Below are positions 1 through 50,778 of a stretch of 50,778 nt of DNA, piece by piece; within the stretch, counting starts at the first letter, position 1, and each line of letters begins with the position of its first letter. Under the pieces are notes generated by a model. That model was given only the letters and a program-made list of their open reading frames with translations, was not told the origin of the DNA and searched no databases. The stretch is taken from positions 1 through 50,778 of the IMG/VR virus record IMGVR_UViG_3300025892_000031, one strand, 5' to 3'. This stretch comes from a virus. Position numbers and translations under genes: made by a program.

Positions 1-1082
1 AAAAACGTACCGATAGATTTAATTTGATTCATCTTACTAATTAAAAGGTTCTTAACTCTTTGTAGTGTAACGTAACTTGCGATTGCAAAGTAAATATCGT
101 TTTCGTTACTATCAATAAATCTTAAACCATCGTTTTTTATCATCTCGTATTTCTTTTTAGCATTTGCTGTTTTCTTACTTGACATCTCATCATCTAATAC
201 AGACGCATAGTATTTTCTAAAATCAGATTGTAGAGTTTTAACATTAGCAATAGTCTGACCATCTCTTATTTTTGTATTGAAAAATATTTTAAGTCTAGCA
301 CCTACAGATAATAAATTTGTCTGTCTTCTTAATAGTTCTAATATTCTTTTACCTTTACCCAATGATCCCGTAGCCATTCTTAACATACTATCATATTGGT
401 CACTTTCAGTTGTTGTAAATGTAGCAACACCTGAGGTGTCTTTGTATGAAGCGTCATCATAAAATACTGATGGCGTCTTTGCAAAACTATTTACATTGAC
501 GCCAAAGCTTGCTTTTAAATTAGCCATTTTTCTGCCATTGTAAGTAGTGTGAAAAATGATACCTAGTTTAGCTCTCATAATTTTTTTAGCAAGGTCAGTA
601 TTTTCTGGTACTGCATAAGTTATAGTATTAGGTGTAAATGAAAGAGCATCCTCACCTCGTATAGATACCTTTTTAATATCTTTTGGTGTAAATAACAAGT
701 CGCCTTGTACAACACCTCTTATGCCAAGTTTTGGTAGTTCTTTTAAACAAATAGATAATTTATCTACCAAACCACCAGAGTGATTTCTTCTAATGTCTGA
801 TTGTGTGTAATTGATTTTAGGAGTTACGTTGAATATAGATTTTGATCCGACAAAGAATTTGCCGTTTTCAGGATTAACACCACAGAATACAGCAGGTGCA
901 CCATCCCATTTAACAGATAGATTTAATTTTCTACGTGATGATCCTACTAGCATGTTTCTTATTGATTTAAGAAACTCAATAGCGTTGATACCACCTTGAT
1001 ATCCGTTATTAATAATTTCGTCTTCTAAATGTTCTAAATGAGTATTTTTTGCCTCATTAAGATATTGTTTAAAACTATACAT
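1..1082 (-). CDS. Conserved phage protein with ligase-like KxDG motif (C-terminus beyond window)
   Basis: I translated this frame from ATG at 1082, which has GGAGA just upstream; about 360 codons stay open to the window edge, so the C-terminus is missing. Residues 58-61 read K-W-D-G followed by APAVF, which matches the K-x-D-G motif I of ATP-dependent ligases and mRNA capping enzymes, where the Lys takes the nucleotide. FVGSKS at about 76-81 and VVQGDLLF at about 124-131 sit where motifs Ia and III would be expected. Such KWDGAPA proteins are common unassigned genes of T4-like marine phages (I think DUF6267, from memory). A covalent nucleotidyltransferase or RNA ligase role is inference. A sigma70-type promoter (1100-1128) and a late box (1175-1182) both precede it. 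Confidence 0.75.
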   Translation of the reverse strand, partial: MYSFKQYLNEAKNTHLEHLEDEIINNGYQGGINAIEFLKSIRNMLVGSSRRKLNLSVKWDGAPAVFCGVNPENGKFFVGSKSIFNVTPKINYTQSDIRRNHSGGLVDKLSICLKELPKLGIRGVVQGDLLFTPKDIKKVSIRGEDALSFTPNTITYAVPENTDLAKKIMRAKLGIIFHTTYNGRKMANLKASFGVNVNSFAKTPSVFYDDASYKDTSGVATFTTTESDQYDSMLRMATGSLGKGKRILELLRRQTNLLSVGARLKIFFNTKIRDGQTIANVKTLQSDFRKYYASVLDDEMSSKKTANAKKKYEMIKNDGLRFIDSNENDIYFAIASYVTLQRVKNLLISKMNQIKSIGTF

Positions 1083-1099
1083 ATTTCTCCACTATATCC

Positions 1100-1128
1100 A
1101 TTATATCAAAATTTTTGCCTAAAGTCAA
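1100..1128 (-). promoter_or_regulatory. Sigma70-type early promoter
   Basis: Minus-strand TTGACT (1128-1123), 17-nt spacer, TATAAT (1105-1100). The ATG of the KWDG protein follows 17 nt after the -10 box, with GGAG between. This matches the host-type promoter seen at nine other sites in the window. Confidence 0.8.
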
Positions 1129-1174
1129 GCAAAAAATATCACTAATTCCATTAATAAATCACTACTTACAATAC

Positions 1175-1182
1175 TATTTATA
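1175..1182 (-). promoter_or_regulatory. T4-type late promoter box
   Basis: Minus-strand TATAAATA, identical to the T4 late consensus, directly after the stop of the 440-aa gene and 92 nt upstream of the KWDG gene. That gene thus has both early- and late-type signals. Confidence 0.65.
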
Positions 1183-2505
1183 CTATTTTGCGATTACAAA
1201 CCTTGATGATAGAGGGGACCTTGATGAAGCGATCTGAAACATTAATCTAACTAACTTATTTGCCTTGCTTTTAGGACCTTTGCTGTTAGTATTAAACCAT
1301 TCTTTAATGATAGGCATAATTTCATTTATGATATTTGTAGCACTTGCAATTGCAAGATAATGATCGTACTTGTTTTTATCGCCTTTTTTAGGGTTAACTG
1401 ATTTTCTTAATATTTCTTTATCTTTTAAATACATTGTTTTTAATCTAGCAAATTCTTTTACACCTTTACCACCATATCTACCACCTACTTGATAACCTCT
1501 TAAAAATTTATCAGCAGCATTCTTGTCTATTGTTGACCATAGGCTGTGCATTGCTTTCTCTGAAGCGATTGAGCCACCTTTTGCGGGATCACCTTTCATA
1601 ATAATTTCTATTACAAGTCTACCATTTGCACTACTGCCTGATGGATCATGTCTGATTTTAATTATACCTTCTTTATCCTCAGCGGTAAGTTGTATTTGTA
1701 TATCTCTTGTAACTGTCTTTGCACCACCCTCTCTTAACTTTTCAAACGACAGTTCAGGTGTTCTCGCTAACATTCTATATGGTTGCCAGTCTGTTGTACC
1801 TTTAAACATAACTGATTTTAACACTTCATCCTTTGCAGCTGCAACAAAATTTACTTTAACTAGTCTCGCACTATTTTTAGTTTTCTTTAGTGACAATGGT
1901 AACAATGCACCTTTATCCATAAGTTCTTTTATTTTTTCATTTAGATAATCAAAACTATAAGATAATGGATCTTGTTTTGCTTCTTTTAATTCCTTCAATA
2001 TACCTTCTTCACCTTGTTTATTTGCTAGATATATGTCCGCAGGATTCCATTTATTAATATCTGTGAAACCTATAAACCCGCCTACGTTTTTTTTTGCTTC
2101 TTGTGTAGGTTTAGATTTAGTTGCTATAGACCACAACTCTTGTATATCTCTCATTACACCCACTTTACCTCGTAGGTAAAAGTAATCTCTTTTTTTCTTT
2201 GCAATATTATAATCTTTATCTATATTCTTTAAATCTTTAACTAATGTCTTAGCAATAGTAATAGAAGATTGATACCAACCATTTTTAGTTTGAGATAAAA
2301 ATTCAAAGATTTCTTTTGCAGGAGCGTCAACGTCAACGCCTTTCATAGCAGCTTCTAAATCTTTTCTCTCATTATTTGCAAAACTATCAAACGTAGGATA
2401 GGTTTTTATATTAAGTTTTTGTTGTGCTTTAGATTCACCTACATAATCTGCATAAGCACAGAATATTGCTTGAGCACTTTCAGCTAATGTTGTTACGTCT
2501 GCCAT
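1183..2505 (-). CDS. Unassigned 440-aa phage protein with PADI/SLKK motifs
   Basis: I do not recognise a characterised family. The protein is soluble, Lys-rich and has no signal peptide or membrane segment. Two motifs stand out: WNPADI at residues 153-158 and LPLSLKK at 202-208. Together they resemble the D...(D/E/S)xK spacing of PD-(D/E)xK nuclease folds, with Asp157 and Lys207 as possible catalytic residues, but the acidic residue before xK is Ser and the gap of about 50 residues is long. The start at 2505 lies exactly 5 nt downstream of a GATAAATA late box and has no Shine-Dalgarno sequence, so a leaderless late mRNA is predicted. A nuclease role is speculative. Confidence 0.8.
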   Translation of the reverse strand: MADVTTLAESAQAIFCAYADYVGESKAQQKLNIKTYPTFDSFANNERKDLEAAMKGVDVDAPAKEIFEFLSQTKNGWYQSSITIAKTLVKDLKNIDKDYNIAKKKRDYFYLRGKVGVMRDIQELWSIATKSKPTQEAKKNVGGFIGFTDINKWNPADIYLANKQGEEGILKELKEAKQDPLSYSFDYLNEKIKELMDKGALLPLSLKKTKNSARLVKVNFVAAAKDEVLKSVMFKGTTDWQPYRMLARTPELSFEKLREGGAKTVTRDIQIQLTAEDKEGIIKIRHDPSGSSANGRLVIEIIMKGDPAKGGSIASEKAMHSLWSTIDKNAADKFLRGYQVGGRYGGKGVKEFARLKTMYLKDKEILRKSVNPKKGDKNKYDHYLAIASATNIINEIMPIIKEWFNTNSKGPKSKANKLVRLMFQIASSRSPLSSRFVIAK

Positions 2506-2510
2506 GTAGC

Positions 2511-2518
2511 TATTTATC
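2511..2518 (-). promoter_or_regulatory. Late promoter box 5 nt before ATG
   Basis: Minus-strand GATAAATA, five bases (GCTAC), then the ATG at 2505. It fits the NATAAATA late motif; the T4 start-site distance would place +1 on the ATG. Confidence 0.6.
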
Positions 2519-2801
2519 TACTATAACTACTCTTACCTCTATCCAATATTCTTTCATTCTCATCTCTACAATCAAAGAACGGTGGGAAACCAAAGATACC
2601 AAATGTTTTATTTTTATTTTGAAACTTGACAAGTTCCTTTATATCTTCTTCAAAAAAAGACTCTTTTATTACCAACTTACTTGGCATTTCAACAGCCCGC
2701 CAAAGTATTTCATTCTTTACCTTTACCATTTCTGTTTTATAGTAAATTGATGGCTTTCTTTTTCTTACAGTCTCTTTTGAGTTTAACTTTTTTATTTTCA
2801 T
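2514..2801 (-). CDS. Hypothetical protein, 95 aa
   Basis: Unrecognised. It is highly basic (runs of KRK and KIKK) with a C-terminal aromatic segment, FGIFGFPPFFDCRDE, around residues 67-81. There is no membrane segment. Its ATG at 2801 overlaps the 3' end of the gp41 helicase gene by 4 nt, so it is probably translationally coupled to gp41. The downstream late box at 2511-2518 overlaps its last codons. Its place right after the helicase suggests a replication accessory role, but nothing in the sequence proves it. Confidence 0.7.
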   Translation of the reverse strand: MKIKKLNSKETVRKRKPSIYYKTEMVKVKNEILWRAVEMPSKLVIKESFFEEDIKELVKFQNKNKTFGIFGFPPFFDCRDENERILDRGKSSYSR

Positions 2802-4207
2802 ATTTTAAATCCTGAAAATTTATCATAAATTTCAGTTGGTTGAGGTCCTGATGGACTTTCTAGTTTTTCTTTTGTCTCTTGGTTACTGTCAACTATCTGT
2901 TGAGCTGATTGTTCAACATCATATAGTCTCATCTTACTTCTATCAACACCAATAATAAAGGCACGATTAACAGCAGGATCATTGTAACGATTTTTTAACT
3001 GTTTAACTTTAATTTGATTTAGTTCCTCAAGTTCTTCATTAGATATAAGAGCAAACATAAAGTCAGCAGTTGCAGGAAGACCAAAACTTTCAGATGTATC
3101 TTCTAAACCTACGTCACTTGACATGTAACCAGTTCTAGTTGTTTGAGTAGCAGACACAATAGGAACGTTGTATTGTACAGCAAGACCCCTCAATTCTTCA
3201 GCAATTGCTTTAATTAAAAAGTAAGATGATATATTACCGCCTTTAAAACGACTACTTGTACATATATTTAAGTAGTCAATGAATACTATATCAGGTTTAA
3301 ATGATTTTTTTAATGATAGTTCATCAAGTAAACCTTTAAAATGTCCTGAATGAGCAGACGCAGTGGGGTATTCTTTTATGATTAATTGACCATTAACTTT
3401 ATTTTGCATCTTATTGATCTTATCGTCATAATATTTTTTAGGCATATCATAAAGTTCATCAATAGTTACATCTAATAAATTAGCGTCAATTCTTTCAGCA
3501 ATTCTTTCTTCAGCCATCTCTAAAGTAATATATAAAACATTACGACCTTGTGTAATAGCAGCTGCAGCCATATGACACATAAACAAAGATTTACCAACGC
3601 CTGTACCTGCAAGTGCTACATTTAAAGTCTTAGGTGGAAGACCACCTTTTGTTATACGATTAAAATATTGTAAATCAAACTTTAGTCGTTCTTCAGTTCT
3701 ATGATAGTATTCAAATCGATCATCCGTTTGATTTAGATAATCATGTCCAATATGAGAATCAAAACTAACAGCAAGAGCTTCACTAAGAATGCTCGGTATC
3801 GCCTCCGGAGTATGTCGTTTATCTTTGCCATCTATAATTTGTATTCCTTTTAGTACAGCATTATATACAGCACGTTCTTTACAAAACTTTTCAGTTGTAT
3901 CTAACAGCCACTGTTGATCTATATTAGACTCATTATTTAATGTATTCAAAACTTCTTTTGATTGTTTAAATTCTTCCTCGGTAATATTTTTTAGATTTGA
4001 TAACTCAATTATTAAGGCTTCTTTTGTAGGAAGATTATTATATTTTTCTATAAAGGTATTTATCTGTTTAAAGATAGTTATTTCCACTCTATCTTTAAAA
4101 AATTCTTCTTTTAAAAAAGGTACAACTTTACGGGCAAATTCTTCATTGTGAAGAAGATTAGTTAAGATTGTTATTTCAAATTTTTCATTTAAAGTTGATG
4201 GTGCCAT
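2798..4207 (-). CDS. 41: Replicative DNA helicase, gp41-like
   Basis: DnaB-family replicative helicase that unwinds the lagging-strand template at the T4-type fork and normally works with a primase. Its 469 aa are close to T4 gp41 (475 aa). Walker A GTGVGKS is at 201-207 after PKTLNVALA, the conserved TLE motif at about 228-230, Walker B VFIDYLN with Asp311, and the SATQTTR DNA-binding/sensor motif further on. The N-terminal 150 residues match the helical hexamerisation domain. AGAGGAAC precedes the ATG. It sits downstream of uvsX and a 96-aa gene; no primase (gp61) gene is in this window. Confidence 0.95.
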   Translation of the reverse strand: MAPSTLNEKFEITILTNLLHNEEFARKVVPFLKEEFFKDRVEITIFKQINTFIEKYNNLPTKEALIIELSNLKNITEEEFKQSKEVLNTLNNESNIDQQWLLDTTEKFCKERAVYNAVLKGIQIIDGKDKRHTPEAIPSILSEALAVSFDSHIGHDYLNQTDDRFEYYHRTEERLKFDLQYFNRITKGGLPPKTLNVALAGTGVGKSLFMCHMAAAAITQGRNVLYITLEMAEERIAERIDANLLDVTIDELYDMPKKYYDDKINKMQNKVNGQLIIKEYPTASAHSGHFKGLLDELSLKKSFKPDIVFIDYLNICTSSRFKGGNISSYFLIKAIAEELRGLAVQYNVPIVSATQTTRTGYMSSDVGLEDTSESFGLPATADFMFALISNEELEELNQIKVKQLKNRYNDPAVNRAFIIGVDRSKMRLYDVEQSAQQIVDSNQETKEKLESPSGPQPTEIYDKFSGFKI

Positions 4208-4475
4208 TTTCTAATTGTTCCTCTATTACATCTATTAATATATCACCAATGTACTGTCTAAATTCTTCACTTTGTACATCAACGTCATTAGGGTTTTTTT
4301 TAATATCATAAGTAAATTTTAATGGTAATCTTCCTTCAGAATTTTGTTCAGAAGCAAATTTAACATTTGTATATGAATAGATTATATCAGAATATGGTTC
4401 ATTTGTCAACTTAATGCAGCTAAAATCATCTGCATCTCTTTGAGCAAAAACATATTTTTTTTTATTCTGCCCCAT
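4185..4475 (-). CDS. Hypothetical protein between uvsX and gp41, 96 aa
   Basis: Unrecognised. The frame is open further upstream, but I chose the ATG at 4475 ([14 protein letters not shown]...) because it overlaps the uvsX stop by only 14 nt; the upstream ATG at 4565 would overlap by over 100 nt. The protein is acidic in its C-terminal half, with a predicted helix around [20 protein letters not shown]. It also overlaps the gp41 start by 23 nt, so the three genes look translationally coupled. T4-like marine phages commonly have a small unassigned gene in this slot. A recombination or replication accessory role is inference. Confidence 0.75.
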
Positions 4476-5481
4476 AGAGGAATTCTTTTTTGGCTGCTTC
4501 GTCAATTTGAGCGAGAACATCTTTAGTAAAGAATTTATCAGGTTCATTATTAATTGTTTTAGCATATTGTTTTGATCCGTCAGGTAGTTCTATTCTTGTA
4601 GAGACAGATTTAAATATATTGTGTTTGATAGCGAGTTCTAATAACCCATAATACTTATCAAGGCCATCTTTATATGTTAATCTTACATCAATTAAAGCAT
4701 TTTCTTTTGTCAACCTTGACTTGTAATTCTTACAATGAATAATATTACCAATGACTTCTTTGCCATCTTTCTCTTTACGTTTAGATAGATACACGATATT
4801 ACTTGCAGCGTATTTAAGGCCTGAACCACCACCCATCTCCTTTTGAGGAAACATAGAACCAATTACATCATATGTATGATTGGTCATAATCATAGGTACT
4901 TTTGCTTTGCCAAGTTTTAAAGTCAATACTCTAAATGCAGCTTTTACAATCTGCGATCTAGTCATATCTCTAGTTTCTTTACCTTCGGCAGTATCTTCCA
5001 TCTCTTTTGTAGTAGATAACATTCCTAAACTATCTAATACAAACATTAAAGGTTTTCTAGTCTTTTCGTTTTGTTCTATATATTTGTCAATCACTTTAAT
5101 TGATTGATGTCTAAACTCTTGTACTGTGGCAACTGGTACAATAACCATTCTGCTACTGTCTATACCACGACTTTCAACTAAATCTTTTGTTAACGCACTT
5201 TCTGATTCAAAGTAAATCACACCTGCGTCTTTGTTTTTTTCTAAAAATGCTTTTACTATTCCTAATGCAAAGAAAGTTTTACCTGTTGCAGCTTCACCTG
5301 CAATTGCTGTAATCTTATTTGATGGCATACCACCATAGATTGATCCTGATAGTAAAGCATTGAAGGCAAGGGAACCTGTATCAATAAAGGAATCAACATC
5401 ACCAGCTTCTACACCTTCACTCACTAGTGTTGCATATTCATTACCTGTTTCTTTGATTATATCTTTTAAAAAATCACTCAT
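4462..5481 (-). CDS. uvsX: UvsX RecA-like recombinase
   Basis: RecA/Rad51-family strand-exchange protein that drives recombination-dependent replication and repair in T4-like phages. Walker A GEAATGKT is at 62-69, the catalytic ESE region at about 92-94, and Walker B MFVLDS with Asp150. A Lys/Arg-rich L2-like region ([14 protein letters not shown]) follows the NHTYD segment. Its 339 aa are shorter than T4 UvsX (391 aa), mainly at the C-terminus. AAAGGAGAC lies about 8 nt upstream of the ATG. It is read from the early promoter at 5732-5760 with the 67-aa gene; its partner UvsY is encoded at 28650-29078. Confidence 0.95.
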
Positions 5482-5494
5482 TCAATTGTCTCCT

Positions 5495-5698
5495 TTATAT
5501 ATCTGTTCTAACTATATGTTTTCTTACTGCTCTAACTAATTCTTCTATCTTGTCTATACAAGCAATTAAATCTTTATCAGTAATGTAATGTTGTTTTTCT
5601 CTTAATTTATCATATTCTTTTAAAGATATTTGTACCATAGGTGATGGTGCTGGTGCTTCATTCTCAAAAGATTTATCTACTGATTTATCATCTGTCAT
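5495..5698 (-). CDS. Hypothetical protein, 67 aa
   Basis: Unrecognised small protein with a Pro/Ala-rich stretch near residue 15-20, then a helical, charged C-terminal half (LKEYDKLREK ... IDKIEELVRAVRKH) that could form a coiled coil. TAAGGAA lies upstream of the ATG. It is the first gene behind the consensus early promoter at 5732-5760, with uvsX 14 nt downstream, so it is probably an early gene co-expressed with the recombinase. Confidence 0.7.
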   Translation of the reverse strand: MTDDKSVDKSFENEAPAPSPMVQISLKEYDKLREKQHYITDKDLIACIDKIEELVRAVRKHIVRTDI

Positions 5699-5731
5699 TT
5701 TGTATTATTTCCTTATCAATTTTTATGTCTT

Positions 5732-5760
5732 ATTATATCAAAATTATTCAACTTTGTCAA
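5732..5760 (-). promoter_or_regulatory. Consensus sigma70-type early promoter
   Basis: Minus-strand TTGACA (5760-5755), 17-nt spacer, TATAAT (5737-5732): both hexamers match the bacterial consensus perfectly. The -35 box overlaps the stop codon of the 112-aa gene. It drives the 67-aa gene, uvsX, the 96-aa gene and probably gp41. Confidence 0.85.
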
Positions 5761-6095
5761 GCGTCAAATACATTACCTTTTACAGTTTGTCCTGGTTTTG
5801 CTCTTAATACAACTTTTTTATCCTCTTTATTTTTTATAGGTTCACCTTCCCACTCGAATCTATATTTTTCATTTTTAGGTATCCAATGTTCTTTTGGTTC
5901 TTCTAAATCTTCGGTTGTAATATCTTTCCATACGTGATCAAACATTTGATCGTTTGTCATTTGACCATCATTATCAAAAAATTTACCAGACATTGGTTTT
6001 AATGAATTTTGTAATCTCTCTCTATTATATTCTAATAGTCTTTGGTGGTCCCAATATTCTTTTAAATCTGCATATGATTGTTTTGTAATAGCCAT
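5757..6095 (-). CDS. Hypothetical protein, 112 aa
   Basis: Unrecognised soluble, charged protein (KEYWDHQRLLEYNRERL near the N-terminus, a Trp-rich middle, KPGQTVKGNV near the end). Two in-frame ATGs exist at 6101 and 6095. I chose 6095 because an AATAAATA late box (6108-6101) lies exactly 5 nt before it, matching five other genes here, while the 6101 ATG would fall before the predicted transcript start. No Shine-Dalgarno sequence is visible, so a leaderless mRNA is predicted. Its C-terminal codons overlap the next early promoter. Confidence 0.7.
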   Translation of the reverse strand: MAITKQSYADLKEYWDHQRLLEYNRERLQNSLKPMSGKFFDNDGQMTNDQMFDHVWKDITTEDLEEPKEHWIPKNEKYRFEWEGEPIKNKEDKKVVLRAKPGQTVKGNVFDA

Positions 6096-6100
6096 ATTCA

Positions 6101-6108
6101 TATTTATT
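6101..6108 (-). promoter_or_regulatory. Late promoter box 5 nt before ATG
   Basis: Minus-strand AATAAATA, then TGAAT, then the ATG at 6095. It fits NATAAATA but has one mismatch to TATAAATA. The fixed 5-nt distance is the main support. Confidence 0.45.
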
Positions 6109-6187
6109 ATTTAACCTTACAGTATCTTTGACATTGAGGACATCTTGCACTACACAAGTTTGTTATTGCTACATCTACTACCGACAT
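6107..6187 (-). CDS. 26-aa four-cysteine micro-peptide
   Basis: Reading the minus strand from ATG 6187 gives 26 residues with Cys at 12, 16, 19 and 23 (C-x3-C-P-x-C-x3-C), then TAA. The ATG overlaps the stop of the 418-aa methyltransferase as TAATG, the same coupling used by regA, gp47 and gp46 here. Four closely spaced Cys suggest a small zinc- or metal-binding knuckle. No family is recognised, and at this length chance cannot be excluded. What supports it is the coupled start, the Cys spacing and the absence of any other gene in this 86-nt gap. Confidence 0.45.
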   Translation of the reverse strand: MSVVDVAITNLCSARCPQCQRYCKVK

Positions 6188-7443
6188 TAAAACAAAGTTG
6201 CCTTTCTACTGTGTCTAAAGTAATCTAATCTTTCTTTTGAAAAGCACCAAACATTTTCAATATATATTCTATTCATAAACTCAGCCTTTTCTTCTTCACT
6301 TTCAAATAGTTTATCTGATTTAGGCCTTTGCATTATTCTCATTCCTATTTGTCCTACAAAATGTTCTTTTAAACTATCAACTAATTCATCACTTGAATAA
6401 TATCTTTTACCTTTTATATTAGGATCCATTATATTAACAAACATATGTTTTGATCTTTCAAAACTCTTTTTTGCGACAGGCAGATAGAAATCATCACGCC
6501 ATTTAGAATACTCATCAAACTTAAACCATGATTGATTTTCTTCTTTCTCACCACCCTCATTATATCTTTCAGTAGAAAAGTATGGTGGACTTGTAAATGC
6601 ACAATCTATATCATCTATTTTATCCCATGGTAAGTCTTCAGCGCCACAATTATAGATAGTTACTTTTTTAGGTTTAGATAAGAAACTGTTATATGTTTCA
6701 ACTTGTTTTAAATATTGTTTGTATGTATTAGGATTAGGATCACAACCGATATATTCTTCAGCATCACTAGCAAAAAAACCTGCAAGTCTATCACCCCAAC
6801 CACATGATGTATCTAATACTCTTTTGGCATTTGTCATCTGATAGATTGTCTTTGCTACATTTGGTTTAAATTGTGTTGCGATATACGTACCTAATCTAAA
6901 TGCTGACATGTAACTCTTATCATCTAATCTACCACCCCGTAGTTCTTCTTTGCCATCTACCATTACAGGTTTCATGTTATTAATTCCTCGCCAAATAGGA
7001 CCAAGGCAACGCCATATATCTTTTGCTGTACCATTTTTCCACACATCCAACGGAGCTTTAAAACCAAAACTACTACAATTCAATCTTAAATATTGATGAA
7101 AATAATTTGATACGTCATTGTAAATGGACGGCGCATCTATAATCCCTAAACCATGTTCTTTAAAATTATATTTGTAATCGTCATATTTTTCTTTTACATT
7201 TTTCTCTAATTGTTCTAATGGTTTTACATATTGCCATACATCTTGTTTTTGTAGACTTTTAAATGCTTGTCGCATTACTTCATAAGATATTTGTTTTAAA
7301 GGAAAGATAGGTCTATGTTTAGCAATATAATCTGCTAAATCTAATCTAAACTGTTCTTTGCCTATATCGTTTGTTACACGTTCAAACGTTTGTTGATCCA
7401 TTATAGGCAATTTGCCATTGTACTTATTCAAATAATCACTCAT
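6187..7443 (-). CDS. DNA methyltransferase, TSPPY type, 418 aa
   Basis: SAM-dependent DNA amino-methyltransferase (N4-cytosine or N6-adenine). The SAM-binding motif I is DTSCGWGDRL at 211-220, GCDPNP at about 233-238 follows, and the catalytic motif TSPPYF is at 284-289. The roughly 200 N-terminal residues are unlike standard methyltransferases and may form a target-recognition or dimer domain. A GGTGG element precedes the ATG, behind a sigma70-type promoter (7485-7513), so it should be expressed early. It shares its layout with the 359-aa protein at 20189-21268, so the two look like distant paralogs. Modifying the phage's own DNA against host nucleases is a likely role, but no cognate restriction enzyme is visible. 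Confidence 0.88.
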   Translation of the reverse strand: MSDYLNKYNGKLPIMDQQTFERVTNDIGKEQFRLDLADYIAKHRPIFPLKQISYEVMRQAFKSLQKQDVWQYVKPLEQLEKNVKEKYDDYKYNFKEHGLGIIDAPSIYNDVSNYFHQYLRLNCSSFGFKAPLDVWKNGTAKDIWRCLGPIWRGINNMKPVMVDGKEELRGGRLDDKSYMSAFRLGTYIATQFKPNVAKTIYQMTNAKRVLDTSCGWGDRLAGFFASDAEEYIGCDPNPNTYKQYLKQVETYNSFLSKPKKVTIYNCGAEDLPWDKIDDIDCAFTSPPYFSTERYNEGGEKEENQSWFKFDEYSKWRDDFYLPVAKKSFERSKHMFVNIMDPNIKGKRYYSSDELVDSLKEHFVGQIGMRIMQRPKSDKLFESEEEKAEFMNRIYIENVWCFSKERLDYFRHSRKATLF

Positions 7444-7484
7444 TATTCCACCTTATTAATAACCATATTATAAAAGAATATATA

Positions 7485-7513
7485 AGTATAACATAAAATA
7501 TTGATAAAGTCAA
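7485..7513 (-). promoter_or_regulatory. Sigma70-type early promoter
   Basis: Minus-strand TTGACT (7513-7508), 17-nt spacer, TATACT (7490-7485), upstream of the 418-aa methyltransferase, with a leader of about 40 nt. Confidence 0.75.
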
Positions 7514-7520
7514 TTCCATA

Positions 7521-8060
7521 CTAAAATTTATCTGTTTGATTTCCCCAGCTATCCCAACCAACTCTTTGTGTTCTAGCAAAGAGTTCTATATAAGGTCCTT
7601 CTAATAAGTTCTCAATATGATTATACATTATATCAGGTTTTCTACTATGTTCTCTACGTTGTTCTACAACTAATTGTGGTACTGATTTACTAATTCTTTT
7701 AGGTTTACCTTTTGTTGCCAATAAGCACATTTCGGGATTACCTCTTGTCCAATATCCTAAACCTGTAAAGAATCCTGGTTTTGTTTTATTAGTTTTTGCC
7801 CAAGTAAAAGCTACAGTTTTATACTTAAATCCCCATGCATTTATAACCTCAAAGGCTTTGTCTAACAAAGGATCTATAACCCACATCAATAAAACCGAAT
7901 TATCATTTGATATGCTACTCACATTCATATTACATATATCTTTAAAATTCATAACGCTATAATGTTTTTCAGGACTTCTATCTTTACCCTTGTCTGAATA
8001 TGTCTTAAATGACCACGGTGGATCAGCATATATCACATTATACTTTTTGTCAATGTCCAT
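7521..8060 (-). CDS. MT-A70 family adenine methyltransferase
   Basis: N6-adenine methyltransferase of the MT-A70 family. The catalytic DPPW motif is at 13-16 (VIYADPPWSF), followed by the family-typical LLMWV, AFTWAKTN, GLGYWTRGNPE and REHSRKPD segments; the C-terminal PYIELFART closes the fold. Its 179 aa are usual for phage members, which are single-domain enzymes. The likely substrate is phage DNA. There is no good Shine-Dalgarno sequence; its start lies inside the overlapping 47-aa membrane-peptide gene, so coupling to the DNA polymerase transcript is likely. Two methyltransferases of different classes stand side by side here. Confidence 0.92.
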   Translation of the reverse strand: MDIDKKYNVIYADPPWSFKTYSDKGKDRSPEKHYSVMNFKDICNMNVSSISNDNSVLLMWVIDPLLDKAFEVINAWGFKYKTVAFTWAKTNKTKPGFFTGLGYWTRGNPEMCLLATKGKPKRISKSVPQLVVEQRREHSRKPDIMYNHIENLLEGPYIELFARTQRVGWDSWGNQTDKF

Positions 8061-8176
8061 AATAATAATATTGTAATTAAAAATCTAGGTATACTCCAGT
8101 CTGTTTTAATTGCTAAAATACCTCCTGTAGCATAGCCCCAATGTGCCATGACCATAACTAGAAAAAAATCTATCAT
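8033..8176 (-). CDS. Small membrane peptide, 47 aa
   Basis: Minus-strand ORF starting with ATG 8176, whose bases overlap the polymerase stop as ATGA, a classic coupled start. The peptide has two hydrophobic stretches (IDFFLVMVM at 2-10 and FLITILLLW at 32-40) separated by a Gly-rich turn and a short charged loop, so one or two membrane passes are possible. It overlaps the MT-A70 gene by 28 nt. I recognise no family. The coupled start and the lack of any other coding in this gap support it; function is unknown. Confidence 0.5.
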   Translation of the reverse strand: MIDFFLVMVMAHWGYATGGILAIKTDWSIPRFLITILLLWTLTKSIM

Positions 8177-10674
8177 TCAAAGAAACTTTCAAGTGTGGCC
8201 TCTCGTTCAAGTTTCCATCCAATTGAATCTAATATAAATTTTAGTGGATCAGTAAAAGACTTTTGAAATTGCATATCGTAATCAATATACTTATGTAAAT
8301 CAAATTCATATGGTATCTTTGTAGAAAAAGAAATAACAGTATCTTTAACCGTATTGGGTTGTTTTAACATTAGGAATTTAATCTTATCACCTTCTTTAAT
8401 TAATGGATATTTTCTTTCAAGTTTGTTTTTATGTATAAAGTGATTATATATCAAAGCACCTTTTACATGTATAGGAGTTCCTTTGTTGTACATACTTGAC
8501 GAGTTAGTATATTTACTAAGGTTATTGCATGATCTAGGAAACGCAATTTCTTCAGGCGATAATGTATTAAATACGTCTTTAAAACTATTTACAAATTTTA
8601 CAACTGTATCCTCATTATCATTCATAATAAGACGAATAGCTTGTTTAATCTTACTTCTACACACTTCAGGTGTAGAGGACTTGACAGCTTCAACACCCAT
8701 AATTTTCAGTTTAGGTGTATCATAAACGACACCTTCTTCATCAAATACATTCATCATGTATCTTTTTTTAGCAATCCATATACCCTTGTTAGCAATTGCT
8801 TCTCGTTTCATAATCATTTTCTGATCATATGCATTTACATATTTAGCAAGATTTTCAAAACTATTATCAATAACTTTTTGTATCTTTTGTTCGGATACTT
8901 TATTTAAAAAACCTACAATCTGTTTATCCGTTTTATCTTTACATACCTTTTCGACTAACTGACTAAGCCTTAAATAGATTGAATCTGTATCAGAAGCAAC
9001 AACATAATTTACATTGGTTGTACTTAGAGTTTTATTCATAAATTTATTTACATCTCTTTCAACCCAACGAATAGACAACTGACCACCTAGTGTTATTGCC
9101 TCTGCCTGTTTAACATCAAAGTATCTAAAGTATTGATTGCCAATTGCACCGTAGGCAGAGTTAAGTGAAATCTTTTTTGCCATCTGAATATTATGACATC
9201 GAGCAATTTCATTTTCATAGATCGGATCTTTTGTTTTTTCAAATTCTTTTTTAGCTTGAATCGCTTTCTTCTTAAATACTACACGATCACTATACATTTT
9301 CTCCATCAACTCAGCAAGAAAACCTTGTTTGTCTTTTTTAAACATAGCACCATTAGGTGCAATAGTTACATTTTTTTTCTGGGCCCAAGTAAGATTAAAT
9401 TTTTCATTTAAATAGTTTTCAACACCTACTGTTTGCGATTCAACACCAACAAATGTTTCAGGACTTATATTATATTGCATAATCAAATGTGGATACAAGC
9501 TGTTTAAATCAAACGATACGATCCATTCATGTAGTCCTAGTTGTGGGTCTTTTACATACGCACCTTCATATTGTGTATCCTTTTCATGGTCTTCTTTGGG
9601 TGGTATAATAATATTCTTTTTAAGTAGATGATTATAAATCAGTGTATCCCAACATCTTACTTGTGAATATACATCTGTATAATTTACTTTATAGTCATAT
9701 GCCATAGTTAAACACAATTCAATCAATCGCATTTTATCTTCTAACCTATCAACCAATTCAACATCTTGTATATTATATTCTACAAATCTCTGATAGTCTT
9801 TCGTATAAAAATCTTTAAACGTTTCATAAGGATTTTCTAATTTTTGTTGACCCAATTCTACTTTAGCAATGTAATCAAGTTTATAACTTTCTTGTCTAAC
9901 GTAAGTAAATTTTTTATATAAATCAAAATAATCTAAGATAGAAACACCTAGTATATTCCATATCTGATTGTTTTTATTCCCAACTTGTATTCTATCTGCG
10001 TTGACATAATTCCACGGTGACATTTTATTAATTGTATCATTATCAAACATATATCTCATTCGATTCATAAGATATGGTATGTCAAAAAATTTTACATTCC
10101 AACCAGTAACTATATCAGGATGATTTTTACACCAAAATTTTAAAAACTCTAATAATAAGTGTTTTTCATTTTGACATTTAATATATGTTGAGTTGGATTG
10201 TTTAGTAGTAAAGTCGCCAGTACCCCATGTTATAATTTGTTTATTACTATGATTTTTTACAGTAATACAAATAATAGTCTCTTTTGCAGTATCAGGATCT
10301 GGAAAGCCGTTCTCACACTCGGTTTCAATATCAAGTGTGAATATCTTTATGTAATTTTTATTCCATTTCATATCACCCCTGTATTCGTCAGCGATATACT
10401 GATAGTTATATCTATTCATACCATAGATTTTATATTCAGGCATGCCATTATATTCACTATAAAAATGTTTTGCCTTTGAAATAGAATCAAATCTTTTAGG
10501 CTTAAGATTTATGTTATCTAGTGTTTTAAATTGAGATTGTTCTTTTGTGGGTAAATATAGTTTAGGACTATAGTTAATACGACTCAAATACGATTGACCG
10601 TCAGCGACACCTCGGATAAGTAATTTACCTCTATGCTCAACTACGTTTGTATAAAAGGTGCTCGCCAAATTCAT
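8173..10674 (-). CDS. 43: DNA polymerase gp43, family B
   Basis: Replicative polymerase with proofreading exonuclease. Exo I is FTLDIETE (Asp115, Glu117), Exo II NVKFFDIP (Asp198), Exo III YNIQD (Tyr300, Asp304). Polymerase motif A is DLNSLYP (Asp389), motif B KISLNSAYGAIG at 501-512, motif C ASDTDSIYL (Asp562, Asp564). Its 833 aa compare with 898 for T4 gp43. The ATG lies only 5 nt downstream of a TATAAT box in a near-perfect promoter, with no Shine-Dalgarno sequence, so the mRNA should be leaderless or nearly so. RegA, a translational repressor of T4 gp43 mRNA, is encoded just upstream at 11026-11499. Confidence 0.97.
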   Translation of the reverse strand: MNLASTFYTNVVEHRGKLLIRGVADGQSYLSRINYSPKLYLPTKEQSQFKTLDNINLKPKRFDSISKAKHFYSEYNGMPEYKIYGMNRYNYQYIADEYRGDMKWNKNYIKIFTLDIETECENGFPDPDTAKETIICITVKNHSNKQIITWGTGDFTTKQSNSTYIKCQNEKHLLLEFLKFWCKNHPDIVTGWNVKFFDIPYLMNRMRYMFDNDTINKMSPWNYVNADRIQVGNKNNQIWNILGVSILDYFDLYKKFTYVRQESYKLDYIAKVELGQQKLENPYETFKDFYTKDYQRFVEYNIQDVELVDRLEDKMRLIELCLTMAYDYKVNYTDVYSQVRCWDTLIYNHLLKKNIIIPPKEDHEKDTQYEGAYVKDPQLGLHEWIVSFDLNSLYPHLIMQYNISPETFVGVESQTVGVENYLNEKFNLTWAQKKNVTIAPNGAMFKKDKQGFLAELMEKMYSDRVVFKKKAIQAKKEFEKTKDPIYENEIARCHNIQMAKKISLNSAYGAIGNQYFRYFDVKQAEAITLGGQLSIRWVERDVNKFMNKTLSTTNVNYVVASDTDSIYLRLSQLVEKVCKDKTDKQIVGFLNKVSEQKIQKVIDNSFENLAKYVNAYDQKMIMKREAIANKGIWIAKKRYMMNVFDEEGVVYDTPKLKIMGVEAVKSSTPEVCRSKIKQAIRLIMNDNEDTVVKFVNSFKDVFNTLSPEEIAFPRSCNNLSKYTNSSSMYNKGTPIHVKGALIYNHFIHKNKLERKYPLIKEGDKIKFLMLKQPNTVKDTVISFSTKIPYEFDLHKYIDYDMQFQKSFTDPLKFILDSIGWKLEREATLESFFE

Positions 10675-10679
10675 ATAAT

Positions 10680-10708
10680 ATTATAACACAAAGACTTAGA
10701 AAAGTCAA
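10680..10708 (-). promoter_or_regulatory. Sigma70-type early promoter of gene 43
   Basis: Minus-strand TTGACT (10708-10703), 17-nt spacer, TATAAT (10685-10680). Only ATTAT separates the -10 box from the polymerase ATG, so the transcript should begin at or within a base or two of the start codon. Confidence 0.85.
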
Positions 10709-11008
10709 CTATGTGATAATTTTACTTTTAGGTGTAACTAACTGACCAGTATTTTGTTGATAAGCTGCTACCATATTATCATCTGGTGTTGTTTCAGCTA
10801 CTATATTTGCCTTTTTAACATTAACAACTTCATCTTTTGTATATGGTATGTATGGATGAAATCCTATTTGCATTGGTTTACCAGGTTGACCTTGCATTGG
10901 AATCAATACAAAAGGTTTTTTAATTCCTTGATAAGTATCGTTTTCGTTTTCAGTGATTGGTGTACCAATCATATCCTCACCTGTGGTGAGTCTATATAAT
11001 CTAATCAT
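10709..11008 (-). CDS. Sm-like small protein, 99 aa
   Basis: The N-terminus LYRLTTGEDMIG, a central P...M..G.HPYIPYT segment and a final hydrophobic strand match the small beta-barrel layout of phage Sm-like proteins; a structure of an Sm-like protein of putative cyanophage origin has been published (from memory). A similar, longer protein is at 26647-27174: both share R-L-x-(S/T)-G-E near the start and a central h-x-(W/Y)-x-x-(F/Y)-T-x-(D/E)-E block. It lies between regA and gene 43. RNA binding or a ring-forming chaperone role is inference. The -35 box of the polymerase promoter abuts its stop. Confidence 0.7.
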   Translation of the reverse strand: MIRLYRLTTGEDMIGTPITENENDTYQGIKKPFVLIPMQGQPGKPMQIGFHPYIPYTKDEVVNVKKANIVAETTPDDNMVAAYQQNTGQLVTPKSKIIT

Positions 11009-11025
11009 AATATACTCCTATAATA

Positions 11026-11499
11026 TTAATTTTCAGTTTGTACTATTTCTTCAGTTTTTTCAACTTCTTCTTGTTTAGATTTACTTTCAGTGTTTTCTTT
11101 TTTACCAATATTATATTTAGCCTCTAAACTCCACTCTTTCTTTTCTTTAAATGCAATAATTTTTATTTGCGATAAAGGAGCTTTATTTTGTGCTTCTTCT
11201 GGTTTTAAGATTGTAAGTAAACCCCAATCCTGCATTAAAACAGAAATTGTATTCCTTCTTTGTATATCATTCTCAATTAAAGTAGATTTTTTGCCATCTA
11301 AAGCAAAAAGTTCTTTAAAATGAACAATGTAATATTTTCCTTGTTTATGCAAAATATGACATGATTGATATAGTTTTTTATCTTTTCTACTGGCTACACC
11401 TATCCGTGATAGTGTTTCTCTAATTTTTAAAAAATCATCTGGTTGCTTAATAGTAACTTCAAGCATTTGTTCAGGTGACCAACTGTAAGTCTCATTCAT
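11026..11499 (-). CDS. regA: RegA translational repressor
   Basis: Binds phage early mRNAs near their start codons and blocks ribosomes. The sequence tracks T4 RegA closely: IKQPDDFLKIRETLSRIGVA, KDKKLYQSCHILHKQGKYYI, VHFKELFALDG, then QDWGLLTI, IIAFKEKKEWSLEAKYNIG. Its 157 aa exceed the T4 protein (122 aa) by a charged, low-complexity tail (ENTESKSKQEEVEKTEEI) and a short N-terminal extension. The ATG overlaps the gp62 stop as TAATG. The gene order 62-regA before 43 matches T4. Confidence 0.95.
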   Translation of the reverse strand: MNETYSWSPEQMLEVTIKQPDDFLKIRETLSRIGVASRKDKKLYQSCHILHKQGKYYIVHFKELFALDGKKSTLIENDIQRRNTISVLMQDWGLLTILKPEEAQNKAPLSQIKIIAFKEKKEWSLEAKYNIGKKENTESKSKQEEVEKTEEIVQTEN

Positions 11500-11897
11500 T
11501 ATTTTTCTCTCCCACCTTTATCTAACTTATGTTTGATAAAGTCTAATTGTTTTTTGTCCAGTATGTCAAGGGCTACTTTTGCCTTTGTGTTGTTGTAACC
11601 ATAATATTCTTTCACATACTCTAAATTTTTAGATTTAGACGCATTGGCCCATTTACCGCCAAACCTCTTTCTCTTACGAATACTATTTATCAAAAAATGA
11701 AACTGTAACCTATTGCTGATATAATGTCTCATGTTAACTTCATTTGCCATCATTATGGCGTCAACATGTTGAGATAAACAACGATTTATAACAAATGGTG
11801 GATACTTTTTTTCCCAAGTTAAATCGTCTCCATCAAGTAAGTCTACCTTAGACCAGTTGATGGCATTCAAATAATCACTTAATTTATATTCTATCAT
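11499..11897 (-). CDS. 62: Clamp loader small subunit, gp62-like
   Basis: Small subunit of the gp44/62 clamp loader that places gp45 on DNA. Identification rests on position between regA and the tRNAs/gp44, and on weak gp62-like features: KLSDYLNAINWSK at the start, VINRCLSQHVDAIMMANEVN, then HFLINSIRKRKRFGGKWANA, which parallels the FNYLMAAVPRGKRYGKWAK segment of T4 gp62. Its 132 aa are shorter than T4 gp62 (187 aa). Its stop overlaps the regA start by one base. Confidence 0.88.
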   Translation of the reverse strand: MIEYKLSDYLNAINWSKVDLLDGDDLTWEKKYPPFVINRCLSQHVDAIMMANEVNMRHYISNRLQFHFLINSIRKRKRFGGKWANASKSKNLEYVKEYYGYNNTKAKVALDILDKKQLDFIKHKLDKGGREK

Positions 11898-11908
11898 AAT
11901 ATACTTTC

Positions 11909-11984
11909 TGGTGCCGCTTCACGGATTTGAACCGCGGACCTACTGATTACAAATCAGTTGCTCTACCAACTGAGCTAAAACGGC
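11909..11984 (-). tRNA. tRNA-Thr (anticodon TGT)
   Basis: Complete cloverleaf on the minus strand. The acceptor GCCGTTT pairs with AAGCGGC (one G-T pair), the D arm is AGCTCAGTTGGTAGAGCA, the anticodon stem CTGAT/ATCAG encloses TTTGTAA with anticodon TGT, and the T arm carries GGTTCAAATCC. Discriminator A73 is followed by an encoded CCA (11911-11909). It reads ACA, a favoured codon in AT-rich phage genes. Confidence 0.95.
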
Positions 11985-11986
11985 TC

Positions 11987-12062
11987 TGGCTCCGAAGGCA
12001 GGACTCGAACCTGCGACCAATTGATTAACAGTCAACTGCTCTACCAACTGAGCTACTTCGGA
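11987..12062 (-). tRNA. tRNA-Asn (anticodon GTT)
   Basis: Complete cloverleaf. The acceptor TCCGAAG pairs with CTTCGGA, the D arm is AGCTCAGTTGGTAGAGCA, the anticodon stem TTGAC/ATCAA-side encloses TGTTAAT with anticodon GTT, and the T arm carries GGTTCGAGTCC. Discriminator G73 is followed by an encoded CCA (11989-11987). Only 2 nt separate it from tRNA-Thr, so they are surely processed from one transcript, within the gp44-to-gp62 intergenic region. Confidence 0.96.
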
Positions 12063-12067
12063 ATATT

Positions 12068-12226
12068 TCATTTATATTTTTTTTCGTGTTTTATATGACC
12101 TTTATGTGAACCCATATAGTAATCGCTTGGTTCATAATCCCATCTTTTACCATGATGACCTCTTATATCAGCATACCACATTCTTAACTTTACTATTAAA
12201 GTTCTCAATAATGTTCTTCTTGCCAT
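12068..12226 (-). CDS. Basic small protein upstream of tRNAs, 52 aa
   Basis: Minus-strand ORF with AGAGGATAAA directly before ATG 12226, 8 nt after the gp44 stop; it ends 6 nt before tRNA-Asn. The 52 residues are strongly basic and aromatic (MARRTLLRTL, RMWYADIRGHHGKRWDYEP, then HKGHIKHEKKYK), suggesting nucleic-acid binding. I recognise no family. Good ribosome binding site and tight packing between gp44 and the tRNAs support a real gene. Confidence 0.65.
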   Translation of the reverse strand: MARRTLLRTLIVKLRMWYADIRGHHGKRWDYEPSDYYMGSHKGHIKHEKKYK

Positions 12227-12234
12227 TTTATCCT

Positions 12235-13179
12235 CTACTTAAATTTACATTCTGCCATGATCTGTGTCAGACACGCAACCATATTTATCTCATGGTCAGC
12301 TACAAAAGCTGATTTATATTGGTAATCAGCAATCGTTAACACAGCTGCAGGTATAGATTGTGGTTGTAGATTCTTATATAGTATATCGTAAATGCCACTG
12401 AATAGTGAAGAAGGATCTTTGTCAAGGTTTTCAATAACCCATTTTCTCATATCACCAAATCGTTTTTCTTTTAATAACTTGACTAACTCTTTATTATTCA
12501 TATCTGACATTGATATAAGTATGCCACTATCAATTTTACCTCTTACGGAATATCTTTGTAATTCATTGATAGTTCTACGAAAGTCTGGATAATGTCTTTG
12601 TATTAATTCAGCAAGTACCTTTTTGTCAAATTCTATATTCTCATCTTTAAGAATAACACCTAATCTTTCCATAAATGCAGTGGCAGTTTTAATTTTTTGG
12701 CCATTTGTAATACGAAAGTCAATAACTGTACAACGACTATGCAATGCAGGTATGATTTTGTTTTTAAAATTGCAAGTAAAAATAAATCTACAATTTTTAT
12801 AAAACGTTTCAATAAAATTACGTAATGCAGGTTGAACACTATCAGCGTTCATATAGTCTGCCTCATCTATAATAATAACTTTATGTGTACTTGATTCGTC
12901 TAGTGATACAGTGGACGCAAAGTTTTTGATTGTGGTACGTAAAGTATCAATATGTCTACCTTCATCTGAACCATTGATGATTAAGTAATCAGCACCTAGT
13001 TCTTCACACAAGGCACGAGCAACTGTTGTTTTACCCGTACCTGCTGTGCCTGAAAGAAGAAGATTTGGTATTTCTTTTTGAGAAAGAAATTTAGAAAAAG
13101 TATTCTTTAAATCTTCAGTTAAGATACATTCTGATATTTTTCGTGGACGGTATTTTTCAACCCATAGAAAATCTGACAT
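12235..13179 (-). CDS. 44: Clamp loader large subunit, gp44-like
   Basis: AAA+ ATPase subunit of the sliding clamp loader. Walker A GTAGTGKTT is at 44-52, Walker B/DEAD box IIIDEADYM with Asp105-Asp108, sensor 1 FTCNFKN at about 134-140 and the SRC arginine-finger motif at 148-150. Its 314 aa match T4 gp44 (319 aa). It follows gp45 by 9 nt and precedes the small gene, tRNAs and gp62, giving the T4-like 45-44-62-regA order. Confidence 0.96.
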   Translation of the reverse strand: MSDFLWVEKYRPRKISECILTEDLKNTFSKFLSQKEIPNLLLSGTAGTGKTTVARALCEELGADYLIINGSDEGRHIDTLRTTIKNFASTVSLDESSTHKVIIIDEADYMNADSVQPALRNFIETFYKNCRFIFTCNFKNKIIPALHSRCTVIDFRITNGQKIKTATAFMERLGVILKDENIEFDKKVLAELIQRHYPDFRRTINELQRYSVRGKIDSGILISMSDMNNKELVKLLKEKRFGDMRKWVIENLDKDPSSLFSGIYDILYKNLQPQSIPAAVLTIADYQYKSAFVADHEINMVACLTQIMAECKFK

Positions 13180-13188
13180 ATTACCACC

Positions 13189-13854
13189 TTAAAATGTTGA
13201 GTCAGCTTCTAAAGCAATCCAATACTGTACTTTAACCTTTTTGTTTATGAAGTGAGCAATCTTTGCCTTCGATAAAACAACTTCATATTCACCAGGAATA
13301 ATTTTCATATTCTCGGCCTTAATATATGCAGTAAACTCTAAATCTGTTGCACCTACTGTAATTGATGATTCATTTGAGTTACTATTTTTTTTATCTAAAG
13401 CAACTAATTTGATCTTGCCTTTTTCACCTATAAAAGCAATATCGGGTAGACTCAAGTTAGTATATAACTTTTTAACAGAATCATAGTCTTCATTTTTCAA
13501 TGTAAATGAAACTGTTTGATCTGGCATTTTAATATCTTTAGTAGGTGTTACTAAAGTCGACTTATCAGCAAAAGCATATCTTGCTGAAAGAGATGTTTTT
13601 TCATCTTGTATTTTCAGATTCGCTGAACCGTTAAATTTTAAAAGCGGTTGTCTGAAAGAATCAATCGCTCTTAAAAACTCTGGCAAATCATATATGCCAA
13701 ATTCAGTTTCAAATTCATCTTCAATATCAGCCTTTGCCATAATGTTTTTCATGGTAGAAACTGTATTTAAAGTTTTACCAGGTTTAAATAGTATATTAGC
13801 ATTTATGTCACTAAAATTTCTTAATATACTAATCGTATTATCACTTATTTTCAT
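13189..13854 (-). CDS. 45: Sliding clamp gp45
   Basis: DNA polymerase processivity factor; in T4 it also activates late transcription together with gp55 and gp33. Position before gp44, 221 aa (T4 gp45 228 aa) and a gp45-like start (MKISDNTISILRNFSDINANILFKPG) identify it. Acidic and beta-rich throughout, as expected of a clamp ring. A gp45-dependent late system fits the many late boxes and gp55 in this window. It overlaps the DUF3310-like gene by 4 nt. Confidence 0.93.
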   Translation of the reverse strand: MKISDNTISILRNFSDINANILFKPGKTLNTVSTMKNIMAKADIEDEFETEFGIYDLPEFLRAIDSFRQPLLKFNGSANLKIQDEKTSLSARYAFADKSTLVTPTKDIKMPDQTVSFTLKNEDYDSVKKLYTNLSLPDIAFIGEKGKIKLVALDKKNSNSNESSITVGATDLEFTAYIKAENMKIIPGEYEVVLSKAKIAHFINKKVKVQYWIALEADSTF

Positions 13855-14114
13855 TTCTTCTCCTTATCATTATTTAATAATAGTATAACATAATGTAATG
13901 CTTTAAGCAAGTCTTTACGATTATAACCACTTTTTCTGCCATACCTTGACAAATACTTGATTGCATTTGCCTGACAAAAATCACTCTTAATACCAATAGA
14001 CTTTAATAAATCTAAAGTTTGTATACCATCTTTACCAGATGAGTAATGTTGTCCATATGTAGACTCAATATACTCTTTGATCTCCTTTAGTATCTTATCT
14101 TCATTGTATTTCAT
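13851..14114 (-). CDS. DUF3310-like protein, 87 aa
   Basis: The C-terminal half carries the DUF3310 pattern: DFCQANAIKYLSRYGRKSG followed by KDLLKALHYVILLL. DUF3310 proteins are small phage proteins of unknown function. The ATG at 14114 is 6 nt from the TATAAT of a sigma70-type promoter and has no Shine-Dalgarno sequence, predicting a leaderless transcript that continues into gp45, gp44 and the tRNAs. It thus heads the replisome operon. Confidence 0.75.
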   Translation of the reverse strand: MKYNEDKILKEIKEYIESTYGQHYSSGKDGIQTLDLLKSIGIKSDFCQANAIKYLSRYGRKSGYNRKDLLKALHYVILLLNNDKEKK

Positions 14115-14120
14115 AATATT

Positions 14121-14149
14121 ATTATATCACTAAATTGCATTTGAGTCAA
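14121..14149 (-). promoter_or_regulatory. Sigma70-type early promoter of the replisome operon
   Basis: Minus-strand TTGACT (14149-14144), 17-nt spacer, TATAAT (14126-14121). AATATT (6 nt) separates it from the ATG at 14114. The -35 box lies inside the 3' end of the peroxiredoxin gene. Confidence 0.85.
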
Positions 14150-14654
14150 CAGCTATTGATTGTAAATATTTCAATACATTCTCTGGCGAAGATACACTAT
14201 ATGGATCTCCATCATTGTTATCAACCTTACCAGGTTCCTCAAACATAACTTCAACGGTACCATCATTTATAATTGCAGCGTAACGCCATGATCTCATACC
14301 AAAACCACAATCGGTTTTTTCTACAAGCATATCTACTTGATCTGTAAAGTCACCATTACCATCAGGTATCACTTTAACTTTTTCTAATTTTTGATTAGCA
14401 GCCCAAGCGTTCATCACATAAGAATCATTTATTGATAAACAATAAATTTCATCTATACCATGTTGTTTAAATACGTCATGTAATTTTTCGTAACCAGGTA
14501 GTTGTTGATTTGAACATGTTGGAGTAAATGCACCAGGTAGAGCAAACAATATTACTCGCTTACCTTTGAAGTAGTCATCTGTACTGATATTCTTCCATTC
14601 ACCTAATGATCTAGTTCTAAAACTAATATCAGGTATTCTATCACCTTGTTTCAT
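14130..14654 (-). CDS. Prx5-type peroxiredoxin
   Basis: Thiol peroxidase that reduces hydrogen peroxide and organic peroxides. The active-site segment is LPGAFTPTCS with peroxidatic Cys47; the family-typical GFGMRSWRYA segment supplies the conserved Arg. Further Cys residues in EIYCLSIN and KTDCGFG could serve as resolving Cys. Its 174 aa are typical of Prx5/AhpE-like enzymes. A sigma70-type promoter and AGGAGAAA precede it, so it is an early gene. As an auxiliary metabolic gene it probably protects the infected cell from oxidative stress (inference). Confidence 0.93.
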   Translation of the reverse strand: MKQGDRIPDISFRTRSLGEWKNISTDDYFKGKRVILFALPGAFTPTCSNQQLPGYEKLHDVFKQHGIDEIYCLSINDSYVMNAWAANQKLEKVKVIPDGNGDFTDQVDMLVEKTDCGFGMRSWRYAAIINDGTVEVMFEEPGKVDNNDGDPYSVSSPENVLKYLQSIAVDSNAI

Positions 14655-14681
14655 AATTTATTTCTCCTATTTAATAATCTA

Positions 14682-14710
14682 ATTATACACGAATCACGTC
14701 AGTTTGTCAA
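14682..14710 (-). promoter_or_regulatory. Sigma70-type early promoter of peroxiredoxin
   Basis: Minus-strand TTGACA (14710-14705), 17-nt spacer, TATAAT (14687-14682), followed by AGGAGAAA and the ATG at 14654. Confidence 0.85.
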
Positions 14711-14719
14711 GCGTCTGTA

Positions 14720-14929
14720 CTACCAATTATTTGTAGATTTAGTTGAATTGTGTCCTAAGATTTTACCTTTGTTAGCACCCTCTTTTACTGTGTAACCTGA
14801 AGTGCCTCCACCATTTATATTTACTTCACTTCTACTAAACATTAATGATTTTGCTTTGTCAGCAATCTTTTTTGCTTTATTTCTTGCTTTAAATAAATGG
14901 GTAAATCTACTTTCACTTAAAAAGCTCAT
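14720..14929 (-). CDS. Riboswitch-controlled small peptide, 69 aa
   Basis: Unrecognised small basic protein: a Lys/Arg/Ala-rich helical first half (FKARNKAKKIADKAKSLMF) and a Gly/Ser/Asn-rich second half (NINGGGTSGYT). AAAGGAGG lies 7 nt upstream of the ATG. Its leader holds the probable glutamine riboswitch at 14950-15002, and the late box at 15008-15015 would start transcription at the aptamer edge. Downstream-peptide glutamine riboswitches are known to precede short ORFs in cyanobacteria and marine phage sequences. Function unknown; a glutamine-responsive late regulator or inhibitor is inference. Confidence 0.7.
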   Translation of the reverse strand: MSFLSESRFTHLFKARNKAKKIADKAKSLMFSRSEVNINGGGTSGYTVKEGANKGKILGHNSTKSTNNW

Positions 14930-14949
14930 ACACCCTCCTTTTATAGTTA

Positions 14950-15002
14950 GGTGCGTTCCTTCCCTTAATAGGTACTTCCGTCTATTGAATAGATGAACGA
15001 TA
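14950..15002 (-). ncRNA. Probable glutamine riboswitch (glnA / Downstream-peptide class)
   Basis: On the minus strand the order is: ATCGTTC, hairpin TCTAT-TCA-ATAGA, then GACGGAAGTA, a CCT-ATTA-AGG hairpin, and GAAGGAACGCAC. CGTTC and GAACG close a three-way junction (P1). The conserved GACGGAAGTA and GAAGGAACGC strings are the hallmark of the glutamine-binding glnA and Downstream-peptide aptamers (recalled, not searched). CACC after P1 can pair with GGTG just after the Shine-Dalgarno sequence at about 14935, a possible expression platform acting on translation. Confidence 0.8.
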
Positions 15003-15007
15003 TTAAG

Positions 15008-15015
15008 TATTTATA
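15008..15015 (-). promoter_or_regulatory. T4-type late promoter box for the riboswitch transcript
   Basis: Minus-strand TATAAATA. The usual late start distance puts +1 at about 15002, the first base of the riboswitch. The box overlaps the 3' arm of the hairpin at 15013-15045. Confidence 0.7.
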
Positions 15016-15045
15016 CGTGCTATGCGTTTAAAACATAGCACGTAT
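15013..15045 (-). terminator. Hairpin after hsp20, overlapping a late promoter
   Basis: Perfect 12-bp inverted repeat (ATACGTGCTATG / CATAGCACGTAT) with a 9-nt loop, 8 nt after the hsp20 stop. No U-tract follows, so it may be a weak terminator or a 3'-end stabiliser rather than a strict intrinsic terminator. Confidence 0.6.
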
Positions 15046-15052
15046 TGGTTTG

Positions 15053-15505
15053 TTATGTAATAGATATAGTCTTTAGTTTTTTAGCATCTGGAATAATCTT
15101 CTCCATAGACACTTTCAATAGGCCGTCTTTTAACTCGGCACCTTTAACTTCAACATCATCAGCGATAGTAAACGATCTTTTAAAGTATCTTTTTGAGATA
15201 CCTTTATGAATCATTGCCTGATCTTTTGGTTTATCAGCACCAACTGAATCTACAGCAACAGATGAGACTTTAGACTCGATAGTTAGTATATTGTTCTCAC
15301 TAGTGATCTCAATATCTTTTTTATTGAAACCTGCAAGAGCAATCTCAATATCGAATTTATGAGTTCCTGTCTTAACTAGATTGTATGGTGGATAATTAAC
15401 CGTAGGGTGATCAAACATAGATTCGAAATGATCGAACATGTCGTCAAATCCTACTGATAATGGTCTTAATTGATTGAAAATAGATAGTGCTTTTGTATTG
15501 GTCAT
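15053..15505 (-). CDS. hsp20: Small heat shock protein Hsp20
   Basis: Alpha-crystallin-domain holdase chaperone. The domain spans about 38-145: PPYNLVKTGTHKFDIEIALAGF, then DIEITSENNILTIES, SKRYFKRSFTIADDVEVKGAELKDGLLKVSMEKI; the C-terminus ends KKLKTISIT with an I-x-I-like motif. Its 150 aa fit IbpA-like proteins. AAAAGGAGG lies 5 nt upstream of the ATG but can be masked by a ROSE-like hairpin (see 15507-15557). Promoter sequences of both early and late type overlap upstream. Hsp20 genes are common in T4-like marine phages; a role in virion assembly or host-protein maintenance is inference. Confidence 0.95.
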   Translation of the reverse strand: MTNTKALSIFNQLRPLSVGFDDMFDHFESMFDHPTVNYPPYNLVKTGTHKFDIEIALAGFNKKDIEITSENNILTIESKVSSVAVDSVGADKPKDQAMIHKGISKRYFKRSFTIADDVEVKGAELKDGLLKVSMEKIIPDAKKLKTISIT

Positions 15506-15506
15506 A

Positions 15507-15557
15507 TAACCTCCTTTTGTTAAGCAAAGTTTATTTTCTGAACCCTATAAGGCGTTC
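15507..15557 (-). promoter_or_regulatory. ROSE-like RNA thermometer candidate in hsp20 leader
   Basis: The leader has two hairpins. The first (15557-15540) is GAAC-G-CCT-TAT-AGG-GTTC with a bulged G. The second pairs ACTTTGCTT (15530-15522) with the Shine-Dalgarno segment AAAAGGAGG (15518-15510). The TTGCT against AGGA arrangement, with a G opposite a G, is the core of ROSE thermometers, which control small heat shock genes in alpha- and gammaproteobacteria. Seen by eye only. Confidence 0.45.
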
Positions 15558-15561
15558 ATAT

Positions 15562-15591
15562 ATTATATAATAATTATTTATATAATTTCAA
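15562..15591 (-). promoter_or_regulatory. Early promoter of hsp20
   Basis: Minus-strand TTGAAA (15591-15586), 18-nt spacer, TATAAT (15567-15562). The -35 reads CTTGAAA, which equals the heat-shock sigma32 -35 consensus, but the -10 is sigma70-like, not CCCCAT-like. Confidence 0.65.
15575..15582 (-). promoter_or_regulatory. T4-type late promoter box inside the hsp20 promoter
   Basis: Minus-strand TATAAATA lies in the spacer of the sigma70-type promoter, so hsp20 could be read in both early and late infection. The surroundings are very AT-rich, which weakens the call. Confidence 0.45.
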
Positions 15592-15593
15592 GC

Positions 15594-15701
15594 GCCAGTT
15601 TTCTTTTGTCACGGAGTTAAACTGGCAAAGATCACCGTTTTTTTAGGTAGAATAATCTACCCAATCTACACCTCTACAAGGTCTTATGAATAGCCATGTA
15701 G
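15594..15701. other. Structured intergenic region between hsp20 and bS21 genes
   Basis: Within the longest gene-free stretch (15506-15743) there are three inverted repeats: GCCAGTTT/AAACTGGC (15594-15601 and 15619-15626), GGTAGA-ATAA-TCTACC (15646-15661), and CTACAAGG/CCATGTAG (15674-15681 and 15694-15701, one mismatch). On the + strand the first repeat is followed by CACCG and seven T, like an intrinsic terminator. No ORF over 10 codons fits. It may be the 3'UTR of the bS21 transcript or a small RNA on either strand. Confidence 0.35.
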
Positions 15702-15743
15702 TAATAATATATATATTCTTTCAACACAGACGGTATAGAATTC

Positions 15744-15986
15744 TTATATTTTTTTTACTTTTGTACCTTTTATCCACTTATAACCAAGAATTTCATCATT
15801 AGTTTTCTGTGCTTTTCTAATAATTTTTGATCGTTCTTTGGCCTTTTCTCTTTTAATTTCAGAGGGTTTAGAAAAATATTGTTTAGCTCTTAACTCTTTA
15901 ACTATTCCTGCTTTTTGCACTTTCTTTTTAAGAACACGTAAAGCCTTTTCTAAATTGTCACCTCTTACTTCTACTGTAATTGACAT
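15744..15986 (-). CDS. rpsU: Ribosomal protein bS21
   Basis: Small-subunit ribosomal protein that sits near the mRNA exit and anti-Shine-Dalgarno region and helps initiation. The sequence is a full bS21: MSITVEVRGDNLEKALRVLK, then KKVQKAGIVKELRAKQYFSK, PSEIKREKAKERSKIIRKAQ. Its 80 aa are slightly longer than the E. coli protein (71 aa), with a short extension ending KGTKVKKI. Phage-encoded bS21 is known from pelagiphage and other virus genomes and can exchange into host ribosomes. It follows the 108-aa gene by 3 nt. It may steer host ribosomes to phage mRNAs, including leaderless ones (inference). Confidence 0.95.
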   Translation of the reverse strand: MSITVEVRGDNLEKALRVLKKKVQKAGIVKELRAKQYFSKPSEIKREKAKERSKIIRKAQKTNDEILGYKWIKGTKVKKI

Positions 15987-15989
15987 TTA

Positions 15990-16316
15990 CTATTTACCTC
16001 CCATCTCATTTTTTGGTTGTCTTTCCCACCTAGGTGGTTTATCGCCCCCAACATCATAGTCGTGGTATGATCCTTTTTTATATGTATCATAATTAGGTCT
16101 AGGAGTGTTACCCTTAACACCTTTTGCAATATCTTCTTTTGTATAGGCAGGTTTTTTTGATTTATCTAAAGAGCCCATATTATATGCCATACCAGGTTTC
16201 AGTTTATCTATTTTGCCACCTTTTTCTAAAAATTTTTTCATTAATTCATCACGCTCTTCTTGTGACATTTTTGATTTTATTTTTTCTAAACCACTGTTGT
16301 CTTTAAAATTACTCAT
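15990..16316 (-). CDS. Hypothetical protein next to bS21, 108 aa
   Basis: Unrecognised. It is charged and apparently disordered: an N-terminal helix (GLEKIKSKMSQEERDELMKKFL), a KGGKIDKLKPG turn, then a Pro/Tyr/Gly-rich tail (RPNYDTYKKGSYHDYDVGGD, KPPRWERQPKNEMGGK). The start overlaps the stop of the 112-aa gene by one base and its stop is 3 nt before the bS21 ATG, so the three form one coupled unit. A translation- or RNA-linked role is possible from context only. Confidence 0.65.
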   Translation of the reverse strand: MSNFKDNSGLEKIKSKMSQEERDELMKKFLEKGGKIDKLKPGMAYNMGSLDKSKKPAYTKEDIAKGVKGNTPRPNYDTYKKGSYHDYDVGGDKPPRWERQPKNEMGGK

Positions 16317-16654
16317 TATGCCTCACTCACTAGTGATTTTAAATACTTACATTGACTTTCATTATTTTCAGTATTAAAACCAATAGATTGGTTATTAAAA
16401 TATTTTTTTATTGCCTCACCGATATGGTCAGCAACCACATAATGGAACCAACATTTTTTCATATCAGTTACTAAATAAACTCCATCTTTAATTTCTTTAA
16501 AATGTATTTTTGGTTTTTCTTTAGCATATAAATTACTAATACTTATAGAGAAAATAAACATCAGTGTAAGTAAAAATTTTAACTTGTGGGGCACAACCCC
16601 CACAAGCGGACTTACACTATGGATAGATTTTTGACTACTCAATAGGTTAGACAT
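16316..16654 (-). CDS. Small exported protein, up to 112 aa
   Basis: A hydrophobic stretch, KLKFLLTLMFIFSISISNLYA, then KEKPK, is a convincing signal peptide with cleavage after NLYA. The mature part (about 68 aa) has two Cys (in KKCWFHY and ESQCKYL) that could form a disulfide. The ATG at 16654 overlaps the AAA+ ATPase stop by 8 nt but gives an unusually long n-region; GTG at 16594 (PHKLKF...) would be more typical. A strong stem-loop (16583-16606) lies in the disputed 5' part. No family recognised; probably periplasmic. Confidence 0.6.
   Translation of the reverse strand: MSNLLSSQKSIHSVSPLVGVVPHKLKFLLTLMFIFSISISNLYAKEKPKIHFKEIKDGVYLVTDMKKCWFHYVVADHIGEAIKKYFNNQSIGFNTENNESQCKYLKSLVSEA
16563..16618 (-). 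promoter_or_regulatory. Nested stem-loop, terminator-like, after the AAA+ gene
   Basis: The inner stem CTTGTGGGG/CCCCACAAG (16606-16598 with 16591-16583) has a 6-nt loop and is followed on the minus strand by TTAAAATTTTT, like an intrinsic terminator. An outer 8-bp repeat AGTGTAAG/CTTACACT (16563-16570, 16611-16618) encloses it. It falls in the first codons of the exported-protein frame, so it may act as an attenuator. Confidence 0.5.
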
Positions 16655-17861
16655 TTATGTCTCCATCTTCGTCATCCTCACTATCATTGGAATTCTCTTG
16701 TAGAATTTCTGCCTCATCAGCCTTCTTTTTAGCGTCAAGGATTTCATCTACTGAAGCGCCACTATCTACTTTTGAATACAGATCAACAAATGATGTTTTA
16801 GTATCATCATCAAATCTATTAGTACATACAGATATTGCCTTCATTTTGTTTTTAAAGATACCATATGCCTCAGCGATATGCACAAGTCTTCTTGTACTTA
16901 TAATCTCATCAACACCACCATCTTTATAGGTCTTTCTAATCACATCGGCCCACGTTACTAAATTATGAGCAAACTTGTCATCAGATTTACCAGCAGATTT
17001 TAATTTTGTACTAATAATTTTTTCTTCAATTTTAGCACTTGGATATTCTTGTTCAAATGTAACAGGAAATCTTTCAAGGAATGCCTCGTTAAGTACATTA
17101 GTACCGATAAACTTACCATCATCACTACCTTGACCTTTAGTATTAGCAGTAGCAACAACATTGAAACCAAGTTTAGGTTTAACAAACTTGTTTATCTTTT
17201 TAACATAGACGCCTGAACCCTCAAGTATAGGTTGAAGACACATGATCTTATTACTAGCAAGGTCGATCTCATCAAGTAAAAGAACAGCACCTCTTTCCAT
17301 TGCCTCAATAACAGGACCATTTTGCCATACGGTCTGACCATCTTTTAGTCTGTAACCGCCAAGTAAATCGTCCTCATCAGTTTCAATTGTAATGTTACAT
17401 CTAATCATCTCACGTTTTGCCTCGGCACAGGCCTGAGTCACAGCAAGTGTCTTACCGTTACCAGAAAGACCTGTGATAAAAACAGGATAGAATTTTTTAG
17501 ATTTTATAATACTGTTTATATCAGTATAGTTACCAAACTTAACAAAGTCAGTATCTTTTTGAGGAACTACATTGTCGGTCAATGAAGACACGATATAAGC
17601 AGCCTTTGTATCATTTGAAATTTTGGCATCAGTTGTATCAACTGTGGTTGTATCAACTGTGGTTGTATCGTCCATAGAGTCAACATTAAGAGTATAAACT
17701 CCTCTACCAACTTTGTACTTGTCTGATTTTAACCAAGAAGGATTTTTAATAACCTTCTTTTTAACAAGAGCATTAATCTCAGCCCTAGTTACTGTATCTT
17801 TTTTGTAAGTATCTTTTAATACTTTCAATACAGTTTTTTGTGTTTTATTTAACTCAATCAT
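16647..17861 (-). CDS. cobS: MoxR/CobS-type AAA+ ATPase
   Basis: AAA+ ATPase of the MoxR/CbbQ/CobS group. A roughly 60-residue N-terminal domain (winged-helix-like: VLKVLKDTYKKDTVTRAEIN) is followed by a Thr/Asp-rich linker with a TTTVD repeat at 66-77. Walker A is GLSGNGKT at 131-138, Walker B VLLLDEID at 193-200, sensor 1 VATANTKG, then ERFPV. The tail is very acidic (NDSEDDEDGD). CobS-like ATPases are widespread in marine T4-like phages and are often named after the cobaltochelatase subunit, but the VWA partner at 17943-20078 points to a general MoxR-VWA remodelling pair. It has its own sigma70-type promoter and AAAGGA. Confidence 0.88.
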   Translation of the reverse strand: MIELNKTQKTVLKVLKDTYKKDTVTRAEINALVKKKVIKNPSWLKSDKYKVGRGVYTLNVDSMDDTTTVDTTTVDTTDAKISNDTKAAYIVSSLTDNVVPQKDTDFVKFGNYTDINSIIKSKKFYPVFITGLSGNGKTLAVTQACAEAKREMIRCNITIETDEDDLLGGYRLKDGQTVWQNGPVIEAMERGAVLLLDEIDLASNKIMCLQPILEGSGVYVKKINKFVKPKLGFNVVATANTKGQGSDDGKFIGTNVLNEAFLERFPVTFEQEYPSAKIEEKIISTKLKSAGKSDDKFAHNLVTWADVIRKTYKDGGVDEIISTRRLVHIAEAYGIFKNKMKAISVCTNRFDDDTKTSFVDLYSKVDSGASVDEILDAKKKADEAEILQENSNDSEDDEDGDINV

Positions 17862-17895
17862 AATATAAGTCCTTTCATATTTAAGTTATACATAT

Positions 17896-17924
17896 ATGCT
17901 ATCATTTTTTGGGGTAAAAGTCAA
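17896..17924 (-). promoter_or_regulatory. Sigma70-type promoter of the AAA+ gene
   Basis: Minus-strand TTGACT (17924-17919), 17-nt spacer, TAGCAT (17901-17896). The same -10 hexamer occurs in the promoter of the VWA partner gene, so the pair may be co-regulated. Confidence 0.7.
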
Positions 17925-17942
17925 GCGAAAAAAACCCTTCAT

Positions 17943-20078
17943 TTATGCGATTCTTTTGATAAAGTTTTGTAATAATACTCTGGAATTGATTCGTTTTTTC
18001 ATTCCCGACATAAACATCTTTTTTAAAGTTCTCTTATCAGTTGAATCTGATTCGAATACTTGATTAGCAACTCTAGTGCCAGAGTTTACATAAAAGTAAA
18101 CATCATAAGCAGTATTATAATCAGCAATAAATTTGTCTTTAGTAAACATTTTTTTAGCCAACATCTCTTTATTGTAAGGTAATCTTAATTGATATTGTAA
18201 TTCTCTGTATTTTGAAACTAGATAGAACCCAATAGTTTGTAAATCGTATTTCTTTTTTAAGTATCTTAACATAACACTAGTAAAATCTTTACGTTCCATA
18301 TAGTAACTACCAGCCATTTGATATTTACCGTTCAGTTTAAGAAATAACTCACCGTTACCGTGTCTGCCCATACTATTTGAAGCACCATCTGTTAGTGTAA
18401 CAAGTGATAACTTTTCAACGTTGTAGTCTTTTTTGAATTTTTTGATAATATGATCCATACCAATTAACGACTCATTAAGTGGTGTTGAGGATAAATAATA
18501 ATCACCTGAAATTGAAGGAACAGTTTGATCTTCATTCATTGGATCATAACGTCTGGAAGTATAATAATCACCAAAGTACATTGCAGCCCTATGTAATATA
18601 GTAGCACATCTCATATAATCAACTTTTGATTGTTTATGTGAAAACAATTGTACAAGTTTTGTAGAAGAGTCAGGTAATATTGTTTTACTATTAACAGTAA
18701 AGCCAGACTCTGAATAATCATTTTTTGATTCCCTACAGTTATTCATAAACGCATAAACTGAAAAAGGTATATTAATTTTTTTACAGAATAAAGTTAAATT
18801 CAATAATTGTTCAACTGTAGGTAATATATGTTTTTGCATAGAGCCTGACCAATCAAGTAATAAAATCATGCCGTGATTTTTTTGATTAGGTATAGTAGTC
18901 ATCTTTTTGAATATATCTTCAGCAAATTTATAAGTATGTAATTTAAGAGGATCAATAATACCTGTTTTATCTTGTGAAGCACGAGCATATAACTTAGCAT
19001 TTTTTTTCATCTCAAATTCTTTAACTAGAAAGTTAACAACATTAGAAGACTCTTTCATAAATTTTTGAGTTCTAACCTTTGCCTTGTTAATTTGTTGTTT
19101 ATCGTATTCTGTATTATTATATGCATTATCATAAATCATAACATCTCTAATAAATTTAGAATAAGGAATAATTAATTTTTTAAGATTAACTTTTGGTAAT
19201 TCAGCATAACATCTATCATGGGCAGTATCATCTGTAATACCCTTAACCGATGTTTCATACATCTCAGCAGTAAGAGGTCTTAATTCACTTGGTGTATTAT
19301 CAGTTGTACCTGCACCACCACCGCCAGTTTGTTTAGAGTCTTTTTTATTTGCCTCATCATCTGATTTATCTGACTCTGATTTTTTTTCTAACCATTCATC
19401 TAATTTTTCATCTGAAGTTTTATTTAAGTCATTACTGTCCATATCTGAATCTGATTGTTTATCACCCATTGATGATACATAAACTTTTTGTAATTCAGTT
19501 TTTTTCTTTAACTCATCTTTACAATAACCAAGTATTTCTTCGGATAGTTTTAAAACATCATCAAACGTTTTACATTTATCAACAGCGTCAACTAATATTT
19601 TTTCTTTGTTAGTAAATTTAAAATCAAGGTTTTTAGATGATTTATAATATAAATTAATTTTATCAATTAATGAATAATCAGTTTGTATATTTTTACCTTT
19701 AGTGCCAAAGAAATTATCTTTGTACATTTTATCAAAACCTTTGATATAGTCATCAGTAAGACCAGGATATTTTTTCTGTATAAGTTTATCAATTCTAGCG
19801 TCTTCAATAACGTTTACAAATGATTTAAATTCTTTAGTTCTATTTGCCATATCTTTCCATGACTCACTAGGAGTATGTAAAGCATGAGATACCTCATGGC
19901 CAACTAACATGTCATATACATGTTTTGATTTTTGTTCTTCTTTAAAGATAGGAATTGTTAATATTCTATTGACTACATCAAACGAAGCAGTTTGTACTTT
20001 GTTTTCTTGTACTTCGATATTTTCTGTAGCAAGTAGTTTTGCAAGTTGTGATTTATTTGTCATAATGTTTTTTGTCAT
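17943..20078 (-). CDS. VWA-domain protein with HExxH motif (CobT-like)
   Basis: Large protein with an N-terminal HEVSHALHTP motif at about 61-70 (zinc metallopeptidase-like) and VIEDARID at about 90-97, which resembles the EDxR segment of CobT-like proteins and could supply the third zinc ligand. A charged, Ser/Asp/Lys-rich linker with GGGG follows (about 205-265), then a C-terminal VWA domain with MIDAS DWSGSM at about 409-414 and TLTDGASN. The frame extends to GTG 20087, but the promoter at 20090-20118 makes ATG 20078 more likely. With the AAA+ ATPase it forms a MoxR-VWA pair. Whether it cleaves protein, remodels a complex or inserts metal is open. Confidence 0.85.
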   Translation of the reverse strand: MTKNIMTNKSQLAKLLATENIEVQENKVQTASFDVVNRILTIPIFKEEQKSKHVYDMLVGHEVSHALHTPSESWKDMANRTKEFKSFVNVIEDARIDKLIQKKYPGLTDDYIKGFDKMYKDNFFGTKGKNIQTDYSLIDKINLYYKSSKNLDFKFTNKEKILVDAVDKCKTFDDVLKLSEEILGYCKDELKKKTELQKVYVSSMGDKQSDSDMDSNDLNKTSDEKLDEWLEKKSESDKSDDEANKKDSKQTGGGGAGTTDNTPSELRPLTAEMYETSVKGITDDTAHDRCYAELPKVNLKKLIIPYSKFIRDVMIYDNAYNNTEYDKQQINKAKVRTQKFMKESSNVVNFLVKEFEMKKNAKLYARASQDKTGIIDPLKLHTYKFAEDIFKKMTTIPNQKNHGMILLLDWSGSMQKHILPTVEQLLNLTLFCKKINIPFSVYAFMNNCRESKNDYSESGFTVNSKTILPDSSTKLVQLFSHKQSKVDYMRCATILHRAAMYFGDYYTSRRYDPMNEDQTVPSISGDYYLSSTPLNESLIGMDHIIKKFKKDYNVEKLSLVTLTDGASNSMGRHGNGELFLKLNGKYQMAGSYYMERKDFTSVMLRYLKKKYDLQTIGFYLVSKYRELQYQLRLPYNKEMLAKKMFTKDKFIADYNTAYDVYFYVNSGTRVANQVFESDSTDKRTLKKMFMSGMKKRINSRVLLQNFIKRIA

Positions 20079-20089
20079 AATATACACTT

Positions 20090-20118
20090 ATGCTATACTA
20101 AAACGGTTTAAAAGTCAA
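20090..20118 (-). promoter_or_regulatory. Sigma70-type promoter of the VWA gene
   Basis: Minus-strand TTGACT (20118-20113), 17-nt spacer, TAGCAT (20095-20090). It leaves 11 nt to ATG 20078, whose expected leader is only a few bases; no Shine-Dalgarno sequence is visible. Confidence 0.65.
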
Positions 20119-20188
20119 GCATAGTTTTTGTTGAAAAACAAGGGTTTTTAGGAATAATTTTTAGAACAAAACGAGAACATATGATTTT

Positions 20189-21268
20189 TTACTTCATTCC
20201 TATGAAGATTGGTTCATATTTTCTACCTGGAATGTCAGGCCTTGCGAATCGTCCTATATAATTCTGTGATTGTTTCTTTTCTGATTTTGTACCTTCTAGT
20301 GTAGATTGCACCTTTGTACCTTGTTGAGTTGATAAAGATAGCCACCAAACTTGTATATCTTTAAATCCTGCCTCAACCATACAATCGTAGGTGTCTTCTT
20401 CAAAGGTCTTATATGATTTTACATTTGCAACATTGAAACCTGCATATTTACCTGGTTTCAAACCTGTGTGTGCGTTCTTAATAGTCTGTAATAAGAAACC
20501 ATTACGCCATGCGTCTTGTTGTGGAAATTTGTTAAATGATTGTTCTTCTTCATCACCATATTGTTCATGTCCTAAATAAGGTGGACTTGTAAATACAAAA
20601 TCTAAAGTATTTTGAGCAGGTATATAAGTTTCACTACCTTGTTTTAGTAGTACATATTTTTTGTGAGCATGCCCATATTGATCTCTAATCTTTTCTAAAC
20701 CTGCATACGTAGGAACACAAGGGTCTGTGCCTATGTAATTTACCCCAGCTGCGATTGCACCCATTAAACGACCACCATAACCCATACTAGGATCCCAAAC
20801 TGTACCTGCTTCTGTACCTTCTAGTGGACTATCTTTTTCTACAAATATATCATATAAAGTTGCAGCTGCTGTAGGCCTAAAATTAGAAACCATTTGAGTG
20901 CCACTATATCTTCTTAACATAGCTCTCATATCTGAATCTGTAATCTTGTGTGCTTCTCGTTTTGTGAAGAAAGTGCCTGTCAGTATTTTGTTAATACCTT
21001 TTTCTAAATGTTCTTCATCTTCCCATATCTCCATAGGTGTCTTCATCTTACCACATTTAATTGACCATGCGTGGTGCATATACGACCATGCAAGTGTTAA
21101 CCCATGTGTAGATTGACCTATGATTTTATTTTGATTATCTAGTAAAGTATCTCTATTAAATGATAGCAATTTTTGAAATTCACTATCACGCCATTTTCTA
21201 TCTTCAGGATAGTATGGGAATCCTTTGTTTTCTTTCCAGTCTTTAATTACTTCTTTTGCGTTTGACAT
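20189..21268 (-). CDS. DNA methyltransferase, TSPPY type, 359 aa
   Basis: SAM-dependent amino-methyltransferase. Motif I DPSMGYGGRL is at 159-168, GTDPCVPTY at about 180-188, and the catalytic TSPPY at 227-231. As in the 418-aa enzyme at 6187-7443, a long N-terminal region of about 150 residues precedes the SAM fold, and both share (W/F)DxSxG(Y/W)G(G/D)RL and a T-D/C-D-P-x-P segment. Unlike the classic restriction-modification layout, no nuclease is adjacent. Its start overlaps the GNAT gene by 26 nt. Substrate may be DNA, perhaps in a combined modification pathway with the GNAT and oxygenase next door (speculative). Confidence 0.85.
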   Translation of the reverse strand: MSNAKEVIKDWKENKGFPYYPEDRKWRDSEFQKLLSFNRDTLLDNQNKIIGQSTHGLTLAWSYMHHAWSIKCGKMKTPMEIWEDEEHLEKGINKILTGTFFTKREAHKITDSDMRAMLRRYSGTQMVSNFRPTAAATLYDIFVEKDSPLEGTEAGTVWDPSMGYGGRLMGAIAAGVNYIGTDPCVPTYAGLEKIRDQYGHAHKKYVLLKQGSETYIPAQNTLDFVFTSPPYLGHEQYGDEEEQSFNKFPQQDAWRNGFLLQTIKNAHTGLKPGKYAGFNVANVKSYKTFEEDTYDCMVEAGFKDIQVWWLSLSTQQGTKVQSTLEGTKSEKKQSQNYIGRFARPDIPGRKYEPIFIGMK

Positions 21269-21677
21269 ATACGTTACCTGGGATTGTGTCTTTTGCCCAA
21301 CTTGTTATCCCGATTAATTTCATATTCATTTTAACATAAAACTTGTTTGCTGTCAAGTTGTCAGCTCTTACTGATAAAAATACATCTTTTGGGCAATAAT
21401 CAAAAAAATTGTTAAGAATTGATTGAGCGTTACCAGAGCCTGGCGAATCACTTGCAATTTGATGTAATACAGTATCACCCTTTTCTACTTGTACATCACC
21501 TATTTTTTGTCTTCTTTTTGCGTGATGGAAGGTAATCAATATACCATCTTCTAAAATAAGTTGTTTTCTATCAATCATTCTCACCATGTAATCTGTTCGT
21601 ACATGAGGAAACCATTTTTTATGACTATAAAATATTTCTTTTACTTTATTAAAATCTTTCTTTTCAGCAAATATCAT
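21243..21677 (-). CDS. GNAT-family acetyltransferase-like protein
   Basis: The GNAT signature is in the C-terminal half: LHQIASDSPGSGNAQSILNN (pyrophosphate-loop-like) and VRADNLTANKFYVKMNMKLI, the latter typical of the final helix-strand of the GNAT fold. Its 144 aa suit a single GNAT domain. RTDYMVRMID and RRQKIGDVQ are additional features of a marine-phage subgroup. The acyl acceptor is unknown; GNAT-fold Mom of phage Mu modifies DNA adenine, so a DNA substrate is conceivable beside a methyltransferase, but that is speculation. It overlaps both neighbours by a few bases. Confidence 0.8.
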   Translation of the reverse strand: MIFAEKKDFNKVKEIFYSHKKWFPHVRTDYMVRMIDRKQLILEDGILITFHHAKRRQKIGDVQVEKGDTVLHQIASDSPGSGNAQSILNNFFDYCPKDVFLSVRADNLTANKFYVKMNMKLIGITSWAKDTIPGNVYVKRKRSN

Positions 21678-21910
21678 TTTAGTATATTAACCTCACTTTT
21701 AGTTTCTATTACAACACGAGCACCACAGTTTAATAAAGGTTTATCGTTACCACCATAGATAACTTTACTTGGCCCTAATATTTCTACCTCGTGGCAATAA
21801 GTATTGTTTTTACCTGATTTGATTGTAATGACAGGATCGTTTTTATCGTGTTTTTTGTTTGCTCGTATAACGTGTTGGTTAACGTGTATGTATGTCTTTT
21901 TATTCTTCAC
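21674..21910 (-). CDS. Conserved small phage protein, 78 aa
   Basis: A compact protein: YIHVNQHVIRANKKHDKNDP, then VITIKSGKNNTYCHEVEILG, PSKVIYGG, and a terminal LLNCGARVVIETKSEV. The IHVNQHxIRxN and CGARVxIET segments recur in small unassigned proteins of many tailed phages (recognised from memory, no function known). It overlaps the GNAT start by 4 nt and the oxygenase stop by 11 nt, so it belongs to the same coupled unit. No membrane segment or signal. Confidence 0.75.
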   Translation of the reverse strand: MKNKKTYIHVNQHVIRANKKHDKNDPVITIKSGKNNTYCHEVEILGPSKVIYGGNDKPLLNCGARVVIETKSEVNILK

Positions 21911-22502
21911 TTTGTTTTAGTAAGTTTTTGATTTTATCATTATTATAACAATCAACTACAAGATGTAGTCTATCTTTTGTCCATTTATTATGAACAGCGT
22001 GTGGTTTAGTAACATCTGTATAGTAGTATTTACCTGTTTCCAGATGATATAACTGTTCTTCTTTACCCTCCCATAGATAAAAATACACGTTTAAGGAAGT
22101 TCTTAAAGGGATGTGTATTCTAATTATATCTTTGTTTTTTATTGCTGTGTCAACCTTGTCTGTGTGTTTTTTAATTGTTGTGCCGGCTTTCAATCTCATT
22201 ACTCTAACACGCTCAAACTCAGCAGGTATGTGAGATAATATTTCTTTGATTGGCAATAAAGATGGCTCTTCGTATAATTTAGTCCATCTTAATTCATCAG
22301 GTTTTACATCAGATTTTAAAACGCCTGGTTTTAATATATTTAATACATCATCACTATATCCCCTAATAGATACAGCATCCCAATTACCCTTTGTGTTATA
22401 TTTTGTTTTTACAGCAGAAAACTGTAATTCATCTAAAAAATTGCAACAACTCTTTAGACTCTGTTTGTATTGTGGTAAATCTAGTTCTTTGACGAGTTCC
22501 AT
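21900..22502 (-). CDS. 2OG-Fe(II) oxygenase-like / aspartyl beta-hydroxylase-type protein
   Basis: A double-stranded beta-helix dioxygenase is suggested by KKHTDK with His113-x-Asp115 as metal ligands, IRIHIPLRTS, then VTKPHAVHNKWTKDRLHLVV with His168 or His171 as the distal ligand and Arg178 as the 2-oxoglutarate anchor. Its 200 aa fit the aspartyl/asparaginyl beta-hydroxylase-like group common in marine phages. Substrate unknown: protein side chain or nucleobase. It overlaps the deformylase gene by 22 nt and lies in a run of modification-type enzymes. Confidence 0.8.
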   Translation of the reverse strand: MELVKELDLPQYKQSLKSCCNFLDELQFSAVKTKYNTKGNWDAVSIRGYSDDVLNILKPGVLKSDVKPDELRWTKLYEEPSLLPIKEILSHIPAEFERVRVMRLKAGTTIKKHTDKVDTAIKNKDIIRIHIPLRTSLNVYFYLWEGKEEQLYHLETGKYYYTDVTKPHAVHNKWTKDRLHLVVDCYNNDKIKNLLKQSEE

Positions 22503-23032
22503 TTTTCTTGCACCTTTTTAATTTGCTTATTTCTTTTTTTTAAAGCATAGTTTAGTTTAAACTTACTAACTTTTTCTGTAAAAACTATGCCATTCATATG
22601 ATCAAGCTCATGTTGAAAACACCTGCTCACCAAGCCTATCATTTCTTCCTCTTGTTCTTGTAGATTCTCATCTAGGTATTTAACTTTTATAGCACTTGGT
22701 CTTTCTATATTTAAAAATAAAAAAGGAAAAGTTAAACAACCCTCTTGCATATGTATTGTCTGTTTACTTGCCTCTATTATTTCTGGATTTATACATACCC
22801 ATTTTTTACTATTATGAATATCTGGATGAGAGCCCATAATAAACATTCTGTACGGTTTACCAACTTGATTAGCTGATAATCCAATACCGCCATAGTTACT
22901 CATTGTTTCAAACATATTATCCACAAACTCTTTTACTTCTAGTTTTTCTTCTTTCTTAAATTCATCTATATTGAATGGCGCTATAGATGACAATACTCGG
23001 GGATCTGTTGGTGGTAATAAAGTATATTTCAT
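22481..23032 (-). CDS. def: Peptide deformylase
   Basis: Removes the N-formyl group from nascent proteins. All three motifs are intact: GIGLSANQ (49-56, motif G-I-G-L-x-A-x-Q), EGCL (97-100, Cys99 metal ligand) and HELDH (141-145). Its 183 aa match bacterial enzymes rather than the shortened versions of some phages, and it keeps a Lys-rich C-terminus. Deformylase genes are frequent in marine phages. Its stop region overlaps the oxygenase start and its ATG overlaps the gp46 stop, so it is transcribed with gp46-gp47. Together with bS21 and two tRNAs it is one of several translation-related genes here. Confidence 0.95.
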   Translation of the reverse strand: MKYTLLPPTDPRVLSSIAPFNIDEFKKEEKLEVKEFVDNMFETMSNYGGIGLSANQVGKPYRMFIMGSHPDIHNSKKWVCINPEIIEASKQTIHMQEGCLTFPFLFLNIERPSAIKVKYLDENLQEQEEEMIGLVSRCFQHELDHMNGIVFTEKVSKFKLNYALKKRNKQIKKVQEKWNSSKN

Positions 23033-24741
23033 TATGCTAACCTCGTAAAGTTTTTATATTTTTCAAATTTAATTATATTTGTAAACTTATCAAATAAAAT
23101 ATCACCTTTGTGGGATATAATAAATGTATTCTCTTTTGTTAATGTTTTTAATATCTTAAAAAAGTCTTCGGTACCTTGACCATCTAAACTACTATCAAAT
23201 ATTTCATCTAATATTAATAGATTTGTATTTGTACTGTTCTTCATTTTAGCAATTGTACGCCATGTAAATAATAACGCAAGGTCTATTCTTAACTTTTCAC
23301 CTTCACTAAAACTGTTATAGTTAAATGTATCTCTAAATCTACTCTTTATTGTTTCATTAAACTCCTGATCTAAATGAAAGTTAACAAAGAAGTCCATAGA
23401 CTGGAGATATTTATTAATCAAATTATTCATTATAGGTAGATACTTCTTAATGATATTTGCTTTAACACCTGTATCATTTAATATCTCTCTAGCGATATCA
23501 ATATATTTTTTTTCTTCTACGGCCTTTTGTTTTTCTACATTTACTGATTTTAAGTTTTCTTCTATCTGTTTTAGTTCTTTTTGTATAACATTTGTGTTAG
23601 TATCATCATTTTCTAATTTAGAAATTTCAATGTCTAGCCTATTTGAGTGTCTATTAATTTCTGAAATAGAGGTATTAATTTTTGCAACAGATATATCTAG
23701 TTCATTAAGTTTCTTTTCTACTGCTTTATATTCTTTAATCTTTTCATTTGTTTTTCCCATTTCAGATGTTAGTTGAGATAAACCATTTTCTAGTTCAGCA
23801 ATTTTTTTCTTGCCGTCATATATCTTTGTTTGTTTAAACTTTTCATTAATAGGTTGTGTACATGTAGGACAACTGTCGTTAATTTCAAAAAACTGTACAT
23901 CTTTTTTTTCTCTATCAAGTTTGTGTTCTATTTTTGATTCTAGTTTTGTAAGTTCATTTGATTTTCTTGTGTACTTATCAGCGCCCCATATCTCTGCTTT
24001 TGTAGATATAATTTTTTCATTTAGTAATTGTAACTTTTGATTATATTCATAATTACTTTGCTCGTTTTCTTTTAGCTGTTTTTTACGAGTTTCTATATCT
24101 GTAGTATCTCTACTTTGTATTTCTTCAAAGTGTTTTTTTTGTAAATCGTACTTTTCAGTCATTAAATCATATCTATGTTTTACATCAATAACAGATTTAT
24201 TTAACTCACCTTGTTTCTGCCTTAATAGTAAATCCATGTGACTAAAAACTCTTATATCTAATATTTCTTCCACAACCTCTCGTCTATATCTGGCACGTAA
24301 ATGCATAAATGGTTCATATGAGGTAGAACCTAATATAACAACTTGACAAAAGGCTCGATAATTACATTTTAAAATATTTTGTTCTAACATATTTTGATAG
24401 TCAACATTAGAAGCATCCTGATTTAATAATTCATCATTACAATAGACTTCAAATTTATTTGGTTTTATTCCTCTTATGATTTTATATTTTTTATTACTAG
24501 TTTCAAACTCTACTTCTATCTCACAATCGTTTTGATTAATAGTGTTTACAAGTTGTTCTTTTTTAATGTCTCTAAAGGCTCTATTAAATAAAGCAAAGCA
24601 TAGAGCATCCAACATGGTAGACTTACCTGCACCATTTGTACCTATAATTAATGTTGATGGTGATTTTGCTAGATCAACTTCGATAAATTGATTACCAGTA
24701 GAAAGAAAGTTACGCCATCTTAATTTTTTAAAATATATCAT
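23032..24741 (-). CDS. 46: Recombination endonuclease subunit gp46 (Rad50-like)
   Basis: SMC/Rad50-family ATPase of the gp46/47 complex that resects DNA ends and degrades host DNA. Walker A GTNGAGKST is at 34-42; a long coiled coil runs from about 170 to 420; the zinc hook CPTC is at 291-294; the signature-like SEGEKLRIDLALL and Walker B LLILDEIFDSS follow near 490-525. Its 569 aa match T4 gp46 (560 aa). It overlaps gp47 as ATGA and the deformylase as TAATG. Confidence 0.95.
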   Translation of the reverse strand: MIYFKKLRWRNFLSTGNQFIEVDLAKSPSTLIIGTNGAGKSTMLDALCFALFNRAFRDIKKEQLVNTINQNDCEIEVEFETSNKKYKIIRGIKPNKFEVYCNDELLNQDASNVDYQNMLEQNILKCNYRAFCQVVILGSTSYEPFMHLRARYRREVVEEILDIRVFSHMDLLLRQKQGELNKSVIDVKHRYDLMTEKYDLQKKHFEEIQSRDTTDIETRKKQLKENEQSNYEYNQKLQLLNEKIISTKAEIWGADKYTRKSNELTKLESKIEHKLDREKKDVQFFEINDSCPTCTQPINEKFKQTKIYDGKKKIAELENGLSQLTSEMGKTNEKIKEYKAVEKKLNELDISVAKINTSISEINRHSNRLDIEISKLENDDTNTNVIQKELKQIEENLKSVNVEKQKAVEEKKYIDIAREILNDTGVKANIIKKYLPIMNNLINKYLQSMDFFVNFHLDQEFNETIKSRFRDTFNYNSFSEGEKLRIDLALLFTWRTIAKMKNSTNTNLLILDEIFDSSLDGQGTEDFFKILKTLTKENTFIISHKGDILFDKFTNIIKFEKYKNFTRLA

Positions 24742-25805
24742 ACGTTATTATCGTTTGCTTCTATGTAAATAGATTTTAAATATTCCTTTAGTTTAGTTCT
24801 ATTTACATCCGTTTCTAATTGATCAACATAATTGTTTAGAAAAGTAACCGTGTCTTCTCCCATATCAAGTATGTCATCTCGCACACTGGCTTTAATGTCT
24901 GAATAATCTTCTACAATATTTAAGTCATGTACTGATATTTCATTATACAATCTTTCTATGAATTTGTCAAACATGTGTTCATTGGTTTTATTTAATACAA
25001 TGAGTTTTATAAAATGATTGTGATAAGGAGTTATATCAAGGTTATTGTAGTCTTTCTTTTTATCATCATATATTATTTTTTTGTGTATAGTAACGGGATT
25101 TATAATTCTAGTTATCTCCCTAGTATCTGTATCAAATATATGAAAACCTTTAGGGTCCTGATAGTCTGACCAAGTCATCTCATATTGAGCTCCATTATAG
25201 TGAATTTGACCATCGTCTGTATGTTTATGAAAGTGTCCTGATATAACTCTTTCAAATCTTTTAAAATCTGATTTACTTAAACCGTGTTCGTTAATAACAC
25301 CATTTTGCATTTCAACACCCTTTATTTCTAAATGACCCATAACAATATCAGCCTTTGCCGTCTGTAACATATTCATGGAATGATTGTAGTTGTCATCACA
25401 TATCCAAGGTACAAATAAAATATCAGTACCGTCAAAATTTACAACTGTTGATTTTGTATAAATCCAAGGCTCATGTTTTTTATCAAATGATGTATAGAGA
25501 TTTTCTATAGCGTTTATCTCATTTGTGTTTTTAAAATATGTATCATGGTTACCAATAATAATATGAGTATCAATTTCTTCTTTATATAATCTATCCCAAA
25601 ATTGTTTTCTGAATATAGAAGCAGTTTGAAAATTTATAAACTTTCTTCTATCAACAACATCACCTAAGTGTACTAAAGTTTTAATATTATTTTCTTTTAA
25701 ATATGGAAAAAATATTTCGTCATAAAATCTTAATTGATATTTTCTAAAAGCTTCACTGTCATTACGAACACCGAAGTGTGTATCATTTAATAATGCTATT
25801 TTCAT
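24738..25805 (-). CDS. 47: Recombination endonuclease subunit gp47 (Mre11-like)
   Basis: Calcineurin-like metallophosphoesterase, nuclease partner of gp46. The metal motifs are present: NDTH (Asp8, His10), HLGDVVDRR (Asp49), IIGNHDT (Asn86, His87), VMGHLE and SGHFHKH. Its 355 aa match T4 gp47 (339 aa). The ATG overlaps the gp55 stop as TAATG, so the gp55-gp47-gp46-deformylase genes form a coupled chain behind the early promoter at 26363-26391. Confidence 0.95.
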   Translation of the reverse strand: MKIALLNDTHFGVRNDSEAFRKYQLRFYDEIFFPYLKENNIKTLVHLGDVVDRRKFINFQTASIFRKQFWDRLYKEEIDTHIIIGNHDTYFKNTNEINAIENLYTSFDKKHEPWIYTKSTVVNFDGTDILFVPWICDDNYNHSMNMLQTAKADIVMGHLEIKGVEMQNGVINEHGLSKSDFKRFERVISGHFHKHTDDGQIHYNGAQYEMTWSDYQDPKGFHIFDTDTREITRIINPVTIHKKIIYDDKKKDYNNLDITPYHNHFIKLIVLNKTNEHMFDKFIERLYNEISVHDLNIVEDYSDIKASVRDDILDMGEDTVTFLNNYVDQLETDVNRTKLKEYLKSIYIEANDNNV

Positions 25806-26356
25806 TACGAATCTAAAACGCTTGTATAGTTTCTTCTTTTTCTTTTTTTAACTTTTATTTCAGAAACTTTTGGTTGATCTTCAGTTGAGGGTCTATTTTT
25901 TCTCAAAAATTCTAAAAATTGATTTTTATAAGCGTTATTTGTATCTCCAGGTAGTGTGTCAAACTCATCTATGTTTGCTTGTTCAATTAATCTATATTTT
26001 ATATTTGTTTGTTTTTTTTCTTTTTGAATTCTTCTTATAAAAGCATAATAAATTATTTGTGTAAAATAAGCAAATGGATTATTTGATTTGTTTGGGTTAA
26101 AGTTTTTAAGGTATTGTAAGCAGTTTTCTATACCATCAGAAATCATGTCATCCTTAAAGGTGTAATTTATAAAGTTTGGTCTATAAGATAAATGATTAGC
26201 AATTTTTAAAAAACATTCACCAATATAATTTGTTACAGGTGGTGATTTTCTTCCTCTTTTTTCAGCTTTTTCACATTTAATTTTATATTCAATCATTGCT
26301 TTTAACAACTCTTTATTATCCACATAATGTTCAGGTTTCTTTTTTAATCTAGTCAT
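25805..26356 (-). CDS. 55: Late sigma factor gp55
   Basis: T4-type late sigma factor that directs host RNA polymerase to the TATAAATA box together with gp33 and the gp45 clamp. The region-2-like core is seen as INYTFKDDMISDGIENCLQY, then LKNFNPNKSNNPFAYFTQII and YYAFIRRIQKEKK, typical of sigma70 region 2; the basic tail KVKKRKRRNY follows. Its 183 aa match T4 gp55 (185 aa). The ATG lies 6 nt from a TATAAT in a consensus promoter with no Shine-Dalgarno sequence, so a leaderless early mRNA is predicted. It explains the many late boxes in this window. Confidence 0.92.
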   Translation of the reverse strand: MTRLKKKPEHYVDNKELLKAMIEYKIKCEKAEKRGRKSPPVTNYIGECFLKIANHLSYRPNFINYTFKDDMISDGIENCLQYLKNFNPNKSNNPFAYFTQIIYYAFIRRIQKEKKQTNIKYRLIEQANIDEFDTLPGDTNNAYKNQFLEFLRKNRPSTEDQPKVSEIKVKKRKRRNYTSVLDS

Positions 26357-26362
26357 AGTTTT

Positions 26363-26391
26363 ATTATATTATATATTTTTGTTTTTGTCAA
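26363..26391 (-). promoter_or_regulatory. Consensus sigma70-type promoter of gene 55
   Basis: Minus-strand TTGACA (26391-26386), 17-nt spacer, TATAAT (26368-26363), then AAAACT and the ATG at 26356. Both hexamers are perfect. Confidence 0.88.
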
Positions 26392-26395
26392 GGGT

Positions 26396-26587
26396 TTAGA
26401 TTATAAGCTCAACTACTACAGCTTCTGCTTTACCATATTCTTCATAACGTTCATTGTAGTGTTTCCATATCTTTTTTTCAAGTGTTTTTTGAGTGCCTTT
26501 ATATGTATAGTTGAGTTCACAATATTTTCTCCAATCATCACTATTATATGTAACCTTTATTCTCCATTCATCTTTATCGCTTGACAT
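26396..26587 (-). CDS. Hypothetical protein, 63 aa
   Basis: Unrecognised small protein with WRIKVTYNSDDWRKYCELNY, then TYKGTQKTLEKKIWKHYNER, and a hydrophobic end VVVELII. No signal or membrane segment. No Shine-Dalgarno sequence is visible. Upstream, two short inverted repeats (ACCCACATGGGT at 26610-26621 and GAGG...CCTC at 26629-26646) fill the 59-nt gap and might form small hairpins. It lies between the Sm-like gene and gp55. Confidence 0.6.
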   Translation of the reverse strand: MSSDKDEWRIKVTYNSDDWRKYCELNYTYKGTQKTLEKKIWKHYNERYEEYGKAEAVVVELII

Positions 26588-26646
26588 AATTTACTTTTAC
26601 TGTTATACTACCCATGTGGGTTGTTACCGAGGAGAATAGCTACCTC

Positions 26647-27174
26647 TTAATGTATCTTCTTCGAAGGCATATCTAGTAGATCAGCAATCTCTTTTATATC
26701 ATTTTTATCATTATTTAAATCGGTTTTTATTTCTTCATTATTATTAGGAGATGATCCATCTGTAGGTTCTTCTATATATTCATCTATATATTCATCTTGT
26801 TTTTCATCATCATCTATTAGGTCTCTTTCCACAAATTCAGGAAGCTGTTGTTTAGCTTCTCTTAATGAGACAACGAGATTAGCATATCTTTTTGTAAATT
26901 GTGAGGTAGCATTGCATATTGTTATTATTTTATCTATAGGTATAGTGACTATTTTCTCATCTGTAAAACCCACCCATTTGACCAATGCAATATAATCAGA
27001 AATTCCATATTTGGTAATACGAGGAACATATTTAATCAACATAGGTTCCTGCAACCTTAAAAGTTTAGAATTTTCAGGCAGTTGATCTTTATGTAGAGGA
27101 AATTTGCAACATATCTCCTCACCAGAGACAAGTCTTATTACCTTTACAGATTGTGTATCTATACGATCAATCAT
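26647..27174 (-). CDS. Sm-like protein with acidic tail, 175 aa
   Basis: Residues about 8-105 parallel the 99-aa Sm-like protein at 10709-11008: VKVIRLVSGEEI, then LQEPMLIKYVP, WVGFTDEKIVTIPIDKIITI, YANLVVSLREA. A long acidic, Asn-rich tail follows (DDDEKQDEYIDEYIEEPTDG and on). Two Sm-like genes in one phage could form mixed or separate rings. The ATG lies exactly 5 nt from a GATAAATA late box that overlaps the uvsW stop, so this copy may be late and leaderless, whereas the other sits in the early replication region. RNA binding is inference. Confidence 0.7.
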   Translation of the reverse strand: MIDRIDTQSVKVIRLVSGEEICCKFPLHKDQLPENSKLLRLQEPMLIKYVPRITKYGISDYIALVKWVGFTDEKIVTIPIDKIITICNATSQFTKRYANLVVSLREAKQQLPEFVERDLIDDDEKQDEYIDEYIEEPTDGSSPNNNEEIKTDLNNDKNDIKEIADLLDMPSKKIH

Positions 27175-27178
27175 ATTA

Positions 27179-28648
27179 CTATTTATCTTTTAAAAATATA
27201 CTATGTATTTCATAGTCAAAGCCTTCTCTATTGTAGATGTTAACTCTTTCCTGAAAGTGTGTTAATGTGAAGTTCTTTTTATCTTTATATGTAAGGTCAT
27301 CTGAAATATCATAGACTGTGGCAGACTGTTTCTTATCACCGACACGTAGCCCACGACCAATACTTTGCAATACTCTTATAGGGCTCTTACTAGGGCTACT
27401 AAAAATAATGTTGTGTAAATTACGAATATTGATACCAGTGCTGAACGTCCCGAAAGAAGCGATAATAATTGCGTTGTCAGACTTCTCTGTGATTTCTCTA
27501 ATTTTTTCTCTATCATTTGTTTCAGTTCCACCATAAACGAAAAATACTTTTCGTTTTGCTTCTGCCTTTTCTTTAATTAAGTTATATAAAACCTCACCGT
27601 GCTTTTCAACTAATTGAAATAAACATAAAGTATTGCCATTGAGAGCTAAAGCTAGATTTCGTATGTATTTATTACGAGAAGAATTTTGAGTGAGGTATTC
27701 CAGTTCTTCAAAGTATTTGACATCATATACTTTTTTAGCTTCTGTTTCAGGATACTTTAAATTTAGACATTTAATTTTTAGATTTGCAAGTTGTTTTCTC
27801 TCAATTAACTCTGCTGTAGATACAACTTTGTTGACCATGCCAAAGAGACCTGTCAATACTAACTTGTGTGTTTTACTATCATCTAACGTACCTGTAAGAC
27901 CTATTCTGTATTTACAATCTGTTAATTTGGTCATTATCTTTGTCAATGATACAGCCTTAAACAAGTGTGCCTCATCACCTATAACTGCACCATAGTCTTC
28001 AAAAAATTGTTTAGGCATTTTGTATAGCGATTGCCATGTTGATATAACTATACGTTTATCTTCGTCTATATCGTAGCCATGATATTTTCTACTGACATTT
28101 GTTTCTACATCATAACCGTAATCTTTAAAATCTTTGTATAATTGTTCCACTAGTGATGTTGTTGGTACAATGATTAGAATATTGTTGTCAATTACATTTA
28201 AGTAGTGTCGGACTAACATGTATATGATAAGTGATTTACCAGAGGCAGTAGGCGATAAAATTAGTCCTCTGTCATATTTTAAAGCAAATTTAAATGCGTT
28301 TATCTGATAATCTCTCGGTTTGATAGACAGATCATACTCATCAATCATACCGTCTATATCGGCGGCTGTGACACTCCTATGTGTCAAAATATCACTAGAT
28401 TCAACTATATGTATGTTTTTCTTCTTACACCAGTCTTTTAAGTATGGATATAATCCTACATATACTTTACCTGATGCATATGAATATAGTCTTATTTTTC
28501 CGTCCCACACTCTATTACGAAACTGTGGTGTAAATTTATATCCAGGTACTTCAAATGAGAAGTAATCTGATAATTCTCTACGAATAGCGGCATCAGCGTC
28601 AATCTGAATATATACGTCATTGAGTTTATCAACGATAATATTTTGCAT
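27179..28648 (-). CDS. uvsW: UvsW-like DNA/RNA helicase
   Basis: Superfamily 2 helicase that in T4 unwinds R-loops and branched DNA, shifting replication from origin- to recombination-dependent mode. PRDYQINAF (Q-like motif), Walker A SPTASGKS at 132-139, DEAH at 225-228, LTGTL, and the C-terminal QSIGRGLRVGDKK motif VI are all present. Its 489 aa are shorter than T4 UvsW (587 aa). It lies 1 nt downstream of uvsY in the T4-like uvsY/uvsW pairing. Confidence 0.93.
   Translation of the reverse strand: MQNIIVDKLNDVYIQIDADAAIRRELSDYFSFEVPGYKFTPQFRNRVWDGKIRLYSYASGKVYVGLYPYLKDWCKKKNIHIVESSDILTHRSVTAADIDGMIDEYDLSIKPRDYQINAFKFALKYDRGLILSPTASGKSLIIYMLVRHYLNVIDNNILIIVPTTSLVEQLYKDFKDYGYDVETNVSRKYHGYDIDEDKRIVISTWQSLYKMPKQFFEDYGAVIGDEAHLFKAVSLTKIMTKLTDCKYRIGLTGTLDDSKTHKLVLTGLFGMVNKVVSTAELIERKQLANLKIKCLNLKYPETEAKKVYDVKYFEELEYLTQNSSRNKYIRNLALALNGNTLCLFQLVEKHGEVLYNLIKEKAEAKRKVFFVYGGTETNDREKIREITEKSDNAIIIASFGTFSTGINIRNLHNIIFSSPSKSPIRVLQSIGRGLRVGDKKQSATVYDISDDLTYKDKKNFTLTHFQERVNIYNREGFDYEIHSIFLKDK
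27180..27187 (-). promoter_or_regulatory. Late promoter box 5 nt before ATG
   Basis: Minus-strand GATAAATA overlaps the uvsW stop codon region; GTAAT separates it from the ATG at 27174. Confidence 0.5.
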
Positions 28649-28649
28649 A

Positions 28650-29078
28650 TTATATAATGCCAGAAGTAAACTTTTTCCAGTCTATAGCATTTTTAATTTG
28701 AAAACCACGATTAGAAATAATCTTAACTGTTTTATCTAGGTAGTCAACGATACTTTGTATATAAGTTACTTTTTGTTCCAACTTAATAAGTTCATCATCT
28801 GATTTAAGATATTTGTCAACATCTTGTTTTAATATTTTTAGATTAAATGGTTTTACTTGATACACACTTGGGTCTGCCTTGCCTGTATAGTATTCCCATT
28901 TATCTCTTGTTAATCTGGCCAAATCTTGTTCAGCTTTCTTTAATAGATTAGTATATTGATTATGAAACTTCATATACTTGTTATGTAGTTGTGGTGTTTT
29001 TAATGATTCTAAATCAAGTTCAGTATCATTTATTTTTAGGTCTTTGTCGGCGAGTGCCTGCAGCTCATCAAAGGTCAT
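28650..29078 (-). CDS. uvsY: UvsY recombination mediator
   Basis: Loads UvsX onto single-stranded DNA coated with gp32. The central RDKWEYYTGKADPSVYQVKP parallels the LDYYSGRGDGDEFSMDRYEK region of T4 UvsY, and the end IISNRGFQIKNAIDWKKF parallels AIKSRGFAIKHIQDMRAF. Its 142 aa match T4 (137 aa). TGGAGAT precedes the ATG. An ACTAAATA late-like box lies 25 nt upstream at 29104-29111. Confidence 0.93.
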   Translation of the reverse strand: MTFDELQALADKDLKINDTELDLESLKTPQLHNKYMKFHNQYTNLLKKAEQDLARLTRDKWEYYTGKADPSVYQVKPFNLKILKQDVDKYLKSDDELIKLEQKVTYIQSIVDYLDKTVKIISNRGFQIKNAIDWKKFTSGII

Positions 29079-29103
29079 AATATCTCCATTATATTGTTTT
29101 AAT

Positions 29104-29111
29104 TATTTAGT
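29104..29111 (-). promoter_or_regulatory. Late-like box (CTAAATA variant) before uvsY
   Basis: Minus-strand ACTAAATA, 25 nt upstream of the uvsY ATG with GGAG between. The CTAAATA form also occurs at 45979-45986 and 48361-48368, each time in an intergenic gap. Confidence 0.35.
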
Positions 29112-29117
29112 TTATAA

Positions 29118-29744
29118 TTAAGTAGTGGTTTCTGTAGTAATACTGTCGCCAATACCAGCAAACTCGTATATACTATATTCAAATGTTACAGTTGCTGTGA
29201 GATAATCCACATCTGTAGCTTGTTGATTATAATCTAAACTAGATAGTGATGTTGGATATAAATTTCTAAATCTGACTTCTATATTTGAATTATTCTTACT
29301 TGTTAATATAAACAAAGTTGCATCTGAATATAAACCACCATCATCCTGTACAGCTTTATTTACTTTACCTAATTCATCATTTGTGCCTACGTTTTGAGTT
29401 GTGGGAAATCTATCTGTACCTGCACCTTGTAATGTACCAAATTGACTATAATCTTTAGGAAAACCAACACCAGTTAACCAACCATGTATTTCTCTATAAT
29501 TTTCTAAATTTTCATCTACCAAAAATGATACAGATAATGCTTCATATTGAAGTCTATCACCTGGTAAAGGTATATCCTTTAAAGGTGTAATTTGTTCAGC
29601 CGTACCTAAACTAAGACCAGGTACATTTGCAGCTGTACAAAAATATTCTACCTTGGGAAGTTTAATTATACTAAATTTAAACTGCGTGGGTGACGCATAG
29701 TCTAATTTAGTTGGTTGTCTGTTAATTGAGTTTATAGTAGTCAT
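29118..29744 (-). CDS. Tail-tube-like virion protein, 208 aa
   Basis: The pattern QFKFSIIKLPKVEYFCTAAN, then VPGLSLGTAEQITPL, PLPGDRLQYEALSVSFLVDE, NLENYREIHGWL parallels gp19 (SFLCTSTSLPGMSVTEVPIP, FRGRELYVSGDRTF, ...RNAYERWLNG), so this is probably a gp19-fold protein such as a tail terminator, adaptor or tube cap. Its place between gp23 and uvsY might correspond to gp3 in related marine phages (recalled, unsure). The ATG is 5 nt after a GATAAATA late box, without Shine-Dalgarno sequence. Confidence 0.75.
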   Translation of the reverse strand: MTTINSINRQPTKLDYASPTQFKFSIIKLPKVEYFCTAANVPGLSLGTAEQITPLKDIPLPGDRLQYEALSVSFLVDENLENYREIHGWLTGVGFPKDYSQFGTLQGAGTDRFPTTQNVGTNDELGKVNKAVQDDGGLYSDATLFILTSKNNSNIEVRFRNLYPTSLSSLDYNQQATDVDYLTATVTFEYSIYEFAGIGDSITTETTT

Positions 29745-29748
29745 ACTA

Positions 29749-29982
29749 CTATTTATCTGTTTCCTTATCTACTTCTTGCCACTCTTTTTCAGTAGATTTA
29801 TTTTCAAGTTGTTTTTCAGGCTCAGTTAATACGTTGTCTTTTTGTTGTACCTTTTCAATTTTTTTTTCTAATTCATCTAATATATTGGGTTCTGAATTTA
29901 AGTATTTTAATCCATGTGCAACTAGTGTAAGAAAGGCACCTACTACGAGTATGCCTAAAAGTTCTTTAAATGGTGTTTTCAT
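29749..29982 (-). CDS. Single-pass membrane protein with coiled-coil tail, 77 aa
   Basis: One hydrophobic segment (LLGILVVGAFLTLVAHGL, about 8-25) follows a short basic start, then a charged coiled-coil-like tail (LDELEKKIEKVQQK ... KQLENKSTEKEW). N-in/C-out topology with a periplasmic coiled coil would resemble small lysis or spanin-type components, but no lipobox or second partner is seen, so that is only a possibility. It follows the gp23 terminator and has a perfect TATAAATA box exactly 5 nt before its ATG, so it is a late, leaderless candidate. Confidence 0.65.
   Translation of the reverse strand: MKTPFKELLGILVVGAFLTLVAHGLKYLNSEPNILDELEKKIEKVQQKDNVLTEPEKQLENKSTEKEWQEVDKETDK
29750..29757 (-). 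promoter_or_regulatory. Late promoter box 5 nt before ATG
   Basis: Minus-strand GATAAATA, GTAGT, then ATG 29744. The box overlaps the stop codon of the 77-aa gene. Confidence 0.5.
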
Positions 29983-29987
29983 ACTTT

Positions 29988-29995
29988 TATTTATA
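29988..29995 (-). promoter_or_regulatory. T4-type late promoter box 5 nt before ATG
   Basis: Minus-strand TATAAATA, AAAGT, then ATG 29982. It directly follows the gp23 terminator, so the 77-aa gene is insulated from gp23 transcription and given its own start. Confidence 0.75.
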
Positions 29996-30003
29996 AGACC
30001 AAA

Positions 30004-30035
30004 AAAAAGGGGTGACTTTTACATCACCCCTTTTT
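30004..30035 (-). terminator. Strong intrinsic terminator after gp23
   Basis: GGGGTGA/TCACCCC stem with 8-nt loop, extended by A-T pairs, followed by eight T on the minus strand; A-rich on the other side, so it could act in both directions. It lies 22 nt after the gp23 stop. Confidence 0.92.
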
Positions 30036-30056
30036 AAATATTGTAATAAACAAATA

Positions 30057-31433
30057 TTACATAATGTTCGCAACTTGAACACGTCTGTAGTATCTGTTTG
30101 AGTTGATTGCACCAACACCATCAGCAGTGATTGAACCACTTGCAGAAGCACCAGCAAAAGGGTTCGCAACTAGACCATATCTAGTTTTGAATCCAATTTT
30201 TGGTTGGAATGAATCTTGGCCAACTGCTCTTACCATTTGTAGTGGTACATATGGGCAGTAGAATAAACCAGAGTCATACGGTGAAGTTCCTTTGTAACCA
30301 ACAACATAGTATTGTTTAGCAGGTGATGCATTTGAAGCTAAATTAGCAGCATATGGATCAATGTAAACTTTGTACTTACCGTTTAAAACACCAGCAAAAG
30401 TATTACCAGTATCATCAACGTTTAGGTTGTTGTTTAACGCAGGAGTGTAATCTAACACACCAGCCATTTGCAATGCACTAGCAACATCTGAAGAACAGAT
30501 AATAATATTACCTTTTCCTCTTCTTGTTCTTTGTGCGATTGTATTTGCATCTCTCTCAACTTGGAACATTAGTCCTTTGAATCTTTCAACAGACCATCTT
30601 CCATTTGAGTCAGTATCTAAATCAAAGATACCAGCAGTTGTTGTGTTGATTGCAGCGTTAGCATTATCGTTATCAGCAGCACCTGCTTCAGCAGTTCTGT
30701 AAACTGTTCTTACAACTTCTCTATTGATTTCAGCTAAGATTTCAGCAGATAAGATGTTTGATAATTCAGTTTCAGCGTCTAAACCATGAATTGCTTTTAA
30801 ATCTTGAGCAAGTTCCATAGTGTATTCTGCTTTAAGAGCTCTTGACTTAGCAGTAACAGTTGATTTCTCAATTGAGAAAGCCATTTCAGCAAAAGAGTTA
30901 CCAGAGGCATCTCCTAAAGCTTCAGCAGCTGCTGTAGTCATACCAGTACCAGTTGTGTAACCAGTTGAAGTACCGATTGAGTCATTAAGTACAGCTGGGT
31001 TTTCGCCAGACTGTGCTGTTGATGAGAATCCATCTACAGATGAACCAGCGGCATTTCTACCACTGAAATCTGTATCAGCTTCGTCAAAAAGAGCTTCAGA
31101 ACCTGATTGACTTGCATATCTGCTTCTCATAGCAAATATCAAACCAGTTGGTCCTGACATAGGTTGTACACCAGCAATATCGTAAGCGATAAGGTTTGGC
31201 ATAGCTCTTCTAACTAGACTAATTAAAATAGGATTCCAATTTTGTATTGAAGAACCTGTTGCATTAGTAGGAGCTGCTTCGTTTAAAAACTGGGCATCTT
31301 CTTTTAACGCTTTTTCCTGGTTCTCTAATACCATTGAAGTAACGGCTCTTTTGTAACTATCCTTGACCTCTGGAAGATCAGGATGATCCAAAACGGGCTG
31401 CCACTTTTGTTGTATTGATTCAGATAAAAACAT
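30057..31433 (-). CDS. 23: Major capsid protein gp23
   Basis: HK97-fold major head protein. The order after gp21-gp22 and many T4-like segments identify it: QKWQPVLDHPDLPEV, then SLVRRAMPNLIAYDIAGVQP, MSGPTGLIFAMRSRY, and the C-terminal YVPLQMVRAVGQDSFQPKIG, FKTRYGLVANPF. A gp21 cleavage site of the form L-x-E|A is visible at LNE|A (residues 50-53), giving a mature start at Ala53. Its 458 aa are shorter than T4 gp23 (521 aa). AAGGAGAGA lies upstream, preceded by a 9-bp hairpin and an 18-bp palindrome; a strong terminator follows. Confidence 0.97.
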   Translation of the reverse strand: MFLSESIQQKWQPVLDHPDLPEVKDSYKRAVTSMVLENQEKALKEDAQFLNEAAPTNATGSSIQNWNPILISLVRRAMPNLIAYDIAGVQPMSGPTGLIFAMRSRYASQSGSEALFDEADTDFSGRNAAGSSVDGFSSTAQSGENPAVLNDSIGTSTGYTTGTGMTTAAAEALGDASGNSFAEMAFSIEKSTVTAKSRALKAEYTMELAQDLKAIHGLDAETELSNILSAEILAEINREVVRTVYRTAEAGAADNDNANAAINTTTAGIFDLDTDSNGRWSVERFKGLMFQVERDANTIAQRTRRGKGNIIICSSDVASALQMAGVLDYTPALNNNLNVDDTGNTFAGVLNGKYKVYIDPYAANLASNASPAKQYYVVGYKGTSPYDSGLFYCPYVPLQMVRAVGQDSFQPKIGFKTRYGLVANPFAGASASGSITADGVGAINSNRYYRRVQVANIM

Positions 31434-31451
31434 TTTTCTATCTCTCCTTGT

Positions 31452-31469
31452 ATTAGTTAATTAACTAAT
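31452..31469 (-). repeat. Perfect 18-bp palindrome in the gp23 leader
   Basis: ATTAGTTAATTAACTAAT, self-complementary over all 18 bases, 6 nt upstream of AAGGAG of gp23. Similar perfect AT-rich palindromes lie in the leaders of gp22 and gp18. It may stabilise mRNA, mark processing or bind a dimeric protein. Confidence 0.75.
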
Positions 31470-31489
31470 CCTTACTTTAGGTAAGGATT
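31467..31489 (-). other. Hairpin spanning the gp22 stop codon
   Basis: Perfect 9-bp stem AATCCTTAC/GTAAGGATT with a 5-nt loop covers the last gp22 codons and stop. On the + strand it is followed by a T-run that is really the AAAAAAAAA of gp22 codons. Together with the adjoining palindrome it separates gp22 from gp23. Confidence 0.55.
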
Positions 31490-32824
31490 TTTTTTTGTTT
31501 TACTAATTGCAGCAGTATATGCAGCCATTGATTCAGATAAATCTAAACCAGCATTATTTTCTGCTACTTCATTAGATTCAGTATCACTTACTTTAACTTT
31601 TGGAAAGTATGATTCTTTTAAAGTTTCAACACTTTTTCTAAAGCTTTCAGCATCTGTATACTCAATATTTTCTGCTAAACCTTTAAGTTTATCAACTTCA
31701 GTTGCAGCCAAATCAGCAGATACATCATTGATAATATCTGTTCTTATTGATTCTGCAATTTTTTGATTTAACTCAACGTTTTTCTCAATAGATTTGTTAA
31801 CTTCTTCTTTTAACTTTTCTATCTCAGCAGCTTGATTCTCAATTACGTCATATTTCTCTTGTGGAACATTGATGTAATGAGATTCAAATAAAGATTTAAG
31901 ACCACCAATAAAATCTTCAGTGATTTCATTTCTTAATCCTTTTTCTATTGCTAATTCGTTTTCTTTCATCCACTCCTCAACAACATAATTTAGATAAGCA
32001 TCAACTTTTTCAACTATTTCTTCTTTAACAGAAGCAACACCTTCGTTTACTTTAGTTTCGTATTCACTTTCTAAACTTTCAATTTCTTCGACAAGTTTTG
32101 CTTTAACAGCAGACTCAAAAATTGTAGCAGCTTTTATTTTGAATTCCTCAGAAAGGTCTTCACCATCAGTTAGAGCAGCAACATCTTCTTTCATGTTCAT
32201 ATCTTTAACTTTATCTTTAGCTGTCATCATTTCTTTCTTAGCTTCTTTTTCTTTGTCAGCTATTTCAGAAACTTCTTTTTTCTTTTCGTCTTCTTCTTTG
32301 TCAGCAACTTCTTTAACGTCTTCTTTTTTCTTCTCGTCTTCTTCTTTGTCAGCGACTTCCTTAACATCTTTCTTCTCGTCTTCTTTTTCTTCAGACTTAT
32401 CGTTTTTCTTGTCAAGGTATTTTTTAAGACCTGCAGGTAACTCACCTTCTTTCATATCTTCTTTATCTTTAGAAGCTTTCATCATCTCTTTTTTTTCATC
32501 ATCTTTATGAGCTACTTCTTTCATGTCTTCTTTTTCTTTTTCGTCTTTCTTCTCGTCAGCTTCGTAAGCAGCAGCCACAGTTTCTTTTTCTTTGTCTGCT
32601 TCTTTTTCTGCTTTTAGAGTAGGCATTGCGTCCGCTGTACCTGCACTTTTTTGTTGTGGGTCACCAGTAATGTGATTAACCCCTTGTGCGAAATCTATTT
32701 TTGCGTCTGTCGGCGAAGTAACTGCTTTTGTAATAACTTGTTGTACAGTTGCTTGTAGCGACTTTGCTGGTTCAGCTGGAGCGGCATTTTTCGTTGGCAA
32801 ATCTGCCATTGTTTTGTCAGCCAT
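31472..32824 (-). CDS. 22: Prohead core scaffold, gp22-like
   Basis: Scaffold protein by position between gp21 and gp23 and by composition. It is Lys/Glu-rich, with a low-complexity region at roughly residues 80-200 that contains near-identical DVKEVADKEEDEKKKE repeats, then coiled-coil segments (about 230-400: VEEIESLESEYETKVNEGVA and VIENQAAEIEKLKEEVNKSI). Its 450 aa far exceed T4 gp22 (269 aa) because of the repeat region. GAGGAGATAG lies upstream. The leader carries an 18-bp palindrome and a TATAAATA box. It should be degraded by gp21 during maturation. Confidence 0.88.
   Translation of the reverse strand: MADKTMADLPTKNAAPAEPAKSLQATVQQVITKAVTSPTDAKIDFAQGVNHITGDPQQKSAGTADAMPTLKAEKEADKEKETVAAAYEADEKKDEKEKEDMKEVAHKDDEKKEMMKASKDKEDMKEGELPAGLKKYLDKKNDKSEEKEDEKKDVKEVADKEEDEKKKEDVKEVADKEEDEKKKEVSEIADKEKEAKKEMMTAKDKVKDMNMKEDVAALTDGEDLSEEFKIKAATIFESAVKAKLVEEIESLESEYETKVNEGVASVKEEIVEKVDAYLNYVVEEWMKENELAIEKGLRNEITEDFIGGLKSLFESHYINVPQEKYDVIENQAAEIEKLKEEVNKSIEKNVELNQKIAESIRTDIINDVSADLAATEVDKLKGLAENIEYTDAESFRKSVETLKESYFPKVKVSDTESNEVAENNAGLDLSESMAAYTAAISKTKKNPYLK
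32251..32395 (-). repeat. Tandem repeat coding Lys/Glu-rich segments in gp22
   Basis: Three imperfect units of about 45-48 bases, each with CTTTGTCAGC...ACTTC...TTCTCGTCTTCTT on the + strand, encode the (DV)KEVADKEEDEKKKE series. The copies differ at a few bases, so slippage or unequal recombination probably built them. Confidence 0.7.
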
Positions 32825-32852
32825 TGTTCTATCTCCTCAATAGTTTATTTGT

Positions 32853-32870
32853 TAATTATTGCAATAATTA
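32853..32870 (-). repeat. Perfect 18-bp palindrome in the gp22 leader
   Basis: TAATTATTGCAATAATTA, fully self-complementary, between the late box (32900-32907) and the Shine-Dalgarno sequence of gp22. A second short palindrome, CCCTAGGG, lies at about 32877-32884. Confidence 0.75.
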
Positions 32871-32899
32871 CACCATCCCCTAGGGAATGTGTCAATTAC

Positions 32900-32907
32900 T
32901 ATTTATA
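32900..32907 (-). promoter_or_regulatory. T4-type late promoter box of gp22
   Basis: Minus-strand TATAAATA, 75 nt upstream of the gp22 ATG and just after the gp21 stop. The long leader contains the palindromes and a GAGGAG ribosome site. Confidence 0.75.
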
Positions 32908-32910
32908 AAA

Positions 32911-33555
32911 TTACAGCTTTTTAAGAAAAGATTCGAATACTAGAGCGTTTTTTTCAGCTCTTGCAATTCTCTCTTTACTCTCTGCCTGTAACTTTAATTC
33001 TTCTACTTCTTGCTCTTTCAATATCCCATTATTCCAAACCCACTCTTTGCCTTCCATAATACCTTCTACGTAAGCTTCTGGAGCACTTGGGTCTGCGACT
33101 ATATCAGCCGCGGTTGCAAGATAAAAATCATTTTTGACTACATTAGCACCACCTACATTTGTAAGTGTGCCCATTCCTCTGCTTGAAACTCCAAGACTAG
33201 CGCCCTCATCAATTAAACTTTTCACTATTTTTCCATATGGGGTATCTAATACTCGTGCTTCGCCTATAAAATTACTGCCTTCGGGTGTAAGAGCTTTGAT
33301 CATGTGCGATACTCTTTCTAAATTTACTGTCGGGCCATCAGGATGACCAAGTTCGCCAAAAGCTCTGTTTTTTTCTATGAACTCTCTATTATATCTAATT
33401 ACTTCTTTTTGAAGTATCTCTTTAGGATAGATTCTTCCATTTCTATTTTTAACATCTGATTGCATGAATATACCTTTGATAGAATAGCTTTTCTTACCAT
33501 TCTTTTCTTCTACAATATATTGTGCGTTACTTATTTCTTCGGTAATTAATTTCAT
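32911..33555 (-). CDS. 21: Prohead protease gp21
   Basis: Serine protease of the herpesvirus-assemblin-like type that cleaves scaffold and capsid proteins inside the prohead. Catalytic His71 is in FGELGHPDGPTV, and Ser124 or Ser125 in LGVSSRGMGTL. The N-terminal KGIFMQSDVKNRNGRIYPKE matches T4-like gp21. Its 214 aa match T4 (212 aa). A TATAAATA box lies 30 nt upstream. Confidence 0.95.
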   Translation of the reverse strand: MKLITEEISNAQYIVEEKNGKKSYSIKGIFMQSDVKNRNGRIYPKEILQKEVIRYNREFIEKNRAFGELGHPDGPTVNLERVSHMIKALTPEGSNFIGEARVLDTPYGKIVKSLIDEGASLGVSSRGMGTLTNVGGANVVKNDFYLATAADIVADPSAPEAYVEGIMEGKEWVWNNGILKEQEVEELKLQAESKERIARAEKNALVFESFLKKL

Positions 33556-33585
33556 TTGTATCTATCTCTAATTTTTCTCTAATAC

Positions 33586-33593
33586 TATTTATA
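33586..33593 (-). promoter_or_regulatory. T4-type late promoter box of gp21
   Basis: Minus-strand TATAAATA between the 130-aa gene and gp21, 30 nt from the ATG at 33555. Confidence 0.75.
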
Positions 33594-33600
33594 CTTTTTA

Positions 33601-33993
33601 TTACCTAAACTCAACAATAATAGTGTAATTATCACCACTTGCAAAGTTTTTTGTGGATAGTAAAATATCACCTGTTGGGGACGTAGCGTTGTTTACAATC
33701 TCATTTCCCGATGTTCTTAAATCCCAATAACCGTTACCTGACAATAATAATGCTGTAGAATTAGTGTTACCATCCCATATCAACTCAACAGTTGATTTAC
33801 TATTTGCAGTGTTTATAGAATACCAAATCTTACTGATTTTTCTATTACCATCTTCGGTCATAAAAGTTAGTTCAGAAGCATCAACTTTTTTAACTAAAGT
33901 CTCTCCTGTACCGTCAGATATATTTGTTAATTTTGTAACAAATTTTACGCCAGATGTATCTGCTATCGTTTGTGTAGTTACCGTGTCAGCCAT
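33601..33993 (-). CDS. Putative virion protein, 130 aa
   Basis: Unrecognised beta-rich protein (repeated Thr/Ser/Gly/Asn, IWYSINTANSKSTVELIWDG, ALLLSGNGYWDL, final DNYTIIVEFR). It lies in the head gene cluster between gp20 and gp21 and just after the 82-aa gene, where T4-like marine phages carry small structural genes. A capsid-decoration or fibre-like role is inference. No signal peptide. Confidence 0.7.
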   Translation of the reverse strand: MADTVTTQTIADTSGVKFVTKLTNISDGTGETLVKKVDASELTFMTEDGNRKISKIWYSINTANSKSTVELIWDGNTNSTALLLSGNGYWDLRTSGNEIVNNATSPTGDILLSTKNFASGDNYTIIVEFR

Positions 33994-34001
33994 GTTTTAT
34001 C

Positions 34002-34250
34002 CTAACTTCTTGGTGAACCTACAGCAGATGCTTTAGATGTAGCGCAAGTAATTTTGTCTTTTGGTGCTTTTTCAATTATTAATGTATCACCACTTGCAAT
34101 ATAAACAGAACCTAAAGTTACACTGTCACCATCTGTTACTGTCAATGTAGTATTTGAAGTAGCATGTACTCTTACAAAACAAGCATTGCCAATAGTATTT
34201 GCACTTGGATTATCTACATTACTTCCTTTTACTATAAATGTTTGTGCCAT
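34002..34250 (-). CDS. Putative small virion protein, 82 aa
   Basis: Unrecognised. Beta-rich: MAQTFIVKGSNVDNPSANTI, CFVRVHATSNTTLTVTDGDS, VYIASGDTLIIEKAPKDKIT. The pattern MAQxFI...VRVH...LTVTDGD...IEK is common among small unassigned proteins of marine T4-like phages found in virions (recalled). It is 8 nt before the 130-aa gene and 4 nt after the 84-aa gene, so it is co-transcribed. Confidence 0.7.
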   Translation of the reverse strand: MAQTFIVKGSNVDNPSANTIGNACFVRVHATSNTTLTVTDGDSVTLGSVYIASGDTLIIEKAPKDKITCATSKASAVGSPRS

Positions 34251-34254
34251 TTTT

Positions 34255-34509
34255 TTACCTTCTTAAAATTGTTAATGTTTCTTTATCAAAATAATTCATT
34301 AAATCATTCACCTTTACATTATATTGTTTTGCAGCGTTATTAACATTTTTTTCAAAATTAGCAATAACGTCACCGTCTTTATCAGTCACTCTAAACACCA
34401 TATCAACAGCACGCTTCATTTTAGGCGTGAGTTTGTTATACTGCCTAGTACGTTTATAATCGTTAGCTTCAGTTATATTATCTTTTATAAAATTACTGAG
34501 CCACTTCAT
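34255..34509 (-). CDS. Small head-region protein at the gp68 position, 84 aa
   Basis: The frame is open to an ATG at 34623, but that would overlap the 84-aa gp67-position gene by over 130 nt. I chose ATG 34509 (MKWLSNFIKDN...), leaving a 17-nt overlap. The protein is helical and charged: ITEANDYKRTRQYNKLTPKM, KRAVDMVFRVTDKDGDVIAN, YFDKETLTILRR. By gene order (20-67-68-21) it sits where T4 gp68, a prohead core protein, would be. Sequence similarity to gp68 is not evident to me. Confidence 0.6.
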   Translation of the reverse strand: MKWLSNFIKDNITEANDYKRTRQYNKLTPKMKRAVDMVFRVTDKDGDVIANFEKNVNNAAKQYNVKVNDLMNYFDKETLTILRR

Positions 34510-34747
34510 CACTTGCAACCTCTGATGAAGCTGTTTCTGCAGCCTGATCATTACCTGAGAATGGATTAGCTTCAGGTGTTTCGACACTAACTTGTCCTGT
34601 AAACATAGATTTTGCCACATCACCTTTCACACTATCTAAAGAAGCACTAACTTTATCAGCAAGAGCGTTTCTAATGTCTTCTCCTGCTTGTTTGTTATCT
34701 CCAGTTTGCAGTGAGTTTACAAATTTATTTAAGTTTTCGTTACTCAT
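34493..34747 (-). CDS. Prohead core protein at the gp67 position, 84 aa
   Basis: Small acidic protein (MSNENLNKFVNSLQTGDNKQ, EDIRNALADKVSASLDSVKG, then an Ala/Glu/Ser-rich tail). Directly downstream of the portal gene, the same slot and size as T4 gp67 (80 aa). Composition and position support a prohead core component. Its start overlaps the gp20 stop by 8 nt. Confidence 0.65.
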   Translation of the reverse strand: MSNENLNKFVNSLQTGDNKQAGEDIRNALADKVSASLDSVKGDVAKSMFTGQVSVETPEANPFSGNDQAAETASSEVASDEVAQ

Positions 34748-36257
34748 CTTTTATCTCCTGATTATTATTTTGTTGAGGTTGCTCTGAAGCAGCCTCTTGT
34801 TCAATTTGATTATCTATTTCTAATATTTCTTGTTCATTTTGTTTTAGAATTTTTGTTCTAATATATTCGTTAGAGAAATATTTACCAACATATCCTTCTA
34901 ATGATTGAGCAAGTTGTACTCTTTCTTTCATCATTTCACTGTTTTTCAATTCAGCAAAATAGCCATCTTGTAAGAAAGAATATGTTATATCTCCCATTAT
35001 TGAGTCCCATTCTTCGGGTGCAATTATACCTTTTAAAATTAATTGAGTTTTTAAAAGATCATGGAATAACATAGTAAATTTCTTTCTCAATCTACCCACA
35101 AATTTAGTAAATTTAACTTCATCTCTACTAATTTCTGCAGCTCGACCAAGATTAAAACCTTGACCACCTTCTAACCTACTAATTGGTATATTTAATGAAC
35201 GATATAATTTCTTTTGGAAATATTCTATATCGGCAATCTCACCTAAATTTTGACCACCGGGTAAAGTAGTAATTTCAGTTCCTCTACCACCTTCTCTACG
35301 TGGCAACCAAAAATCTTCTAACATACTCATCTTATTTCTATCATCTCTGATTTCACCTGTAGATGCATCATAGACCATTTTATTTCTATATCTTGCCATA
35401 ACATCTCTTAAATATTGTTCGGCCTTTACTTTAGGTAAGTTACCTACGTCAATATAAAATATTCTTCTTTCAGGCGCTCGAGCAATTCTGTATATTACAA
35501 CAGCATCTTCAATCATTCTTAATTGATTAACTGGTTTAATTGCTTTATGTAAATAAGATAAAACTTGATTTTGTGTTTGATCTATTAATCCTGAAGGACA
35601 ATAAGCAATAGCATCTGTTGCTATTCTCAATCCACCTGCATTAGATGTTGCAGTTGGATGTATTCCTCTTTCATTGAATATATAATATTCTTGGAATTTG
35701 TTTTCAAAAGCAAAAGAACTTGGCATTCCATCTGTTCTTTGTTTTCGCACTTCTCTAATCTTTTTAATTTTTCTAGGATCGATATATCTTAACTCTGTTA
35801 TACCTAATCTAGGAGAATCTTTGTCTATAATTTTATGATAAAATAATCTACCATCCACGTACCATCTTCTAAAAATGTCGTGGCCTTTTATATCAAAGTT
35901 TAATAACTTTAATATTTCAGAAAACGATTCTCGTATTTTCTTTTTAACTCCTTCACTGTACTCAATTTTACTTAAATCTAAATGTACAGACTGTTGATTT
36001 TCATTAGATACAATTGATTCAGATATAATATCTTCAATTGCTAAATCACATTCTGGATGTAAAGCAACTTCCCTATATCTTCTAATTAAATCTAACTCAT
36101 TTCTAGCTGTAACATCAAAACCTCCATAAGACGCAAAAAATCCACCAGCGGGAACGGTTTGTGTACCGTCCTCCGCTTGAGGTGGAACTATATTTTGTCT
36201 TGGATCGGTCGAAGGACCTTTCAGTCTTTCAATTTTAAACCCAAATAGCTCTGCCAT
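34740..36257 (-). CDS. 20: Portal vertex protein gp20
   Basis: Dodecameric portal at the special head vertex, the DNA entry and tail attachment ring. Family segments include YREVALHPECDLAIEDIISE, RRWYVDGRLFYHKIID, ELRYIDPRKIKKIREV, RAPERRIFYIDVGNLPK, YRNKMVYDASTGEIRDDR, FWLPRREGGRGTEITTLPGG and LNIPISRLEG. Its 505 aa match T4 gp20 (524 aa). AGGAGATATT precedes the ATG. The C-terminus is Gln/Asn-rich. Confidence 0.96.
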   Translation of the reverse strand: MAELFGFKIERLKGPSTDPRQNIVPPQAEDGTQTVPAGGFFASYGGFDVTARNELDLIRRYREVALHPECDLAIEDIISESIVSNENQQSVHLDLSKIEYSEGVKKKIRESFSEILKLLNFDIKGHDIFRRWYVDGRLFYHKIIDKDSPRLGITELRYIDPRKIKKIREVRKQRTDGMPSSFAFENKFQEYYIFNERGIHPTATSNAGGLRIATDAIAYCPSGLIDQTQNQVLSYLHKAIKPVNQLRMIEDAVVIYRIARAPERRIFYIDVGNLPKVKAEQYLRDVMARYRNKMVYDASTGEIRDDRNKMSMLEDFWLPRREGGRGTEITTLPGGQNLGEIADIEYFQKKLYRSLNIPISRLEGGQGFNLGRAAEISRDEVKFTKFVGRLRKKFTMLFHDLLKTQLILKGIIAPEEWDSIMGDITYSFLQDGYFAELKNSEMMKERVQLAQSLEGYVGKYFSNEYIRTKILKQNEQEILEIDNQIEQEAASEQPQQNNNQEIKDE

Positions 36258-36294
36258 AATTTAATATCTCCTGTTACTAATACTTATAATGGAA

Positions 36295-36822
36295 TTAAGT
36301 AGTAGTATTTGTTTCAAAGTATTGGTATCTATGCGTAGCAGTAAATGATTCTACTGTGTTGTTAGTACCATAATCCAGACCAATGTCATCCAATGTAATT
36401 GGAAACAATCCTCTGAACGTGTATGATTTAATCACATTACCATTTCGGTCTAATTGATCAACGAAAGCATCAACTTGATAATCAGCAGGATTTACTAATC
36501 CTTCATTATCAGACATATTATTAATTCCGTTCAACCATCTTTCATATGCGTTACGAATTAAGAAGTCAGTATCATTTAACATAGTAGTAGTCCATGGACT
36601 AAATGTTCTATCTCCTGATACATATAACTCTCTACCTCTAAATGGAATAGGCACTTCAGTGACCGACATTCCAGGCAGACTTGTTGATGTACATAAGAAA
36701 GACATTGTTTCAGTCTCTCCACCTACACTTGCAAATCCAGGGAAAGGCATTGTTACTCTAAACTGATTAGCACGAGCTCCACCGCCTCTTAACTTACTTT
36801 TAAAGTCATTTATATTTGGCAT
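36295..36822 (-). CDS. 19: Tail tube protein gp19
   Basis: Hexameric inner tail tube subunit. Identified by position after gp18 (3 nt) and by ANQFRVTMPFPGFA, SFLCTSTSLPGMSVTEVPIP, FRGRELYVSGDRTFSPWTTT, then FRGLFPITLDDIGLDYGTNN. Its 175 aa match T4 gp19 (163 aa). GTAGGAGCG lies upstream. A second protein with the same pattern is at 29118-29744. Confidence 0.95.
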   Translation of the reverse strand: MPNINDFKSKLRGGGARANQFRVTMPFPGFASVGGETETMSFLCTSTSLPGMSVTEVPIPFRGRELYVSGDRTFSPWTTTMLNDTDFLIRNAYERWLNGINNMSDNEGLVNPADYQVDAFVDQLDRNGNVIKSYTFRGLFPITLDDIGLDYGTNNTVESFTATHRYQYFETNTTT

Positions 36823-36824
36823 GA

Positions 36825-38735
36825 TTACGCTCCTACTACTTCTTCAAATGCAACACCTGTTCTTGTTGCAACGAATTGAAGTGTTATAAAGTTAATTGAT
36901 CTAGCAGGTTTAACAAAAATATCTGCTCTAAACTCATTTCTATCAACTACAATGTCAGGAGAATTATTAGTTTCATCACACACTACTAAAAAGTCTGTGA
37001 TACCTCTTCTACCTTGCACATCTCTTAGGAATGGCTCTACAATATTTCTAAATTGAGCTCTAGTGAATTCATCATTGAATTCAAATAACTGAAATTTAGA
37101 AGCAGTTGCGACTGCCTTTTCTAAAGTGATAAAAAGTCTTCTTACATTTATTCTGTCAAACGCACTAGGAGTAGTTAATCCTGTTTTGTCACCAAATAGA
37201 ACAGTACCTTGTCCTGGGAAAGTAACAACTGGATTAATTCTAGCTCTGTATAACGTGTCTCTTTGTGTTTTTGTTGGATTGTATGCTAATTTAACAGCAC
37301 CTCTAATTACTCCTCTGTTATATCCAGCAGGAGAAAACCAAGTATCTGCAATTAAATCTGTTCTTGCAGCCAAACCAGCAATATCACCGTTTAATGGCAC
37401 ATATCTAAAAACATCATTGTATCTATCGTAAGTGTATTTGTATCCACTGTCAAACACTACATATGATGACGATCTGATTGCATCAAAAAAAGCTTTTACG
37501 TTATTTGTTTGTGTTTCTGAATTTGTTACGCCTACTACGTCACTTCTTTCAGGTGAAGCAAAAACAATTGCATCTTTTCTATTTTCTGCAATTGTAATTA
37601 AGTTATCTACATGAGTAGCATCACCCTTAGCAGCAATGATTAAGTTAACATCAACTGTTTCAGCGTCTGCAAATTTTTCATAAGCAGTTTTCTTTTCTCC
37701 AACTGTAGAAGCTGAACCATCTGAACCACCTGATAAACTTTCATTACTCACACTTGTTACTGAAGTATAAGTTGTTCCTGATGCAGCGTTACCCCAATTT
37801 GAACCAGATGCATTATGATCCATCCAATATACGTATTGAGATTTATTGTAAATAACATCTGGATAGTAATTAGTGTCGCCTTGTGGTGTTTTCGCATCTG
37901 AAGCTTTTGATAATGAATCATAAACTTCTAATACTGAACCTGCAAGACCTGTGATACCACCGTCTTCGTCAATTACAACTACATGTAATTCATCACCTGA
38001 ACCGTTTCTGTCTGAAACATAAGGTGAAGTTCCTGGTGCAGCTGCAACTAAATCGTAATATTGCCATCGTCTTCTAACAGCATTGCCGTTAGAAACAGCA
38101 GTATGTAAACCACCAACACCTGATGGGTGTCTTACGATAGTTAATGTTGTACTTGCGATATTTGTTATTCTGTATTCGTATCCGCCTGTTTCAGCAAAAT
38201 TTACGATATCTCCTACTGATAAACCAGTAGCAGATGCAACATCAATTGTTGTATCCCCTACAGCTGCATTTGATGATGCAATTGTAGTTTTTGATGTTTC
38301 TTCATAAACTGTTGATGAAGCACAAACTGAAACTTTAATGTTATTACCCCAAACACCAGCTGTTCTTGCAGCCCAAAGTCCTATTGAAGCTGATCCATCG
38401 CTGTGATTGTCTTGGTAGTCTGTTGTATTTTTTACTAATAAACCACTGCCGTTAGCAGTTGCGTTTAATAATCCTGTACCTGTTGCACGTACAACTCTTA
38501 GTGTATTTCCGTACTGTAAAAAATTAGCAGCACTAAAAAAATACTCAAAGTTTGTTGAATCAGGTTTACCAAATGTTTCAACTAAATTTTTTTCTGAAGA
38601 AATTGACACAATTTCGTCAACAGGTCCTTGTGAAAAATCTCCAGCGATCGCAGCTATAGATGTTGCGACAGCGGGTATTACATTTGTTAAATCTTTTTCT
38701 TGTACGACAACACCTGGTGAAACTTGAAATGCCAT
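36825..38735 (-). CDS. 18: Contractile tail sheath protein gp18
   Basis: The sheath contracts to drive the tube through the envelope. The start MAFQVSPGVVVQEKDLTNVI is typical of sheath proteins; the C-terminal half has SPAGYNRGVIRGAVKLAYNP, FDRINVRRLFITLEKAVATA, FEFNDEFTRAQFRNIVEPFL and FRADIFVKPARSINFITLQF. Its 636 aa match T4 gp18 (659 aa). AGAGGAGAA precedes the ATG, with a 16-bp palindrome immediately upstream. Confidence 0.97.
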   Translation of the reverse strand: MAFQVSPGVVVQEKDLTNVIPAVATSIAAIAGDFSQGPVDEIVSISSEKNLVETFGKPDSTNFEYFFSAANFLQYGNTLRVVRATGTGLLNATANGSGLLVKNTTDYQDNHSDGSASIGLWAARTAGVWGNNIKVSVCASSTVYEETSKTTIASSNAAVGDTTIDVASATGLSVGDIVNFAETGGYEYRITNIASTTLTIVRHPSGVGGLHTAVSNGNAVRRRWQYYDLVAAAPGTSPYVSDRNGSGDELHVVVIDEDGGITGLAGSVLEVYDSLSKASDAKTPQGDTNYYPDVIYNKSQYVYWMDHNASGSNWGNAASGTTYTSVTSVSNESLSGGSDGSASTVGEKKTAYEKFADAETVDVNLIIAAKGDATHVDNLITIAENRKDAIVFASPERSDVVGVTNSETQTNNVKAFFDAIRSSSYVVFDSGYKYTYDRYNDVFRYVPLNGDIAGLAARTDLIADTWFSPAGYNRGVIRGAVKLAYNPTKTQRDTLYRARINPVVTFPGQGTVLFGDKTGLTTPSAFDRINVRRLFITLEKAVATASKFQLFEFNDEFTRAQFRNIVEPFLRDVQGRRGITDFLVVCDETNNSPDIVVDRNEFRADIFVKPARSINFITLQFVATRTGVAFEEVVGA

Positions 38736-38750
38736 ATATGTTGTTCTCCT

Positions 38751-38766
38751 CTTATTAGCTAATAAG
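38751..38766 (-). repeat. Perfect 16-bp palindrome in the gp18 leader
   Basis: CTTATTAGCTAATAAG, fully self-complementary and directly abutting AGGAG of gp18. It resembles the gp23 and gp22 leader palindromes in place and AT-rich make-up. Confidence 0.75.
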
Positions 38767-38784
38767 TATCATTAATCTCGTTTA

Positions 38785-38792
38785 TATTTATG
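38785..38792 (-). promoter_or_regulatory. Late promoter box of gp18 (CATAAATA)
   Basis: Minus-strand CATAAATA, 49 nt upstream of the gp18 ATG, in the gp17-gp18 gap. It fits NATAAATA with one mismatch to the T4 consensus. Confidence 0.5.
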
Positions 38793-38805
38793 ATAATTAA
38801 AATCT

Positions 38806-40437
38806 TTACAGGACATCACCTTTTCTTATAGTTACGGGTGTCCATGTTTCACCAGAGTCATCCTGAAAACTATCATCTTCTAAACCATCATTTAAAAACC
38901 CAAAAGGTGCCATATCCTGTTCTATTGCATTTTGTTGTTCTTCATACATTCTGGCACGCACATCTTGGTCTGTCATTTCTTTAAAATATCTTTGATTAGT
39001 TATCCATGCAAATATAACACAACACATAACTAAATCATCATTTGAACCTTCTTCAGCCTGCCAACTACTACCTCGTCTAACAAATGTTGATAATTCTTGT
39101 ATAGTGTGGAAATCTGATATAAGAATTTTGTCTGCCTCAAGTAAAGATTTTAAATTAGAACATCCTATACGTTTTACCTGTTTAGTCATACGAACACCTA
39201 ATTGTGTTCCTCTTTTTGAAAAACCTCCACCTAGTATTTGTCCTGCTCTACCTTTCATCATACACATCAAAAGATTTGTGTACTCCAATTCAAATTGTAA
39301 AGCATCAGCTATTTGATGGCCTAGATCATTTACTTCAATACAAATGTTGGCATTGTTATACTGTTTAGCAACCTTTTCAATTGTATGGGGAAATAAAATA
39401 GGTTTAATCTCGTTGTCTCTAAATTTTGCTACCATTTTGTATGGCATTTGCGATACATCAAATACAACAAACGCTGAATAATCTCTTATAGTTCCTCTGG
39501 CTACATCAACTGTCATTACATAATCTTTACCTTTTTCTGGTCTAACATACATATCTAAACCTGCGTTAGATATTATAGGAGTATTATGGGATAACATTCT
39601 TAATTTAGAAGGATTAATTAATGTGTCAACTGAACCTACAAACTCACATTCAAACTCTGTAGCAAACTGTGCTTCACTAGTATTTCTTATAGTTTCTTCT
39701 TTCCATTTTTCATCTCTTCCTGGAACCTCAGACCAATGAACTTCAGTTGGTATATAATCATTTCTCTTATGTATTGCATCATTCCACAACTTATAAAACA
39801 TATTCATACCATGAGGTGTAGAAACAATCATAACCTTAGATTTTTTACCAGATGAAATTGTAGGATATACTGAACTAAAAAACTGTTCAGATATATTGTT
39901 CGGTATAAAAGCAAACTCGTCAAGGAATATAATGTTAAATGAACCACCCCTAATTGCACTTGAAGATGTTGCGGCCGCAAGAATTTTACTGCCGTTTTCT
40001 AATTCTAAAGAACCTTTGTTCCAGTTTAGTACACCTTGTTGTAACCATTTAGGTAAGTTTTCATATGCAAGTTGTAATCTACCTAATAAATCTCTAGCAG
40101 TAGAACTTTTGTTTGCAAGTATGGCAACGTTTATATTGTCATTGAATATAACTTGATGTAACAGATATGCGATAATAGTAGTTGATTTGCCAGACTGTCT
40201 AGGTAGTTTACATATAGAAAACCTATTATTATGAAAAGTGTCTACCATACGTTCCTGAAACTTGTACATATTAAAAGGTACCAGTCCATCATCTATGTTT
40301 ACAATTCTTGTATAGGTTTTAATAAAGTGTATAGGATCATCCATACACTTAGCAATCTCTACTACTTGATCTTCGGTATATTCTTGTTTCTGATTTGCTT
40401 TATAGAGATTTGGATTACCTAAGTAAGCATCATTCAT
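38806..40437 (-). CDS. 17: Terminase large subunit gp17
   Basis: DNA packaging motor with ATPase and nuclease domains. Walker A RQSGKST is at 80-86, Walker B IIFLDEFAFI at 169-178, SIVYPTIS/MIVSTPHG coupling region follows, and the RNase-H-like nuclease has MTVDVARGTIRDYSAF with the first Asp, then IEVNDLGHQIAD. Its 543 aa compare with 610 in T4; the N-terminus is shorter. It overlaps the preceding 108-aa gene by 8 nt. Confidence 0.96.
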   Translation of the reverse strand: MNDAYLGNPNLYKANQKQEYTEDQVVEIAKCMDDPIHFIKTYTRIVNIDDGLVPFNMYKFQERMVDTFHNNRFSICKLPRQSGKSTTIIAYLLHQVIFNDNINVAILANKSSTARDLLGRLQLAYENLPKWLQQGVLNWNKGSLELENGSKILAAATSSSAIRGGSFNIIFLDEFAFIPNNISEQFFSSVYPTISSGKKSKVMIVSTPHGMNMFYKLWNDAIHKRNDYIPTEVHWSEVPGRDEKWKEETIRNTSEAQFATEFECEFVGSVDTLINPSKLRMLSHNTPIISNAGLDMYVRPEKGKDYVMTVDVARGTIRDYSAFVVFDVSQMPYKMVAKFRDNEIKPILFPHTIEKVAKQYNNANICIEVNDLGHQIADALQFELEYTNLLMCMMKGRAGQILGGGFSKRGTQLGVRMTKQVKRIGCSNLKSLLEADKILISDFHTIQELSTFVRRGSSWQAEEGSNDDLVMCCVIFAWITNQRYFKEMTDQDVRARMYEEQQNAIEQDMAPFGFLNDGLEDDSFQDDSGETWTPVTIRKGDVL

Positions 40438-40756
40438 TTATTATTATTCCTTCTATTGCGTCATAGTTATTTTCTAACGCATAAGTTATTCTGCTACTAC
40501 CTTTTTTAACAGAATACCTCTTTTCTATATATGTTACTCCTCCAGCACCTCTTCTAGGTATAGGACTTATATCATGTTTTAAAACTTCAATAGGGTCGTT
40601 CATACCATCACTCATCCATGTGTTTCTTTCTTCAATAGGTAATGTATTAGGATAAGGATTTTTTTTAATATACTTTAAATCACTAATCAGAAACGTTTGT
40701 TTCTTTGGGTGTGATGTTTTTGCTTTCAAAATTTTTGTCTTCTTCACTTTGAACAT
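40430..40756 (-). CDS. Hypothetical protein between gp16 and gp17, up to 108 aa
   Basis: Unrecognised. The conserved-looking core is KKNPYPNTLPIEERNTWMSD, then DPIEVLKHDISPIPRRGAGG, VTYIEKRYSVKKGSSRITYA. The ATG at 40756 overlaps gp16 by 74 nt; no in-frame ATG lies nearer except 40615, which would remove the PYPNTLPIEERN block, so the true start is unsure and could be a non-ATG codon near 40690. It is wedged in an otherwise exact T4 order between the terminase subunits, which suggests a packaging link, unproven. Confidence 0.6.
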   Translation of the reverse strand: MFKVKKTKILKAKTSHPKKQTFLISDLKYIKKNPYPNTLPIEERNTWMSDGMNDPIEVLKHDISPIPRRGAGGVTYIEKRYSVKKGSSRITYALENNYDAIEGIIINE

Positions 40757-41183
40757 CCTTATTTTTATTTTTTAACATCTTATGTAACTCAGCTGATGAG
40801 CCTACAAACAATGCTTGTTTAATATTAGTATTACTTGTTGTATTGGGCACATCTTTAAGTGTTTTAAGTTTACCTTGTAAGTCTTGTAGTTTATCTACAG
40901 TATCAGCAACTTGTTTAATTAAGTTACCTGCAACTTCATAAGCACGAGGATGTTGACTTTCATTTGCAATATCAAGTATACCTTGTATTGCATCTTGGCC
41001 CCTTTCAATTAAATTGTAATAGTTTTCTCTACTGTATTTGTAATCATTATCTACATCCTCTTTTTCCTTATCTTCTATTCTAGGAACAGGTGGACTATAT
41101 TCTTTTTTGATTATAGATTTTGAAGCAGGTTTTTGCTCAGTAGAGATACCAAGAGCTTCATTTATTTTGTCGTCTATTGTCAT
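40683..41183 (-). CDS. 16: Terminase small subunit gp16
   Basis: DNA recognition subunit of the packaging machine. Position between gp15 and gp17, 166 aa (T4 gp16 164 aa), and a long central helix (YNLIERGQDAIQGILDIANE, SQHPRAYEVAGNLIKQVADT, VDKLQDLQGKLK) as in the gp16 coiled-coil core, support this. The tail is Lys/Glu/Asn-rich and probably disordered. Confidence 0.9.
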   Translation of the reverse strand: MTIDDKINEALGISTEQKPASKSIIKKEYSPPVPRIEDKEKEDVDNDYKYSRENYYNLIERGQDAIQGILDIANESQHPRAYEVAGNLIKQVADTVDKLQDLQGKLKTLKDVPNTTSNTNIKQALFVGSSAELHKMLKNKNKDVQSEEDKNFESKNITPKETNVSD

Positions 41184-41185
41184 AA

Positions 41186-41986
41186 TTATATATCACTATC
41201 TGTTGATGGATCATAGTTTTTAGAATCCGTAAAGTTTGTTATAGTTGTTGTAAACCCAAAGTCATCATTTGCATCTGCTGATGTTGGATTAGGAACTACT
41301 ACAATTCGTTCTTCTCTTTTACTTGTAGTATCAGTATCAGTATATAAATCTGCTTGTGTTTCTTTAATAACTTTTTGTGAATAGATAGGACCATACAAAT
41401 AAGTTTTTGCTGTAAATCCCAATGTATAGTTTACTGCACGTCTTGTGGTAAAACTACCATCGTAACTATCTTCATAGTTTACACTATTTAATGTAATTGG
41501 TACATCTCTTTTAATTCCCATATCAGGTATTGCATTGATAGTTACTGTATAGTCTGGTTGAAAATAAGGAAGTATTTGCTCAACTATCTGTAACCCACCT
41601 TCAGCTGTAGCAGTAAATGCATATAAATTAAAACTTATATTATAGGGCACAGGATTGTATTGATAGTACATTTTATCTGCACTTGAAGTATTGACGGCCT
41701 TAAATTTACCAACTCTTTGCAATTTACGAGATGCATCATAATTAATACCTGAGATTTCGAAACCCATCCTAGGCAATGTAATTGCCATTTCTCTTTTTGA
41801 TAAATCAGGTTGTTGATTTAATCTTGTTAAAAACTTTTCTTTAGGAGAATATGCAAGAGGTACTTTTATTTTTTGAATAACAGCTCCATCACTATTTGTT
41901 CTATGAATAATAATGTTATTAAATACTGTACCAAATGCAACAACCACTTTTCTTAACGACTCGTGGTAAAATCTTTTTCCAAACAT
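41186..41986 (-). CDS. 15: Tail sheath stabilizer gp15
   Basis: Hexameric tail terminator at the top of the tail, joining it to the neck. MFGKRFYHESLRKVVVAFGT, then VFNNIIIHR, KVPLAYSPKEKFLTRLNQQP and MAITLPRMGFEISGINYDAS are typical. Its 266 aa match T4 gp15 (272 aa). The ATG overlaps the gp14 stop by one base. Confidence 0.95.
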   Translation of the reverse strand: MFGKRFYHESLRKVVVAFGTVFNNIIIHRTNSDGAVIQKIKVPLAYSPKEKFLTRLNQQPDLSKREMAITLPRMGFEISGINYDASRKLQRVGKFKAVNTSSADKMYYQYNPVPYNISFNLYAFTATAEGGLQIVEQILPYFQPDYTVTINAIPDMGIKRDVPITLNSVNYEDSYDGSFTTRRAVNYTLGFTAKTYLYGPIYSQKVIKETQADLYTDTDTTSKREERIVVVPNPTSADANDDFGFTTTITNFTDSKNYDPSTDSDI

Positions 41987-42792
41987 TAAATACCATCCTC
42001 ATCTACTTCACCAAAAGGATTTCTTTCAGTAAAATCTAATATATCATCTGCTGTACTTTCAGTATCAAAACCTGCATCTGTTTCAAATGTAGCATTATCA
42101 GCATAATCTCTTGTTTGAGTTGCCAAATTAAAATCATCAGTTTCTAATTTAACAAAATCATATTTATCTAATACAGTATCACTAGTCTCAAGTAATAAAC
42201 TACCGTCACCTGTCTCTAAAGTTATTTGATGTTGTAGTTGATCTATCGATAAAGCTGTTTCGGCATCCTGAATATCAGCGTTACCAGTATTAAATTGTTC
42301 CGAGCTGTACTCAAATTTAGTTGCTTTTAATTTATAAACAGGTAACTGTCCTAGTTGAAAAAATGGTTCCTGATCTTCTACAAATTGTATTTCAAAAAAT
42401 GAATTCATTAAAGGAACATAAATTAAGTCACCTTCGTTTGGTCTACCGTCTGCGATTAACGTATGAACTGAATCAACTTGATCTTCCCAACGCCTTTTTG
42501 AAATTACAAATGTGGTATCATCTCTAATTTCTAAACCAAATTTAGATACTAATTCTTGTTCACCTGCAAAACCTTCAGTTGTTTCAATATACATTTCAAG
42601 TAAGTATGAGTCGTCAAATTTAGACAATACATCTTCACCTAAAACTAAATCTTGGTTTACTAGTGTTCTTGGTAAATAGTAACAATCTTGTCCATATATT
42701 TTTAAACCTTCTATAATTAAATCTTCATGCAATCTTTTTTCAGAATCACTTCCGATTCCATTGCCGCCTTGAAAATGATGATTAACAGCCAT
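41986..42792 (-). CDS. 14: Neck protein gp14
   Basis: Head-completion/neck protein. HHFQGGNGIGSDSEKRLHED, then LIIEGLKIYGQDCYYLPRTL and MYIETTEGFAGEQELVSKFG, ISKRRWEDQ are T4-like gp14 features. Its 268 aa match T4 gp14 (256 aa). The tail is very acidic (DFTERNPFGEVDEDGI). It sits between gp13 and gp15. Confidence 0.94.
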   Translation of the reverse strand: MAVNHHFQGGNGIGSDSEKRLHEDLIIEGLKIYGQDCYYLPRTLVNQDLVLGEDVLSKFDDSYLLEMYIETTEGFAGEQELVSKFGLEIRDDTTFVISKRRWEDQVDSVHTLIADGRPNEGDLIYVPLMNSFFEIQFVEDQEPFFQLGQLPVYKLKATKFEYSSEQFNTGNADIQDAETALSIDQLQHQITLETGDGSLLLETSDTVLDKYDFVKLETDDFNLATQTRDYADNATFETDAGFDTESTADDILDFTERNPFGEVDEDGI

Positions 42793-42796
42793 TTGA

Positions 42797-43612
42797 TTAT
42801 CCTATCATATAGGTTATAGGTGTTTCGTATGTGCCTCGTATTTCTTCTTCTAATTTTCTTATATCCTCAAGTGCTTCTGAATATATTTGTTGACCATTAA
42901 GTGTGACACCACCTAACATTGCAACACCATTAAATTTTGATAAGTTTGCACCCCATTGTCTTTTAAATAAAGCTGTTGTATATCTTTTTAAATATATGTC
43001 GTTATAAACATCTGTCATAACGGTAGGATCTAATTTTCTAAAACATTCAATTACAAGATATTCTCCCACGGTTATATCGTTTTTCCAATCCATATCTACA
43101 TACAATCTATTATTATATTGATTAAATCTTACAGGTTTTTCTCCAACTAAAATATGATCTAAAAAATCTAAATGTCTTAACACCATATCATAATTTATTA
43201 TTGATGTTGAAGAAAAATCATATAAATCATTTAATCTTAACTGATATCTAACATCAAACATATTTTGATTACCTCTATTTGAAAGAGGAAATATTCGTGT
43301 TACTGCTAACACAGACTCTGGCACAACTATGAAGTTATTTTGTTCAGACCATGCAGTAGTAACTGAATTTTTTGTAACCGATTGTGAAGTGTCTCCATCA
43401 GGAGATTTAATTCTATCTTTATCTGCTTGTGTTACCTGATATTTTAGATACGTTCTTTCAACACCATCATAGTGATATTGAGCGAAATATTGTAATGCTT
43501 CGTCAAGTCTGTCCTCTAATTGATCATCATCTACATTAATTTCAATTACGGGTTTACCTAACGTTCTTAAAGCATACTGTTTTAATTGATCTCTTGTTGC
43601 TGGTGTTGCCAT
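42797..43612 (-). CDS. 13: Neck protein gp13
   Basis: Neck ring protein between portal and tail. TRDQLKQYALRTLGKPVIEI, then NVDDDQLEDRLDEALQYFAQ, YHYDGVERTYLKYQV, and the C-terminal YTTALFKRQWGANLSKFNGV, AMLGGVTLNGQQIYSEALED are typical of gp13. Its 271 aa are somewhat shorter than T4 gp13 (309 aa). AGAGGTATT precedes the ATG, 16 nt after a TATAAATA box, so it heads the neck-terminase-tail operon. Confidence 0.94.
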   Translation of the reverse strand: MATPATRDQLKQYALRTLGKPVIEINVDDDQLEDRLDEALQYFAQYHYDGVERTYLKYQVTQADKDRIKSPDGDTSQSVTKNSVTTAWSEQNNFIVVPESVLAVTRIFPLSNRGNQNMFDVRYQLRLNDLYDFSSTSIINYDMVLRHLDFLDHILVGEKPVRFNQYNNRLYVDMDWKNDITVGEYLVIECFRKLDPTVMTDVYNDIYLKRYTTALFKRQWGANLSKFNGVAMLGGVTLNGQQIYSEALEDIRKLEEEIRGTYETPITYMIG

Positions 43613-43628
43613 ATAATACCTCTCGTAC

Positions 43629-43636
43629 TATTTATA
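43629..43636 (-). promoter_or_regulatory. T4-type late promoter box of gp13
   Basis: Minus-strand TATAAATA, 16 nt upstream of the gp13 ATG, with GAGAGG between as ribosome site. Confidence 0.75.
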
Positions 43637-43666
43637 AGAGTATTATATTAGAATTTGTATCAGTTT

Positions 43667-44428
43667 TTACTTATTATTTAATTTTAAATAATCGTATAGA
43701 TTACCTTGAAATGTCCAATCACCTATGTGTGATATATTTGCGTTTGCGACAGCCCAAATCTTACCACCTGTCTTTGTCCATAGTCTGGAAAAACCAAAAT
43801 CTTCACCATAATATTTACCTTCTTTAGTATCAAAATAACAATCAAAAAAGTTATAATTATATTTTGTTTTTCTATCTCCAGGTGGTATGCCTTCATTAAT
43901 TTTTAACTTAGGATACTTTTTAATCATTTTATGAAATACTGATCTTTTTAAAAGTAAACAACCTGTAGCTGCATGTGTTATTTCTAATAAACCATCTTTT
44001 TGTATTTGTGATTTTGGATCACCTTTAAACGGATAAACGTATGCTGCCTGTTCCAAGTCTCTTACATTTTCTATTTTTTCTTCCAACAATGCATCATATA
44101 ATTGATGCCAATTAATATTTTTTTTAGGATACACACCACAAACAACATCTTTATCGTAATCTAACATTCTTTGAACTAAACTTGGAAAAAAATGTACATC
44201 AGAGTCAACAAAAAACAAATGTGTAAATTTTTCGTCTGACTCTAAAAAATGAGCAACAATATTGTTTCTATTTGTTGTAATTAAAGAATTTTGTACATAC
44301 CATACATCAAAAGGTATATCATTTTTTATACAATACTCTTGTAGCTTTAGTAATGCACTAGTTGTATTAAAATTAACGCCACTATGAACGGGTAGTCCGA
44401 TCAAAATACCAGGTTTTTTATTTTTCAT
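43667..44428 (-). CDS. GT-A glycosyltransferase-like protein
   Basis: The fold is suggested by ILIGLPVHSGVNFNTTSALL, then FFVDSDVHFFPSLVQRML, where Asp75-x-Asp77 forms the DxD metal/nucleotide-sugar motif, and by ATGCLLLKRSVF and YGEDFGFSRLWTKTGG near the end, typical of family-2-like transferases in marine phages. Its 253 aa fit a single GT-A domain. It overlaps the GT-B gene by 11 nt. Target (virion glycan, DNA or host polysaccharide) is unknown. Confidence 0.8.
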   Translation of the reverse strand: MKNKKPGILIGLPVHSGVNFNTTSALLKLQEYCIKNDIPFDVWYVQNSLITTNRNNIVAHFLESDEKFTHLFFVDSDVHFFPSLVQRMLDYDKDVVCGVYPKKNINWHQLYDALLEEKIENVRDLEQAAYVYPFKGDPKSQIQKDGLLEITHAATGCLLLKRSVFHKMIKKYPKLKINEGIPPGDRKTKYNYNFFDCYFDTKEGKYYGEDFGFSRLWTKTGGKIWAVANANISHIGDWTFQGNLYDYLKLNNK

Positions 44429-45344
44429 TTTTTAATTTTTTAAACACCTTTCTCCATTCGTGTACTCTATAACTCCAAGAATAATATGTATTAAAGTATT
44501 TTTGTTGAACTTTTAAAAGGTCATTATATTCACCTTTTTTGTAATTATTCATACACTCATTTAAAGTTAGTGTATAGTTATCAGCGAGTTGTTGTAAATT
44601 GGGTTGATAAGGTTCGTATGTTGCAAATCCTGTTGCTGTTTCAGGCAACACACCATAGTTTGTAGTTACCATATAACATCCTGCTGACATGGCTTCTATA
44701 ACAGATATACAAGATGTTTCTTCAAATATGTTTGGATAAGCCATTATATCTGCTTCAGAAACTGCTTTTCTTATTTGTTGGTTTGTAGCATAACCTTTGT
44801 AATTTATATTTTTTGTATTTCTACATTCATCAAATAATTTTTCATATAATTTGTTTTCAGAATTATAAAAACCATCGCCATATATTATAGTAGATGAATA
44901 AATATCTATCTCAAAATCATCTCTAATTTCATTTAATTGTTTAATACTTTCAATTAAAACATTTAAACCTCTCCAAGGTGTAGAAGTGTATATAAGTTTT
45001 AATTTTTTCTTGTTTCTTTTTGTTTTTAATTTAAAAGGAGTTGTTGCATTTCTTAAAATAACTGAACGTTCTTCAGGTACATTAAAATACTTTCTAAACT
45101 TTTCAAACTGCCAATGACTCACAAAAGCAAAACAATCAATTGAATTAACAAAATCTTTGTTTGTCATATTTTGTACATTTGTCTGATCATAACTTAATTG
45201 TTGCCAAAGAATATTAATTTTATTTTTTTGTATATTTTCAAAATGACAATTTGAACAAATAACATTAAAATCATTTAACTCACTTTTTGTAAACTGTGAT
45301 ACTAGTTTATTATATGTGATTTCTGATCCGCCAGTTGGTTTCAT
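44418..45344 (-). CDS. GT-B glycosyltransferase (family 4-like)
   Basis: Retaining glycosyltransferase pattern: KPTGGSEITYNKLVSQF at the start, then LKLIYTSTPWRGLNVLIESI, NINYKGYATNQQIRKAVSEA, DIMAYPNIFEETSCISVIEA, MSAGCYMVTTNYGVLPETAT. The FEETSCISVIEAMSAG segment carries the E-x7-E motif of GT4 enzymes. At 308 aa it has a shortened N-terminal domain. It overlaps both neighbours by a few bases, so the three sugar-related genes are coupled. Confidence 0.9.
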   Translation of the reverse strand: MKPTGGSEITYNKLVSQFTKSELNDFNVICSNCHFENIQKNKINILWQQLSYDQTNVQNMTNKDFVNSIDCFAFVSHWQFEKFRKYFNVPEERSVILRNATTPFKLKTKRNKKKLKLIYTSTPWRGLNVLIESIKQLNEIRDDFEIDIYSSTIIYGDGFYNSENKLYEKLFDECRNTKNINYKGYATNQQIRKAVSEADIMAYPNIFEETSCISVIEAMSAGCYMVTTNYGVLPETATGFATYEPYQPNLQQLADNYTLTLNECMNNYKKGEYNDLLKVQQKYFNTYYSWSYRVHEWRKVFKKLKNEK

Positions 45345-45973
45345 TTGTTATATACCATTGCATGTTTTTTTTCAAAAGTTGTATTATAATGTTCATCAAA
45401 TCTTCCTGATGTTGTCACAAAATCTGTAAACCCTCTATTTTTTAGATATGATACAACCTGTGAATGGTCGTAAACATCTATATCGTCAAAAATAAAATAA
45501 GTTTGATCTGCAACTCTTTTTGTAAAAAACTCAACAGCCTTCATTACAGATTTCAAATCATGTTGACCATCAAAATGTACTAACTCATATTGATTTATAA
45601 GTTTTTCTTTATCTTCATAGATCGGATAACCATTTTTAAATGCCTTAAAATAAAATGTATCTGTCATAGGCACAAAGTTATATTCTTCATACTTTGTTGT
45701 GAGAGTAACAAGTGTTTCTCTTTTCATTTGAGTATTATAGTCCAATACTTCTTTATTTTTTTCTGTGAGTGAATATGGTAATGAACCATAAGGATCAATA
45801 CCTATGTGAATTAAATCTATATCTGAATGTATATCTCTATAAGAGTCAATAATTGTAGCTGATCCTAGACCTCTACGTACTCCTATTTCTAAACTAACCC
45901 CTATAGGATTTTTAAGACTTGAAATACAATTATTAAATATTTCATAACCTGAACTGTCGCCTTCAATTTTCAT
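45341..45973 (-). CDS. Class I SAM-dependent methyltransferase
   Basis: VSLEIGVRRGLGSATIID is a SAM-binding motif I (E-I-G-x-x-x-G), IHIGIDPYGSLPY gives motif II, and YELVHFDGQHDLKSVMKAVE, TYFIFDDIDVYDHSQVV the later motifs, as in Methyltransf_24/sugar O-methyltransferase groups. Its 210 aa suit a single domain. Sitting first in a glycosyltransferase operon it probably methylates a sugar (inference). The ATG is exactly 5 nt after a CCTAAATA box. Confidence 0.85.
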   Translation of the reverse strand: MKIEGDSSGYEIFNNCISSLKNPIGVSLEIGVRRGLGSATIIDSYRDIHSDIDLIHIGIDPYGSLPYSLTEKNKEVLDYNTQMKRETLVTLTTKYEEYNFVPMTDTFYFKAFKNGYPIYEDKEKLINQYELVHFDGQHDLKSVMKAVEFFTKRVADQTYFIFDDIDVYDHSQVVSYLKNRGFTDFVTTSGRFDEHYNTTFEKKHAMVYNK

Positions 45974-45978
45974 AATAC

Positions 45979-45986
45979 TATTTAGG
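45979..45986 (-). promoter_or_regulatory. Late-like box (CCTAAATA) 5 nt before ATG
   Basis: Minus-strand CCTAAATA, GTATT, then ATG 45973. Its first two bases are the end of the hairpin at 45985-46006. It differs from TATAAATA at two positions, but the spacing and the hairpin junction recur elsewhere. Confidence 0.5.
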
Positions 45987-46006
45987 GTGCCTAATAAAAG
46001 GCACCC
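45985..46006 (-). terminator. Hairpin between the 74-aa gene and the methyltransferase
   Basis: GGGTGCC/GGCACCC, 7-bp GC-rich stem with an 8-nt loop, 15 nt after the 74-aa gene's stop. No U-tract follows on the minus strand; a T-rich tract follows on the + strand. Confidence 0.6.
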
Positions 46007-46021
46007 ACATTTTTTATTAAA

Positions 46022-46246
46022 TTAATCTAATAAATCAGGCCATTGTGTAAGAGCAGATGCTCTTGCATTGGTAACAGCCGATTGTTGATCTGAAGTTAAT
46101 TGTGACCAATTACCCGCAGCTTTAACTTTACCGTCAATTCTTTTAACAGCAATTTTTGCTTGGGACTTTGCGTCACCTCTTGTATTGTTAGTAACTGAGT
46201 CATTTATTCTTGCAACAACCCGACTTCCTGTAAATATTTGTGCCAT
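46022..46246 (-). CDS. Putative small virion-associated protein, 74 aa
   Basis: Unrecognised. It starts MAQIFTGSRVVARINDSVTN, similar in style to the 82-aa protein in the head cluster, and continues as an Ala/Gln/Lys-rich helix (DAKSQAKIAVKRIDGKVKAA, DQQSAVTNARASALTQWPDL). AAAGGAAAAA precedes the ATG. It ends in a hairpin terminator-like structure, so it may be expressed strongly on its own. Confidence 0.65.
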   Translation of the reverse strand: MAQIFTGSRVVARINDSVTNNTRGDAKSQAKIAVKRIDGKVKAAGNWSQLTSDQQSAVTNARASALTQWPDLLD

Positions 46247-46292
46247 ATTTTTTTCCTTTTTTGTTCAATTGAGGTAGAACTTCCTTAACTAA

Positions 46293-47168
46293 TTAATTAA
46301 TTATTTTTTCTCGTTCTATTTGATTAAAACGATTAACCATATTTATACTTTCTAGTCTGTCTATAAAAGTCCAATTATGATTAAAGTATTTATACTTTTC
46401 AATTATACTTTCAGGCACATACTTTGAAAAATGATAATCATCTCTTTTTATACCGTCTGTTTTAATTGTATGTAAATCATCACCATAAACTTTATCATTA
46501 TACCTTACATTATTAGTTTTAAATTGTTGTAATTTATCAAAGTTGTGTTTGAATTTAGGTATTTCTAAAAAATCATAAACTTTTTCAATTGTTTCTTTTG
46601 TATTATATGTAAGGTCATCAAAATGTACAGGCAAAATATATTCCATTAAATCAGATGACATTAAATTTCTTGTAAGTATATAACCTGCACCACAATTTGA
46701 TTTTTCTGGATGTAATAATTGTTCAGCCTTTTGTTCTCTTGTAGGTGAGTTTTTAAACATATCTCTTGGTTCACCTTTTAATTCTCCTGCTTCTCCCCAT
46801 TTTATAAAAGAAGCAACAACTTCTAAAATAGGTCTTAACAACATAACTATTTTTGTCTTTGGAAAAATATCATTATTTTGTATTGCCTTTACCTGTTCAG
46901 GTGTTATAGGCGTTCTTTCTATAATATATTTTTGTTTCCAATCTTTAAAATAACTTGGATAAAAACTATTTGCAAGATTATTAAAAGAATCTTCATCAGG
47001 AAAATTTAAGTACGTACCATTTTGTAAACGAATATTTAAAACTTGAACATAAGAAGAAAATACCCAACTATTTCCAGTTACAGCTACATCAGGATTTTGA
47101 CTCATTAATGAACCAAATAAGGTGTTTCCAGCTCTAGGTAGGCCTGCCACGAAATAGTGTTTTTTCAT
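46293..47168 (-). CDS. Sulfotransferase-like protein
   Basis: PAPS-dependent sulfotransferase pattern: the 5'-phosphosulfate loop GLPRAGNTLFGSLM at 9-22, and the 3'-phosphate segment KIVMLLRPILEVVASFIKWG with the R...S spacing, followed by the YVPESIIEKYKYFN C-terminal segment. Its 291 aa are usual for the family. Within a sugar-gene cluster it probably sulfates a glycan or surface molecule. Source of PAPS would be the host. Confidence 0.85.
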   Translation of the reverse strand: MKKHYFVAGLPRAGNTLFGSLMSQNPDVAVTGNSWVFSSYVQVLNIRLQNGTYLNFPDEDSFNNLANSFYPSYFKDWKQKYIIERTPITPEQVKAIQNNDIFPKTKIVMLLRPILEVVASFIKWGEAGELKGEPRDMFKNSPTREQKAEQLLHPEKSNCGAGYILTRNLMSSDLMEYILPVHFDDLTYNTKETIEKVYDFLEIPKFKHNFDKLQQFKTNNVRYNDKVYGDDLHTIKTDGIKRDDYHFSKYVPESIIEKYKYFNHNWTFIDRLESINMVNRFNQIEREKIIN

Positions 47169-47172
47169 GGTA

Positions 47173-47454
47173 TTATTTTTTTTTTGAAATTTTAGGTTTT
47201 TTATTTTTGTTTGGTTTTCCTAATATAACATTACTTGGCGTCTGAATCGCTTCAGCTGTAGATCCCTTTTCTAAATTTGCAACACTTTCTCTTAATATTT
47301 TTGTAAAGTGTTCTTCAATAATAAAAGTACCAGTATGTAATTTAGCATATTCATCTCTTTTAGCAAAATTTTGTCTAATTTGAGCAAGTGCTTCATTACC
47401 TTTTTCGTCTATTTTTGTTTCGTCATATTCCTTACCATCTAATGTGAAAGCCAT
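47173..47454 (-). CDS. Hypothetical protein, 93 aa (DUF6447-like start)
   Basis: MAFTLDGKEYDETKIDEKGN resembles the (I/L)DGKEYD start of small phage proteins that I recall as DUF6447, followed by EALAQIRQNFAKRDEYAKLH. The tail is Lys-rich (KPNKNKKPKISKKK). ATAGGAGATAAA precedes the ATG. It lies between two surface-modification genes; function unknown. Confidence 0.65.
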   Translation of the reverse strand: MAFTLDGKEYDETKIDEKGNEALAQIRQNFAKRDEYAKLHTGTFIIEEHFTKILRESVANLEKGSTAEAIQTPSNVILGKPNKNKKPKISKKK

Positions 47455-47464
47455 AATTTATCTC

Positions 47465-48337
47465 CTATTTTTGTGTTTCTATATATGCTCTAAAAACTTC
47501 ATTTGGATCAACCATAATATTTCTAGGATCACTAGGTACATGATTTTGTTCAACCCATCTTCCTTTTTTCATATGATAGTGAAGATTTTTATTTTCTTCA
47601 TAACCAAATTGTGTCCATCTTGTATTACCCCATATAACAACTCCAGCATTTTCTGTTGAAGCTGCAAAGTGTTGTAAACAAGAATCTATTGCAATAAATC
47701 CTTTTGATTTTTTTAATAATTCATGCATGTAAATCCAATGCTTATCTAACTTGATAGTGTCAGGATAAGCAGGTTCATTTGTAGGTGTTACATCAATTAT
47801 TGTTAAATTTTTGTATCGACCTTTAATTAATCTTATTACTTCACTTGCTAAGTAATGTGGATAGTTTCGACCTGGATTTGAACTTACGTATTGATTTTGT
47901 ACATTTTGTTCAACAACTGCTTGACCACCTGAAAGTTGTACTAAAACAAAATCTTTAATTTTATTTTCTTCTAACCATTTATTTGTTTCGTCAGTATATT
48001 GATCTGTAAAAAGTTTAGGTTTCATATTTTTATTATATTTAACACCAAAATGATTACAGTATGATTCAATAATATGTTGTTCACCAAATTGAAAGTTTGA
48101 TTTATATGGTTCGCAATAGAAAATGTTATCTGACTTCATTATTCTGTCATCATTTAAATCAATACTTTTTTGATCAAACACCATACTTACATCTGGATTG
48201 CCACCAAATGCATGAAAATATGGAGTTAAAACTTGTATGCCTTGACCTGATTTTTTAACTAACTCTGGAATTAGAGCAGAAAATGTAGAACATTTACCAA
48301 TACCACCTTCAATAATATAAGTGTTCAGTTGTTTCAT
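47465..48337 (-). CDS. GT9-like (heptosyltransferase-type) glycosyltransferase
   Basis: The GT-B fold of ADP-heptose/LPS transferases is suggested by GGIGKCSTFSALIPELV, FVLVQLSGGQAVVEQ, LTIIDVTPTNEPAYPDTIKL, then MHELLKKSKGFIAIDSCLQH and FAASTENAGVVIWGNTRWTQ, where the SxxxH...A...G.T block lines the donor site. Its 290 aa are a little short for the family. AAAAGGTAATG lies upstream. It is the first gene after the fibre and its hairpin. Confidence 0.78.
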   Translation of the reverse strand: MKQLNTYIIEGGIGKCSTFSALIPELVKKSGQGIQVLTPYFHAFGGNPDVSMVFDQKSIDLNDDRIMKSDNIFYCEPYKSNFQFGEQHIIESYCNHFGVKYNKNMKPKLFTDQYTDETNKWLEENKIKDFVLVQLSGGQAVVEQNVQNQYVSSNPGRNYPHYLASEVIRLIKGRYKNLTIIDVTPTNEPAYPDTIKLDKHWIYMHELLKKSKGFIAIDSCLQHFAASTENAGVVIWGNTRWTQFGYEENKNLHYHMKKGRWVEQNHVPSDPRNIMVDPNEVFRAYIETQK

Positions 48338-48360
48338 AATTTTTCATTACCTTTTGTTAT

Positions 48361-48368
48361 TATTTAGT
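48361..48368 (-). promoter_or_regulatory. Late-like box (ACTAAATA) after the fibre hairpin
   Basis: Minus-strand ACTAAATA directly abuts the hairpin at 48369-48394 and lies 23 nt before the glycosyltransferase ATG, with AAAGG between. Confidence 0.45.
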
Positions 48369-48394
48369 GAAGTGAGCGATTTCTCGCTCACTTC
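48369..48394 (-). terminator. Hairpin after the fibre gene
   Basis: GAAGTGAGCGA/TCGCTCACTTC, a perfect 11-bp stem with a TTTC/GAAA loop, 25 nt after the fibre stop. The GAAA tetraloop (minus strand) favours stable folding. No strong U-tract follows. Confidence 0.7.
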
Positions 48395-48401
48395 TTAATT
48401 T

Positions 48402-48409
48402 TATTTATA
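48402..48409 (-). promoter_or_regulatory. TATAAATA box between fibre stop and hairpin
   Basis: Minus-strand TATAAATA in an AT-rich spacer just after the fibre stop. A transcript from here would carry the hairpin as its 5' end; it may be fortuitous. Confidence 0.35.
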
Positions 48410-48418
48410 TACTTGGTA

Positions 48419-50778
48419 TTAAACGATTTCAGTTAAATTAAATTTAAACTTCTTACCGTTATTGTTGTTGATGATATACAACACATCAGCACCCTCTTGG
48501 AGTGTCCAATTACCTGTTGTACCATCTACATCATTACCACCCGATTTGCCTTCATTACTTAAATGTAAGTCGGTAGTGTATACGTTGTTCCATCTTAATG
48601 ATGTTGTCCCTAAGTCTTGGGCAGCATCTGTGAACGGAACCACATTACCATTTGTTCTTACAGTGGATACACTAGAGTTACCAAGTGTTACCTCATTACT
48701 AGCGCCGTGAGAAGTAGGTTCTGCACGATAACCAATCAATGTGTTGTTTGAACCAGTAAAGGTAGCATTTGAACTTGTAGCTTCCCATAATGCCTTTGTA
48801 CCAATAATTGTATTATTTGTTCCACTTGCATTAGCATTAAATGCCTGGTGTCCAAGAGCAACGTTATAGTTACCATGTGTTTGGAAACTAGCAGCTTCAT
48901 AACCGATAATAGTATTTTTCTGACCAGTTACGTTTTTAGAAGCAGCTTGGAAACCAACAATTGTATTACCAATAGCAATAGTTTGATCACATGCAGCGTT
49001 ATATCCAATCGTAACGTTTCTTCTACCTGTTGTGTTGTTCTTTATAGCACAAGTACCAATAGCAATGTTTTGAACGCCAATTGTATTAGCGTTTAATGCT
49101 TGATAACCTATAGCTACGTTATCATTACCTGTTGTGGTATTTCTCAGTGCGAAACCACCAACAGCAACATTTTTAGCCGCAGATGATGTACATTGCATTG
49201 ATAAATGACCAATAGCAACGTTTTCAGTACCAGCTTGTATATTGTACATAGTCATACGACCAATAGCAATATTTTCACTACCTGTATTGTTACTTCCAAG
49301 TCTCATAGCAGAAGCACCAATAGCAACGTTTCCATTACCACCTTTGATAGACATACCTGCCTGATAACCGATGGCAACTGTACATTTACCAGTTACATTT
49401 GACCTCATTGCTGCATCACCTATAGCAACGTTTCTACAACCTGATGTATTAGAACATAAAACCGAATCACCAAGAGCTATATTTTCTTTACCGTTTTGAT
49501 TGCTTTTCAAAGCATATCTACCAACAGCTGTATTAGCACTTCCAGTTGTGTTGCATGACAACGCCTTATGACCAATAGCAGTATTGCTTTGACCTGTCGT
49601 AGTGTTAGTTAAAGCCATATGCCCAATTGCAAAAGAATGAGAACCACAAGAAACTGAGTGTGCCGCTTTGAAACCTATAGCGACATTGTAGTTGTTTGTA
49701 GTCATAGTTTTTAATGCATAAGAACCGATTGCAATAGAACATCCACTAGTAGTTAATCCACAAGCAGATTTAAAACCAATTACAATATTATGTTTACCAG
49801 ATGTAGCATTAAAAGCTGAATTATAACCAATTGCTACGTTACCACAACCTGTAGTATTTTTCTGTAAAGACCTATAACCTACAGCAACGTTTTTCTGACC
49901 ACCTGTAATTAATGATAAAGCGCCTTTACCTACAGCAACGTTTCTAGTACCTGATACATTACTTGACATGGTTCCATTACCTATAGCAACGTTCTCTGTT
50001 CCTATTGTGTTGTCCTTCATTGCGCTTTTACCTATAACAGTATTTTCTCCACCTGTAGTATTAGCACATAATGTACAAGAACCTATAGCAATGTTATTAT
50101 TACCAGTAGTAACTGCCGCTAAAGCATTAGTACCAATAGCAACGTTATTTGTACCAGTTACATTTGGAGCTGTTGTACCATCACCAGCAACCATGTTACT
50201 GTTTGAGTCTGCTGCAAATCCACCTCTATCACAAGCAACGAAACCTGTTCCGTCAAAAGCAATAGTTTGACCAGATGTAGCACCTAAACCAGGAACTCTT
50301 AACTTAGTTACATTAGCATCTCCTAATGTTACCTCATTTGTAGCCGTAGCACTTGAAGGTTCAGCATTGTATCCAATCGCTGTTAAGTTTGTACCTGTAG
50401 TGATAGTAGAACCAGTAGAATGACCAATAGCAGTGTTTTTAGCACCTGTTGTAATCTGATTTAAAGCACAAGAACCAATACCAATATTTTTGTCACCAAT
50501 CGTGTTGTATCTCATTGCTTGATCACCAATAGCTATGTTATCATCACTATTAACACCATTCAAAGTTTGATTTCCTATAGCAACGTTTCTACTTGCAGTG
50601 TAACTGTACATCAAAGCAGACCTACCTATAGCAATATTACAACTACCTGAAGTATTATAAAACATTGCATTGTGACCAATAGCAGTATTATATACACCTG
50701 TTGTATTACTTTTTAAAACTCCTGCACCAATTGCAATTGTTTTATTAGCTTGTCCAAATCCTAAAGCTCGACTACCTA
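48419..50778 (-). CDS. Beta-roll (YadA-head-like) tail fibre, N-terminus beyond window
   Basis: The frame stays open to the window edge, upstream of the first ATG at 50665, so at least 786 residues are visible. It is built of more than 34 short repeats of the N-x-A-(I/V)-G-x-x-A-(L/M)-x-x-(N/T)-T-T-G type, the left-handed beta-roll repeat of trimeric adhesin heads. A module ending in AEP...NEVTLG...V...R occurs twice, splitting the repeats into a short and a long block. The C-terminus LRWNNVYTTDLHLSNEGKSG, NWTLQEGADVLYIINNNNGK, KFKFNLTEIV is typical of marine-phage fibres. At least fifteen Cys residues are unusual. It should be a trimeric host-binding fibre. Confidence 0.9.
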   Translation of the reverse strand, partial: GSRALGFGQANKTIAIGAGVLKSNTTGVYNTAIGHNAMFYNTSGSCNIAIGRSALMYSYTASRNVAIGNQTLNGVNSDDNIAIGDQAMRYNTIGDKNIGIGSCALNQITTGAKNTAIGHSTGSTITTGTNLTAIGYNAEPSSATATNEVTLGDANVTKLRVPGLGATSGQTIAFDGTGFVACDRGGFAADSNSNMVAGDGTTAPNVTGTNNVAIGTNALAAVTTGNNNIAIGSCTLCANTTGGENTVIGKSAMKDNTIGTENVAIGNGTMSSNVSGTRNVAVGKGALSLITGGQKNVAVGYRSLQKNTTGCGNVAIGYNSAFNATSGKHNIVIGFKSACGLTTSGCSIAIGSYALKTMTTNNYNVAIGFKAAHSVSCGSHSFAIGHMALTNTTTGQSNTAIGHKALSCNTTGSANTAVGRYALKSNQNGKENIALGDSVLCSNTSGCRNVAIGDAAMRSNVTGKCTVAIGYQAGMSIKGGNGNVAIGASAMRLGSNNTGSENIAIGRMTMYNIQAGTENVAIGHLSMQCTSSAAKNVAVGGFALRNTTTGNDNVAIGYQALNANTIGVQNIAIGTCAIKNNTTGRRNVTIGYNAACDQTIAIGNTIVGFQAASKNVTGQKNTIIGYEAASFQTHGNYNVALGHQAFNANASGTNNTIIGTKALWEATSSNATFTGSNNTLIGYRAEPTSHGASNEVTLGNSSVSTVRTNGNVVPFTDAAQDLGTTSLRWNNVYTTDLHLSNEGKSGGNDVDGTTGNWTLQEGADVLYIINNNNGKKFKFNLTEIV

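Follow-up and report, generated by a model that had tools for sequence, protein, structure and literature searches.

A putative glutamine-I riboswitch as the complete 5' leader of a late small-protein gene in a pelagimyophage

We report that the leader of a 69-aa late gene, carried by a virus record of 50,778 bases with T4-like late genes (the whole stretch analysed, hereafter the window), is by sequence a glutamine-I riboswitch with putative ligand binding, and that it makes up the complete 5' leader of a monocistronic gene. In the reading that we favor, to which we assign a probability of about 0.7, this pelagimyophage riboswitch would be the full 5' UTR of a late single-gene message and would act as an ON switch for a small effector of a host type. 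The whole analysis is sequence-based, and the direction of control is proposed in part by analogy with cyanobacteria.

The nearest named relatives of the window phage are the pelagimyophages, as judged by the identity of its clamp loader (79% to Pelagibacter phage Mosig, 67% to HTVC008M) and of its terminase (69% to HTVC008M). The phage also encodes a ribosomal protein S21 (15744-15986; Pfam 60.2 bits, cut-off 27), which Mosig likewise carries in a comparable location.

A glutamine-I aptamer at the predicted start of a late message

A cmscan of the whole window gave a single RF01739 match in the record, at 14950-15001 on the minus strand, which covers all 53 model positions (1-53) and scores 59.4 bits (E 1.1e-10; gathering cut-off 35). 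A covariance search with the Rfam glnA model had been suggested by a sequence-only reading of this DNA, and the match it yields is full length and well above the cut-off. That reading had seen in the leader the signature of both glnA and Downstream-peptide aptamers; the glnA (glutamine-I) part is borne out, and the Downstream-peptide (glutamine-II, RF01704) part fails, with no match even at E 1. Glutamine-II RNAs resemble the window leader in sensing glutamine and in heading tiny genes, but they fold differently, as a pseudoknot. The architecture that had been described, two boxes and two small hairpins within a CGTTC/GAACG stem, is correct in every sequence detail. On the minus strand, the closing stem P1 joins CGTTC (14999-14995) to GAACG (14958-14954), P2 is the hairpin TCTAT-TCA-ATAGA (14981-14993), and P3 is the hairpin CCT-ATTA-AGG (14963-14972). 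The two conserved stretches are GACGGAAGTA (14982-14973), inside P1, and GAAGGAACGC (14962-14953); the conserved GACGGAAGUA and GAAGGAACG of the glutamine-I class are present, as is the C after P1. P1, P2 and P3 covary in a set of 22 phage leaders that spans several gene families, with 96.6% of cells paired and 41 double-change cells versus 12.9 in shuffles. The junction bases are fixed across phage aptamers while the stems vary with compensation, and covariation among phage relatives backs the three-way junction P1-P3 of the class.

The T4-type late promoter box TATAAATA lies where it had been claimed, at 15008-15015 on the minus strand, and is one of ten copies in the window, all on this gene-bearing strand. 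We take T4 late promoter geometry to put +1 at about 15002 when counted from the box (15015-15008), that is, one base ahead of the first aptamer base (15001), and we infer that the predicted late transcript begins at about that base. The window shows the motif as well as the close spacing between box and aptamer, and both recur elsewhere. Among the matches listed, xTAAATA ends at most 20 nt before P1 in 61 of 128 phage aptamers, nearly always at a distance of 5-12 nt (mode 6), and it is close before P1 in all 20 members of the window's gene family. The controls gave five matches in the stretch further upstream and 9 among 144 aptamers of bacterial genomes. This spacing suggests that late messages begin right at the aptamer in about half of the phage cases and throughout the window's family.

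The small-protein gene itself occupies 14720-14929 on the minus strand (ATG at 14929-14927). The next gene, encoding a peroxiredoxin (14130-14654), has its own perfect sigma-70 promoter just past the 69-aa frame (TTGACA-17-TATAAT, 14682-14710, minus strand, 12/12 consensus matches), so that the small-protein gene forms its own unit. The other flank is a small heat-shock protein gene (Hsp20, 15053-15505), which has a TATAAATA box upstream at 15575-15582, as the peroxiredoxin gene has its sigma-70 promoter (14710-14682).

Small proteins behind the aptamer in phages and in SAR11

Glutamine riboswitches have already been published in Melnitz, in Pelagibacter phage Mosig and in cyanophages (PMC9004378, PMC9964418, PMC9602691). 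The sequence-only reading had considered a glutamine-tuned phage gene unusual; given these precedents the window is a further example, and it is the gene behind the riboswitch that is the surprise. Among the matches listed, 116 of the 124 frames that follow an aptamer in phages are no longer than 75 aa, compared with 47 of 109 in bacterial genomes, where many of the remaining frames resemble, by eye, ammonium transporters, glutamine synthetase or glutamate synthase. The phage products fall into several unrelated families and are mostly basic. One of these families matches DUF4278 (37.5 bits, cut-off 25.3), a domain of the N-terminal part of IF17 (PMC6316151). In the cultured phage Mosig, the riboswitch precedes Mosig_00116 (51 aa) at about 92.2 kb on the minus strand, 19 kb from ssrA. 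The Melnitz riboswitch was described as part of ssrA (PMC9004378), and this published link may deserve a second look. The Melnitz and Mosig riboswitches belong to the same class as ours and to T4-like phages of streamlined marine bacteria (PMC9004378), but the former was published as controlling ssrA and the latter precedes Mosig_00116, whereas the window carries another small-protein family.

Outside phages, glutamine aptamers, often in tandem, were seen at several marine loci (L147, L172, L174 and similar), with ammonium-transporter-like genes following them in alphaproteobacteria; in marine gammaproteobacteria they precede glutamine-synthetase-like genes. These occurrences indicate that the glutamine-I class is not confined to cyanobacteria. 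The closest characterized parallel is gifB of Synechocystis (RF01739), which shares with the window the aptamer fold and conserved bases, the position in the 5' leader, a helix after P1 over the ribosome site, and a small product. It differs in that the window is a phage genome with a T4-type late promoter starting at the aptamer, and in that the window product has no detectable relation to IF17/DUF4278.

The 69-aa product is a small basic protein matching phrog_32989 (E 3.7e-9). With at least 480 viral relatives and a median dN/dS of 0.25 over 921 pairs of its family, it is a real coding sequence. Searches of Pfam and NCBIfam returned no match for it, and we detected neither homology to the glutamine synthetase-inactivating factors IF7/IF17 (the gifA/gifB products) nor a DUF4278 domain (Pfam). 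AlphaFold, given 46 viral sequences and one from SAR11, predicted a helix plus two strands with poor confidence (pLDDT 66, pTM 0.31). We also considered gp41 of HTVC011P as a homologue and set it aside, since the match spans only 26 residues; it has no aptamer.

An alignment of the leader across related phages, another check suggested earlier, showed the aptamer directly upstream in 15 of the 15 viral relatives with enough upstream sequence among the matches listed. In a larger viral set, where the samples are not random and viral counts are lower bounds, at least 28 of 76 relatives (about a third) lack the aptamer by pattern, and three of these 28 retain a variant or decayed copy. Glutamine control is therefore not needed everywhere by the small protein. 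At two loci (L278, L279), the aptamer is reduced to its 3' half (GAAGGAACGCACC...GGAGGGTG) before a window-type gene, which indicates a decayed or rearranged riboswitch.

The protein family is also chromosomal. A profile search found it in 196 of 247 SAR11-family genomes, with one match per genome among the matches listed; the genomes sampled, one for each species, may be incomplete, and the E-values of our home-made models are rough. The gene does not encode just any late peptide but the phage counterpart of a small protein found in SAR11 chromosomes. RF01739 itself occurs in only 2 of the 247 genomes, in both cases directly upstream of the window-type gene. One of the two loci lies on a 263-kb contig among genes that are cellular by eye, including a tRNA-modification enzyme and a DEAD-box helicase. 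In the protein tree, these two copies group with phage sequences (97/84) and most other SAR11 copies are separate. Leader type follows the tree, with 8 changes against 56 in shuffles, the tree being a coarse one built on 65 columns. The simplest reading of these sequences would be that phage and host have exchanged the riboswitch together with its gene. Some distant SAR11 homologues (L372-L379) lack the structured leader described below, and most of them closely follow a gene whose end resembles an iron-sulfur insertion protein (NERCGCGESF).

A tandem-pseudoknot leader in SAR11

The other close SAR11 copies carry a different structured leader, composed of two H-type pseudoknots in tandem. In each unit, a hairpin ends in CAU...AUG (or GAU...AUC) and its loop pairs with a strand past an A-rich stretch. 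We found this leader upstream of the homologue at loci L348, L350, L355, L366 and L368 and at about 40 more in SAR11, and both units could be parsed in 39 of 54 distinct leaders. Pairing in unit 1 is kept in 97.7% of cells versus 79.1% in shuffles; the short form pairs in 98.3% of cells, with every slid register at 32% or less; and in unit 2 the third pair of the pseudoknot occurs as UA (18), CG (8), AU (3) and GC (10). With this strong covariation, the tandem-pseudoknot leader is close to certain to be a real structured RNA. It matched no Rfam 15 family at E 1 or 5, nor Downstream-peptide (RF01704) at the same thresholds. We did not find it among the P. ubique candidates in the parts consulted of Meyer 2009 (PMC2704228), or among the HIMB5 motifs in the portion of the text of PMC6429828 that was available. 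Like SAM-II, SAM-V and other H-type pseudoknot riboswitches, it consists of small H-type pseudoknots in a 5' leader; it differs from SAM-II and SAM-V in its two tandem units before tiny protein genes and in having no such Rfam match.

Covariance models (E at most 1e-4) placed the leader in 76 of 247 SAR11 genomes, one in each. Seventy of the 76 precede the window-type gene and six precede another gene of 48 aa, whose product shares homology with the Mosig_00116 family of phages (E between about 6e-10 and 2e-11, against 0.05 for the best shuffle). The window-type protein and the Mosig_00116/48-aa family are two unrelated small proteins, and both are headed by the glutamine riboswitch in phages and by the tandem pseudoknot in SAR11; no SAR11 genome among the matches listed has both genes. 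Since the two proteins are unrelated yet have both regulators in common, simple autoregulation is disfavored and a shared signal favored; in phages that signal would be glutamine. On the grounds that both families carry both leaders, that no sampled genome has both genes and that all 76 leaders precede one or the other, we tentatively suggest that the SAR11 leader is a riboswitch class absent from Rfam whose signal is glutamine or some close proxy of nitrogen status, an idea that we hold possible but rather less probable than its opposite; glutamine as the ligand is a guess. If it is true, two unrelated RNAs, one in SAR11 and one in its phages, would sense a single signal and control the same tiny proteins.

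In three other alphaproteobacterial genomes (L493, L494, L495), the tandem-pseudoknot leader heads a third gene, unrelated to the other two and about 41-54 aa long (MLLTKNIIKFNN...). An exact scan for the commonest SAR11 pseudoknot sequence found none in viral contigs, and in the cultured phages HTVC103P, HTVC104P and HTVC023P the second small-protein family is present and neither leader was found.

Direction of control and alternative readings

The 20 nt between the aptamer and the ATG contain the Shine-Dalgarno sequence GGAGG (14934-14938, minus strand), and the window leader includes an expression platform of the kind found in glutamine-I riboswitches. An anti-Shine-Dalgarno hairpin (14931-14953, minus strand) pairs CACCT (14953-14949) with GGGTG (14935-14931) and takes in the last two G of the GGAGG; the corresponding GCACCU/GGGUGU hairpin is the best-supported element of the unconstrained fold (centroid). 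The pairing of CACC after P1 with GGTG near the Shine-Dalgarno sequence, proposed earlier, is upheld by compensatory changes across phage families, whose leaders show CACCU/GGGUG, CACUU/AAGUG, CACUC/GAGUG, CAUCU/AGAUG, CAAUCU/AGAUUG and other variants. In 85 distinct leaders, the helix scores 10.9; exchanging 5' strands among gene families lowers the score to 7.8 +/- 0.2. By counts that ignore kinship, 95.2% of cells are paired, three pairs show double changes, none of 500 shuffles reaches the covariation score and slid registers come nowhere close. The exact helix is mostly missing from the DUF4278-type phage leaders.

The direction of control may be read from a single base. The position just 3' of P1 (14953, minus strand) is C in 128 of 129 phage aptamers among the matches listed and in all 126 bacterial ones (254 of 255 overall). 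In the solved glutamine riboswitch, G23 moves into P1 and forms the linchpin pair with C60 solely in the glutamine-bound state (PMC11477058), and we infer that the C after P1 corresponds to C60. If so, glutamine binding and masking of the Shine-Dalgarno sequence would compete for one base, which predicts an ON switch. Cyanobacterial leaders have a CGCCUC/GAGGCG helix at the same position after P1, and glutamine-I and glutamine-II riboswitches both activate expression with glutamine in cyanobacteria (review PMC6316151). A translational ON switch in the phage is therefore likely by analogy. The proposed direction rests on this analogy plus one shared nucleotide, and the helix could form from its second pair onward.

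In the mechanism that we envisage, late transcription would start at about the first aptamer base and, with little glutamine, CACCU would fold onto GGGUG and hide the ribosome-binding site. Plentiful glutamine would dock in the three-way junction and draw the C that follows P1 into pairing with the junction G; the first anti-Shine-Dalgarno pair would be lost, the ribosome site freed and translation turned on. The product would be a phage-borne version of the small basic protein made from the SAR11 chromosome. Its likeliest role, by analogy with cyanobacterial IF17, whose gene (gifB) uses the same riboswitch class (PMC6316151), would be that of a small effector that, under glutamine-replete conditions, tunes the nitrogen metabolism or the growth of the host.

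The same parts could be wired the other way, with the ligand stabilizing P1 and the CACC/GGUG hairpin stacking on it, so that high glutamine represses and the protein is made when glutamine is low. Stacking is plausible, as the helix begins exactly where P1 ends and fold prediction puts the hairpin beside P1; we nevertheless consider such an OFF switch unlikely, because both cyanobacterial classes activate with glutamine (PMC6316151), cyanobacterial leaders have a helix in the same position, and the invariant C would serve both P1 capping and the helix. It is very improbable that the aptamer is a relic, kept by descent after glutamine sensing was lost while the hairpin alone fixes a constant level of translation: the phages that have the gene but no aptamer and the two loci retaining a 3' half fit this idea, but the junction bases do not vary and the stems show compensatory changes, and the aptamer precedes many unrelated small genes.

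A further question concerns the product rather than the switch. The small protein might be an ordinary late phage part, for virion or lysis, which the riboswitch merely times to amino-acid supply, and the late promoter as well as the partial homologue near the packaging genes of HTVC011P point that way. A chromosomal homologue in most sampled SAR11 genomes, often behind a dedicated RNA leader that would fit a virion part poorly, speaks against it, and we judge this explanation improbable, if not negligibly so. We retain the ON switch driving a small host-type effector as the best explanation.

What is known of phage riboswitches consists mostly of sequence hits, and SAR11 is among the most abundant bacterial groups of the ocean. 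Here the promoter, the aptamer, the switch helix and the product together make up one compact unit, which recurs in many marine phages and whose gene is nearly always tiny, and the link to SAR11 makes this unit testable, as the protein is conserved in host chromosomes. The SAR11 host leader is, from its sequences, a strong candidate regulatory RNA of a kind not yet described. If both RNAs sense nitrogen status, phages and their hosts would have coupled nitrogen sensing to the same small effectors through different RNAs, which would bear on how phages handle nitrogen limitation.
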